From the NCBI RefSeq assembly GCF_000203815.1, contig NW_004457644.1, forward strand, positions 124,001-188,000: DNA of 64,000 nucleotides, in the 5' to 3' direction. Position numbers and translations under genes: made by a program. This DNA comes from Cavenderia fasciculata (taxonomy: Eukaryota; Evosea; Eumycetozoa; Acytosteliales; Cavenderiaceae). Shown one piece after another: positions 1 to 64,000 of the stretch (position 1 is its first letter; the number at the start of each line of letters is the position of its first letter). Under the pieces are notes generated by a model. The model was not told the DNA's origin. It made no database searches and worked only from the letters and a program-made list of their open reading frames with translations.

Positions 1-891
1 TTCTAATGAATGTTCAAGTTGACAAAATATATTTGATAATTGACCAGACACTAATTCTTTGGTTTCTTTACTTGCATGAGTAATAGTATTTGTTAAAAAC
101 AAATAAATTGATTTTAAATTATTATTGTTATTTTGTTTACTATTATTATTGTTATTTTTGGTTGATGATTTAAAGATTGGAGAAGGATTTAAAAATTGTT
201 GTAATATTGTCAAGACTTTATTCACAGTCTCCCATGTTTGAACGATTTGGATTGATTGCAATGAGTTTCTAGAATGGTGGAGGATGGATTCGAGGGATCC
301 TGAATCGAATATGTTGGTTGGTTGGACATCGGCGAGTGCGAGTGTATCGACATTTGTATAACGATCGATCGTTAGGGAGTGCAAGTTACCAAATATCAAT
401 TTCAAATCTTCATCAGTCTTTAACTTGCCAAGTATATCTATAACCACATTTGATTTTGAAGTTGCGCGAGTATAGGATTGAAAGTTGAACCTAAAGTTTG
501 ACAATGATTTAATGATACATTGTGGTGACCGTAAATGTGTCTTGTACGTATCCAATGTCGATATCGATGTTCCAGATACCCAACGGCTGTGTACAAGGGG
601 ATTAGGAGTGATTCCGAATAGATGGTTATAATGACAATCATTTAAAAGCTTTAATAAATGACCAAACCATCTCTTGCAAACCACGTTTAAATTAAATACT
701 TCTACTCTATTGTATGGGGTGTATAGTAATGTAGACATAGACTTTGAGATTGACGTTGACTTTACAGGACAACCATTATTGCCAAAATACTCTGGTTGAG
801 CACTACCAAGATCTTGACACCCAAATATATTATTATCTGTGAAATAGTGGTCAAGTATCTGGTACTCTAGATAATGTAAAAGTTTTGTCAT
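1..891 (-). CDS. F-box-like/LRR-like dictyostelid family protein (partial, runs off left edge)
   Basis: An uninterrupted reading frame runs from the ATG at 891 to base 1 (297 codons visible). The stop lies outside the window. The N-terminal part has an F-box-like segment (residues about 60-80, with CKRWFGHLLKLL), as in dictyostelid proteins that recruit substrates to SCF ligases. The remainder looks like irregular leucine-rich sequence with an Asn-rich insert near residue 245. It is closely related to the frameshifted copy at 4168-6010. It is divergently arranged with the ankyrin-like gene starting at 1150, sharing a spacer of about 260 bp. Function is inferred only from the family look; the F-box match is weak and no catalytic residues are expected. 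Confidence 0.6.
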   Translation of the reverse strand, partial: MTKLLHYLEYQILDHYFTDNNIFGCQDLGSAQPEYFGNNGCPVKSTSISKSMSTLLYTPYNRVEVFNLNVVCKRWFGHLLKLLNDCHYNHLFGITPNPLVHSRWVSGTSISTLDTYKTHLRSPQCIIKSLSNFRFNFQSYTRATSKSNVVIDILGKLKTDEDLKLIFGNLHSLTIDRYTNVDTLALADVQPTNIFDSGSLESILHHSRNSLQSIQIVQTWETVNKVLTILQQFLNPSPIFKSSTKNNNNNSKQNNNNNLKSIYLFLTNTITHASKETKELVSGQLSNIFCQLEHSLE

Positions 892-1149
892 AATAGACTA
901 AAATATCTATTGATATCTATTATTTCTTTCTATCAAACAAACATAGATACAAGTAAAGTAGCTAGTACATCTTTGTGTTGTGAACATGATGTGAGAAAAT
1001 AACAATAAAAAAACTATAAAAAAAGAAGTAGAAGCACTTTACTATGAAGGGTGCATAGCAAGTATGATCATTCATTCTTTTGACAAAGAAATAATAATAG
1101 AGATAAAAGATAATATTATTATTATTACTTTTATTTTATTATTTATTTG

Positions 1150-2433
1150 ATGAATCAACAACAACAACAACAACATAAACCTATTAATAATAATAATGAT
1201 GAAAAGATAACAACTATTACAATTAAAACAATATTGAATAATCGGTTTATAAGTAATCAAATATTTCAACATGTTCACAAGATTGGAATAGATATTGTTA
1301 GAAGAGTTAGACATTCGGTGATATTAGAACCATATGTTGGATCGGGTGAACGAAGAGGTGCAAGACCGTTGGATGACAATTTGATTGTTACACCCCCCAA
1401 TTACACCAATGCTGCACATGATCTTTTAAAATACTTTGGTTTGTTGGGTGGTGTTGCCAAGTATAGAGATATATCGAATGCAAAGTGGATGTTAAAGAAT
1501 GGATATATCGGGTTGCTATTGGACAAGATTAAACGTGGTGACAAGGTGATCTTTGGTCTTGGCTCACTCAAGTTGATGTCACGTATGGGGTTACCACTCG
1601 ACCAATTCAAACAAATAATCAGTGCCTATCCATTGATGCTAAGCGATATCGCTGGACAGACTACTGACATGGTCTGCAAATGTTACGTAGAGTCTGCCAA
1701 AGGTGATGACACAAATTATCCAGTATTTCAATATTTACAACAAAAACTAGTGTCTACTTCTACTACAACCCCTAGTAGTGACCCACATGTAAAGGCATTA
1801 GTACAGTTGTTTAATAGTGCTAAACGTCCATCACTTTTAATTTTGACGTCGTTGGTTGAATCTATCAAACATCTACCAAAGGAAAAGTTTTGGTTGGCAG
1901 ACACAGATGTACTACGTAATCACGACCTCGTTGATTATTGGTTGCGAAATGTCGATCGAGTACCCATCACAGTGTCTAGTCTCGGACTACTCTTGGGAAC
2001 ACTTGGACATAATCATCACCTATTCGTGGGAATGGTTCATAAACTCCAACCGGATAAAGACACTGACAATATTTTCAAAGCATGTCTACTCTACCAGACT
2101 GCTCTTGAAGACCAACCCATCATCAATAGAGATCTCTGTCTGTCAGCTCACTACATCTCCACCAGCCTCGTCACTAGGCTACCTCCAAACACTAGTGTCA
2201 GTGATATTCGATCGATCGATTTCTACCAATCAAAAGTACTAAAAGATCTCCAACAAATTGACTCTTCTCTCACCAACCCCAATTCAATCCATTGCTATTG
2301 GGAGTTTGTCTATTTGGAATATATCGCCTATCTTCCAGGTGTAGTAAATGAATTACAACCTCTATCAAAACATTTAAATTGTTTAATATTATTAATATTA
2401 AAGAAAATTAAATCAATCATAAATAATAATATA

Positions 2434-2491
<58 letters not shown>

Positions 2492-3765
2492 TTGATAATA
2501 GTATACAACATTATTTATGGAAATATTTATTAAAATCATATGGTAGTAAATATATTTTATTGGATTTATTGATTAAAGTAGGATTTGGATTGGAATATAT
2601 TAAAGATGCATATGAAACGTATGGATGTCAATCGTATATAAAGGTTCTATCTAAATGTACAGACCTAGATGTTATGCAATTCATTCAATCAAAGCTTTGT
2701 AAACCAAATTCAACCGACTATTATCCTCGTGGACTCAAACCCATCCACATTACCAACCAGTCTACGACAAAAGAGGTAATGGTGATGGCCCACCTTTACA
2801 CACCACGTAAAAAACTAGACAATGATAATTGGACCACTGAAATGGCTGAACTCGCAATTGTTACCGATAATTATAACGCATTTAAAGTCATCCTAATGAA
2901 GACAAAGGTATTGGCTCTAAAATATACAAACCCATTGAATGGTTTAATTCGTCTCAAAGATCGAATCAAAGTGTCTTCACTTGAATTCATTGCCTTTGTC
3001 TACAAGTACTATGACAAGTTGACGAGTAAAAACATACTTTTACTAAATAGAGAAGATTATGTTGGATTGTTTATGTATGCTAGTGTACGAGGTGACATTA
3101 ACATGCTACAGAAAATTCATACATTGTATCCAACCAAAGGTTTGGAATCATTGAAATCATCTCGTTGTAGAATACTAGATATTGCATACCTATGTGGCAA
3201 TCAAAAGTCACTAGACTTTATATTAGATAATCGTCCATTTGAACGATTATCTAATAAATTATGGACAGCTATTGGTAGAATGAATAATGTTGAATTATTT
3301 AAATTGATTTATAATTCAAAAAAGGATGATGATAATAGTTTACCACAAGGAGAAATCAATGATGCAATTGTTCATTATGGTAGTTTTCAACTATTACTAC
3401 ATATGCAAGAAGCTGGTTTACATGAACGAATCAGTTCTGGACAATTGTATTGGGCAATACAAAATAATCATCATGAAATTGTTCAACACTATTGTAACAA
3501 TTATCTTCAAAAGGATACCAAACTTAACCTACCAATATACCAAAATATTATCCATGGATTTGGAGAGATGGTTCCATATTGGGAATTTATCACTCCTCAA
3601 ATGATGGATGTATTTATCAACGCCGTACCACTACAAGTCATGCTAGACAAATCCATCTACCTACCTTCAACATTTAATAGAACATCAAAATTAATCAAAT
3701 ACTTAAAATCTATTAAAAAGTTAAATTCATCTAAAAATTCAAATCCTAATTGTACTATAATGTAA
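1150..3765 (+). CDS. Ankyrin-repeat-like dictyostelid paralogue family protein
   Basis: A single-exon frame of 871 residues. The first ATG is at 1150; the in-frame TTG just upstream is not a credible eukaryotic start. The N-terminus is Gln/Asn rich. The C-terminal half contains degenerate ankyrin-like units (for example the segments around residues 640-760 with repeated alpha-helical LxxA/YxxG patterns), the sort found in large dictyostelid families of unknown function. A poly-Asn tract encoded by AAT repeats sits at about residues 423-447. No signal peptide or membrane segment is visible. It pairs divergently with the F-box-like gene to its left, and the same pair is duplicated at 4168-7516, where this gene has decayed. 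The role is unknown; ankyrin-like folds usually bind proteins. Confidence 0.7.
2420..2492 (+). repeat. AAT trinucleotide repeat encoding poly-Asn
   Basis: An almost pure AAT run inside the ankyrin-like gene, translated as a long asparagine tract. The pseudogene copy has a shorter, interrupted version at about 6867-6915, consistent with repeat-length instability. Confidence 0.9.
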
Positions 3766-3936
3766 AAATTATAATAAATTAATATTATTTTAATTTATTA
3801 TTACAAATTAATAAACAAATTAATTATTAAATTATTAATTTGTTTATTGTTACAAAAAGAATATATCGTTGACATGTGTTAATTTTGATGTTCTATTAAA
3901 TGTTCAAGGTAGGATCAATGGCAACGCAAGGCATAC

Positions 3937-4125
3937 ATGTGTGATGCTTTGATGACAGTATGTCACAAGGAATTAGAATCAATGATCAAATCTCGTACAA
4001 TGCCAAACAAGATAAGTGAAATCGTCAAACGTGCAAACGTAATCATATCAGTATTTAAAAAACAAGAAGAAGCAAAAGCAAAAAAAGAAAAAGAAGATGC
4101 TAGAAGAGCTGGAAGAAGATATTAA
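3937..4125 (+). CDS. Small basic hypothetical protein, possibly the last exon of a lost gene
   Basis: A 62-codon frame with an ATG at 3937 and a Lys/Glu/Arg-rich C-terminus (EEAKAKKEKEDARRAGRRY). The composition and clean 3' end look coding. However, an ag dinucleotide just upstream and the lack of an obvious promoter leave open that it is the 3' exon of a longer gene whose 5' part was displaced by the local duplication. It lies between the two duplicated units and has no copy beyond 7516. Function not recognised. Confidence 0.35.
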   Translation: MCDALMTVCHKELESMIKSRTMPNKISEIVKRANVIISVFKKQEEAKAKKEKEDARRAGRRY

Positions 4126-4167
4126 CAAACAAAATAATATATAAAGAAAGAATTAATTTATTTTTAT

Positions 4168-6010
4168 TTAAATTGGAAAAGAAATATTCTTTCTAAAACA
4201 AGTTTGACCATTATTATGATATCTAGAATAGAGAGAATTAAAATGATTACCATAAAATATATGGGCTAGACCTTGAACACCTATAAAATCAAGGCGAGGA
4301 TGTTGTAATAGTAGATTTTCAATGTCGGGTGTGTAGACCATGAGAGGGGGAGCTTGATGACCCAAAGAAGATAATTGGAGTGCTGCAAGATTAGGATTAT
4401 GGTCAATCAATGTCTTAAAGAGTGATCCACCGTGATCACACCAACTAGTATACTTTGTCGATATTCTTAATAGTTTGATATTGTAGGCTTGACCAATCAA
4501 CGTATGGAATTGATAGAACCCAAAGAATCCATTATCACAATCAATGTCAAGCAATTCTAAAGATAGTTTTAATAATTGTTTGTTATCTAATCTAATTGGA
4601 CATATTGGACTATTATTGTAATTAATATCAGTTGTTGGCAATCTGACAATTGGAAGTGGTTTGATTGATTTACTGATAATTATCTTTAATTCGGTGATAT
4701 GTGATGGAGTGGTAAAGGGAAGTATAGAGAGAATAGATTCATCGGTAAAATTAATCTCTATAGTCCACGCCAAAACTTTTGTATTGGTGGTAATGATTTC
4801 AATGGTTTGGGAGGTTAACGTCATTGTATTTGATACTCTTGGGACTTTGGTTGTCAATAGGTATTGCAATAATCGACTATTGACTGTGGGAGGTGAGCGA
4901 GTGACTATATTAATCTCTTGTAGTGATTTCATACGGTCAAGATTCGAATACTGAAAGGTTGTATCATCTAGACCCGACAAATAGAGGTGTACAAGATTCG
5001 GGTAAATCTCATCACCCGCATTACTAGATACATGTCCAAACAACGATTCAATAGCCAGCTGTGGTATAGGCGTATCAAATGGTGTCACATGTCTTAGTGT
5101 TATAGATTCTAATGAATGTTCAAGTTGACAAAATATATTTGATAATTGACCAGACACTAATTCTTTGGTTTCTTGATTTGCAATAGTAGTATTTGTTAAA
5201 AACAAATAAACTGATTTTAAATTATTATTATCATTATTATTGTTGTTACTATTATTTTGTTGTCTTTGATTATTATTATTATTATTATTAGCCTTTAAGA
5301 TTGGAGAAGGATTTAAAAATTGTTGTAATATTGTCAAGACTTTATTCACAGTCCCCCATGTTTGAACGATTTGGATTGATTGCAATGAGTTTCTAGAATG
5401 GTGGAGGATGGATTCGAGGGATCCTGAATCGAATATGTTGGTTTGGTTGAGCATTGGCGAGTGCATCGGCATTTGTGTAACGATCAATCGTTAGAGACTG
5501 CAAATGACCAAATATCAATTTAAAATCTTCATCAGTCTTTAACTTGCCAAGTATATCTATAACCTCTGTGGCCGTGGCTGATGTCGATCGAGTATAGGAT
5601 GCAAAGTTGAACTTAAAGTTTGACAATGATTTAATGATACATCGTGGTGACCGTAAATGTGTCTTGTAGGAATCCAACGTCGATATCGATGTTCCACCAG
5701 ATACCCAACGGCTGTGTACCAGTGGATTAGGAGTGATTCGGAATAGATGCAACTTGTTACCATCATTTAAAAGCTTTAATAAATGACCAAACCATCTCTT
5801 GCAAACCACGTTTAAATTAAATACTTCTACTCTATTGTATGGGGTGTATAGTAATGTAGACGTTGATGTTGAAGTTGACTTTACAGCATTACCATTACTG
5901 TCAAAATACTCTGGTTGAGCACTACCAAGATCTTGACACCCAAATATATTATTATCTGTGAAATAGTGGTCAAGTATCTGGTACTCTAGATAATGTAAAA
6001 GTGTTGCCAT
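4168..6010 (-). pseudogene. F-box-like/LRR-like paralogue broken by a 1-nt insertion
   Basis: The ATG at 6010 opens a frame that matches the partial gene at 1-891 almost residue for residue as far as about codon 188. There it reads an extra base in a run of the form CCAAACC, where the left copy has CCAACC (around 5441-5445 on the plus strand), shifts frame and stops at 5393. The homologous continuation resumes in another frame and stays open to the stop at 4168. The full-length family member would be roughly 610 residues. Either the gene is recently inactivated or the base is an assembly error. The rest of the coding sequence shows no other break, so decay, if real, is young. Confidence 0.65.
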
Positions 6011-6262
6011 AATAGACTAAAATATCTTTTATCTATAGATATCTATTATTTCTTTCTATCAAACAAACATAGATACAAGTAAAGTAGCTAGTACATCTTT
6101 GTGTTGTGAACTAATATTTGTGAGAAATTAATAATAAAAAAAAATATGAACAAAGAAAAAGAAGTATCCGCCCTATACGACGAAGTGTGAATGATCATTC
6201 TTCAAGAAAAGAATAATAGAGATAAAAGATATTATTATTATTACTTTTATTTTATTTATTTG

Positions 6263-7516
6263 ATGAATCATCAACAGATACAAACATAGAAAAGAAGAAA
6301 AGGAAATCAAATGAAGGAACACTCTGTCCAACAAAGACAACAACATAAACCTACTAGTAATAATAATGAAAAGATCTTAACGATTAAAACAATATTAAAT
6401 AATCGATTTATAATTAATTAAATATTTCAACATGTTCACAAGATTGGAATAGATATTGTTAATGCTGAAGAGGTGCAAGACCGTTGGATGACAATTTGAT
6501 TGTTACACCTCCCAATTACACCAATACTGCACATGATCTTTTAAAATACTTTGGTTTGTTGGGTGGTGTTGCCAAGTATAGAGATATCAAATACGAAGTG
6601 GATGTTAAAGAATGGATATATAGGGTTGCTGATGGACAAGATTAAACGTCGAATATCCATCTGAACACTCTCTACCAATCAAAGGTACTAAAAGATCTCC
6701 AACAAATTGCTCTTCTCTCACCAATCCCAATTCAATCCATTGTTATTGGGAGTTTGTCTATTTGGAATATATCGCCTATCTTCCAGGTGTAGTAAATGAA
6801 TTACAACCTCTATCAAAGCATTTAAATTTTTTAATATTAATATTAAAGAAAATTAAATCAATCATAAATAATAATATAAATAATAATAATATAAATAATA
6901 ATAATAATAATAATATTGGTATTGATAATAATTGGACTACTGAAATGGCTGAACTCGCAATTGTTACCGATAATTATAAAGCATTTAAAGTCATCCTAAT
7001 GAAAACAAAGGCATTGGCTCTAAAGTATACAAACCCATTGAATGGTTTAATTCGTCTCAAAGATCGAATCAAAGTGTCTTCACTTGAATTCATTGCCTTT
7101 GTCTACAAGTACTATGACAAGTTGACGAGTAAAAACATCCTTTTACTAAATATGTATGCTAGTGTACGAGGTGACATTAACATGCTACAGAAAATTCATA
7201 CATTGTATCCAACCAAACGTTTGGAATCATTGAAATCATCTCGTTGTAGAATACTAGATATTGCATACCTATGTGGCAATCAAAAGTCACGAGACTTTGT
7301 ATTAGATAATCGACCGTTTGAACGATTATCTAATAAATTATGGACAGGGTAGAATGAATAATGTTGAATTATTTAAATGATTTATAATTCAAAAAAGGAG
7401 GATGATGATAGTTTACTATTATATGTAGTAATAGTTGAAAACTACCATAATGAACAATTGCATCATTGATTTCTCCCTGTGGTAAACTAAACAATTGTAT
7501 TTGGCAATACAAAATG
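6263..7516 (+). pseudogene. Decayed copy of the ankyrin-like gene
   Basis: The sequence follows the gene at 1150-3765 but is littered with lesions: an in-frame TAG a few codons after the corresponding ATG, several deletions (one of more than 500 bp near 6650), frameshifts, and an inverted block at 7411-7487. The longest surviving stretch in frame is 6762-7352. The (AAT)n tract is shortened. It is the partner of the frameshifted F-box-like gene at 4168-6010, so the whole right-hand unit of the tandem duplication appears to be degenerating. Confidence 0.85.
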
Positions 7517-8471
7517 CTTATGAGCCGATAATCAAACAAACATCACGTATCATCAAACATCGTCAAGTTGACGAACTTACAACGAACGACTAACGTTCAA
7601 GAATGTACGGTTGGGAAAAACAAGGCTTTATAGGGCCGCAGAATATGTAAAGGAAATTTTCTTTTCCCCAGACTTGAAAGAAGAAACAATCACAAAGAAA
7701 TATCCAATAAAAAAATATCCGAGGATAAAATTTTAAAAATTTTAACCAATTCGTTTGACCTCTGCGGGATCACACAACATCATTAAACTCCTATGTTGTT
7801 GGGGTTGACAATAATGATGATGTTAAAAAAAAAGTTGATGTTCTAACCACAACCATTCTTTTGTTTCTAAATCAACACCTACCTTCTTTCTTAATTTGTT
7901 TTTTTTTTGTTAATCTTACTATTTTAAACATAGAGATAATTACAAACAGATAAAGATTATATACCAATATAATAATAATAATAATAATACTATTTTTTTT
8001 ATCAAAAAAGTCCTCAAGAGTCGAGAGAGTAAACAAACAAACACGATTAGATTATTAAAATAACTAAGATTTAAATCTGCTGCTTTTTTATTGTCAACAC
8101 TACCCCCACTACTACTCACCCCACCAAGCAAACATTCACTCGCACTCCATTTATACAACATCGAGTACCAAAACACCCCACTACCTCCACTTTATATATA
8201 CCTTTTTCACCAAACATCAATTCGAGAGAGTGCTACTTTTTTAATAATTTTTATCAAAATTATTATTATTATTAATAATAAACACCAAATTCGAATCATA
8301 TAGTTTTATATTTATTTTCATACCAACCACTCTACTCTCTCTTTTTTTCTCTCTCCTCTTTGTCATTCATTCTGTATCTCTATATATCATTATTAGTTTT
8401 TTTACTAGTATCAGTACTTTCTATATAAATAACAAATCAATCAATCCTTTCAAGTTGGAAAAATAAAAAAT
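7517..8471. other. Intergenic spacer and upstream region of the TLC gene
   Basis: About 950 bp without a convincing gene. The first 250 bp are of mixed composition with no similarity to other parts of the window that I could see. From about 8090 there are C/A-rich and pyrimidine-rich (CTCT) runs typical of dictyostelid promoter and 5' leader sequence. Small open frames here look accidental. Confidence 0.5.
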
Positions 8472-9564
8472 ATGATATTCAAATTATTAGGAAACAGTCA
8501 CAATATAGTGTCACTTACTGATTGGGATATAGAGTTGATGACCATATGTCTCTACTTTACAACCTTTCAGCTATCACATTATATTACACCTCTCTTTTAT
8601 ACCAATTTTAAAAAGTTTTCAAACAATGATAAAATAGAATGGAATTCTAGGTAAGCAAAGAAATAGAAAGAATACAACAATCAGTCTTTTCCATGATATT
8701 GACATTTGTCTTTTTTCTACTTTTTTATTTTTTTAGAATCGTATCAAATCTAAATGCAGTTTTATGTACTATAGGAGCCATCAAATGTTTGTTTTTTGAT
8801 AATACTACATGGTCAGAGAATCCATTCCTTGGTGCTACACCCAACAGTTTATATTGTCTCCGTTTTATACTTGGTTATTTCATTTATGATACAGGTGTTA
8901 TTCTAGTCCATCAAAGTTTATTGGATATTCCAACTCTTACACATCATTTAATGGCTTTATTATTATATTATTGGGGAAAGGTAAAAAACAAAAAACTAAT
9001 AATAATATTGATAATAATAATGAATTAATATTAATATTTTTTTTTTCTTTTTTTTAGACAAGTTTATATTGTCATTTTGTATTGATTTCATTTATGTTTA
9101 CTGAAATTACAACTCCATGTGTTAATATTAGATGGTTCTTGTTGAGAACTAAAAAAGGAGAAAGTAAAGCATATATAGTCAATGGAATGATGATGGCTTT
9201 TGGATTTTTGATTGCTCGAGTCGTTTATATTACTGCATCGGTTGGTGGTGCATTGTACAAACACTATAGTGTAGCTGTCAATCTACCCTCCTATATATTC
9301 TGGGGTACCTATGTTGGATACACCATTATCAATGTTTTAAATGTCTATTGGGCATTCCTCATTTGGAGAGGTTTGCTAAGAGCTGTACTTGGAAAGAAGT
9401 CTACCAGGTCATCAGCATCATCAGCGGTTGATGTGAAACAAGAATCTTCAGATCAACAAAAACAACAACAACAAAAGTACCAACAACAAATACAATCACA
9501 ACAAATTAGTAATATTAATACAATAATTAATAATAGATCTTCTAGAAAACCACAAGAAGCTTAA
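8472..9564 (+). CDS. TLC-domain (TRAM/LAG1/CLN8) membrane protein, TLCD4/TMEM56-like
   Basis: Three exons, 8472-8650, 8737-8980 and 9058-9564, joined by GT-AG introns, give 309 residues. The TLC hallmark EWNSRIVSNLNA follows the first membrane segment, and the LTHHLMALL motif carries the conserved His pair. Six or seven hydrophobic segments are visible. The C-terminus is a Ser/Gln-rich cytosolic tail. TLC proteins act in ER or plasma-membrane lipid handling: some synthesise ceramide, while the TLCD group affects membrane lipid composition. This one lacks the homeobox and long Lag1 motif of ceramide synthases, so the TLCD4-like call is preferred. Substrate is unknown. Confidence 0.8.
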
Positions 9565-10160
9565 AGCTATAGAAAAAGTAATAGAATATTGTGATAATAT
9601 AGATATAGTAGAATAGATAATAATAATATAATAATAATAATATAAGTATAATATTAGAAACGTTAAACAATGATTATTTTAAAATAAATAATTTTGAACA
9701 AGAAAGAAAGAAAAGCAAACGACGATTAATGATCATTGATCGCCTCATACTTTATGATGGCTGTATCATATAAATGTGTGTATACCATCTGATGATCTTG
9801 TCTACGTTGAGAGAAAGAAGATCATCTGAATTTTCGTCGTTCCCTTTCGAGACTACCAAACACAGAATGACGCAATGAAAAAGAGGACCACTTGCGGCTT
9901 AGACCAAGTTTTTTTTTAGACGATGTCCTTTGTCAATGTTTTTTTTCGATTTCTTTGAGCTGTGAGATATTTTTAAACTCTGCTGTTGGCCTATCATGGC
10001 TTTATGTTCATTCTATCAGTGTCGACATCAATGGTTTAAACTTTATTTAAAACTAATTAGAGTTGTCTTTTTTCTATGCACATCCATCACCGTTATAAAT
10101 GTGTTCACTCTTTCAACCTCATTTCAAAAGAAATCGAATATATAATATAATCATATAAAA
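9565..10160. other. Intergenic spacer with a possible structured segment (9718-9841)
   Basis: The 600 bp between the TLC and SDR genes are A/T rich near the TLC 3' end. The stretch 9718-9841 is more balanced in composition and can close on itself: an 8-bp inverted repeat at its ends (AACGACGA / TCGTCGTT) and an internal 9-bp hairpin (9791-9799 with 9818-9826). Whether this is transcribed cannot be told from sequence. Confidence 0.3.
10094..10100 (+). promoter_or_regulatory. TATA-box-like element of the SDR gene
   Basis: TATAAAT lies about 60 nt upstream of the ATG at 10161, a plausible spacing for a core promoter with a short 5' leader. Confidence 0.4.
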
Positions 10161-11027
10161 ATGGAAGGAAAAGTTATCGTTGTTACTGGTGCTGGAAGGT
10201 AAATAAATTCTAATATACATAGATCAAATTAGTACTATAGTAGTATCACAGTATTAATATTAACACTTTGTTTTTTTTTTGTATCTTTTTAATTTTATTT
10301 TAGTGGTATTGGAAGATCAGTTTGTTTAGAATTGGTTGGTCAAAAGGCAAAGGTTGTAGTTGCTGATATTAACTTTGAATCATGTCAAGAGACTATCAAG
10401 TTGATGACTGAATTGGATGCTGCCGTCGAAACTGTTGCCGTTGCTTGCGACATTTCCTCAGAGGAAGACGTCACCCGTTTGATGCAATCCACTGTTGACA
10501 AGTTTGGCCGTATCGACGGTGCCGTCAACAATGCTGGTATCTTGGGCAAGATGCAACGTGTTGGTGACTATGAATTGGCTGATTTCACCAAGATGTTGGA
10601 CGTTAACGTCAAGGGTACTTTTATGTGCATCCGTTCTCAAGTCAGACAAATGGAAAAGCAAGGCCCAGGCAAATACAGCATTGTCAACGTTTCATCCATC
10701 GCCGGTATCCTTGGTTTCCCATACAACTCTGCCTACTCTTGTGTCAAACACGCTATCCTCGGTCTCACCAAGTCTACCGCCGCTGAATACGGTGCTGCCC
10801 TCGGCGTCAGATGCAATGCCATGTTGCCAGGTGCTGCCGATACTCCAATGTTGAGACAATACATCCCAACAGATGCTGCTGCCCAACAACTCAAGGCTCA
10901 CACCCCACTCGGTCGTACTTGCGAACCATCTGAAATCGCCAAGCCAATCGTCTTCCTCCTCAGTGAACAATCATCCTTTGTCACTGGTCAAAATCTCATT
11001 GCTGATGGTGGTCTTTCAATCGTCTAA
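10161..11027 (+). CDS. Classical short-chain dehydrogenase/reductase (SDR)
   Basis: Exon 1 (10161-10198) encodes the start of the Rossmann motif and exon 2 (10304-11027) completes it, giving 253 residues. The intron splits the codon for the Ser of TGAGSGIG, the NAD(P)-binding loop. NNAG (about residue 87), the catalytic Ser in NVSSIAG and the YSCVK form of YxxxK are all present, so the enzyme should be active. ADIN at the end of beta-strand 2 suggests an acidic residue selecting NAD over NADP. The C-terminus has the family ending VTGQNLIADGG. Substrate cannot be assigned. Codons are strongly C-biased compared with neighbours, which suggests high expression. Confidence 0.88.
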
Positions 11028-11283
11028 AAAAAAAACAAATATATCTCGAAGACCCAACAACAACAATAATAATAATTAATAGTAATAATAATAAGTATTT
11101 CTTTTATATTATTTGGTTTGTCTTTCATCTTTACCCTCTCGAATTCAAACCAAATTTAAATAAATTTAATAATAATAATTGTAGTAATTATCACATAAAG
11201 AAAAAAAGGGTGGTGATGTATTATAAGGGAATTAATAATACATTTATTTTGATGATATTAAATATCATCATCATGATTTTGTT

Positions 11284-11707
11284 TTAATGGAAATTGTTAC
11301 CAATGATTCTAACATCTTGTTGTTGAACCTGACAAATGTTTAATGATTGACAAACTGATTCACCAGTGGCACCGTTTGATCTGATTGAATTCATCAACTT
11401 TTCAACTCCAATAAACGAACAAATACTATTACAATTTAATTGTTCTTGACTATCCAAATTGCTACATAAATCCTAAGTAGGTTTAAAAAAATAAAATTAT
11501 CAATTTATGGTCAAGTACTAAGAAGAGTCTACTACTACATACATCACATGAAGATGGTGATAATACAGACTTGAATGTATTCAAGTTATTTCCAACAATA
11601 GATTTACATGTTGAACATCTTGGGACATGATCTTTATGTACCCTTAACCCTAAAATGGCTGTGCTAAATAAAAATACAGATAAAATAAATAAGATAATAA
11701 TTTTCAT
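11284..11707 (-). CDS. Small secreted saposin-B-like protein
   Basis: Two exons, 11543-11707 and 11284-11472, joined in phase 0, encode about 117 residues. The start chosen is the ATG directly before a hydrophobic signal peptide (MKIIILFILSVFLFS). The in-frame ATG at 11752 would push that peptide inside. The mature part has the saposin spacing of cysteines: a CSTC pair near the start, two central pairs, and VCQSLNIC near the end. Saposin-like proteins bind lipids or membranes, and in dictyostelids include lysosomal and secreted factors. The specific role is unknown; the fold call rests on the cysteine pattern alone. Confidence 0.7.
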
Positions 11708-11888
11708 TTTTGATATATAACTTTGTAATGATGTTGACAATGAATGAAACATTTTAAAAAAGTTGCATTGGGATTGTTGGAAGAGTAAAAAACAATTGAT
11801 TGTCGGCCCGATAAAATATCTATTTGGGTATTGTTTTTTTTACCCGTTGCCATGGATAAAAATAACTAAATAATTAAAATTAATTATT

Positions 11889-13958
11889 TTATTTGTTGTA
11901 ATTGATTTTAATTCTCATTACAGAAAAGTTTAGAGTTATTTCAAGACATATTGGAGAATAATGATTCTTGATGAAACCACCTAAAAGAGAGGATTTTTCT
12001 ACCATTAAAATATTGTTTGGGCTGACCCTTGTTATAGAAAATCGATAATCACCTTTTGGATGACTGATTCTAAGTGATTGTATATTTGAATGATACAATA
12101 TATCGTTTAATGGGATGGAATGTTTTTGGATAAAACCTTCGGATGGTAATCTTAGGTGTAGTATCGAAAGAGACGTTGGAATACGACCATCGACAAAGTA
12201 ATCAATGAATTCAAAATCACTTTCATGATTGATACTTAGTCGAGTTAACAAAGAGTGTTCTGAATATTGGATCTTGTTAAATGTTGATGGATTTGAAGGA
12301 TTTCCAATTGACAGTCGTCGTAACGTTGGTGGTAGAGAGACTGGGAGATTACAATGATTGGTGTCTCCACTAGAATGTTTAATCCCAAGATATTCAAGTT
12401 GATTTGGGAGTGGACCAATGGTCGATAGATCAGCTTTACAATCAATCATGATAAGATTCTTGATGCTATTTGGTATAGAATTTGGTTCGATCTTTGTATT
12501 GAGTGATGTAATATGTAAAGTTTCAATTCCTTCTAAAATACATCCCTTTTCAATTTTAAATGGTTGTAAACATGATCTGTAAAAGAGAGAGAGGGTAAAT
12601 GATATTAATATTAATTAATTTTTAATGATAATTGGAACTTACAATTTTAATATTTTAAGAGATGAAGGATAAACTTTAGGTAAATAAGACGAATCTCCAA
12701 CCAAAAGACAGAGTGATGTGATATTACCAAGATAGGTTGGACTGGATGGTAACTCGTTGGTACTATATAGTCCAAGTGTAGTGACACTTGGCGGTACGGA
12801 TTTCAATGTGGCGGGCAATTTTGTGAGTGATAGAGTGTGTAGGTTGCGTGCATTGACGGGAAGAGTTGGCATGTCGGCTGTCAATTTGGCGGCATACAAA
12901 GACAATTCTAAAAGGTTGGAAAGATGTAACAAACAGTCAACACCAGTGTCATTGGCAAGAGTATGTAGTGTCAGAGATGTGAGACTATCGGGAAGATAGT
13001 TGGCCGGTATCAACTCTTTACATGAAAATGTAAACTGATTAAGTGTCTTTGGAAACGAGTCTTGTGCAAAGTCTTTAAACGAAACGAAAAAGTGTAACGA
13101 TAGCGATGTAAGTGATGTAAAGGGTAAAGAAGGTTCATTGGTCAATTTAAATGCCGAATACCCATATATCGTTTTGTTGACGACCAGTCTCTCTAGTGAC
13201 CTAGGAAGCAGACAAACCTTGTCTCCATCATCATCATCATCCTCTTCAAATAAATTATTTTGACAATACAATACTAATTGCTTGAGTGGCGATGGTTGTT
13301 GTGACTGTGACTTTTGTTCCTTTTCGTTTTGTTGTTTGAATACATTTCTAGAGAATTCTAATTGAGTTGAATGACCAGAGACCATAATACTTTCAAGTCC
13401 TTGTAAAGGTAGAGATTGAAAGGACTTTGAAGCAAATGAATCAGTAATATACAGATTCTTGGTCGACGCAGGTATAAAGTCAGATTGGTACAATACATCT
13501 GTGATTTGATTGTGGTCTCTAGAGATGTCGTCAGATGATGCAGGCACTGAGTGGTGGAGGAACATTTGATGATCAAGTGATCGATCAAAGATATGTTGAA
13601 ATGACTTTAAATGGAGACGACCATTGTACCCTTCAGTGTCTGTTGTGAGTATCTGGTCTGTTGAAGGTACCAAGAATGGTGTCTTTCCACTGACTTGCGA
13701 CGTTGCATTCTTGTCAATAAGTAGTAGATCAGAGCATCTAGCAATACTTGTATCTACGTGTGTCAAAAGTGTAAACAACTTTTTACATGTAAGAGATAGA
13801 CATAGTAGATCAATTAAACTAGTTGATCTGTGACGATGATGTAATGACGATGATGGCGATGATGAAGATGATTTAACAACAAAACCAATAATATTTAATA
13901 ATATTATTTTTGGTATGCGATCATTGATATAACATATATTGTTATCTTGTTCATCCAT
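11889..13958 (-). CDS. F-box-like/leucine-rich-repeat protein
   Basis: Exons 12643-13958 and 11889-12576 are separated by a 66-bp intron and give 667 residues. The start is the ATG at 13958 (MDEQDNN). Residues about 18-75 look like a divergent F-box (hydrophobic IPKIILLNIIGFV, then LIDLLCLSLTCKKLFTLL). The remainder is a series of irregular LRRs of the dictyostelid type (repeating LPxSLxxLxL). There are Ser-rich and acidic insertions. Such proteins are presumed substrate adaptors for cullin ligases. It is not a close relative of the F-box-like pair at the left end. Confidence 0.65.
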
Positions 13959-14374
13959 CTCTGAGATACAAGTATATAACAAACTAACTATTTATAAATA
14001 TATAATTTAATAACATGTTTTAGATGTGATGATTGTAGTATGAAAGTAAATAAATAAATTTTACGAGTTCAAAAAATATCTTGGGATCGATATTCTGTGT
14101 TCCACTTCCATCCAATTCCTTTGGCTCCTTGATTATCCAGAGGGAAGGGAGATATTACAATAAAAGTAAACTAATACTAATTAATAGATTGATCGATAGA
14201 TAAACTTATAATACTAATGAATTGGAGAGTCTAAGTTTGGTCAAATTAAATTAATTTTTTTTTTTTGAAGAAGTTCAGTGCAGACACCCATTCTTTTTCC
14301 TTCTTTCAATATTATAGAGATATATTGATTGATTGATTGATTGATTGATATCTAGATTAAAGAGAGAGAGAGAT
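13959..14374. other. Intergenic region between divergent genes
   Basis: About 415 bp separating the minus-strand LRR gene from the plus-strand TMEM208 gene, presumably carrying both promoters. A GATT repeat at 14328-14348 and a GA run sit immediately before the TMEM208 start. No gene seen. Confidence 0.5.
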
Positions 14375-14973
14375 ATGGCAGGATCAGGAGCAAAGAAGAG
14401 AAAACAACAAAACGAAGGAGAGATTAAAAAGTTGGTGATTGCATTGGCATCGATCAACGCTTTGTACTTTATATATAGAGTTTGGTATCATTCCGATTCC
14501 TTTACATTTGGTAATTGGGTACTATGGTTCATCGTCATGGCAATGGAAGGTGTTGCCCTTTATCTCATTAAATTGATGGCTCAACCTACCTACAATGAAC
14601 AAGGTGAATTGATTGATGGTGGTTCTGATCTTTCAATGAAAGGTTTATGCGAGTATGAAATAGAAGATAGATAGGAGAAATATATATACAATCATTACTT
14701 ACACTCTTTCTATTACTATCTAGATATTACTTTGATACAATTTATATTTGTTTGATTGTACAACTATTGGGATTGATTTCAGATAAATTCTTTTACTTTA
14801 TTTTGGTGATACCTGCTGCCATTGCATACTTTGGTTGGTCTAAAATCGCTCCATTCATCTTCCCACCAAAGGAAGCTGATAAGGAGATGACGGCAACCGA
14901 ACAAGCCGCTCTCAAAAAGAAACAAGAAAAGCAAGAAAGAAAACAAAACAAGGTTAAATTTGTTAGAAGATAA
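14375..14973 (+). CDS. tmem208: TMEM208/SND2 homologue (ER protein-targeting membrane protein)
   Basis: Exons 14375-14652 and 14724-14973 encode 175 residues, close to the size of animal TMEM208. The start is the ATG after a GA run, giving MAGSGAKKRKQQ, the expected basic N-terminus. Two hydrophobic blocks flank a conserved loop with GELIDGGSDLSMKGL, which corresponds to the family's diagnostic DGG-DLNM segment. The C-terminus is Lys-rich. The family works in the SRP-independent (SND) route that inserts proteins with downstream membrane segments into the ER. The splice site inside the codon for the Glu after GLC is required to restore the family sequence. Confidence 0.85.
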
Positions 14974-15083
14974 ATGAACATAAGAATGAAAGAATGAAAG
15001 AAATATAAAACACGTATATTGTATTATTGTTAGCGAAATTTAGACATTATTATTATTATTATTATTATTTATTATACTTTTAT

Positions 15084-16921
15084 TTAATTTTGTTGTTGTT
15101 GTTGATGTTGAAATTGTTTAAGATCATTACTAATATGTTTAAGTTTAGATTCTAAAATTTGGACTACATTATCAACGATCATTCTATCGTTGGCAGTTTT
15201 AGTCCATTCTTTGGTGAGGTTGGCAAGACGTGGGTTACGCTTGTTGATACCCTCTACTTCACGGATTGCATTGTTCAAGTCACCTTGCTTGAGGAATTCT
15301 TCGGCACGAGCCAATGTACTGTCGATATCGTCACCTTGGACCATACCCTTCTCAGGGACAATGAGTTTAGAGGCAATGGCCGATAGCGCACGGCCGAGGA
15401 ATGACTCGTCGTCTGGCAACAATGATTCCTTTCTCAACTCGGCCGACATTTCTGCAAAGCTGTCGCGGATCATGTTGATGGATGCAACACCATACTGCGA
15501 TACGCTGGCTGGCAGTGCCTTGACAACAGTGTCGATGAGGTTGTCCGTGTCGGCCATTGCCAACTCTTTCAACTGTTTGACTTGGTTGTGTAGAGGTGTG
15601 TAGGCGTCAAATTCCTTGACGGCACGTTTCAAATCGACCAATGACACGGTGAGTGCGCTGATGAGCTTCTTGTCGGCTTCAATGTCTTGAATACGTTTCT
15701 TTTGACCTTCGAAAATACCTGTTAAATTGTCACGTTGTTTCTTAACAGAGTCATTCAATTGGTCGTATGATTGATCCAATGTTTGCTTGAATGATTGTTC
15801 CATCTCTTCCAACTTGCCAATCGAATCCTTGGTAATCTCTCTCACCTTTTCATCAAATTGTTCATTATACAACTTTTGAATTGCATCTTCAAATTTCTCC
15901 ATATATCCTTTTTCACTTGATTTAATTGATTCTATTTCTTCTTTTAATTTAACCTAAATAGAATAGTAATCGGTAAATATATATTATAATCATTAATCAA
16001 ATTAATAATTTGATTAGAAGACATACATTTTCCAATAATAATTGTTTGATTTGAGTAATATATTGCTTTTCTAAAATAGCAAGTAAATGATCTAAATTAT
16101 CTATTGGAACATCCTTTGTTGGTGAAGAGCTATCCTCTTGTTGTTGATCTTCAATGGAAGAAGATGGAGTGGTGGTAATGGTGGTTGTATTGGTTTGATC
16201 TTGTTCATTTGGTTGAATGGTGATATCTACTTGTTCATTTTCATCATCACCAATAATCTTATCTAGTGTATCATAGATTTTAGTTGTATCTGTATATTCA
16301 TCAGATGGTGTAACTATAGTGGTTGTAATGACTTCAGTAATAATTGGTTCTTCATCATCACCATTTTCTTTCTTATCTTTTTTATCTTCTTGTTCCTTAT
16401 CTTGTTCTTCTTCTTGTTGACTGACAATGACCAATGTTTCAATTTCATCCAATAAATCATCAATGATTGGTTCAACTCTTTTCTGGATGATAGCTTCGAG
16501 TGAAAGATCAGGGATCTCTTTCTTGTCCAATTGTTCGGTGGCGTCGTTGGCTTGTTCCTTGACAACGTCTTTAATTGTCTCTGCGACCACTACTGTCTTT
16601 GGCTCGATCAATTGATTCTCCAATGTTTGTACCAACTCTGAAATATTCTCAATCACATCTCCTTTTGAATGGTGGTGTTCAGGTGTAGTAGTAGTAGTAG
16701 AAACAGCTTGCTTATTACCATTTGAAAATGCAGCAGCGATATGATTGAACTTCTCAACCATCTCTTTGTTGACATTACCAATATGTGAAGAGAACAAGTA
16801 CTCTTCATTGAAACAATACTTGTATCCAACGAAACCAACAGTAAAACCTAACCCTAATGCCAAAAGGTATCCTCTAGCAGTACGACCAAACTCTCCACTA
16901 CCATTACTACCATTACTATTA

Positions 16922-16965
<44 letters not shown>

Positions 16966-17297
16966 GTGACTATTTTCAAACTTTGATAATGGTTGTGATG
17001 TGATTGATGGTTGATCCTTATTTAATTTGAAGTTAGAGTAGTATCTATAATTGCTATTGTTATTGCTATTGCTATTGCTATTATTGTGATCGTATTTATA
17101 GTGAATACTATTTGATGAAGATGATGATACTAAAACAACATGATTGTTTAGTCTTGATGATGAAATCACCTATATTATACAGTCAGGCAAAGGAAACTAT
17201 TAGTTACCTCTTCTTCAAACTATTATAGTCAGCGTATGTATGTATGTGTAACCGAACCTACCTTTTTTGCTAATGATGGTGCTTTATTTGATAACAT
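15084..17297 (-). CDS. mic60: MIC60/mitofilin, core subunit of the mitochondrial MICOS complex
   Basis: Three exons, 17262-17297, 16027-17169 and 15084-15953, all joined in phase 0, give 682 residues. The tiny first exon supplies the ATG and a basic presequence (MLSNKAPSLAKK). An Asn tract is followed by a single membrane segment at about residues 110-130 (LALGLGFTVGFVGY), then a long acidic region, a coiled coil and the conserved mitofilin domain near the C-terminus (about 560-660, with FLGRALSAIAS). MIC60 anchors cristae junctions in the inner membrane. Without the first exon, the frame would have to start at a GTG codon. The identification rests on architecture and the C-terminal domain. 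Confidence 0.82.
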
Positions 17298-18262
17298 TCT
17301 TTACTTTGTTATTCTCTCTTTTTGTTGAAATAGAGATAATTATACTAGTTTGTAAATGCAAACAAACAATGACGCAAAAAAAAAATTTATTTATCTTATC
17401 TTTTATTTTTTTTTTATTTTATTTTTTGAACTTCATTCAAATATTACCATATTCATGAATAACCACTGACAATTCCCCTATTTAACACAATGTATAAAGT
17501 TAATGTATTCACCATCAAAAGAATAGTCAATGGTCTTGTATCTAAACACGAAAATTGAAACTCGAATAGCAGAAAGTTTAATTGTACATCTCAACTAATC
17601 TCAAGATCAAAGCTTCAATCGTTGCTCAGTACAAAGAATCAAGATTTATTATTAGAGTTGGTATATGTATACTATCACAACAACTTTCATAGTAAATACT
17701 TAAAGTATGTATTACATCCGATCATCATCATCATCATCAATGTACTTGTACAAATTAATTAGATTTATAGAAATTTATCATACCTTGTGAACAACTTTTC
17801 CTTTTATTCATTGGGATCTATCTATTTCTCACTGATTATACGTGCCATCTTGGTTGTGTGATACAGAAAATCTTGTATGTTAGAGAAATGTACATTTCTC
17901 CTCCCAATTAGACATATCTGAATATGGTTGATTCAATTGTCATCGCTCGAGTTGACCCAAATCCCTGTTGATATGTTAGAAAACTTTGGGGGACAGTATT
18001 CCCTCTTTCCATTATTGGTCTGAAGAAATTTGTAATGACTGATTGTTTGTCTAGTGTATCAGCAATATTCTCCCTTTAATGTATACCGCGCGGTCTATAG
18101 AGTATTGAAGGTACACTGGACAAACAATCAGTCATTCGTGCTCAATTGCACATGTGTGTCTGTCCCACCAACACCGTATAGTATACTAAACGTGACAAGC
18201 GAACCAACAACAAGCTAGCTTTGCACCAACTACACACAAATAATATTATTAATTAATTTAAT
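17298..18262. other. Gene-free spacer containing a long hairpin
   Basis: About 965 bp. The left part is T-rich next to the MIC60 start, and there is a short ATC run at 17724-17740. The outstanding content is the 103-nt hairpin at 18034-18136, listed separately, with a further 7-bp outer inverted repeat (17990-17996 with 18160-18166). Confidence 0.6.
18034..18136. ncRNA. Candidate hairpin RNA (pre-miRNA-like)
   Basis: Bases 18034-18051 are the exact reverse complement of 18119-18136. Pairing continues inwards with only G-U wobbles to 27 pairs, then a 2x2 internal loop (18061-18062 / 18108-18109), then nine more pairs to 18071/18099, leaving a 27-nt loop. That loop contains the GC palindrome CCGCGCGG. 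The arrangement (one long imperfect stem, modest loop, intergenic position) resembles microRNA precursors, which are reported from dictyostelids. A small inverted-repeat transposon is the main alternative, but no target-site duplication is obvious. The transcribed strand cannot be told. Confidence 0.45.
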
Positions 18263-18733
18263 TTATTTATTTAACCAAAGATTTATTAATACAAGAGGAA
18301 CATGAATAACAGCCAACATAATGACAGTGTATAATCTGGCATAGTCTAGTACTGCAACACGAGATGATTCTTCGAGTTCATCGATGATACCAGTATTGAA
18401 TTGTGAACGACCAGTATTAAAGTATCGTAGCAATGCACCTATATCGAATCCCCAACCAATATAGCAACTAAATAGTAGACCAAGATCTAAAAAGATCATG
18501 CCATACTTGACCGATGGGGTTTGTATAGATAGAATTGCTTCGGTTACTGGTTTGGCCAATACCCATCCTGCTACGTTTGATCCACCCAATAATGTTGCCA
18601 ATATATTTCTTCTCTTTGATGAAGAAGATCCAATTGGTCTCGGGGGTGGCGATAATGTAATCACTGATACATCCCAAAATATTGTACTTATTGATGATCC
18701 CAATAAACCATATAATATTCCTTTTAACAACAT
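18263..18733 (-). CDS. Small membrane protein of unknown function
   Basis: An intronless frame of 156 residues from the ATG at 18733. It has a hydrophobic N-terminus (LKGILYGLLGSSISTIFW) and about three further apolar stretches (around residues 50-70, 78-98 and 133-152), so it is probably an integral membrane protein. The loop SPPPRPIGSSSSKRR is basic and proline rich. I do not recognise a family. Clean coding character and spacing support it as a real gene, perhaps dictyostelid-specific. Confidence 0.6.
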   Translation of the reverse strand: MLLKGILYGLLGSSISTIFWDVSVITLSPPPRPIGSSSSKRRNILATLLGGSNVAGWVLAKPVTEAILSIQTPSVKYGMIFLDLGLLFSCYIGWGFDIGALLRYFNTGRSQFNTGIIDELEESSRVAVLDYARLYTVIMLAVIHVPLVLINLWLNK

Positions 18734-18980
18734 TATTTATCAATAGAAGTAATATTTATATATAAATACAGTATATCTATCTATTTAAATAGCTTCTATA
18801 CAAAGGTTGTTTATGATATTTCCTCACAAATAGATGCTCACCTTTTTTTCTTGTTTTTTCATCGTAGTCGAGTCACTGGTGATATTGTGATCTTAATTCT
18901 TTTCAAAGTTTACAACAAACAATTTGGGTTGGGTTGGGATTATGACAAAAAGCAACAAAGTATCTAAAGGGGTTGTTGTC

Positions 18981-19079
18981 GTTTCCTAAGAGAATTGCAC
19001 TCCTATACCTGCAATGACATACTCTTATTGCTTAGAGCATTACGAATATACAGTACATTACTAATTATGTTAAGGAAAC
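18981..19079 (-). ncRNA. Copy A of a repeated small-RNA-like element
   Basis: 99 nt. On the plus strand it begins GTTTCCTAAGAG, continues TTGCACTCCTATACC, and ends TACATTACTAATTATGTTAAGGAAAC. The ends can pair (GTTTCCT with AGGAAAC, 7 bp). The centre (about 45 nt) is unlike the other copies. One base differs from B and C inside the conserved block (agaattg instead of agatttg). No ATCCCATAA element is found at the expected distance upstream on the minus strand, so this copy may be silent or read from elsewhere. Confidence 0.45.
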
Positions 19080-19112
19080 TTACTATACCACTTCTTTAAA
19101 TATCTTCAATGC

Positions 19113-19185
19113 ATTTCCTAAGAGATTTGCACTCCTATACCGGAAGATTTGATCTTCGGGACATTACTAATTATGTTAAGGAAAC
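19113..19185 (-). ncRNA. Copy B of a repeated small-RNA-like element
   Basis: 73 nt, the shortest copy. It carries the same constant blocks as A and C at both ends and a closing stem (TTTCCT with AGGAAA). Its short central insert folds as a hairpin (GAAGAT / ATCTTC around a TTG loop). On the minus strand the RNA would start with GTTTCCTTAACATAA, and an ATCCCATAA element lies 69 nt upstream (19262-19254). The block CCTTAACATAA is reminiscent, from memory, of the CCUUACAGCAA motif that follows the 5' stem in D. discoideum Class I RNAs. Confidence 0.55.
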
Positions 19186-19253
19186 TTTTGTTCATTATCA
19201 AAAACTAGATCAGATCAAGATATTTGGTCGTTGTGGTTCAAGTAGTATTTTTC

Positions 19254-19262
19254 TTATGGGAT
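19254..19262 (-). promoter_or_regulatory. DUSE-like upstream element for small-RNA copy B
   Basis: ATCCCATAA on the minus strand, matching the Dictyostelium upstream sequence element known for snRNA, snoRNA and Class I RNA genes. It is 69 nt from the predicted 5' end of copy B, similar to the roughly 60-nt spacing described for that element. Confidence 0.5.
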
Positions 19263-19302
19263 TTATCATTATTCCCTAATTTGAGATATATATATAAAAT
19301 GT

Positions 19303-19445
19303 GTTTCCTAAGAGATTTGCACTCCTATACCGATCGGGAGTGTTGAGGTTCACGATCCACAGGAAAACTGCAACTAGTTGCGATTACCTAGATCTGTGTA
19401 ACCAATCTGATTCCCCAGGGACATTACTAATTATGTTAAGGAAAC
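19303..19445 (-). ncRNA. Copy C of a repeated small-RNA-like element
   Basis: 143 nt, the longest copy. The outer 27-30 nt on each side are identical to copy B, apart from a G that lengthens the closing stem to 7 bp. The insert of about 85 nt is unrelated to A and B and includes the palindrome CAACTAGTTG. An ATCCCATAA element lies 78 nt upstream on the minus strand. Read on the plus strand it would be followed by a T-run (19450-19463) that could end Pol III transcription, so the strand is not fully settled. Confidence 0.55.
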
Positions 19446-19522
19446 TTTGTTTCTTTTTTTTTTGGAAGATGTTTAAAGATACCTATGACTTGGTCCATCA
19501 AGATTTGCTCAAAATTTCTTTG

Positions 19523-19531
19523 TTATGGGAT
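19523..19531 (-). promoter_or_regulatory. DUSE-like upstream element for small-RNA copy C
   Basis: A second exact ATCCCATAA on the minus strand, 78 nt before the predicted 5' end of copy C. Two identical nonamers in the same orientation and similar distance from two of three repeated elements are unlikely to be chance. Confidence 0.5.
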
Positions 19532-19752
19532 ATTTGGGTTTGTTTGTTTGATTATTTGATTGTTTGTTTGTTTGTATGATTGATATTAAACATATAATAT
19601 ATTTATATGTTTTATTTATTGAGGTTGAATGGAATATTTATATATATTTATAATTATAAAAGAAAAAGAATAATAGTAAGATGGATTTTGGTTTGAGGGG
19701 GAGGGGAAAATTAATTAATTAAAAAAAAAAGAAGTATTGGATAAATGTTTGA

Positions 19753-20823
19753 TTATTGTTTAGCATTGCTTTGACTTTTCATTCTTGGTAATAAGGATCT
19801 TCTTTCTTGATCGGAAGATCTAGAGTGGAAGAGTTCTTTGGTTCGTTTAAGACGAGGTTGATTTCTAATAACTGATATGACATTGAGTTGTGTAAGAATG
19901 TTTTGGGCGGCCTTCCATTTGCTCTCTGGACGCAAAAGTGGAGTACTCTCTATATCAATGTCGATGGGGACGTCGTTTTGATGGATGGGTTTGACCGATT
20001 GTTGCACAGGTACAGAATCCTTGACGGGTAGACACCGCAAACAAAAGCCCCACACCAAGCCTCCCGTACCAATAATCACGCAAAACAACCATTGATAGAT
20101 ATCCAATGGACGTGTACCAAAGAATTCTCCACCAACTTCAACCAATAATATTTGAATACCAATCGTTCCAATGAAAATACCAACAAATAAATAACTTTTG
20201 TGAATATTTCTAAATACATTAAAGTCTAAAATAAAAATAAATAAAAAAAAGTAAGATTAGTAAAAGAGTTCTATATATATTATATATAAATATTTTGATA
20301 ATAATTTTTTTTTTTACCATTATTTAAAACACGACAATTAATTTCATTAAAGAATTGACAAAATACAAAGGTATTAAAGATGATGGTGTGATAGACCATT
20401 TTGTCATTGGGAGACCATTGACCTTGAGGTGGTAGATCAAAGAGGGTGGTGAGAGTGGCAGCACCATACATAATGGCAAAGAGGAATGACAATTGATAGA
20501 TGGACTGTCCAATGATATTTCTCCACATGCGTCGAGTGATGAGCTTGTCAAATCGACCATATGGTAAACGATCAAACAGTGATTCTGTAGGTGGTTCAGT
20601 TGCCAATGCCAACGCTCCCAATGTATCCATAATCAGATTAACCCACAACATTTGAATTGGTCTAAGCGGACTCTCTCCACTGGTACATGCACCTGCAAAT
20701 GCAATCACTACTGCTACTATATTTACAGTTAATTGGAATTGAATAAATTTACGAATTGAATCATATACCTAAAAAAAAATAAAAATAAAAAGAAATATAA
20801 ATATATAATTATAATTTTGTTTG

Positions 20824-20854
<31 letters not shown>

Positions 20855-23271
20855 GATTCTTTACATTTCTACCCCATAAAACAGCTTTTGAAATTGAATT
20901 AAAGTTATCATCTAATAAGACAATGTCACTAGCTTCTTTGGCAACTTCAGTACCTGCGATACCCATAGCAAATCCAACATCGGCTTCTTTGAGTTGAGGA
21001 GCATCGTTTACACCGTCACCAGTGACTGCAACCACTTCACCTAGTTGACGGAGTTTGTGGACGAGACGATACTTGTCAGTGGGAGAGCACCGAGCCATGA
21101 CTTGGAGGTGTGGTACGACAATGTCGAGTTGTTCGTCGGTCAATTGTCTAAATTGTGGACCTTCTAGTGCGACACCACCTTCCTTGAGGATACCACACTC
21201 GCGAGCAATGTTTTTGGCCGTGAGGAGATTGTCACCGGTAAGCATCTTGATTTTAATGCCTGCATGTTGGCACTTGAGGACGGCGGCGGGCACCTCGGGA
21301 CGAACGGGGTCTTTGATGCCTACGAGTGCGAGAAAGGTGAAGCCGTCCTTGTAGAGGTCTTCCTCTTTGAACTTGGCAGCGTCTCCCTTGACATCTTTGT
21401 AGGCGAGAATGAGTGTACGCAGTCCGTTGCTAGCATACACTTCAATCTCCTTGGCAATTATCATCTTTTCGTCGCGGGTAAAGTTACGTGACGACCCATC
21501 CTCATCAATCGACGCTGTACACTTTTCCAACATAATTTCACTTGCTCCTTTGGCATGGAAACGCAATCCTCCTCCTCCACTATTATTACCGCTTCCATCC
21601 TTTTTAACGAGGATACCTGACATTTTCTTTTCTGAACTGAATGGGAATGCACGGACTGCACGTGCTTTGTTGAGGTCACGGTATGTTTCATAGTCGACGT
21701 TGAGTTTGATGATAAACTCGAGTAGTGCGCATTCGGTCTTGCTGCCCTTGTGCTCGTTGACTGGTGCACGTACGACAATGTATGCTGTCGAGTTGAGACA
21801 GATCGACTCGGCTAAAAGAGAGACAATATGCTCGCTTGGACTTGCAATGTAACGACCGATGGTCGATCGCTCCACCGACATACGGTTCATTGTCAGTGTG
21901 CCAGTCTTGTCCGAGCAGATTGTTGTCGCTCCACCCATCGTCTCGCAAGCTTCCAAGTGACGCACCAGGTTGTTGTCTCGCATCATCTTGATCATCGAGT
22001 AGGCCAACGAGATGGTGACTGCCAACGGCAATCCCTCGGGCACAGCAAGCACAATAATTGCAATCGCCGTCACCAAGTAGCCCATGATCGTTCCCAACTC
22101 GCTCCAAGCCCACACGCGGTGCTCCGTCTTGAACACAACAATGTACTTTATGATCAGTACCAAAAACGTCAGTATCGCTGCAGCCAGACCAAACTTGCCA
22201 ATCAGCTGTGCAAGATTCTCTAGTTTCTCGGTCAGTGGTGTGTCGCTGCTTGGCGCCGACAGCAAACTCTTGAGTTTTCCCCACTGCGAATGGTCTCCAA
22301 CTGCAGCCACCAGATACGTGCATCTTCCCTCCAACACTTGACATCCAGACAACATAAATGGTTCCTCCTTTTCAGATTTTGATTTTTGATCAGATTCTCC
22401 AGTCATTGAACTTTCATCAACTGCAAAGTCTAAAAATAAATAAATAAATAAATAAATATATTAATATTCAAATTTACAAAGATTACATTTATGTTTGTTA
22501 TTGATTATACATACTAGCACCATTAATAAAGAAACCATCAGCTGGGATAGTATCACCAGCTTCCAATTGAACGACATCACCGACTACGATATCAGTGGTT
22601 GGAACAGAGGTGATACGACCGTCACGCATGACTGATGCATTTCGTTCGTTTCTGATAGAGTTTAGTTTTCTAAACTTTTGTTCCTTGTTGTAGTCATTAC
22701 CAGCGGTGACCATGACGACAATGACTACGGCAAAGAGGATAGCTGTGCCATCGATCCAACCAGTTGATCGATCTTCAACAGTCAAACCGAGTACGATAGA
22801 GATGATGGCAGCAACCATCAGAATGATCAATGTCTTGTCGTGAGCAGCCTCCCAGATAAAAAAGAGCAGTGACTTGGGTGCCACCTCTGCAGTTCTATTC
22901 TCACCATACGAATCGATTCTAGCTTTACTAGTAGCCTCTGCACTCGTCAATCCTTGATCTACATTACTCTTTAACATCTCTGCAACACCTCTTACACCTC
23001 CATATTGGTGTTCCAATCCATCAACATTTTCGTTTGATATCAAATTTGCTAAATCATCTCTTGTAACTCTATTATTACTACTACTACTACCTCTATGAAC
23101 TAATCCATTATTATTATTATTATTATTAATATTATTATTAATACTATTTGATTGATAGTATTCTTGTTGTTGTTGTTGTTGAGGTGACAATGAATTATTA
23201 TTATCGTTGATTAAATTCTTTTTTCCATCATCGTCGTCATCTGATTTATTTTTTTTGTGAAAGAAGTTCAT
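19753..23271 (-). CDS. patA: Plasma-membrane-type (P2B) Ca2+-transporting ATPase, PAT1-like
   Basis: Four exons, 22515-23271, 20865-22429, 20318-20768 and 19753-20225, give 1081 residues. An Asn/Gln-rich N-terminus precedes the cation-ATPase fold: the actuator-domain TGES loop (about 262), PEGLP in M4 (about 384), the phosphorylation site CSDKTGTLT (about 430), MLTGDN, and the hinge TGDGVNDAP (about 735). Ten membrane segments are expected. The cytosolic tail contains KWKAAQNILTQLNVISVIR, resembling the autoinhibitory calmodulin-binding segment of animal PMCAs. The pump exports Ca2+ or loads the contractile vacuole/acidocalcisomes in Dictyostelium. Middle exons are markedly GC-rich. Confidence 0.92.
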
Positions 23272-23802
23272 AATTTAATTAAATTAAAATTTTAATTAAT
23301 TATTTCTCTCTATCACTTTATATATATATCTATATCTCCAAACTATATACTCTCTTCTATTACTATTTATATTATTATGATTGATTGATTAATCTGTTCT
23401 GACTATCAAAGAGATAATAATTATTTGATTTATTGAATTATCTACTCTCTCACTCACTCATTCATTGTGAAGTAAAACTCTGATTACAAATTTATTGGTC
23501 TAAAATAAAAACATACCTCAGGTATGCTCATCCAATGATATATATCCATTTAAATTTAAATTAAATTAAATTTTATTATTTTTATGTATAAACCAATCTA
23601 CTTTTGGTGAACTATTTATGTACAGACAGCACTTCCCAAAAAGAAGGTGTGGTCTCCAAAAAGGCATATCATGCTATTTACACACACCCCAACCATCAAT
23701 CGATTTTTGTGTGAACAGCTCGTTCATTCATTATTGTGTGTTTGCATATATTGTACAGATAATTATATTTATTTATTTATTTATTTAATTTAATTGTTTA
23801 AT
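23272..23802. other. Intergenic region upstream of the Ca2+-ATPase
   Basis: 530 bp of mostly A/T-rich sequence with TATA-like and CTCT runs next to the ATPase start and low-complexity ATTT repeats next to the end of the following gene. I see no gene or RNA. Confidence 0.5.
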
Positions 23803-26800
23803 TTAATTGTTGTTTAATTTTTTCATTAAAATCTTTTTCTTTATGGATGATACACGGAATCTGAATGAATTACTGTTACGTAGGTAGAGAGCAGATGCTA
23901 CGACGAGTGCGATAAAAACGACTCCACCAATTGTTGCACCGACGATGATCTTCCATGTGTTGGATGATGACGACGGTGACGAGCAGTCGACTTGTTGGTT
24001 GCCAGCGGGTCGATCAGCAATCAATGCAAAAAAGTCGGGGTCTAATAGACACTGCTGACATTGATTGAGATTGATACCAATCAATGCCAATGATTCATTG
24101 GATCGATTGGGTATAGTTGTCTGATTGACCAATTGATTTCTCGAATACGATCGTTTACCATCTGAAAAAGAGTAGGATAGGAATCGACCATAAAATTGTG
24201 TGTCATTGTGAATGACTCGAAGATAGCTGTCACTACCAACAACCTCTTGAAAGGTTGGAACACTATCTGACGAGCATGACTCGATAGTAGTTTGTTGGGT
24301 GTTGACAATGGTAGAGAATACAACACGGAGATGTGACAAGACCGAGGTGTACTGCCACCCGGTAATGTTTAATCCCACCTTTATACTATTTGGTCCGATA
24401 GATACGATTGAATCACCAAATGGAACCTGTCTGTCTTGCAGAGAGTGTTCAATAAGAGTGGTGACATTGACCAATGCCAAAGTAGGGTTCAAAGTACTAT
24501 TAATCAATAATTTGTAGTGCACCGATGTCAACCCAGCACCATCAGACAGATCAGTGACATTCCATTGATCAACCAACACCTCTTGTACAACGTTATCGTC
24601 AATATCCAATTCCTGAACAGACACTAATGCAAAATCAAATCTATATCCATCCAAATCAAATGATGCCACTGGTTTGGTTATATTTGGTACAAATGTTACA
24701 TTTGGATTCACTAATGAAAAGAAAGATTAATATTAATATACAAGTATTATTAATAATTACTTTTTTTTGTTTTATCATACATTTAAATTTACAATCATCA
24801 TAATAACCTTGATTACAAACACATATGCCAAATGTAGTACATTGACCATTACCATTACAATTATTGGTTGTTGCTTGGCATTGGTCTTGTAGAGATTGGG
24901 ATGGTGGTGGTAGGATAACAATCAAGTTGTTGAGGGTGGCTGTATAATTGTCTACCGATAGATTAATGGTGATTAGACCGGGTGGTAGAGTTGATTGGAC
25001 GGTGCAATCAATAGTTGAAGAATTTCTAAATGTTGGTGTACATATTATACTATTACTATTATTCAACTTGACTGTTACCCATTCAATCTTGTTGCCAGCG
25101 GCTCCAAAGAATCCATTCAATCGGATGAGTGGAAGATCTGATTGTAGTGATTGATGGACGGATCCAGAGGTGACCAATGGATAGGTGATTTTACCAAAAT
25201 CACCAACTGGAGCACTCATTCCAACTTGATTATAACTATTTCTTGCCAAGATATAATAATTACCATACACTAAATCCGATGGTGAATCACAACGTAGTGT
25301 ACTCAGAGCGTCAATGTAGGCAGTACATGTATAGGTAATATTGAAATGATCAAGATTGATAAAGTATACATTGGTTACCAAGTTTGGGTTGGTTATTACA
25401 CTGTCAAATGCCACTGAAAATGAATATGAAATTTCCGAATAGGTTGTACTATATACAAGGTCAGCCTTGTAAAGTGTCAATTCAATAGTATATCCCATTA
25501 CTTGATTCAATGTTACATTTAAATTCAATGGATTAAATGTTGTTAATAATGGATAATTTAATCTAAAACAAAAAAGAAATGATTAGTATAGTAATAATGA
25601 ATGAAAGGTAGAGAGTGACATCAAAATTTGAGACATACGCTATAATTTTGTTTCCAACCACTGGAATAAGATCTATATTATTACCAAAACCTAGGTTATC
25701 ACCTACTATTTTTCCAATTCCTTCAACAATCCCTACATTCTTTTCAAATGTGATATCTTAAGGAAAAAAAAAAAAAAAAAACCAATTAAATTAATTTAAA
25801 AAAAAGAAATTGTAAACTACGACTAATAATAACATACTACAATAAAAACTTCCAAGTTTTTGTAAACTAGTTGATATAATATTAGGGTCTTGATAATAAC
25901 ACCAATAACAATCTAAATAATAGATAATATGAATAATTATTATATTAGTAAAGTGTAAAAATCCTAGGGTCTATTCAATAGACTGATCATGTTACTTACC
26001 TGGTATCTTTGATATTAATGTATTTGAAATACGTAATCTATTGGCACATATGAAATCAGGTACTGTTCCAGTTAAAAGAGAATTATCTTCTAAATTAATA
26101 ACCGAATTTTTTAAATTTGAAAAAATAGTCCATGGTACTGTTTTTAAAGAGTTTTGTTGGTCTCTTAAATTACTATATATGTAATGTATTAATTAATATA
26201 TTTGATAAATAAATAACGATCGGTTTTTTTAAAACACTTACTATGAATAAACGGTTGGTGGTAAAACTATATTGGGTATAGTTTCAAAATTGGATCCAGG
26301 TAAAAGTCTAGATAAAAATAATAAAATAAATAAATAAGTAAATTGACTATTGTTGGTTTGCTTGCTTTTGGCTTACAAATAAGATAAATTTTCTGGGAAT
26401 ATACCATTCAAGAATGGATAGTTTGTCAGTGTTGAGTTGTATGAACGGAATGAGATCAATTTACTATAGCTATGAGTTGGAATAATAGATCTTCCAAAAA
26501 TTTCCCTTTTAAGAGTTATAAAATATTAATATTTCTTAAGATATTTAGACAATGAGAATCGTAAATTAGGTTATCTTACAAATATGTAATTTTAGAGGCA
26601 TTGACAATGGTCGGATTAAAAGATGGTGATTCGGAACCTAATGCCAACAATTTCAAAGTTACAAGTGTTGGAATATTAATTGTAACATTTACTGTAATTC
26701 TTCCATTTGATGATATTGTCCTATTTATAAAAAAATCAAATAAGTATTAATATTTAGTCTAAAAAATGTACTGTCATTACGTAATCATAATACATACAAA

Positions 26801-27757
26801 TCAGCTAATACCGGAAATGATTTAGGTGTAAATACAAGAGAATTGGAAGAAGTAAAAGGAGTAGTGGGATTGATCGACACCCTAATAGCTGCTACACTTG
26901 GGTAATAGCTGGATTGGTCAATCGTGACACCACCAAGTATATTCTCACCAGAGACAAAGATTTGATATGCACTCGAGCCATTAAAGAAATTCCCTAACGA
27001 TTCCAAAGCATCACAATCTTCCAAATAAATAGTTCGTACAACTGGCATATTAAGTGAGAATCCATTTGGAATAGATTCCACCGAATCATCATCAGTTATA
27101 CTAAAAAATAATAATAATAATAGTGTTAACATATTGTAGCAATGCATGATAATTTAAATTAAATCGCATTTGACATACGTGAATTGAATTAAACTGTTCA
27201 TTATTGGACTATTCAAAAACATTGATAGAATGTTGAGATTGGGATCTGAAATACCATTCGTTCCATTAATAAACAATGAATTTAAATTGGGGAGTGCTAA
27301 TGATCCGATGGCTGCATCGGGAGCGCCCTGATTTATAAATTCATCAGTTACGGCATTACTAGTCATAATAATATTGTGTAAGTGAAAGAGAGACAGTATT
27401 AAATAAAAGTAATTCCTAGTAGGTAGGTAATGTGTTGTGTATAACTTCTTACATTCTGATTACATGGTATCCATCAAGACCTTGGTGACAAGTGAACCTT
27501 TCAGAGTCTGCACAGATGGCCGCTTCATTTTGTTGAGTCGGTAATCCATACTGTCTAATCAACCAATAACAAGCATCCACTATTCATCATTAAATATAGA
27601 TATAGATTTAAGTTAGAAGAGAACGTTGTTGTGTGTTATGTTTATGTTATCACTTACATTCATCAGGGGGAAGATTTTGTGCATAAGCTCTATTTTTCGA
27701 CTCGAATAGAATTAATGCACTAAAATAAATAAAAATAAATACTTTAAAAGAAAACAT
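23803..27757 (-). CDS. ComC-like TIG/EGF membrane protein with LRR-like N-terminal half
   Basis: Twelve exons: 27658-27757, 27453-27579, 27179-27358, 26798-27100, 26580-26720, 26377-26505, 26242-26307, 26000-26172, 25838-25912, 25639-25756, 24781-25562 and 23803-24710. Together they keep one frame of 1033 residues. A signal peptide (MFSFKVFIFIYFSALILF) is followed by a Cys/Trp segment, LRR-like repeats cut by many short introns, TIG/IPT-like beta domains, one EGF module (CNGNGQCTTFGICVCNQGYYDDC), a C-terminal beta domain, and a membrane helix (IIVGATIGGVVFIALVVASA) with a short basic tail. Proteins of this type (ComC and Tgr relatives) act in dictyostelid cell-cell signalling or adhesion. Exon joints were chosen by GT-AG and frame, so small errors are possible. 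Confidence 0.75.
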
Positions 27758-27976
27758 CTTATCTGTATCTATTAATTTATACAATATGAGGAATGATGGT
27801 GATGAATAAGTTGATGGTCTAAAGACGTTTAAAATTTGGTACAAGGACAAGAGATACTAATATTGATACCTGGTACCTCCTTGTTCAAACAGAGATCTTT
27901 TCGATTTTTTGGAAACCTATTAATATCTTTGTTTATCTATTATTTTATTCTTATACTAGGTTATATCTTGTCAAGT

Positions 27977-30900
27977 TTAATGATATTTTTGGATCGACGA
28001 CGAAGTTGTGAGATCATTGTACATTCGAATGTACATATTCTTTTTGATGACTGTGATGAAAAGTACTACTAAAATGGCAGCACCAACAACAGCAACTATT
28101 ACAGCAATCTTCCATGTTTCAAATGAATTCTCTTTTGTTTTAGTTTCTCCACAATCTGATGTATCTTGATCATAATCAATTAATACCGAAAAATCTATTA
28201 ATGTAAAATAAATGATTAATAAATAAATAATTAATTAAATAATTAATCAATAAATTAATAAACATACCAGGATCAACATCGACAAGATTATTAAAATGAG
28301 GGATAGCAGTACGAATAAGTATAGTTGTTTTGTTGGTGTCAGAGTAAGAGACAATGTTGTTGGTCACTGTTTTTTTACCATCAACTAAAATCTGATCAGA
28401 GAAACGACCATAGAGTGATAGTTGATTGGCTCCTACTTTGATGTAATGTGCATCTGATTGTTCACCTCCAACATCAATGTTGTCATAGGTGGAGCAGATT
28501 GGTACTCCTGGTATTGCTTCTGAACTCCAAACTAATTGAATTGTGCTGAGTGATGATAGGAACTGGTATGACTTGATCGATGCAAAGTATTTGACTGATC
28601 GAGGTGGAATCTTGATTGTACTATTCAACCAAACAATCTCACTTGCTTCGGCAAATGTATAAACACTGACTGTTACATTACCAGTATCGTTGATGAGAGG
28701 CAGAAGATAATTGGAAAAAGTTTCATTCTTTTGTTGAAGTTGCCAATTACCAAGACTGTGAACTCGTAACAATTCACCTGTGAAATCAAACTCTTCAATA
28801 GCAATGAGTTTAATTGTAAATGTTGTCTCTTTTGATTTATCATTGACAAGTTTGGTTGGATCGGTTGGAGTAGTACCAGTGTTGTTGTTGTTTTGAAAAC
28901 CTGTAAAAGTACTGGTTGGATCACCTGGTGATACTGTTACATTGTATGTACTGTGTGTGTCAACCAGAGTTGAACAATCAGATCCTGTATAATTACTATT
29001 GCAACTACAAATAGAATCAATACATTGACCATGACTTGTACAATTGTTTGGACATTGGTAGACAAGGTATTTTGAACAATCATCCAATCCCCATCCCAAT
29101 TGACAACGGCATAAATTTCCAGCCAAACAATCTCCATGGCTACTACAATTATTTGGACATACTGGTGACACATTTCCACCACCTCCACTACGAATGATAA
29201 AACTATACACACTACCAAATGTAACATTGAATGGTAATGGTGGCAAGGCAACATTTGATTGAATAATAAATTGAGTATCTGATTTTGTAAACAAAAGTGA
29301 AGCTGGTTGACCATTAATCTTTATATTATCTCTTTCATATCCAAATCCAGAACCTTCCATCTTTATCTGTTTTGTTACTGGATCCAATGAATATTTCCAA
29401 ATATTTGGTCTCTTTGCATTATCTAAAAATTAAATTAAAATTAATTAATTAATAATAATTGATAAATGATTTTGATTTAACTTGCTGTACTTACAAGACA
29501 AAGAAAATAAATTTAAAGGTTGAGGATTGGTGGGAGTATCAGTTCCAAATACACCACCCAAAGCATCAACAATTCTCCAAACACCTAAATTATAACCACG
29601 CAAACCCCAATTAAGAGGAATGTTGAGTGTGGCCTCATATATTAGATCAGGAGCTGTACTTTTGATTCTAGATACAAATGAAATTTGATCATTTGATTCG
29701 TATTCTGTGAGATAGACAATTGGTGGATTTTCAAAGGTATTTAATACAACTGAAGCATTCTCATGTTGAACCGTAAAAGTATAAAGTACACTTCTAAACT
29801 CACTTGATACATCCAATGAACTTTGATTAAATGTTCCACTTACAACTACTCTTTGAGTATAATCATATTCTAAATCACACTTATTAGTATAACCTAAAAA
29901 AAATAAAATTAAATTAATAAAATTATTATTTTCTTTTTTTTTCTTTTTTTTCTTTGTACTTACCAACCATTTTATAAAGTGAAAACATTGGGTATGATTC
30001 ACAATAATTTGTATTATCACATGCTTGTTCAACATACATAATGTAGTGTTGACCACATAGACCAAAAGTGACTGGGAATTGAACTTCTGGGCCAACGGTT
30101 GCATTACCTTGGTACCATACTGATCTAGTTGGGTATGGTGATGATGGATAGAGAAGTGCAACTGTCATATTCTTCATATTACTCCAACTGTTGGTTGATA
30201 TACTGACCTTAAATATATTTGTACCACCATCAGCAGTAAGAATCCATGGAACAAATCCACTAGGTTTAATGTTGATTGATAACTCACTAGATGCTACCTT
30301 GGAGGGACCAGATGAATAGGATGGAGTGGTGTAGTAGAGAAGATCGGATGTTGATAGTGTTGGTTGGACCGTTCCATTGACATTGAGGAAAAGTCCAAAA
30401 TAAAAGGTAGAGGATGAAGATACTGGAGCGAATTGGTATAATTTGGTGTACGTGAAGAGACTATAGGTTGAATATCCCAATGTCAGTGGGACAGATGCAA
30501 TCAGATTGGTGTTTTCCTTGTCAGAGTAGATTAAAAGAGTTACCAAAGTGATTGTAGTGTATGTAAAATCTGGATTGAGTAGAGTGACTGTAAGCAATAC
30601 ATTGTTGTTTGCTTGTTGTGTTTTATAGTCTACGTGTAGAGGTCTGACACGATGATGGTTTGGACAAGTTGAAGGTACGTCAAATATAATGTTACCACCT
30701 GGTGAGGTGGCATTAACACTAATCAAGTTGGAACGGATGTCTTGGAGACTGACATGTGGTGGTACACATTCTACACGTTTGTATGTGAATGGGAAGTAGT
30801 ATTCTCCATCCTTGGCATCACCCCTGATACGATTGGCCGATGTAAACTTGAATGTCTGACCTGACATGACGACTGTACTGGGGGACGCCTCACCAATACC

Positions 30901-33061
30901 CGACTGATCCTTGACAGTGACTAAAAAGTATGATACTTCACCACCACTGTTGACATCTTCACAGACTGCCTTGAATTTGAATATTGGGTTGATCACATCA
31001 GTTGAAATGTTGTGAGGACGGTTATCTTGTAGTTGATCGAAATAACTGTAGGTATCGGCAATAGTAATTTTGAACTCGGATGCAGCGTAATCGTGAATGT
31101 ATCGGTACGATAAATCGATGTATCCCTGATAGGTAGCACCCAAATATTGGAATGGATACCTCGATGGAGACTGCGCTACACCAAACGTTTTTTCATTGCC
31201 ACCCAATACAGTCCTTATATTCATATTCATCTTGGTGTTTGGTATAATTCCAACCATCGATACACCCGATTGATACTTGATCAATGTTCGATAAGATGTT
31301 GGTGTAGTTGGCATTAATGAAATGACTGTATAAGATGGTACTCCTGATTTCCCTAAAAGAAAAAGAAAAAAGAAAAATAAAATTAATAATTATTTTTAAT
31401 AGCAACTGTTGTTTTTTTAATCATTTGATTTACACATACATGTCATTGTAAAACTTCGAGGATTTTGATGAGATTCTCCATCACGTGTAACAAATATTAT
31501 ATTGATATTAACTTTTGAACCCAATACAAGGTCCAAAGGGAAAGAGACACGTTTGATATAGTTTCTTCCACAATGGATGGCCATCTCCTTGTCTTTGTAA
31601 ATCAAAATAGTTTGATCGACAAAGTAAGAAGCATAAGAGTACATCGAACAATCAAAATTTTGGACTTCAGCCGAGATTGTGTATCCATAGCTCGGACCAA
31701 TTGACCCAAAGTTTGTATTCCATTGTGGAAAGATATTATATTCATTTAAATCTGTAGTTTGCATGAAAATCCAATTGCCAGTGATTGCTAATAAATAGAT
31801 TGTGAGAAAGAGAGAGAGAAGATATTTTTGTTAATAAATGACACACACTCTCTCTCTATTTATATATACTTACTACCATTACTATCTAAATTGGGTGTTG
31901 CAGAAAGAGTAAAGGTCATAAAATCAAATTTGAGAGCAGGGTCAACCTTTTGTTTCTCAAATTTAATAAAATAGATTTCCTCTCCTACGATTCTCTTTGG
32001 GTATGGTACAAATACCTGAGACGAAGCATATGTATAGGATAAACCTACACTTCCAAAATCATACTGTGAATACAACTAACCAATATACACTGGTACATTT
32101 AAAACTCTTTGTTCGTACAACATGTTTAATGGACTAGTAGCTAATAAAAGAAAGAGTAAAATGATAAGTAAAAGTTGTGTGACTGAGATTGGATAGATAG
32201 ATTCGATTTCCACATTGGACTGATAGAGACAAGAACTTACTAATTTGAAAACAATTTAAAACATTGCTATAGTATATTGGGGTATCGTATAGACCTGACA
32301 TGATATAAGGGGAAATAGAGCCACCAGCAAGTGCATAGGCAATTCCTAAGAGGATATCAGTTTGGTTATAGTCTACGACATAGTTGTAGTTGTCTAGACG
32401 AGCATCACCGAGTACTAGTCTGTGATAAGGGTTTGCAAACGAACGAGCATAGTTGATGAGCAGACTATTTCGACCCTCTGGTGCAGCCGATGTCATGAAA
32501 CCATACGTCGAGGATGATACGGTTGACAGAGCAGAGGGACTGAGCATGACATCGTTTTGTCTCCCGACCGGGTAGAATTGGTAGAGAGGGTTAAAGACAA
32601 TGTCATAGTTGGTGGCTTGTACGATAAAGGTGTACGGTTGTTCAGTACCAGTAAAGAAATCATTTGACGGCACTACGAATGAATGAGTGAATCCATCAGC
32701 TGAAGCCTGTGTAGTATATGATCTCTGTACGGATGATGGTGTAATCGATACCGTCATAGGTATCGTTACTGACGTATCCAACGTTAAATTAAAAGTAAGT
32801 AATTCATAGTAGAATGGTGATATAATATAATCATCTGGTTGATTAACAAAAACAACTTTTGTGACTACAAATATATGTTGAAAAAAGAAAATGAATAAAG
32901 AAAAAAGAAAAAATAAAAATATATAGGGTTAGGGTTAGGGTTAGACTATGAGTGAGTATAAATCAATTACTTTGAAGGTTGATGACAGCTGTTACTATGT
33001 ATTGACACCATATAATCCCAAACAAGAAAAGATATAAGATTGGGGATTTACTCAATCTCAT
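27977..33061 (-). pseudogene. ComC-like TIG/EGF gene with an in-frame stop codon (left tandem copy)
   Basis: Eight exons: 32971-33061, 32241-32864, 31874-32140, 31440-31787, 29964-31352, 29495-29893, 28268-29422 and 27977-28194. They total 1497 codons and remain in frame except for one TAG at 32076-32078, where the paralogue at 33414-38466 has a Leu codon. The product would have a signal peptide, long beta-sandwich ectodomain, TIG-like unit, two EGF modules (CPNNCSSHGDC, CPNNCTSHGQC), the ComC-type C-terminal domain, and a membrane helix (WKIAVIVAVVGAAILVVLF). Only one lesion in about 4.5 kb of coding sequence means that inactivation is very recent, the stop is read through, or the base is miscalled. 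Intron 1 holds a TTAGGG array. Confidence 0.72.
32924..32944 (+). repeat. Interstitial telomere-type repeat (TTAGGG)
   Basis: Three and a half perfect copies of TTAGGG in intron 1 of the left ComC-like gene. The matching intron of the right tandem copy has a poly-A run instead, so the array arrived after the duplication. Confidence 0.85.
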
Positions 33062-33413
33062 CTTGCTAGTATTGAATTGTATCTATTATATATTCTCTCT
33101 CTGTTGGTTTAGTTAAATAAAAAATAAAATTATAACTATAAAGAGAAAGGAGAGGGTTTTGAGCAATGGTTGAAATCCCGTGAGGGTTGTCACTCACAGT
33201 TGATTGGCCAATGGTGCATGATCTCAAACCGTTGGTTTTTGTTCAAAAATATCTAAAAAATAATTGAGTGGGGATCTTCAATTAGAATTACCGAGTTGTG
33301 TCGGGGAGCGTATCGTTACTTAATTGGTGATAGTAGGGTATTATTTGTAGAGTCGACCGAGAGAATCCAACAACCGACTAAGTTGATCAAACCATTTATT
33401 TGTTTTGTTGTTG
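33062..33413. other. Spacer between the two ComC-like tandem copies
   Basis: About 350 bp carrying the promoter of the left copy (its ATG is at 33061) and the 3' end of the right copy. Composition is mixed, and no gene is visible. Confidence 0.5.
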
Positions 33414-36400
33414 TTATAACTTGCTAAGTTTGATATTTTTAGATCGACGAAGTTGTGAGATCTTTGTTCTAATATACATATTCTTTTTGATGATTGTGAT
33501 GGCAGCGACTACTAAAATGGCAGCACCAACAACAGCAACTATTACAGCAATCTTCCATGTTTCAAATTTCTCTTTTGTTTTAGTTTCTCCACAATCTGAT
33601 GTATCTTGATCATAATCAATTAAAACTGAAAAATCTATTTTTAAAAAGATATAAATAAATAATTAATAAATATAAATAATTAATTAATTATTCAACATAC
33701 CAGGATCAACATCGACAAGATTATTAAAATGAGGGATAGCAGTACGAATAAATATAGTTGTTTTGTTGGTATCAGAGTAAGAGACAATGTTGTTGGTCAC
33801 TGTTTTTTTACCATCAACTAAAATCTGATCAGAGAAACGACCATAGAGTGATAGTTGATTGGCTCCTACTTTGATGTAATGTGCATCTGATTGTTCACCA
33901 CCAACATCAATGTTATCATAGGTGGAGCAGATTGGTACTCCTGGTATTGCTTCTGAACTCCAAACTAAATTGAATTGTGCTGAGTGATGATAGGAACTGG
34001 TATGACTTGATCGATGCAAAGTATTTGACTGATCGAGGTGGAATCTTGATTGTACTATTCAACCATACAATTTCACTTGCCTCTGCAAATGTATAAACAC
34101 TGACTGTTACATTACCAGTGTTGTTGGCAAGTGGCAATAAATAGTAAGCATAGGTTTCATTCCTTTCTTGAAGTTGCCAATTACCAAGACTGTGAACTCG
34201 TAACAATTCACCTGTGAAATCAAACTCTTCAATAGCAATGAGTTTAATTGTAAATGTTGTCTCTTTTGATTTATCATTGACAAGTTTGGTTGGATCGGTT
34301 GGAGTAGTACCAGTGTTGTTGTTGTTTTGAAAACCTGTAAAAGTACTGGTTGGATCACCTGGTGATACTGTTACATTGTATGTACTGTGTGTGTCAACAA
34401 GAGTTGAACAATCAGATCCTGTATAATTACTACTGCAACTACAAATAGAATCAATACATTGACCATGACTTGTACAATTGTTTGGACATTGGTAGACAAG
34501 ATATTTGGAGCAATCCATCAATCCCCATCCCAAATCACACACGCACATATTTCCTGTTAGACATTGACCATGACCACTACAATTATTTGGACATACTGGT
34601 GACGCATTTCCACCAATAATAAAACTATACACACTGCCAAATGTAACATTGAGTTGTGTTCCAACTGGAATATTCAAGCCGACCAATGAAATGACACCTT
34701 GTGTATCTGATTTTGTGAATTGAAATTTAGCCAACTTTCCATTGACTGTAATATTATCTCTTTCATATCCAAATCCAGATCCAGATAATAGAATCGAATC
34801 TCCTCTTTTACTTAATACATATTTCCAAATATTTGGTCTCTTTAAATTATCTAAAAAAAATTAAAATAATAATTAGAATATGAATTTGATTATTAATTTA
34901 AAATTCCTATACTTACAAGATAAAGAAAATAAATTTAATGGTTGAGGATTGGCGGGAGTATCAGTTCCAAATACACCACCCAAAGCATCAACAATTCTCC
35001 AAACACCTAAATTATAACCACGCAAACCCCAATTAAGAGGAATATTGAGTATGGCTTCATAGATTGGAGCAGGGGTTGTACTTTTGATTCTAGATACAAA
35101 TGAAATTTGATCATTTGATTCGTATTCTGTGAGATAGACAATTGGTGGATTTTCAAAGGTATTTAATACAACTGAAGCATTATCAACTTTTAGCTTAAAA
35201 GTATAAAGTACACTTCTAAATTCACTTGATACATCCAATGACGTTTGATTAAATGTTCCACCTACAATTACATTTTGAGTATAATCATATTCTAAATCAC
35301 ACTTTAAATTATAATCTAAAATATAAATAGATTAATAAAATGATACAACTTTAAAATATTATTTCTTTTTTGTTTTTTTGTTTTTTACATACTAAATATT
35401 TTATAAAGTGAAAACATTGGATATGATTCACAATAATTGGTATTATCACATGCTTGTTCAACATATACATTATAGTGTTGACCACATAGACCAACAATAA
35501 TTGGTAGTTGAATTTCATTTCCAACGGTTGCATTACCTTGGTACCATACTGATCTAGTTGGGTATGGTGATGATGGATAGAGAAGTGCAACTGTCATATT
35601 CTTCATATTGCTCCAACTAGTTGTTATACCGACTTTAAATATATTTGAACCACCATCAGCGACATAAAGAATCCATGGAACATATCCAATTGGTTTAATG
35701 TTGATTGATAACTCACTAGATGCTACCTTGGAGGCAGAAGAGGAATAGGATGGAGTGGTGTAGTAGAGGAGATCGGATGTTGAGAGTGTTGGTTGAATGG
35801 TTCCATTGATAGCTAGGAAAAGTCCAAAGTAATAGGTGGTGGATGAAGTTACTGGAGCGAATTGGTATTGTTTGGTGTAGGTGTAGAGGCTGTAGGTTGA
35901 ATAGTCATATGTCAGTGGGACAGATATATAGGGAGACGTGTTTTCCTTGTCAGTGTAGATAAAAAGAGCTACAGCGGTGATTGAATTGGATGCAAAATTT
36001 GCACTGAGTAGAGTGACTGTAAACACAACAGAGTTGTTTGCTTGTAGTTGATAGTCAATGTGTAGTGGTCTTACACGATGATGGTTTGGACAAGTTGAAG
36101 GTACGTCAAATATAATGTTACCACCTGGTGAGGTGGCATTAACACTAATCAAGTTGGAACGGATGTCTTGAAGACTGACATGTGGTGGTACGCATTCTAC
36201 ACGTTTGTATGTGAATGGGAAGTAGTATTCTCCATCCTTGGCATCACCCCTGATACGATTGGCCGATGTAAACTTGAATGTCTGACCTGACATGACGACT
36301 GTACTGGGGGACGCCTCACCAATACCCGACTGATCCTTGACAGTGACTAAAAAGTATGATACTTCACCACCACTGTTGACATCTTCATAAACTGCCTTGA

Positions 36401-38466
36401 ATTTGAATATTGGGTTGATCACATCAGTTGAAATGTTGTGAGGACTGTCATCGGGGGATTGATCCAAAAAACCGTAACTATCGGCAATTAAAATCGTGAC
36501 ATTAGATGCAGCGTAATCGTGAATGTATCGATACGATAAATCGATGTATCCCTGATAGGTAGCACCCAAATATTGGAATGGATACCTCGATGGAGACTGT
36601 GCTACACCAAACGTTTTTTCATTGCCACCCAATACAGTCCTTAAATACATATTCATCTTGGTGTTTGGTACAATTCCAACCATCGATGCACCCGATTGAT
36701 ACTTGATCAATGATCGATGAGATGTTGGTGTAGTTGGCATTAATGTAGTGGCTGTATAAATTGGTACTCCTGATTTCCCTAAAAGAAAAAGAAATAATTT
36801 AAAATTATTAGAATATTATTCTAGTCTTTTTTTTGTTTGTTTGTTTGCTTATGTTTTTTCTTTCTTTACACATACATGTCATTGATAATTGCATTGAAAA
36901 TTGATATTTTGATCCATCATGTGAAACAATTTCAGCAGTGATAATAGATGTAGGTCCCAAAGCCAATTCCAAAGGGAATGTGACACGTTTGGCATACTGT
37001 CCACTACAATGGATTCCAATTTCCTTGTCTTTGTAAATCAATATAGTTTGGTCGATATAGTATGCCACGTATGAAAACAACGAACAATTAAAGTTTGTAG
37101 CTTCAACCTTTACACCGAATCCATAACTTGGGCCCATTGACCCAAAGTTTGTGTTCCATTGTGGAAAGATATTATTTACCTGTAAATCTGGTGATATGAC
37201 TACATTTGGAGTGGTGATACCTAATTAATAAATAGAAAAAAAGTATTTTAGTATTGGTGGTGTACTCTCTTTTCTCTCTCAATATACACACACACTCTCT
37301 CTCTATTTATATACTTACTATCATTACTATCTAAATTGGGTGTTGCAACAAGAGAAAAAGTAGTAAAATCAAATTTGAGAGCAGGGTCAACCTTTTGTTT
37401 CTCAAATTTAATAAAATAGATTTCCTCTCCTACGATTCTCTTTGGGTAAGGTACAAATACCCGAGACGAAGCATATGTATAGGATAAACCTACACTTCCA
37501 AAATCATACTGTGAATATAACAAACCAATATATACTGGTACCTTTAAAATTCTTTGTTCATACAACATGCTTAATGGACTAGTAGCTAAATATTAAATGA
37601 ATAAATAGTAAGTTAGTAATTGAGAGAGAGACAATGTATCTTGATGATAATTCTTACCAATTTGAAAACAATTTTTAGAACTGCTATAGGTTATTGGAGT
37701 ATCGTATAGACTTGACATAACATAGGGAGAAACCGAGGCACCAGCATAGGCTATTCCTACTAGGATATCAGTTTGGTTATAGTCTACGACATAGTTGTAG
37801 TTGTCTAGACGAGGACTACCGAGTACTAGTCTGTGGAAAGGGTTTGCAAACGAACGTGCATAGTTGAACAACAGACTGTTTCTACACTCTGCTGCAACCG
37901 ATGTCATGAAACCATACGTCGAGGATGATACGGTTGACAGAGCAGAGGGACTGAGCATGACGTCGTTTTGTCTCCCGACCGGGTAGAATTGATAGGCAGG
38001 GAGAAAGATAACTACATCGTTGTTGGCTTGTACGACAAATGTAAACGGTTGTTCATGACCAGAAAAGAAATCAGATGACTCCACTGTAAAGACATGGTTG
38101 TATCCATCAGCTGAAACTTGTGTAACATATGATTTCGACAAGGCCGATGGTGCAATCGATACTTTCATCGCTGTCATAATCGACGCTTGCAACGTAAAGT
38201 TAAAAGTAAGTAATTCATAGTAGAATGGTGATATAATGTAATCATCTGGTTGATTTACAATAACAACTTTTGTAACTAAAGAGGTTTAAAAAAAAAAAAA
38301 AAAAAAAAAGGTTACTATTAAACAAAAGTTCGATGGGTGTGCTGATCGTTCATAGTACAAATACTAAGATATTATACATACCTGGGATGGTTGCAGCTGT
38401 TACTATGTGTTGACACCATATAATACCAAACAAGAAAAGATAAAAGAGTGTTGAAACCAATCTCAT
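33414..38466 (-). pseudogene. ComC-like TIG/EGF gene with a 1-nt frameshift (right tandem copy)
   Basis: Exons 38382-38466, 37658-38275, 37319-37585, 36876-37220, 35393-36778, 34917-35315, 33701-34850 and 33414-33634 match the left copy exon for exon. One extra base near 33967 (plus-strand AAACTAAATTG against AAACTAATTG in the left copy) shifts the frame in exon 7. Translation would end at 33916 after 1344 residues, losing the end of the C-terminal domain, the membrane helix and the tail, so a secreted ectodomain could result. Upstream everything is intact: signal peptide (MRLVSTLFYLFLFGIIW), beta domains, TIG-like unit and EGF modules (CPNNCSGHGQC, CPNNCTSHGQC). Assembly error is the other explanation. 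Confidence 0.72.
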
Positions 38467-39075
38467 CTCTCTCTCTCTATCTATCTTCTATCTGTGTCTA
38501 TCTGTATCTATCTTCTATTGTTATAACAAAGAAATGGATGATGGTTCTTAAAAAGTTTTTAACCGCCATGTTTATACAAATAAATATCTTGTCGGTCTGC
38601 GAAAATAGGTTGAAAGAACACGAACTTGTCAAGATCGACAAATAACTTGAGAGAAAGAACATAACATATGGTGTACCAACCGGTACTTCACTTTTCAGTC
38701 TAATCTCAACTTGTTTGAATTTAATATATTATTATAAATAACATAATTATAAATAATATTTACAGAATACTATGTTGTTCATGATTATTATTATGATGAT
38801 AAAAAAAAAGCTCACAGCTGTAACCTCATTGAAACTAGCTTTCTCTCTTTGAAAAAATAAAATTAAAAAAAAACAAATACTTTTAATTAAAGTTGGCTCT
38901 CGGCAACAGTCTTCGAATCTTGGGAACCACTAGTTAGTTTAATATATTAATGAAGAAGAAGATATAAAAAGGAAGGAAGAGATAGTATAGATTAAAAAGT
39001 TGTAGTATAGGAGATACGAGAGCGTAGAAAGAAGAAGCAAGGAGAGTAGAGTCATTGTACTCCTCATCATCAAAA
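38467..39075. other. Divergent intergenic region
   Basis: About 610 bp between the ComC-like gene (minus) and the large plus-strand gene. It has a CT-rich leader next to the former, an A/T-rich middle, and a GA-rich leader next to the latter. No additional gene or obvious structured RNA. Confidence 0.5.
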
Positions 39076-39160
39076 ATGAACAACAACAACAACAGCACTT
39101 CGAGTAGTCTCAGTAGATCCCTTCTCGACTCTGATTTAGACCCTTATTCTCCAGGTTATC

Positions 39161-39196
<36 letters not shown>

Positions 39197-42100
39197 GTCA
39201 ACAACAACAACAACAACAACAACCAAATCAACCACCACAACTACAGCAACAACAACAACAACAACAATCAATACCCATCCCTCCTCAACATCATGGAGCT
39301 AATCATCAACAATCAATAGAAGAGATGTTTGACAAGATTGATTTATTTGGTGATATTGGTGGTGGTTCCGGTTTAGATACTCCCAAACAACAACAACAAT
39401 CAACATCACAATCATCAAAAACTATCAATAATAATAATCTATTGGATTTATCTGGATTTGAACAAATATTATCAATTAATAATAATAGTAATAACAATAA
39501 TAATAATAGAAATAATAGAAATGATGAAAAGGATGAAGAGATAAGATTTAAAGAAAAGATATTTAATAGTAATAGATTGGATTCATTGATTGAACAATTA
39601 AAAGAGACGACATTGATACATGGAGAGATTCAATCGGAAAAGGCAATCAATGAGAATAACATTCGATCTTTGTACAGACAGTTATGGATCGTTGCCGATG
39701 ATGTACAGACGCTTTCGGAAACGTGTCCATGTGGATCGACCGTCAACCACGTTGTCAAGAACCAAGTGTCACGTCTCAACATTGATATTGCCAAGCAGCT
39801 CGAAACACTTCTTACCCAGAACCACCATTACAACACCTCTCAATTTGTCGGCTCTCTCTTTTCACAATCTCTCAATGAGTTGCGTGTCCTAATCTATTTG
39901 TATAGGTTTGTTTGTCGTGACCTTGAAAATAGTAATAATAATAATAATAATGATTTGATTGACGACTTGTCTGATGCATCGGATACTGATACATCTGCAA
40001 CATCAGCTGCCAAACTACTCAACACTGAAACGATCATACTTGACAAACTCGTGACTGCCTATAGTAGTAGTGATAACACGACTGTGCCGTCACCACCTAT
40101 CCTCAGTTTGTTGTGTCAACTTACACTCAAGCTCAAGTCTAAACTTGATACTTATAGTATCAGTGCTAGTAAGCAGCAGCAGTCGTCATCAACCCATGGA
40201 TTGGATGGAAGTGGTAACCTAATCGACACGATTGATTTTGAAGACGATATATTGACATCAACGACTACACCACAATCACTACTCCAACAAGAAAGTGTTA
40301 AACGGTACAACAAGATTATTGCCGATGTTACATTCAACTTTAAACAAGAGTTTGTTGCATGGGGATACATATTGATTCAACCGACCATCGAAGATGTGTT
40401 TCAACGCGACTGGTTACTTAAACTATTCCACATACCCGATGTGTTGGCTGCCAACCAAGCAGGTGTCACACCCAACATCAAATATCTCTCCGAACAATCC
40501 TACATCAACCTCGTCTCTCAACTCGACTTTAAGAATCGATTTGCCAGACTCACCACCTACCAAAACCTCAACGTCCACGATAAAATACTCTATCCTCTTC
40601 AAAAAGCTTTGGAACTCTCCATCTCACTTAAAATGATGCAATTATCTCAAACCATTTGTAAAATATTAGCTGTATGTAAAAAAAGAAACAAAAAAGAAAA
40701 AGAAAAGAAGATAGATGTATTAATCTTTGTTTTTATTTTCTATGTTTAGTTGATATCATTTTATTTTGAAGATGAAAGTGAAAAATGTTTGGGGATATTA
40801 TTCAAGAGTGTATGGCCGTCACAGTTGCTGTCGTGTACGGTGATGCCAATGTTTAATTGGAAGGTGATTAGTTTGGAGAGTTTGCCATTGGTGTTTATGG
40901 ATGTATACCAGATAACACTGCCACCACAAGAGTACTTGAGATTATCTGATTCGGCCAAACAACCGATTCGATATCAATTCTTTCACACTCTGATCAGCTA
41001 CCAGTACATTATCAACCAGGTGTACGCATTTGATAATACTGTGCAGAGTTTTAATTCCAATTCACGATTCCCACAATTGCAACTGCTACGTCGTTTGGCA
41101 CAGAAATCAGTGGCTGATGAAAACACCATGTTTGAACTACTCAATGACGGTGGTACAACGTGTCACCTATCGCGTATCATATTTGACGAGTTGTTTTATT
41201 TGGCATTTATCTTTAAAATGCCCAATATGATGTATCAGCAGGGTACGTTCCCTACAAGTCTAGTGCAGACGCTGCGATCAGAGATATTCTCACAACTCCA
41301 CATCTTGTTGCAGACACACCCATTCTTGGCCAATCGGTTCATGTATAATGTCGCGCAGTCGATGGTGTCGATTGATGTAGAGTCGGTCACGATCTTTCTC
41401 GATCCGCAGGGGTCAAAGTCGCCACTCTACTTTTGGGATCTGACGGGTGATGGGCTCAACTGGCTCATCTTTATCGTGAGCCAGCGATTGTTGCCCACTA
41501 ATATCCCCGACTACCAGATACTCGACCAACCACGCTCCTTTGTACAGCAGTTTGTGATTGACCCGCCTCCATACGAGATCACACAGCAACACGCCAACAT
41601 AGCGTCGGCGATCGCCAGTCGCGTGCTCATGTCGATTCACTGGGCCAAGGCAACACCGGTCGGTCGCTACAAAACGATTTTGATGTTACTTGGAGGCCGC
41701 AAAGTGCTCGGCAAGTGGATGCCCACCTTTGTCAACCACAGTCGACTCTTTACCAACCCCGATGCCGGGTCTATCCTGCGTCCTCAGCTCATTGAAATAC
41801 AAGAGATTAATCCACGTGCACACATGTACTTTTCACAGGATGGTGGGTTATTACTCTACCTGCAACTCTTGTGCTTTATTAATATGGCCGTTGTAGACGT
41901 CCCGGAAATGTCTACCAACGACATTCAATACAATCTGATCAATCGAGTCAAGCAGTTTGTCTATGGCAGCTTCTTGCCAATGATGGGAGGTGGCAACGGC
42001 GGCATTGTCCTCAACACCAACAACACAGTCCAATTCGAAATACTTGCATCGACATTGACTATGGTCATGTATCTCGTCAAAGACCATCTCAACCAACCCA

Positions 42101-45100
42101 TCCTCAACGATCTCTCGGAACTATACCATCAAATCACCCAACGTAAACAACAATTCTCCCCAAATTTGAATATTTTATTATTATTTATTAAACCTTGGTT
42201 TAGTAATACAATCGATTGTTATTCAAATTTATTAAATAGTTGGATTAAATTATTAAAAGTTAATGTAAGTCAAAATAGAAAGAAAAAAAAAAAGAAAAGG
42301 AAATCTATTTATTTATTTATTAATTTAATTTTCATTTAGTTATTTGATGAAGAGAATTTAACAATATTAAATTATTTAGCATGTGGTAGTTATTTAAAGA
42401 ATTATGGTAATGAGATGATAAGAGAATTAGAATCATCTTCTGTATCAAATCATGATATAAAAGCAATGACCAAATCATTGGAACGTAGACCATGGATTTG
42501 TTATATGATATTAATGGCACATATACATACACAAAAGAAATCAATGTCACAACCAAAGTTAAAGGATTGTTTGGTACTGATAAAGGAAATGGCTATCGAC
42601 CTCAAAACCAATGCCATTTCACTCATCTTTTGGGAACAATTTTGGGTTCTCTATTTTGAATTACTCATGACTAATCAAACTGATCCCATGTCTCAAGACA
42701 CCAAGAATAATCTATATTCCACAATCTCTCTCTACATGAACAAATATCCAATGACTCCTCCAATTAAAAAAATATTTGAAACTTTTACAACTTGGAACAA
42801 ACATACTATATTGTAAGAAGAAAAAAAAACAAAAAGAAATATAATATAAATTAATTTAATTCTTTTTTTATTTAGATCATATAATGGAGAAAAATTTATA
42901 ACACCATCAAATGAAGAATTATATAAAATATTTATAACCAATGCATTATGGGTATTTGCAAAGAATGAAGATAAATTAAATCAAGAACGTAATCAAAAAC
43001 ATTGGTTGTCTGGATTTTCAAAGATTATTGATCCCAAAGTATTGTGTGATCAATTGCCAATGATCAAACCTGCAACTGCCAGTGACTTTAGTTTGGAAGT
43101 GAAGAAATACAAAAATTTCATAGAGATTTTAACAACCACCTCTAAAAATCTTTCAAATGGTCATAGACACAGTAATTCTGGTGAATTTGAAGGCATCAGA
43201 TTATTTAATGATCTAAAATTATATATTGGTCATTCTAAAAGATTATCAAATGATATTTTAAATGATGATAAAGTATTTTTAGATCTTAGTCAAAATTTAC
43301 ATACTACTACTACTTCAAAACAAAATGGTAAAAAAAATAGATATAGAAAAAAAAGAATTATATGTTTACTTACTTATTTTAATTTTTTTATAGTATTATT
43401 AAGATGTACAAATGTTTGTATTGGGGTAACAAGTCAATATGATCAAAAAATATCAAAACCAAATACTCATATTCAAATGGAGATTCAAGAGAATAGAAAA
43501 AAGTTTAATCAAAATTTCTATTCATTGTTTGAAAGAATCTATCAATTATCACTATTGGCATGTGTTGTAGAAGATGAACATCTTTTAACCATGTTTAAAG
43601 GAAGAGAAATTGATCTATTCAAACATCTTGTCGATTTGGTTCAAGATAATCATACTGATAGTATTGTATCAAAGTTGATTTGTACTATTAGAGAGATTGC
43701 AATTGACATTGGTAGAGAGATTTTGACCAAAGATCCATCAAATCAACAATTCCTTGTTGATTACTTTTTCAAAAAGGATCCAAAGAATGGTACCACTTCG
43801 GGTGACTTTTCCATTTTTATCAGTTTATTCTCACCATCCAACATTACAAACATCAACACTTATTTGGATGTATTAGAGGATTGTGTTCGTTTCAATGGTA
43901 TATCAAACAAAGAAAAGAGAGAAATCATCGACTTGTTTAAATTGGAAAATCGTATTCAACAATTATTTACTTGTCCAAGTGGTAAAGATCGTCTTGTTAA
44001 TCTCTTACCTTATTTTATTACTTTACCAATGATGGAATCAACTATAGTTTTAATTAATTCTTTATTATTTGTATGTAAAAAGAAAAATAGATATATATTT
44101 ATTTTTAAATATTAATATTCATTATTTTTTTTTATTTATTTAATTTTAGATTGACTCATCACATTTAATTAATATAACATTAATGATGGTAAAATATAAA
44201 GCATCATTTGAATTGATGGAAAAGGTGTTTGGTAAAAGTAAACCATTTTATGAATTTTTAAAGTCATTGGGTCACTCGGACCAACAGAATCTTATCATTC
44301 AGACTATCATCGAGTTGATGACAGACACCAAGTCTGTGAGTGCACTGTTTTTGCTTGGTAATATTATATCGTATGATTTCCTCAACCGACCATTCCTTCA
44401 GTCGCTGTTGACCAAGATACGTCTTATTTACATCCAAGCGATCCGACCAATCGACAATGCCACCTCACCAAGCCAACACAGTCAACCCTATGTATTGAAC
44501 AATACCGAATTCAAACTGTCGTTGGATTTCTTTGTCGATTTGACATTGTTGATCCCACGTGCCGTCAATATGCTCTGGGAGGTATTCTACTATGGTTATA
44601 TGCCACTTCTCGATCAAATGGAGACACATGGCAGCTCGGGTGTGGCCGATCGTCACACTCAGGAATTGGTCGAGTTGATTGGTAACCTGGCGATTGGAGG
44701 TCACATGAACGTGGCCACGTTCCATATTCAGAGCGCCGATGTATTAGAGCAAATGTGTCATGTCATTTGTCAGACCATCTACTCTGATATTGTAGTGGCT
44801 ATTTTCTCTATTGTCGATTGGAATCTTCTCTTTTCAATGGAAAAGATTCCAGATGTCGTTGCACTACACTATCTCAAGCTATCGATCTACATGTCGATCA
44901 TGAATGGTCGTTCCGTGTCGGCACCAGAGACTGGATTGGCATTGGCATCGGAAGGTGTCTCTTTGGATTGGTACAAGTGTGGTGATTTGTCTGAAGCATC
45001 GGTTGTCTTTGATGGCAGTACCTTTACCTCCATCATTGCAAGTCCCACCCTAAAACTCAATCCCTCACAATCCATCGTCGAAGCATTGACACTATTCAAA

Positions 45101-46570
45101 GAGATTACTCTCTACCTTGACAATTATTCTCTTGCTATTGCTCTAACCTTGGAAATTCGTTCATTGTTATATTTTATTGCTCAAAGTTTTGATCATTCTT
45201 CTTGTATGTCTAAAAAAAAAGAAAAAAGAAAAAAGAAAAAGAAAAGTATTTATTTATTTATTAATTTAATTTTGATTTTGATTTATTTATTTTAGATTGG
45301 TATTTACCATTTGTAGATCAATTAAATTTAGTACAAAATTTATTGTTACCATTGATTAGATCATTGGCAGAAAACAAGGCAGCCAAAGATCAAGAACAAT
45401 CAGGTATTCAACAAAGAATGAAATCGATTTTAAAGATTACCATGTCATGTTTGGAATTCTCTCAACATTTGCCCAAGACTGATTGTCCACTCTTTTACGG
45501 ATCACTCACTACCGTCGATGAACAGGGACACTTGGATTCATACAACAAGATTCAAAGAATTATGATGGCATTTTGTTCATCTCTATCGATGAATCTTTGT
45601 TTACAAATCATGCCAATTGCTCATATCGTTCTTCACGGTACCAATTATTGTCAAGTAATGGAATCTGTTCTACATTCTTTCTTTACCGATGACACTATCC
45701 CAGTTTCAACTTTAATTAACAAATATTTAGTATTTACAGACCCTCATTTAATTATTGAAGTAAGAATGGAAATCGAAATCAATTTAATTTAATTTAATTT
45801 AATTTATTAATTTAATTTATTTTATTTTAAATTTTAGAAATCAATTCAAAATGGATGTCCATTATTATTGTATATAGTTGTTTTACAACAAATTAAAACA
45901 AATACTTTTGATGTAAATTATTTCTTGGATCATATCTGTTCGATTCCATGTGGTAGTAATCGAGAATATGAACTTTGGGTGATATGGATTCTGATTATCA
46001 AATTGATTCGAACCAATAGTATCAATCTAAAGAATAACAAACAGATTGGTCAAAAGATTAATACCATCAAATCTTGGATTCAATCTTATTTTGGTAATAG
46101 TAATCCTCTCACCTCCTTATTCTCAAAAAACAAAGCTGTCCTACCTCAAACTCATTTAGCTTCACGTGCTTGTTGTGTATTTTTACAAAGATCTATCCTT
46201 CAACAAATTGGTGTATGTAAAAACAAAACAAAAACAAAAAAAAAGAAAAAGAAAAAGAAATCAAATATTAAATATTTTAATATTAATTTATTCTTTTCTT
46301 TTTTTTTAATAGAAATCAAAAGAAGATGAATCATTATTAAATACAACATCAGATTCATTAATGGAAATGAAAAAGAAATCAAGTCCAACATTTAGTAGTG
46401 GAGCAGGAGGTGGTAGTGCAACACAATACCATGCTTTTAATCAATTTTTTGAACAAGCCGAAAACTTTTTATCGCCCATTGTAGAGATTGATGATTTCTC
46501 ACAAATCCTTGTACAAACTCTTATCCCATTTGCTTCCTATCTATTAAATTTATTAAAGTATGATCCTTGA
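39076..46570 (+). CDS. Very large conserved protein, tentatively EPG5-like
   Basis: Nine exons: 39076-40671, 40750-42264, 42340-42812, 42876-43327, 43394-44070, 44150-45203, 45296-45759, 45838-46212 and 46313-46570. They encode 2287 residues in one consistent frame. The first true ATG is at 39076. The N-terminal 160 residues are Asn/Gln rich and disordered; the rest is predominantly helical, without membrane segments, signal peptide or recognisable catalytic motif. A short Cys motif (SETCPCGSTVNHVV, about residue 220) is followed by long alpha-solenoid-like sequence. Length, a disordered head and a helical body suit EPG5, the autophagosome-lysosome tether, but other large scaffold families are possible and my recognition is weak. 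It is flanked by unrelated genes. Confidence 0.6.
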
Positions 46571-46711
46571 AGAGAGAGGGAGAAGTAATTAATAAATTAA
46601 AATAAAGTAAAAAGTGAATGGAATTTCATCATCTTTTCCTTTTTAGTCCTTTTTCGATCGATCTCCGACTCTACTGGTCCGTGCCACGCTTGCATCGTCT
46701 GCTCACGTAGT

Positions 46712-46752
46712 CTATTTAATTTATTTTAATTTTTTCGGGTTTTTACCAAGAA
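46712..46752 (+). promoter_or_regulatory. Upstream block shared by the two youngest MRH-like genes
   Basis: A run resembling TTATTTTAATTTTTTCGGG followed by TTTTTACCAAGAA, repeated with few changes at about 47785-47826 before copy 2 and absent before copy 3. It lies 60-125 nt upstream of the start codons. Confidence 0.4.
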
Positions 46753-46836
46753 TCGAAGGACACAGCCTCTGATCCCTCAAGAGAGAAAGGTGGCCCTTTT
46801 GATTTCATTTTTAATATCTTTTTTTTCTTTTTAACA

Positions 46837-47661
46837 ATGAAATTAATATCAGTATTTATATTAGTCGTGTTGGCTGTTACTACCGTCGTTAATACACAAA
46901 CAACAGTTGACTCTTGTACATACATTGATAAATATGGGTATTACTATGACTTGCGTGCACTAGCTGGTCAAAACTACCAAGTCGGGCCTATCATATCACA
47001 ATTTGCGTCTGGCTGGACCCAATTGTTTTCGGTCTGTTCTGTCGACACCCAATGTCAATCGTACAACTACGCAGGTGCTAGTGGATGCTCGTATTGGAAT
47101 GGAAATCAGCTCCATGGTTTAACTGCTAATGCCGTCACTCAACGATTCGGACCTGTTGCCCCAGGCACTGGAGTGAACCTCATTTCCAACTCTACCCAGA
47201 GTAACCTCGTTGTCAATATGGTGTGCAGTGTCTACAATAACCAACAATCAACTTGCGTTGAAAGCCCACAACATACCTACACATGTACCATCTACTCGAA
47301 TGAAGCATGTCCATTCTATCAAGCTAATGTCATCCCAGCTACCAAAGTCTTAGTGTCTTGTCAACAAGGTGCAAGTGGATACGGTCCAAGTGGAATCCCA
47401 TACACCAACTATCAATGCGTTGTACTCAATACCTCACCATTATCACAATACGTCATGTTGTACGCTGTCATCGGTGATACCGAGATTGTCAACATTGAAG
47501 GCAACTTTTCACCACTTGAATCATCCAACAATGGTACTGGTCTATGGTACCCTTCTCAAGCAGCCTCTCCTCTCCACCCATTCTCCAAGGTCTCCTTTGG
47601 TTACACTGTAGAAAATAATGAACAGAATCCTCGTTTCTTACCTGTTGTAGTATCTGATTAA
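46837..47661 (+). CDS. Secreted MRH-like (mannose-6-phosphate-receptor homology) protein, copy 1
   Basis: An intronless 274-residue frame beginning with a signal peptide (MKLISVFILVVLAVTTVV). Residues about 22-140 have the layout of MRH domains: CTYIDKYGYYYDLRALAG, a paired Cys around VCSVDTQC, a Gly-Cys turn (ASGCSYW), and a closing segment NLVVNMVC. The second half is a separate Cys-containing beta-type domain ending NPRFLPVVVSD. There is no membrane helix or ER-retention tail, so it is probably secreted or endolysosomal. Sugar binding is inferred from the fold only. It is the first of three tandem relatives. Confidence 0.7.
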   Translation: MKLISVFILVVLAVTTVVNTQTTVDSCTYIDKYGYYYDLRALAGQNYQVGPIISQFASGWTQLFSVCSVDTQCQSYNYAGASGCSYWNGNQLHGLTANAVTQRFGPVAPGTGVNLISNSTQSNLVVNMVCSVYNNQQSTCVESPQHTYTCTIYSNEACPFYQANVIPATKVLVSCQQGASGYGPSGIPYTNYQCVVLNTSPLSQYVMLYAVIGDTEIVNIEGNFSPLESSNNGTGLWYPSQAASPLHPFSKVSFGYTVENNEQNPRFLPVVVSD

Positions 47662-47882
47662 AATGTATCATTTTTTTTGACAAACAAACAAATAAATAAA
47701 TTAATATTTTGTAAATAAACAAAGAGAAAGAAAAAAAAAGAAGAAGTATACTTGCTCATTTAATATTATATTATAGTTTGCTCTATATTTGATTTATTTT
47801 AATTTTTCGAGTTTTTAACAAGAAAGGTACAAGCATGCTTTGCTTTCAAAAACCACCAACTTCTTTTTTGTATTTACAAACA

Positions 47883-48713
47883 ATGAAATGTATTTCAATA
47901 TTTATATTTGTTGTATTGGTTGTTACTACTGTTGTTGTTAATACACAAACAACAGTTGACACTTGTACATACATTGATAAATATGGGTATTACTATGACT
48001 TGCGTGCGCTAGCTGGTCAAGACTTCAACGCTGAAATCAAATCAATTTTTTCTAGTGATTGGACCCAATTGTTTTCAGTCTGCTCTATAAACACCGAATG
48101 TCAATCGAAATATAGTTACCCAGCTGCTAGTGGGTGCTCGTATTGGGGTGCAAATAAACAACTCGATGGTTTAACTGCTGAAGCCAACACTCAACGATTC
48201 GGACCTGGTGTTGTCCCAGGCACTGGAGTGAACCTCATTTCCGACTCTACCTCTAGTACTCTCATCGTTAATATGGTGTGCAGTGTCGACAAGAAGAATT
48301 CGACTTGCATTGAAGCCCCAAAAAAAACATATACATGTACCATCTACTCTAAAGAAGCATGTCCATTCTATCAAGCCAACATCATACCAGCTACCTCCAC
48401 TATCCAAGTGTCTTGTCAAGGTGCAAGTGGATACGGTCCAACTACAATCCCCTATACCGACTATCAATGTAGTGTACTCAATACCTCACCATTACAATCA
48501 CAATACGTCATGTTGTATGCAGTCGTCAGCGGTGACACCAAGCTTGTCGATATCAATGGCGACTATTTACCACTTTATAGTAATGGTACGGGTCTATGGT
48601 ACCCTTCTCAAGCAGTCTCTCCTCTCGTTCCATCCTCCAAGGTCTCCTTTAGTTACACAATAGAAAATAATCAACCAAGTCCTCGTTTCTTACCTGTTGT
48701 TTTATCTGATTAA
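47883..48713 (+). CDS. Secreted MRH-like protein, copy 2
   Basis: 276 residues from the ATG at 47883. An in-frame ATG at 47835 is rejected because it would bury the signal peptide (MKCISIFIFVVLVVTTVV). It is highly similar to copy 1 throughout, including CTYIDKYGYYYDLRALAG and RFLPVV near the end, with a few short insertions. It is also intronless, and shares a stretch of upstream sequence with copy 1 (about 46712-46752 and 47785-47826), so the promoter was duplicated along with the gene. Confidence 0.7.
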   Translation: MKCISIFIFVVLVVTTVVVNTQTTVDTCTYIDKYGYYYDLRALAGQDFNAEIKSIFSSDWTQLFSVCSINTECQSKYSYPAASGCSYWGANKQLDGLTAEANTQRFGPGVVPGTGVNLISDSTSSTLIVNMVCSVDKKNSTCIEAPKKTYTCTIYSKEACPFYQANIIPATSTIQVSCQGASGYGPTTIPYTDYQCSVLNTSPLQSQYVMLYAVVSGDTKLVDINGDYLPLYSNGTGLWYPSQAVSPLVPSSKVSFSYTIENNQPSPRFLPVVLSD

Positions 48714-49305
48714 AAAGTAGAACAACCAATACAACTAACTATGTTGTATCAAACATCATCATCTTGAGACAAAAAAGGAAATCACAAGATGGAATTAAAT
48801 ATTTGTAAATAAATTAAAGAAAGATCCTATAGATCTTGATTCTAAGATAATCACCCGTTGTAACCCTTAATCAAAGAATTCATACAGATCAACAGGATAT
48901 TATTTAACAATATTATTATTATTTTCAGAGTGACAAACAAAAACACAAAGCGCCGACGTCAGCACAAGTGGTTGTTTTCTTTACGATTGTTTTAGAACAG
49001 CGAAAGAGGAAAGAGAGAGAAAAGAGAGTGAAGGATGTAGAGACATTGATCAAACAACAAGCCCGCCCACAACACACTGCACTCACACACACAAGCTAGC
49101 TACATCAGTGAAACAGCAGGAAATTTCCAATGGTCGTAATGATAAGGAAGGAATAAGAGACATCATTAAACAACACCAATCATCATCTTCATCTTCATCA
49201 TACTAGTCCAATCAGAATTTAAACTCAACTCTCTTTTTGAGTTGTTCAATCAATATATAGATAATAATAATAATAGATAATAATAGATAATAATATTAAT
49301 AGATA
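48714..49305. other. Intergenic region upstream of MRH-like copy 3
   Basis: About 590 bp. The centre (48940-49130) is purine- and CA-rich and less AT-biased than most spacers here. The end is a series of TAATAGA repeats before the ATG at 49306. No gene or convincing RNA. Confidence 0.5.
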
Positions 49306-50266
49306 ATGAAACAACAATTAATAACAACACTTTTATTGATATGTGTTTTTTACAACATTCAACCTTTAAATGCTCAATTAACAAGTAACAATTGTACATT
49401 TACCGATAGTAATGGTTATTATTATGACTTGACACAATTAACAGGGTTTGTATTTCTCTCTCTCTCTCAAAACTAAACAAAAACAAATTAAAAAATGTGT
49501 ACTTACTTATTCTTTTTTATTTTCTATTTTTAGGGAAGATTATACAATTTACCCAGTTCAAAGTAAATGGGCATCACAATGGAAACTTGTTTATTCAGTT
49601 TGTGGATTGAGTAAATATTGTTCGGCTGTATTCCCAGATGGCCAAGGATGTCAATTCTGGGCACCCAATCCTTCGAAATATATTGGTTTGTCGGGACTCG
49701 CCTCAACACAAACCTTTGAAACATTGACAACTAGTGTTGGAGAAGGTCTCATCTTGTCATCGAGAGCCAACCCCAAGACTGTTGGAGGCTGTCAAGATGG
49801 AGTATTCTTAAACGTCCATTTCCTATGCTCCGAGTCAACACCCATCACACAACCAACGGCTGTCGAGGACCCCCAATGTACATACACTGTCCAAGTACCA
49901 ACACTCTCAGCATGTCCATTTGGCGGATCAAACGTTCACCCCATTCCATCAGGTACCGTTGAAATCGATTGTCAAGAGACTGCCACTGGTATGACTGTCG
50001 ACGGTCAACCCTACACTTCGTATGAATGCACTGTCATCAATACATCGAGTAGTTTCCAAGAAGTAGCACTCTATGCCTACACTGGAGAACAACAATTATC
50101 CAAAGTATGGGGTCAATTTAGACCAGCCAATGGTGAAACAGGTCTCGGTATTTGGTATCCAAAGAACGGTATCTCTCCAATGAAGCCTGAAACTGCCGCC
50201 TTTTTTGGATACATGACAATCAATTCAACCACTCAAATTAAATTTTTACCTGTATCATTTAAATAA
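49306..50266 (+). CDS. Secreted MRH-like protein, copy 3 (intron-containing, divergent)
   Basis: Exons 49306-49445 and 49534-50266 encode 290 residues with a signal peptide (MKQQLITTLLLICVFYNIQ). CTFTDSNGYYYDLTQLTG corresponds to the MRH opening of copies 1 and 2, and the Cys pattern continues with VCGLSKYC and GCQFW. The second domain and the IKFLPVSFK ending are also shared. The 88-bp intron falls directly after the YYYDL block, where copies 1 and 2 have none. It is the most diverged of the three and probably represents the ancestral gene structure. Confidence 0.7.
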
Positions 50267-51015
50267 TAATAATAATAATAATAATAATATTAGAGATATA
50301 TATTCGTAATCCATCATCATCTTCATCATGAACCATATTTATTATTCTTCCTCCTCTAAACTGTATATTTTATTAATAAAATAAAAAGACTATTTTGTTG
50401 ATCACTCCACCAACTTCAAGAGAGAATAGAATGAATGCTTTAAACAATTATTCTCTTTTAAATTAATCTAATCTTGAACTTCGAATGTTTGAGAAAAAAA
50501 AACAAAAAAAAAAAAAGAAAATAAGTTTGAAACTTTTTGAATCATTCTCTCTATTCAAAGGTATTTTTTTACTTATTTACTAGCAAGACAGAGACCACCA
50601 TCAACACACAGATCACTCATTCTTTCAATCTATATATAACTATTTTTCAAAAAAATATTTACTAGCAAGACAGAAGATCACCACCAACACACAGATGAGT
50701 AATGCATGAGAATGATGACTCAAATCAACCTCCAATAATAGAAAACAAGCACTTGTATTTATAATTCTTTATATAAGTAAGAAGATAAATGGCTTGTCGA
50801 AGGCACTCAAGAAATTAATCCATTCATCTATTTCAGGTATGCATACTATCCCCCCACCCTTTACAAGGGATAATATCGACCTAGAAATAGATGGATGGAG
50901 AGACTAGAGAGAGAGAGAGAGAGATGAATGACCAAACGAAAAAGTAGAGTATGTATAAATTAATTTGTTTGTTTATTGTTGTTTGGGTTGATACGATCGA
51001 TATATTCACAAAATA
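50267..51015. other. Intergenic region with a short direct repeat
   Basis: About 750 bp between convergent genes. It contains the direct repeat at 50573-50696, poly-A runs near 50500 and a GA run near 50910. No gene is visible. Confidence 0.5.
50573..50696. repeat. Two direct copies of a ~41-bp sequence
   Basis: ATTTACTAGCAAGACAGA followed by a CACC-rich stretch ending CAACACACAGAT occurs at about 50573-50613 and again at 50655-50696, with minor differences. It may be a decayed mobile-element remnant or simple local duplication. Confidence 0.6.
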
Positions 51016-53294
51016 TTATGGCAATAATTCTTTAATCTTTTTAAGTGATTGAACAACACCGATAACAAGTGGAGGGTCTGTAGAATTTGGAATCAATTGG
51101 TAACAAATATCCAAAACATTGTCGATATCATCGATCGACGATGAAATCAAATCCTTTAGTTGCTCCAATTTATCATTGCCAGAATGAATTTTACCTGATG
51201 ACCCTGAATATGGTATATCTGGCATTGGATAATTACTTGGGATCAATGACTTTATAGCTTCACTTTCCTATATATATATATAAAAATAAGTAAATGTATT
51301 AATTAATAAATAAATAATAAATATATATCCTATTACTTATCAACTTACAAGTTTAATTTGTTTAATTAGATTTGCAACAGAAATACCTTCTTGAATATTA
51401 ACACATCTTAGTACTTGAGATTTGATTTTGTTGATTTTTGGTCTGAGGTCACCTCTAATGGTACCAATAGCCCAATTCTTTAATGCAATGGTCTTTGTCA
51501 AGACGTCTTGGGGTACTGGCATTGGAGGTGCCTTGTTGTTTGGATTGCTTAAACCAACCGATGGTTTTGGTTGAAAGGTTGATGGTTGTTGTGGTTGTTG
51601 TTGTTGTGGTGGTTGATTTGGTAAAGATGGAGATGGACCTGGAAGTTGAGTTGGTTGTTGTTGTTGTTGTTGTTGTTGAATTAATTGTTGAAGAGAGTTG
51701 GTAGATGGAGCAGCTTTATATACAGATTTGGGGATATTTCTATTATCTGGTAATTCGTATCCCTTGATGGCCATTCTCTTTTCCAAATAGTCCATCAAAT
51801 GATCGTTACCAATCTTATATTTTTGTTTGATTTCATCCGATGAAATGGGGTTACCCTCGATATTGATACCTGCACCCAATTTACCAAGTGCATGACAATA
51901 ACCAATCGATAATGGTAAGTCTGTTAATTTGTTATCCATAATATTTAATACAACCAATCTTGTCATTCTACCAATTTGTTCTGGTAATTCAATCAACTAA
52001 ACAAAAACAAAAAATAAATAAATATAAATATAAATATTACAAACACTCAAAAATAACCCATCTATCAATATCTATAGTTTACCTTATTGTTACCAAGATT
52101 TAATTCCAATAATCTTGTAAGTTGAGTAAATTCATCGGGTAATTTAATCAATTGACAACCATTGGCATCCAAAACTTCAAGGTTTTGTAAACCACTAAAT
52201 GAAGAGGGGAATGTCAATAGTGGATTACCAGACAAAATCAATTCCTCTAATCTTGCAAGTTCACCAACCTCTTTACATAATGTTGCAATCTTGTTGTTTG
52301 CAATTTCCAATTTCTCCAATGCTACCAATTTATTAATTTCTGGCTACAAACAAACAAATAAATAAATAAAAAAGGTTAATAAAAGATTGATTAATTTGGT
52401 TTGTTTTTTTTTTAAATTTCTTACAGGTAAAGAAATTAATTGATTTCCATTTAAAGATAAAACTTTAAGTTGAGGAAGATCTAATAGATCACCTGGAATA
52501 TTCATGATTGAATTACCAGAGAGAGCAAGTTGTTGAAGAAAAGCAAATGTTTTGACAGAGGGGAACATTTTGATTTGATTGAATCCCAAATCCAAGTTTT
52601 CTAGCTTTGGCACGTGTTCAGAGAGAAACTCTGGAATGGTCTCTAGACCGATACCAGTGAGATCTAAAAGATCACCGTTTTCATCGTACTGTGAAACACG
52701 GTTGTTGACCTCGGTCAATAGATTCGAAGGCAAACGGTCACGTTGTGCATTTGACGATGTGACGATACGTGCTTTGATACAAATCTCACCCTTTACAAAA
52801 TCATCTGGATGCGATGCTCTTGGTTGAAGAGTATGCCATGTTGGTTGATCGTCCAATGTCGATAAATCCAAAAACACCTCCCCCAAAAAATCATCCGATG
52901 ACAATGCATCCCAATCCAATACAATTATATGTAATCTTGTATCCATTGGTGATATTCTCCTACAATTCATATAAATAAATAAACAATATTAGGTATATAT
53001 ATTTGTATCAGCGTATTATTCTATACTATTGTACATTGTTACATACATTAAAAAGGTTTCAGCCCATTTAGGATTTAAAGTCTTTTTCTGAACCTTTGTC
53101 TTTTTCTTTTGAGGACCTAAAGCTAAACTAACATAGGGATCTGAGAAACCATTACTATCAGATGCACATAAATCTCTTGCTTCGAGAACTACACAAACAA
53201 ATATATATATATATGTAAGTATTCTTTTTTTCATATCAATCTATCTATCTATCTATCAATCAATCTAGTTACCATTAAGTTGTAATATATTCAT
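51016..53294 (-). CDS. C2-domain plus leucine-rich-repeat protein
   Basis: Six exons, 53273-53294, 53047-53188, 52425-52959, 52083-52343, 51349-51996 and 51016-51267, give 619 residues. A very short first exon encodes MNILQLN, the first strand of a C2 domain. It is followed by [18 protein letters not shown], with the Asp residues expected for Ca2+ and phospholipid binding, and [14 protein letters not shown], which completes the second Ca2+ loop. From about residue 180 there are eight or so canonical LRRs (LPxLxxLxLxxNxL). The tail is Gln/Pro rich with a final helical region. Likely a Ca2+-dependent membrane-recruited scaffold. The partner is unknown. Confidence 0.8.
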
Positions 53295-53646
53295 TATTAT
53301 AATTTCTCTATCTCTCTATCACAATCTCTTTCTTTTCTCTTTTGTCTCTATATTTTCAAAAATATCTACTACTCTTTCAATGCTTGTCTTTTAGTTTTAT
53401 AGATGATAGTTTTGTTTTTTTTTAATGTTTAATGCTTGTGTGTGTTTAAAATCTGACCAATGATCTAAAGAGCTGTTGTAAGTAGTAGGTTGATAGAATG
53501 GTTGCATTGTGGTCCGTTCCCCTATTTAAAAAAAAAAATGAAAATTAATTAATTTTCGGATAAGCAGTGGGGTGTGATATCGATCGAATCGACAACGACT
53601 CTTTAAATTTAAACATATAGATTTTGATTTATTATTGTTATTAATA
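53295..53646. other. Intergenic region
   Basis: About 350 bp between the C2-LRR gene start and the end of the USP gene. T-rich leader with CTCT runs, then mixed sequence. No gene seen. Confidence 0.5.
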
Positions 53647-54101
53647 TTAATAATCATCGAGTTGAATCTTTAATTCAACTTCTGGTGCACGATATTTTAC
53701 AACCTGTTCACGATGACCTGTTCCAGAGAATGAATATTTACTACTAAACGATGTGGTGAGGTCCATTGCTAAAGCAAACTTGTCATTGTCCTCTGGATCA
53801 TCTCTTGTATCGATATATGCAATCATATCACCATCTCTAAATAACCATGGTTTACCTCGCAATTCATTGGGGTTGTGTTGAATAGCTGCAAGTTTCTTTT
53901 GTTTTGGTGGTGGAGGTGGTGGTCTTGGAATATTACTATTATTATTGTTGTTGTTGGTATCTTGAGATACTTCTACATCTAAATCGACATCTATAACTTC
54001 TGGAGAAGTTTCACCATCAACTTGACTTGATTCAATATCATCTTCTATCATTTCATCATCTGATAAGAATTCTTCTAAATTGGTTGTATCTGGAACTTGA
54101 C

Positions 54102-54135
<34 letters not shown>

Positions 54136-56787
54136 ATCAATAATTAAATCTTTTGAAATTGAAACAGTTGTAGTTGTTGAATCTTTTTCCTTTTCTTTTT
54201 CTTTTGACTTTTCCTTTTGATGTTTGATAAATTGTTTTTTAGATTGTTTTTTTCTTCTTGCTTCAATGATTCTCCAAGGATTGATTCTTTGATGTGTGAC
54301 ATATTTGAATATTTTCAAGTATTGTGGTTCTATTTTAGTGGTTTCAGAGATGAATTGTTTCAAATCATTAATATCCTTGCCGGTGAAATAGGCTTGGGTT
54401 GGAGGATACTCGAAACTTTGGGATTCTGGTAATCTCTTGTGAATGTACAATAGAATGGGTGGAGGTGTTTTTGACTGATCAACCTTTTTCTGTTTGGGGA
54501 TAATTAAACTTTTCTTTTTATCCTTTACAATTACCACTTTTTGAGGACGTGATTCCTCTTGATCGTCTCGGCCACTTGATTTATGATGTTTCTGTAGTTC
54601 TTGTTCTTGTTGCATAATTTGTTTATCATCATTAAATTCAATAATGATATTTGCTTCTTGTTGAACATGTAGTTTTGCAAGAGACTTGCTCATTCCTGTA
54701 AACGATGTGAGTAGTTTTTCATCATTCCACAATCTAATATCCATTTCTTTGGCATCCAACTTTTCCACATCCTCTTTTGATAATAGTTCACGGAATGCAC
54801 CCCATTCCAAGACCAATTGTTTCAACTGTGAAACCAATGTCTTTTTGTCTACTGGAAAGTCACCAATAGGCGACACAGTGTAGAGATCGGCTGTTTGTGG
54901 GATGAATTGTGGGTTGAGATGGAGTGCAGGCGAAGCTGGTAGAGAGAATCTTGTAAACGTCGTCGTACCATTGTTGAATCGATACACACTAAACTTTAGC
55001 AATATCTGATCCTTTGATGGCAAGATACCTCGTTCTAAAAACAATGTATCTTCATTTCGAATGGCTCCTTCCTCTAACGTTCTATCTTCATCCACTAGAA
55101 TCACATCTGGTTGATCAAATACATCTGACGTCTTTAATATATAATTTGATTCATTTTCACTTATATTTAATCCTAAAAATCTTAATAAATATTTTTTCCT
55201 ACAAATCAAAAAAGTAAAGTAAATAAATAAATAATTTCTTTTTTGTTTCTTTTTTTTTTTAATAACGTACAAAGAAAGAATAGTATTCTTTTTAGAATAA
55301 TTAATTGAATGTTTACCAAGATCTTCATGCATGATGTTAAGGGTGATGGTTGGGGTAGTGACAGTACCACGTTCGATAATGATGAGTGAACCACCTGAAA
55401 GACCGACATGTTGCAGACTAAAGGTGTCGTCAGAGATGATGGTGCCTGGGGAGCCACCAACTTGTGTCTTTCGGATGATGGTTTGAGTGACAAACTCTTG
55501 TTTTTGTTGGGTTGATAGGTTGGGACGGACAATGTCGAGGATCATCTCTTTGAGTTGGTAGATGGTCGATCCAGTGTCAACAAAGAGTTTGTGGGGTGGT
55601 GGAGGTGCACCATAGGCAAGATTGTCGTTATAGTCGATACGATCAGTCACAAAGATGTGGACCTTGTCACGATGTCTCTCAAACTCTTGCATCAACATGC
55701 TTTGTCCGACTGACTTTGAAATGGTGCCCATTTCACCCAACGAGCTATTAGGTGTACGCTCTTCAACATAGAGTTCTGTACCACTGAAAATACGGTCACC
55801 AAGAGGTACATTTGGCATATCATCTTCCATCGGTACGAGGTTAGAATTGACTAGGTTATAGACAACTAGTTTGTCTAGAGGAATACCTGATTCTTTAGAC
55901 AGTAGTTGTTGTACATTGGCAAAGGTTGATTCTCGTTCAATTGACAAGTACCGTTCCTCTACATTAACTTGATTCGTCGTACTATCCTTGATATACATCT
56001 TGGCGCAGAATCTAATGGGGGGAGTATGAACACCATGCACTTTGGTGCCATTCCAAATCAACAGTCTTTCTCCTTCACGAAGTCCAGCTTTTTTAATGCC
56101 TAGTGACGATACTGATGACAGTGGAGTAGCCAATTGCACACGACCGTCTCTAGTCGATTGAATCTCTTGAATGACCAACACATCAGTTTGACTGAACCGG
56201 TCTGCATAGTTTTCACGAACCAATCGATACAATTCCTGAACACTTGTACCAATATCCAACTTTAACTGTTCCTCCTCATCATCTCTTCCTTGGTCTTGTC
56301 TAATCTTTACCTTTTCGGCTTCCTTTATCTCTACCAATTGACCATCTACAACCTTGTAATCATGACCAATAAATTTAGGATAAACAAACAATGTATTGAC
56401 CGATGTTTCATATTTCATTCTTTGATCCTCCAAAGTTAAATTAAATGCTTCAATTTCCTTTTTCAAATGATTTGGTATATCATCATTTTTTAAATTTTCA
56501 CCTAATTCTTTTGATCTATAAACAAGCATATCTTAAAAATAATAAAAATAAAATTAAAATTAGAAAAAGAAAAGAATACTGATTGATTGTGAGATTACAT
56601 ACAAGCTGATTCATGCTTATTACCAAATTGTTTTTCAATTGATGAATCTGGAATAATCGTAACTGAACTATCATTGAAATCAAACCATCCACTATAAATT
56701 GGTTTCTTTGATGATGAAACAGAAGAAGATTCTTTTTCTTCTTCTCCCTCTTCTCCTTCTTCTTGTTCTTCCAATTTATCTTGACTT

Positions 56788-56822
<35 letters not shown>

Positions 56823-58916
56823 TACATCTTTTTGATCTTTTGCTTGTTCTTCTTCATTTTCCTTTTGATCCTTTTGTTCATCTTGTGGAATATTAACTTG
56901 ATTTGATACATCTTTAATATAGGAATGATAATGTCCACCATAAGCACCACCTGAATGAATTAAAACAGCAAATAATTCATAATATTGATCTTTTGGTTTA
57001 ACTGGTTTCAAACCATTCTCTAAATCCTTTTCATAGGTTGACCATTCAGCTGTATATTTTGTCATATTTATAGTATTTGGGAATTTAAACTTTGATGTAA
57101 TTTTTACTCTTGATCCCTAAAATAAAATTAAATAATTAATAAATAAAAAAATTGATTTATATTTGTTTCTATCTTACTCTTTTCATATCAAAATCAAATC
57201 TACGAAGTGGAATTGTTAATACTGGTGGTAATTTACCCATTTTTACACCGATAGTAGCTTTAACTCGTTCATTACAACTATCACAAAAATATTTGTTATC
57301 ACCATCCAAAACCTCTGGTGTAACAAAAGATTTAAAACTTTCTTCCAATGTTTTAAAACCTTTAATTGCAACTGGTACATCTTGGAAAAATTCTTCTCTA
57401 TCTTTAATTTCTATAAATTAAATAAAACAATAAGTTTTAATAATCTTTTTTTTTGTTTAATATTATTTTTTTTTGTTTATACATACTACCACAATTTGTA
57501 CATTCAATTCTATTAATTAGGACACCACGATATAAATTTACAATTAAATCTTGAATAGTAGTACCTTTGAGAGAATGTTCGACTGCATCGAAAAGAATAC
57601 GATTCAATTCATGAATATCTTGTTGTTGTACGACTTGTCCACTATCCCATCCAAAACTTCTTGTTAGGTTTTCAGTACTAATCGATGATACATCACCTTT
57701 TTGTAACATTGAAAATAATCTTTGTAATTCATATGCAATAATTCTACCTTTTTTCTTTTGTTTTGTTTGATTATTATTATTATTATTTGATACAGTTGCA
57801 GTAGTAGATGTTGTTTCATTATTATTTTGATTATTATTATTGTTACCTTCATTATTTTGATTATTTTGATTATTATCTTGTGGCATTGTAAAAATATTTT
57901 GTTGTTGTTCTGAATTGTATAATACAATTGCTTTGTTTTGATTATTATCATTGTCATTTTGAAATCCAGTGTTTGAAAATGCTCCAAAATATTCTTCCGA
58001 AGTTGCATAGGTTGGTGTTGGTGGATATGTTGATATTTCATTCATATTATAATCATTATCAACATCATTATTATTATTATAAGAATTATTATTATTTTGA
58101 TTATTATGTTGATTTTGGTCAATAATAAAATCTTCTTCATTTGCAGTTAAAATCCAATCAATTAACTTTTCTTGTTGATAGGTACTTGGAAACTTTTTAA
58201 GACCGGCCAATACTTTATACTCTTCAAATCCAAATGCAAGAATCGATTGAACATAGTCTTGGTCATAATCAGCAAATGAAATGGTAGTGTTCATAACAGT
58301 ATTGGCAATATCATCATTCAAACCAAACACATCGTCTGAGAATATATTTGGTCCGATTGTTGATGTTGCTGAAGATGATGCAGTTGCAGTGGTTGAGGTT
58401 GTATCTTCATTCATAAATGTCAGTTCCCTTGACATGGTGGTTGATGTTGTCGACATGGTTGTTGTATTATCACTTGCAACTTCACCTATACTCTTTTGAT
58501 TTGTTGTTGTTGTAGTTATAGAAGATGAAGTTGATTGATCTTGTTGTTGTGACTGAGACTGTTGAGACTGCTGTGATTGTTGTTCTTCTAAACCTAAATC
58601 CTTTAATCCCAATGAATATAAATCATTCTTTAATTCTGGTGTCATATACATCATTTGAATTAAACTGTTCAAGTAACATGTTGCTCCTCTACAACAATGA
58701 TTGAATGAAAAGTGTATATTATATAAGTACTAGTTTGATCAAAGACTATGAGGTTGAGACATACTGATTTAATAAACCAACAAAACCATTTGGAGTTCTC
58801 TTGTCCATAGGTTTTCTATGATATGAACTGGAATAACTACGACTACCAGCATAGGCTGATGCGGCTGGGTATGGTGCCCTATCATCTTCATCTCCTTCAA
58901 ATAAATTTCCCAACAT
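53647..58916 (-). CDS. usp40: Ubiquitin-specific protease, USP40-like
   Basis: Six exons, 58765-58916, 57487-58688, 57178-57410, 56603-57116, 55271-56531 and 53647-55198, encode 1637 residues. The cysteine box GATCYLNSLIQ (Cys about 55) spans intron 1. A long Gln/Asn/Thr-rich insertion interrupts the catalytic domain, followed by QQDIHELNRILFDA, a CxxC zinc-like pair (ECTNCG, FCDSC), the LRRFDFD motif and the His box GGAYGGHYHSY (His about 591). SAYMLVYR ends the catalytic fold. The rest contains ubiquitin-like stretches as in USP40/USP47. It should cleave ubiquitin from substrates. The 5' splice site of exon 2 has two candidates 3 bp apart; GTATGT was preferred. Confidence 0.82.
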
Positions 58917-59232
58917 TCTTCCTTTTTTTTTTGATTATATAAATGCAATGTGTAGACTATGTGTAGTGTATATAAGATGAGAATATGAAAATACAAATAG
59001 ATAAATAGATAGTTATTAACTTATCTCTTCAAAAGATAGAGATAATAAGACAAGTTGGTGTTTTAAAAATTTAATTTGCAAAGCACTTTGAAGATGACAT
59101 GATTGAACGCCATTCAAAAAACTTGAGAAAACTTCATTATTTTAATTTCATTACATAACCTTGGTTCGTTCATTCATTCTTTTATGATATACTTATTATT
59201 TGTTCGTTATCTATCTATTTATCTATGTTTAT
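58917..59232. other. Intergenic region upstream of the USP gene
   Basis: 316 bp, A/T rich with a TATAAGATGAGA stretch near the USP gene and ATCT repeats near the methyltransferase 3' end. No gene seen. Confidence 0.5.
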
Positions 59233-60069
59233 TTAATTTATTGGTTTTTGAAGAGATATCATTAAAAACATTGGACGATGAGCTTCAATTGCGAGAGAGG
59301 GAACTTGTTTAATTTGATCGGGTGAAGGTGTAAACTCTTCGACCTTTCGAATATTGAAACCAACATTGATGAAGTGATTAATATAACTACTTATCGTACG
59401 ATGTTGTTTGACAACACCCTTGACAATCCAATTTTCTATTCTATCACCTTCCATTTGATAGTTGTATAATGGCCATACTAATCTTTCTTCTCCTTGTTTG
59501 TATCCCAATGTTTCTTTCTCTTCTTCTTGTTGTTGATTAGGGTCAGTGGGTGTTTGAGTATTATTGTTTATCCAATTTCTAATGGTTGGTGCACTGTATA
59601 TAGGGTGCTCGATGATGACTATAAAATGACCACCAGGTTTAACCGACGCGTAGACAGTATCGAGTAGAGTCGATAGATTGACTATATAGTGCAGTGTCAA
59701 TGAACTAAAGGCAAGGTCAAATGCAAGTGGTGGTAGTTTGATCGTCTCTAAATCAGCTTGTGCGTATTCAATCGATTCTTCGTGTTGATTTAGTTGTTTG
59801 GCACGATCCAACATTTTAACCGATAGATCGTATGCTTTGATACTCTTGACATGTCTCTCTCTTGCCAAGTAGCCACTAAACCATCCATAACCACATCCCA
59901 AGTCCACAACACTCTCCAACGTTGGTTGATGCTTTGATTGCAGTGCTTCGTCTAGCATCTTGATCGTCGAATCCCATTCACAGATACCAGCTGCACCCTT
60001 TACCGATCTATCCATCTTTGCATATCCATCAAAGAATTCTTTACTATCATATATATTTTGTTTACTCAT
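59233..60069 (-). CDS. Class I SAM-dependent methyltransferase
   Basis: An intronless 278-residue frame starting at the ATG at 60069 (MSKQNIYDSKEFFDGY). Longer in-frame extension upstream starts only with a GTG and is rejected. Motif I is VVDLGCGYGWFSGYLA (about residues 53-68), the acidic end of beta-2 is KAYDLS, motif II-III is AQADLE, and post-motif FDLAFSSLTLHYI is typical of the Methyltransf_11 group. GGHFIVIIEHP follows. Resembles small-molecule methyltransferases annotated as UbiE/Coq5-like, but the substrate is unknown. Confidence 0.82.
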   Translation of the reverse strand: MSKQNIYDSKEFFDGYAKMDRSVKGAAGICEWDSTIKMLDEALQSKHQPTLESVVDLGCGYGWFSGYLARERHVKSIKAYDLSVKMLDRAKQLNQHEESIEYAQADLETIKLPPLAFDLAFSSLTLHYIVNLSTLLDTVYASVKPGGHFIVIIEHPIYSAPTIRNWINNNTQTPTDPNQQQEEEKETLGYKQGEERLVWPLYNYQMEGDRIENWIVKGVVKQHRTISSYINHFINVGFNIRKVEEFTPSPDQIKQVPSLAIEAHRPMFLMISLQKPIN

Positions 60070-60591
60070 TCTTGACAAGAATATATCTATCTCTCTCTTT
60101 CTCTTTTCAACAATGAATATGAAAGATAGCTTGTCCCGACTTCGTTCGTCATATTTTTTTTTTAACGTTAACACCGTACTTGCATAATACTCATCTTTCT
60201 TTCTTTCGCAAAGTATATTTAACTCTCCCTCTTTCTCTTATATCTTGACACATCAATGTGACGATAGTTAACATAGTTTGTTCGCGTCTCAGCTCATCCG
60301 ATACTAAAGGATGGGCGCATTACCAAATTCGGATACAATAATATAAATCTTTAAAGATTTAAATCTTTTTTTGCAATTTGCTGTGCTTCCCTGCTTGCTT
60401 CCCCTGCTTGCTTCTCCTCTGAAAGTCGTTGAGTTTGGGTGTACGCACACTATTCGTAACACACACAACCGAGTACTATAAATACTTTGGTGAAGATGTA
60501 GTCATTCAATTCATTCAATTAAAGATATATATCAAATCTATAAATATACAATCATAATATCAATCAATTATACATCTATTTAAACAAAACA
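60070..60591. other. Divergent intergenic/promoter region
   Basis: 520 bp between the methyltransferase and the extended SDR gene. A C-rich cluster with three CTGCTTGCTTC-like units (60388-60419) and a TATA box at 60477 suggest the promoter of the SDR gene. Confidence 0.5.
60477..60484 (+). promoter_or_regulatory. TATA box of the extended SDR gene
   Basis: TATAAATA, 108 nt before the ATG at 60592, in an otherwise GC-moderate upstream sequence. Confidence 0.45.
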
Positions 60592-61692
60592 ATGTCAAAT
60601 AATAATAATAATAATCAAACTATTGTATTTGTAACTGGTGCAGCTGGGTATCTTGGTAGTAATATCGTTCACGATTTATTGGTCAAGGGGTATAGTGTAC
60701 GTGCATGTGTACGAGACCATACTAATGAAGCCAAGATTGCTCATCTCAAGGCATTCAAGGATGCAGATCGATTGTTGTCGTTTGTTAGTGCTGATTTGGA
60801 GAGTGCAGACTATTTGTCACTCATCAAAGATGTAACGTACATTATTCACACTGCTACACCTTTTATTCATGTTTCACCAGACCCAGAGAATGATATTGTC
60901 AAGCCTGCTATTGCCGGCACACTCAGTGTCCTCAAAGCAGCCGCTCTCACACCGTCTGTCAAAAAGGTAGTCGTCACCTCGTCGTGTGGCGCCATCGTCA
61001 ACTCGATCGACCCACACCTCAAGTCTGACACTTACACCTACGATGAAAGTCACTGGAACACTACCTCTTCCTTGACATCCGGTCCATACTTTTACAGCAA
61101 GGTTCGTGCCGAACAAGCAGCCTGGGAATTCTATAAACAAAATCAATTATCATCTGTAAGTCCAACCATTGTCTAAACTAATAATAATTAATTAATACAT
61201 TATACTTATTTATTATCTCTTTTGTTTTTATTGTTTTAGGAAACAAATAAATTAATTGTAATTAATCCAAGTTTAATTATTGGACCTAGTATGACACCAA
61301 ATATAAGTGCAAGTTTAATGTTGTTGGTGGGATTGATCAAAGATGCAAAGGTACCATTTCCAACACAGGTGGGGTTGGTCGATGTGAGGGATGTGTCAGA
61401 GGCACATGTGTTGGCATTAGAGACGGACAAGGTGGATGGTCAACGTGTATTGGTTGCCAACAAAGTTGTGCCATGGCCAAAACTAGCGTCACTCCTCCAG
61501 GCTGAATTCCCTCAATACAAGTTCAACTCGAGTACCGTCGACCAGCCAACCACCGTTGCTCCGTGGGTATTTGACCATTCACGTGCCGAATCTCTTGGTA
61601 TCAAATTCATCGATATTCATACCACTCTCAAAGACTCTGTCAATAGTCTTGTTCAATATAAGGTTTTTAATCCTATTCTTATTAACCATTAA
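60592..61692 (+). CDS. Extended SDR, cinnamoyl-CoA/dihydroflavonol reductase-like
   Basis: Exons 60592-61155 and 61240-61692 give 338 residues. An Asn run precedes the Rossmann motif TGAAGYLGSNIV, then CVRD (basic residue selecting NADP), the catalytic Ser in VVTSSCGAIV and YFYSK fitting YxxxK, followed by INPSLIIGP in exon 2. This order is that of the DFR/CCR/methylglyoxal-reductase (GRE2-like) group, NADPH-dependent carbonyl reductases in the cytosol. Physiological substrate is unknown. Confidence 0.85.
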
Positions 61693-61826
61693 GTTAAAAT
61701 AAAATTAAATTAAAAAAAAAACAAAAAACCAATACTGTGAGCAGAGTCGCTCTTTCTTCTTTTGTTGGTCATTCATTGTACAACTATTACAAACATCATT
61801 TATTATTATTATGGATGAAATAAAAG

Positions 61827-64000
61827 ATGATGGATAATAAAGAAGAAGAAAGTAAAGATGATAGATTATTTATATATCAAATAGAAACAAAACAACAACA
61901 TAATAGTAATAATGATTATCAATATGATTTAACAACAACACAAACTAATGATATTGATGATAGCTTAAAAGAAAAGAATATAATAAAGAGATCAGAATCA
62001 AAGAAGAAAAAGAGAAGTCATGATGATTTTGAACACGGTCAAGGTATATATATATATATATATATTAATATATACTTATGAACATATCTTGTAGTTCTTT
62101 TTATTAACCTTTAATCTTTTGTTCTATATTAAAAAGGAGAAGATATAATTTATACGGAGAATGAGTTAAAGTGTAAAGTGAAAAAAGAGTTGATTGTAAT
62201 TTGTACAAGATTGGGTATACAATCATCGATCAATCAATTAAAAGATACAATCATTCAACAAATCATAAAACATCAAAATGATCAACAAGAGTTTAAAAGC
62301 AAGATGATTGATAATAATCCATTATTAGATTACAACAAAGGATCACTTGAATACTCATTACCTTGGCCTATCATCAGAAGAATAATCAGTCAGCTTTGGC
62401 AAGAATCTTCTATTTGTACTTGTTATTATAATCAACAAATCGACAATTTGATTAAAGAAAATCAAAATACGAACCGTTTCATCTATCAAAAGTGGCCACT
62501 CTGTTTAATGTTGTGGAATGAATCAAGAATGAAATGTCCAATGCACACATATCATTACTTTAATGATTTGGATCCATCAACCAATATTTCCAAACTAATT
62601 GCATCTACTTCAAACCAAAAAAACAAATGGAGATTTCAACTGTTAACCATTTCAAAAAGAATCAATCAATTCATATCATCAAGATATTTGGATAATGTTT
62701 TGTTGAGACTAAACCAAGACACATTGAATCACCTCAACAATCAATATTGTCCAATTAAAACACCAAAAGTCCTTTTGTTGTATAATTCAAATGACCTAAC
62801 ATTTATTGGAGACCAAAACACAACGATATTTAATCAAGTTGAAAAGCTCAAAATCCATAGAGTTGACCTCAAACCGCCCAACAACAAGATATTACCTAAA
62901 ATATTCAAAAATATCAAATCAATCACCGCTACCTATTCAAATGTATTGGGCCATTTGCAATATGACCGATTGTGTCAAAAACAATTCCTATCAAGTTTTA
63001 AGAATCTCACATCAATCAATTTACAATCATGTCAACATTTCAACTACAATAGAGATGTATTTTTGACTGCTTTAACAAAAATAACAACAGGAGGAGGAAT
63101 AACCAAATTATTACTTCCAATTGATTGGTGTGCACTACCAATTGATCTTGACACTAAATTAGCCGACAGTATTGTCAACAGCAACATTATTCCACCACAA
63201 CAAATGCCAAATTTGAAAACATTTCATTTTTACAACTATCAAATGGTTGGTTACACGTTTATTGATACAAATCTGACAACTATTGTTGACCACTCTCATA
63301 ATGGTTGTCCAAACATCAATCCATTTATCAACAACATTCCACCAACCATTTCAACAATCAAACTCAAATCTGGTGATGAGATTCTTAAACCTTTACTTGC
63401 TTGTGGTTTGTTGATATTCAATATCAACAAAGTATTAATTGACAGTATATACGAAATGACTGATCAAATGATCAATCAATTTACCAAGATTGGATATAAA
63501 TATCATGGAGCAACATTTAAAAGTCCAACAACAACAAAAAGACAATTCACTTTTATTAAATCAATACCAACTGCACCTAAAATAACTAAAACAAAAACTC
63601 TAACAATATCAACAACAAAAAAAACAACAGCTTGTTCAACAAACCAACGAGTAATAACCAACAGCAACAATAATAATAATAACAATCCAACCCTTCCATT
63701 TTATTTAATTGAAAAGATTATAAAATACTCTTGGCACAGATATTATTGTACTTGTGAACCGGAAACTAACCAAAATGATAGTCTTTTTAAGAAATGTCAA
63801 CAACTCTGTAATGCCAAATCGAAATGTCCAATTCACAAGAATAGTGCTGTGCTTGTTAGTAATATCACCAACTTTACTCTTCATCAAAGTATCAATAGAC
63901 TTCGATTTGGATTGTCACTCACATGCAAACGACTGTTTGAATTTATTTCAAAGAATCTAATCAAGAGAATTACATTTAAAAGTTCTCAAGTCACAAACAT
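61827..64000 (+). CDS. Dictyostelid protein with two F-box-like modules (partial, runs off right edge)
   Basis: Exon 1 is 61827-62043 and exon 2 starts at 62137 and is open to the end of the window (at least 694 codons). After a basic, Asn/Gln-rich head there is a SAP-like helix pair (about residues 82-105). A first F-box-like module follows (LPWPIIRRIISQLW ... WRFQLLTISKRINQFIS), then LRR-like sequence, a Thr-rich linker, and a second module of the same plan (LPFYLIEKIIKYSW ... LRFGLSLTCKRLFEFIS). Both modules contain a Cys/His cluster. Function unknown; F-box-like modules suggest ubiquitin ligase adaptors. Confidence 0.6.

Follow-up and report, generated by a model that had tools for sequence, protein, structure and literature searches.

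A cluster of candidate tRNA-shaped noncoding RNA genes with constant ends and exchangeable centres in Cavenderia fasciculata

Class I RNAs of dictyostelids and vault RNAs of animals are the described systems closest to the locus presented here. As defined in the excerpts available of PMC7919456, Class I RNAs have an AAG start, a 6-bp stem, a CUGU end, a DUSE about 60 nt upstream, and, next to the 5' stem, an 11-nt motif with the near-invariant positions T3, C6, C9, A10, and A11. They are about 60 nt long, with 42-65 nt in D. discoideum and single RNAs of up to 85 nt in other species (PMC7919456, same excerpts). Many D. discoideum ncRNAs have the DUSE, (A/T)CCCA(A/T)AA, at approximately 63 bp upstream (PMC3188802; cf. 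PMC7919456; both in excerpt). Vault RNAs, according to the accessible part of a review (PMC7058938), have little conserved besides box A and box B; their 5' and 3' ends pair in all species, their promoter combines internal with upstream elements, and homology searches suffer from the strong variation of their centres in length and sequence. Human vault RNAs are 86-99 nt long and the rat one 141 nt (PMC550661, in excerpt). In vault research Dictyostelium is an established organism, and the D. discoideum TEP1 orthologue belongs to a vault proximity proteome (PMC13100048, in excerpt). No Dictyostelium vault RNA was seen named in the accessible part of that paper, no amoeba is among the species with validated vault RNAs in the available part of the review (PMC7058938), and no vault RNA from Amoebozoa was seen reported in the limited, best-ranked literature, itself accessible in part.

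The analysed stretch of C. fasciculata DNA (64,000 nucleotides of contig NW_004457644.1, hereafter the window) contains three units in tandem, read on the minus strand, whose coordinates had been given correctly by the first-pass annotation. The units and their parts are as follows.

19303-19445, minus strand: unit 3, candidate RNA of 143 nt (sequence comparison)
19421-19445, minus strand: constant 5' end of unit 3, with the acceptor 5' strand, U8-A9, and D-arm (alignment and fold)
19332-19420, minus strand: variable centre of unit 3, 89 nt, with a long predicted hairpin (fold)
19303-19331, minus strand: constant 3' end of unit 3, with the T-arm and acceptor 3' strand (alignment, fold, and pattern search)
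19113-19185, minus strand: unit 2, candidate RNA of 73 nt (ARAGORN tRNA-Leu(CAA) at 19111-19185; Rfam tRNA at 19112-19185)
19161-19185, minus strand: constant 5' end of unit 2 (alignment)
19142-19160, minus strand: variable centre of unit 2, 19 nt, an anticodon-arm-like hairpin with the 7-nt loop AUCAAAU (ARAGORN and Rfam drawings)
19113-19141, minus strand: constant 3' end of unit 2 (alignment and pattern search)
18981-19079, minus strand: unit 1, candidate RNA of 99 nt, 33 nt downstream of unit 2 and lacking its own DUSE
19055-19079, minus strand: constant 5' end of unit 1 (alignment)
19010-19054, minus strand: variable centre of unit 1, 45 nt (alignment)
18981-19009, minus strand: constant 3' end of unit 1, with one T-loop change (alignment and pattern search)

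The units share the minus-strand start GTTTCCTTAACATAATTAGTAATGT and the end GGTATAGGAGTGCAA(A/T)TCTCTTAGGAAA(C/T). About 28 nt had been estimated as common to either side; the constant 5' end measures 25 nt and the constant 3' end 29 nt, and all three units are identical at 52 of these 54 positions. The two exceptions are a T-loop base that is changed in unit 1 and, in unit 2, the final base, which turns a G-C pair into G-U and is the only stem position that varies among the three. The complementary termini GTTTCCT and AGGAAAC, already recognized as able to close a stem, are present (AGGAAAT in unit 2), and a 7-bp terminal stem is possible in all three units, with G-U as the end pair in unit 2. 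The measured centres of 19, 45, and 89 nt are close to the earlier rough figures of 15, 45, and 85 nt, and they differ as had been claimed. Neither centres compared with centres nor flanks (31-100 nt each) compared with flanks showed similarity beyond shuffles in any of nine local alignments; in every case 12% or more of the 500 shuffles reached the score. What aligned between the flanks upstream of units 2 and 3 was a ATCCCATAA common to both. The ends are probably under constraint, because their positions are nearly all identical while the centres and flanks cannot be aligned. A less likely explanation is that gene conversion acted on the ends alone.

Further copies were sought in the genome of C. 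fasciculata itself (31.0 Mb, 21 contigs). Allowing up to three mismatches, the pattern searches with the 5' end and with the 3' end gave three matches each, all at the array, and the reversed-pattern control gave none; the array is not a repeat that arose by chance. A pattern of the loops only, with stems left free, returned units 1 and 2, unit 3 lying outside its gap range (control 0), and BLAST with unit 2 had the array locus as its sole match. No further homologue of the units was found outside this locus by the pattern and BLAST searches of the genome. The many matches with compensatory changes that the first-pass annotation had anticipated did not appear in the pattern searches, which gave three copies with one varying stem position; nor were the copies parts of a longer coding transposon, the finding it had named as contrary to its reading. 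Several origins were rejected. A transposon or SINE was rejected on finding only three copies genome-wide, with flanks that by eye lack target-site duplications. A viral origin was rejected since viral contigs contain no exact match to the 24 nt that open the 5' end. Captured centres were rejected because, at E up to 10, neither the centre of unit 1 nor that of unit 3 matched anywhere else in the genome. Other Rfam RNA families were also set aside, since only chance-level matches were obtained besides tRNA.

The constant ends have the geometry of a tRNA. ARAGORN called one tRNA in the window, namely unit 2 plus two bases, and identified it as tRNA-Leu(CAA), with U33 and A37 in the loop. No tRNA was called in 30 shuffled 64-kb windows or in any of 20,000 dinucleotide shuffles of unit 2. 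In an 83-base scan with permissive filters, unit 2 also matched the Rfam tRNA model with 31.6 bits (gathering 29), covering the whole model, with an E of 1.5e-5 for this small search; the match was missed by the gathering-threshold scan of the window and by a 751-base scan. Units 1 and 3 had no Rfam tRNA match, as long inserts would cause. On our own numbering, based on the ARAGORN and Rfam drawings, unit 2 has a 7-bp acceptor stem, U8-A9, a 4-bp D-stem, and an 8-nt D-loop (A14, A15, G19, A21), followed by U48, a 5-bp T-stem, and a 7-nt T-loop (T54, C56, A57, A58, T60) that abuts the acceptor. Among the elbow invariants, G19, T54, C56, and A58 are kept, and A18 and G55 replace G18 and T55, two bases that touch each other in tRNA.

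Exchange of ends and centres located this signal. With a tRNA-Thr anticodon arm from the same genome between the real ends, ARAGORN called a tRNA for all three units. Shuffled ends gave no call in 20,000 trials with the tRNA-Thr arm and none in 20,000 with the centre of unit 2, and the real ends with a shuffled unit 2 centre were called in 85 of 5,000. ARAGORN also requires a mid-sequence hairpin, which unit 2 has. Therefore, the tRNA signal sits in the constant ends and is common to all three units. This frame, brought out by ARAGORN, Rfam, and the shuffle controls, had escaped the first-pass annotation.

The call might be taken at face value, with unit 2 a functional tRNA-Leu(CAA) and units 1 and 3 its intron-bearing copies, and the identity assigned by ARAGORN and the loop with U33 and A37 agree with this. 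However, eukaryotic tRNA-Leu has a long variable arm, and unit 2 has neither such an arm nor G18. Moreover, when both strands were searched with anticodon-loop introns of up to 300 nt, ARAGORN called unit 2 only. A decoding role of this kind is highly improbable. An ordinary tRNA-Leu(CAA) gene was not located by the own-genome pattern, which gave 3 places against 2 in the control.

Promoter-like and terminator-like elements accompany the units on the minus strand.

19523-19530, minus strand: DUSE TCCCATAA, 75 nt before the AAG of unit 3
19254-19261, minus strand: DUSE TCCCATAA, 66 nt before the AAG of unit 2
19296-19299, minus strand: TTTT, a possible, weak Pol III stop 4 nt after unit 3 (4% of random positions are as close)
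18947-18951, minus strand: TTTTT, 30 nt past unit 1, a possible, weak Pol III stop for a joint transcript of units 2 and 1

Unit 1 has no DUSE of its own, and the 33 nt between units 2 and 1 contain no T-run on the minus strand. By chance, about 0.0034 DUSE sites are expected per 36-nt slot, a slot chosen after the sites were seen and an expectation based on the 12 sites of the window, the two of the units among them. A T5 lies within 28 nt of 8% of random positions. The spacing of 66 and 75 nt between DUSE and AAG exceeds the 57-61 nt seen in 12 of the 13 Class I genes described below. If transcription starts approximately 60 nt past the DUSE, as in Class I, the leaders would be about 6 nt in unit 2 and about 15 nt in unit 3, and by analogy these lengths would fit a trimmed precursor.

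The DUSEs also bear on the idea that the units are relics, old tandem tRNA copies whose middles were destroyed by insertions and which have no present function. A tRNA frame that has lost G18 and T55 is in keeping with this idea, as is the anticodon-like arm with a CAA loop retained by unit 2. However, under neutral decay the ends would not have stayed identical at 52 of 54 positions while centres and flanks lost their similarity. In addition, CCCAYAA was absent within 110 nt upstream of all 30 tRNA genes checked, of the 63 listed in the genome, whereas a DUSE stands before two of the copies. Relics are thus an unlikely explanation of the array.

The array occupies a gap of about 1 kb between two protein genes, both apparently on the minus strand. 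One neighbour is a P-type Ca2+-ATPase gene (minus strand, Pfam matches at 20280-22460), whose coding part, with its last exon inferred, probably ends near 19753. The other is an ORF on the minus strand without a Pfam match, with its start near 18736. Elsewhere in the window, part of a mitofilin (MICOS) gene lies at 15084-15953 on the minus strand.

Predicted folds were compared with shuffled controls. When constrained to the cloverleaf, the three units fold at 0.4-1.1 kcal/mol above their minimum (22 C), and the cloverleaf is not favoured by the real over the shuffled centres (fractions 0.35, 0.65, and 0.54). It is predicted to form readily in unit 2. Predicted probabilities are low for the T-arm of units 1 and 3, at 0.2-0.4, and for the D-arm of unit 1, at 0.12-0.15. 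The minimum energy was reached by 2% of shuffled centres for unit 2, 15% for unit 1, and 39% for unit 3. The folding z-scores of units 1, 2, and 3 are -1.94, -2.43, and -1.42 on the minus strand and -1.57, -1.80, and -2.63 on the plus strand, and leave the strand undecided. RNAs of the plus strand, or structured parts of some longer transcript, would accord with the lower plus-strand z-score of unit 3 and with the T-runs that follow units 2 and 3 on the plus strand, including a T10 nine nt after unit 3. On the other hand, the plus strand has no DUSE upstream of the units and gave no tRNA or Rfam match. Because both neighbouring genes appear to lie on the minus strand, a longer transcript through the array is possible on that strand, which both would suit rather than a plus-strand one. 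We regard the alternative of plus-strand RNAs or of structured parts of a longer transcript as very unlikely.

The first-pass annotation had seen a likeness to Class I RNAs and had suggested a divergent branch of them, with longer constant ends, or a new family. Class I genes were collected from the same genome. The discoideum-type motif was dropped, with 4 matches against 9 in the control; a looser pattern that included the DUSE gave 34 matches against 20 in the control, and 30 of the 34 came as loci. The set used consists of 13 genes with a CTGT end, two uncertain ones (L048 and L051) having been dropped, and the recovered genes read AAG...CCTTCCTACAA...AGGGATCTGT. In 12 of them the DUSE is found 57-61 nt before the AAG and in the other at 16 nt only; its presence is by construction, because the search pattern included it, but the tight spacing is not. 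All 13 have at least four T within 9-24 nt after their end. A covariance model built on the 13 genes scored them at 59.9-68.1 bits, as training members and not as held-out controls. At E up to 10, the model gave 1.2 bits at the 5' end of unit 1 and no match at the 5' ends of units 2 and 3, and its best match around the array, 7.6 bits, was on the plus strand inside the centre of unit 3.

The AAG start is present in all three units, and their motif CCTTAACATAA, set against CCTTCCTACAA of Class I, has T3, A10, and A11 and lacks C6 and C9 in each. The CUGU end is found in none of the three, which have CGAC, TGCA, and CACA instead. It had been stated that the units are longer than Class I RNAs; this applies to units 1 and 3, at 99 and 143 nt, but not to unit 2, which at 73 nt is inside the wider range, up to 85 nt, given in the excerpts of PMC7919456. 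The likeness thus holds for the partial motif, the AAG, the terminal stem, the DUSE of two units, and the intergenic cluster, and fails for C6, C9, the CUGU end, and the covariance score; a conserved T-arm-like 3' end is likewise not described for Class I in the available part of PMC7919456. Because C6, C9, and the CUGU end are missing and the model score is low, the units were not filed under Class I, and their membership of a divergent branch, which is not supported, appears decidedly unlikely. The units may nevertheless use the same promoter machinery.

Among the 34 pattern matches, five divergent head-to-head pairs of Class I candidates were also observed, with paired DUSEs approximately 65-100 nt apart.

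C2:372798-373051: divergent Class I pair 1 (locus L046)
C7:1517706-1517947: divergent Class I pair 2 (locus L057)
C7:1658659-1658925: divergent Class I pair 3 (locus L059)
C14:1681092-1681324: divergent Class I pair 4 (locus L068)
C18:1261962-1262221: divergent Class I pair 5

A Class I-like sequence at L044:1314-1378, on the minus strand, scored 63.1 bits and is possibly silent, because it has no DUSE at the usual distance.

Our preferred reading, to which we give about an even chance, is that the array is a cluster of genes for tRNA-shaped noncoding RNAs, driven by DUSEs and with centres that can be exchanged. The earlier proposal of a minus-strand RNA-gene array with constant ends and a variable centre is thereby retained as a candidate. 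Transcription of the units, the polymerase, their processing, and their function are what we infer, as follows. Three paralogous noncoding RNA genes would be expressed from the minus strand of the gap between the two protein genes. The constant ends of each RNA would fold into a tRNA-like frame of acceptor stem, D-arm, and T-arm elbow, with the anticodon arm replaced by a gene-specific domain. Transcription would probably be by Pol III, from a composite promoter that combines the upstream DUSE with internal boxes of the tRNA type in the D-arm and the T-arm. Unit 3 would be transcribed on its own; units 2 and 1 would share a transcription unit and be separated by tRNA end-processing enzymes. 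The frame might supply the promoter, stability, and a common binding partner, and the exchangeable centre might give each RNA its own specificity. If expressed, the units would be a small-RNA family that joins an upstream element of the snRNA/Class I type to a tRNA frame with the anticodon arm swapped. No description of such a family in dictyostelids was found in the best-ranked literature.

The arrangement of a frame with a variable centre resembles the plan of the vault RNAs of animals. The array has paired ends, conserved ends around a variable centre, and clustered paralogs, which is a vault-type anatomy. At the tRNA positions of the units, box A is matched at 10 of 12 positions and box B (GTGCAANTC) at 8 of 9; such box A-like and box B-like strings alone occur in 19% and 10% of random stretches, respectively. 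The centre of unit 2 (19142-19160) also holds GATCAAATC, which agrees fully with the short box B consensus, in addition to the match in the T-loop. The Rfam vault model (RF00006) rests on animal sequences, and no match to it was obtained in the units at E up to 10. The genome codes for major vault protein, with vault-repeat ORFs of 827, 843, and 373 aa, and for a TEP1-like protein, in an ORF of 2198 aa with TROVE and WD40 matches, one of them to a TEP1 propeller model. Two major-vault-protein ORFs are divergent and near each other (G000:C21:3090399-3095055), and the third, shorter vault-repeat ORF is at C10:211900-212688. By analogy, the units might be dictyostelid vault RNAs, i.e., TEP1-bound Pol III RNAs of the vault particle, a specific identity that we consider unlikely. 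If so, such RNAs would have gone unrecognized because only their ends are conserved and the centre varies. A concrete candidate makes the question of a Dictyostelium vault RNA testable.

The candidate tRNA-shaped RNA genes can thus be set beside four known systems. With vault RNAs they share tandem paralogs, pairing ends, internal elements of the box A/B type, and a centre variable in length and sequence. Similar lengths (units 73-143 nt; human 86-99 and rat 141 nt in the excerpt of PMC550661) are also shared, and so may be the composite upstream-plus-internal Pol III promoter described in the accessible part of PMC7058938. They differ in the missing Rfam match, in a box B with TGC where TTC is usual, and in having a DUSE as the upstream element. 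Class I RNAs have in common with them the DUSE (two of three units), AAG start, terminal stem, variable middle, and intergenic clusters. In contrast to Class I, the units lack C6 and C9 of the 11-nt motif as well as the CUGU end, two of them (units 1 and 3) exceed the lengths given, and an extra T-arm-like 3' end is present that the available excerpts do not describe for Class I (PMC7919456). The acceptor, D-arm, and T-arm geometry is that of tRNA, together with U8, A14, R15, G19, A21, Y48, G53, T54, C56, R57, A58, Y60, and C61, whereas G18 and T55 are absent, the anticodon arm is replaced, and a DUSE lies upstream. A tRNA frame serves a non-decoding purpose in mascRNA and in the tRNA-like domain of tmRNA. 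The use of the frame beyond decoding would be common to these RNAs and the array units, but gene organisation and promoter differ, and the array consists of three paralogs with exchanged arms.
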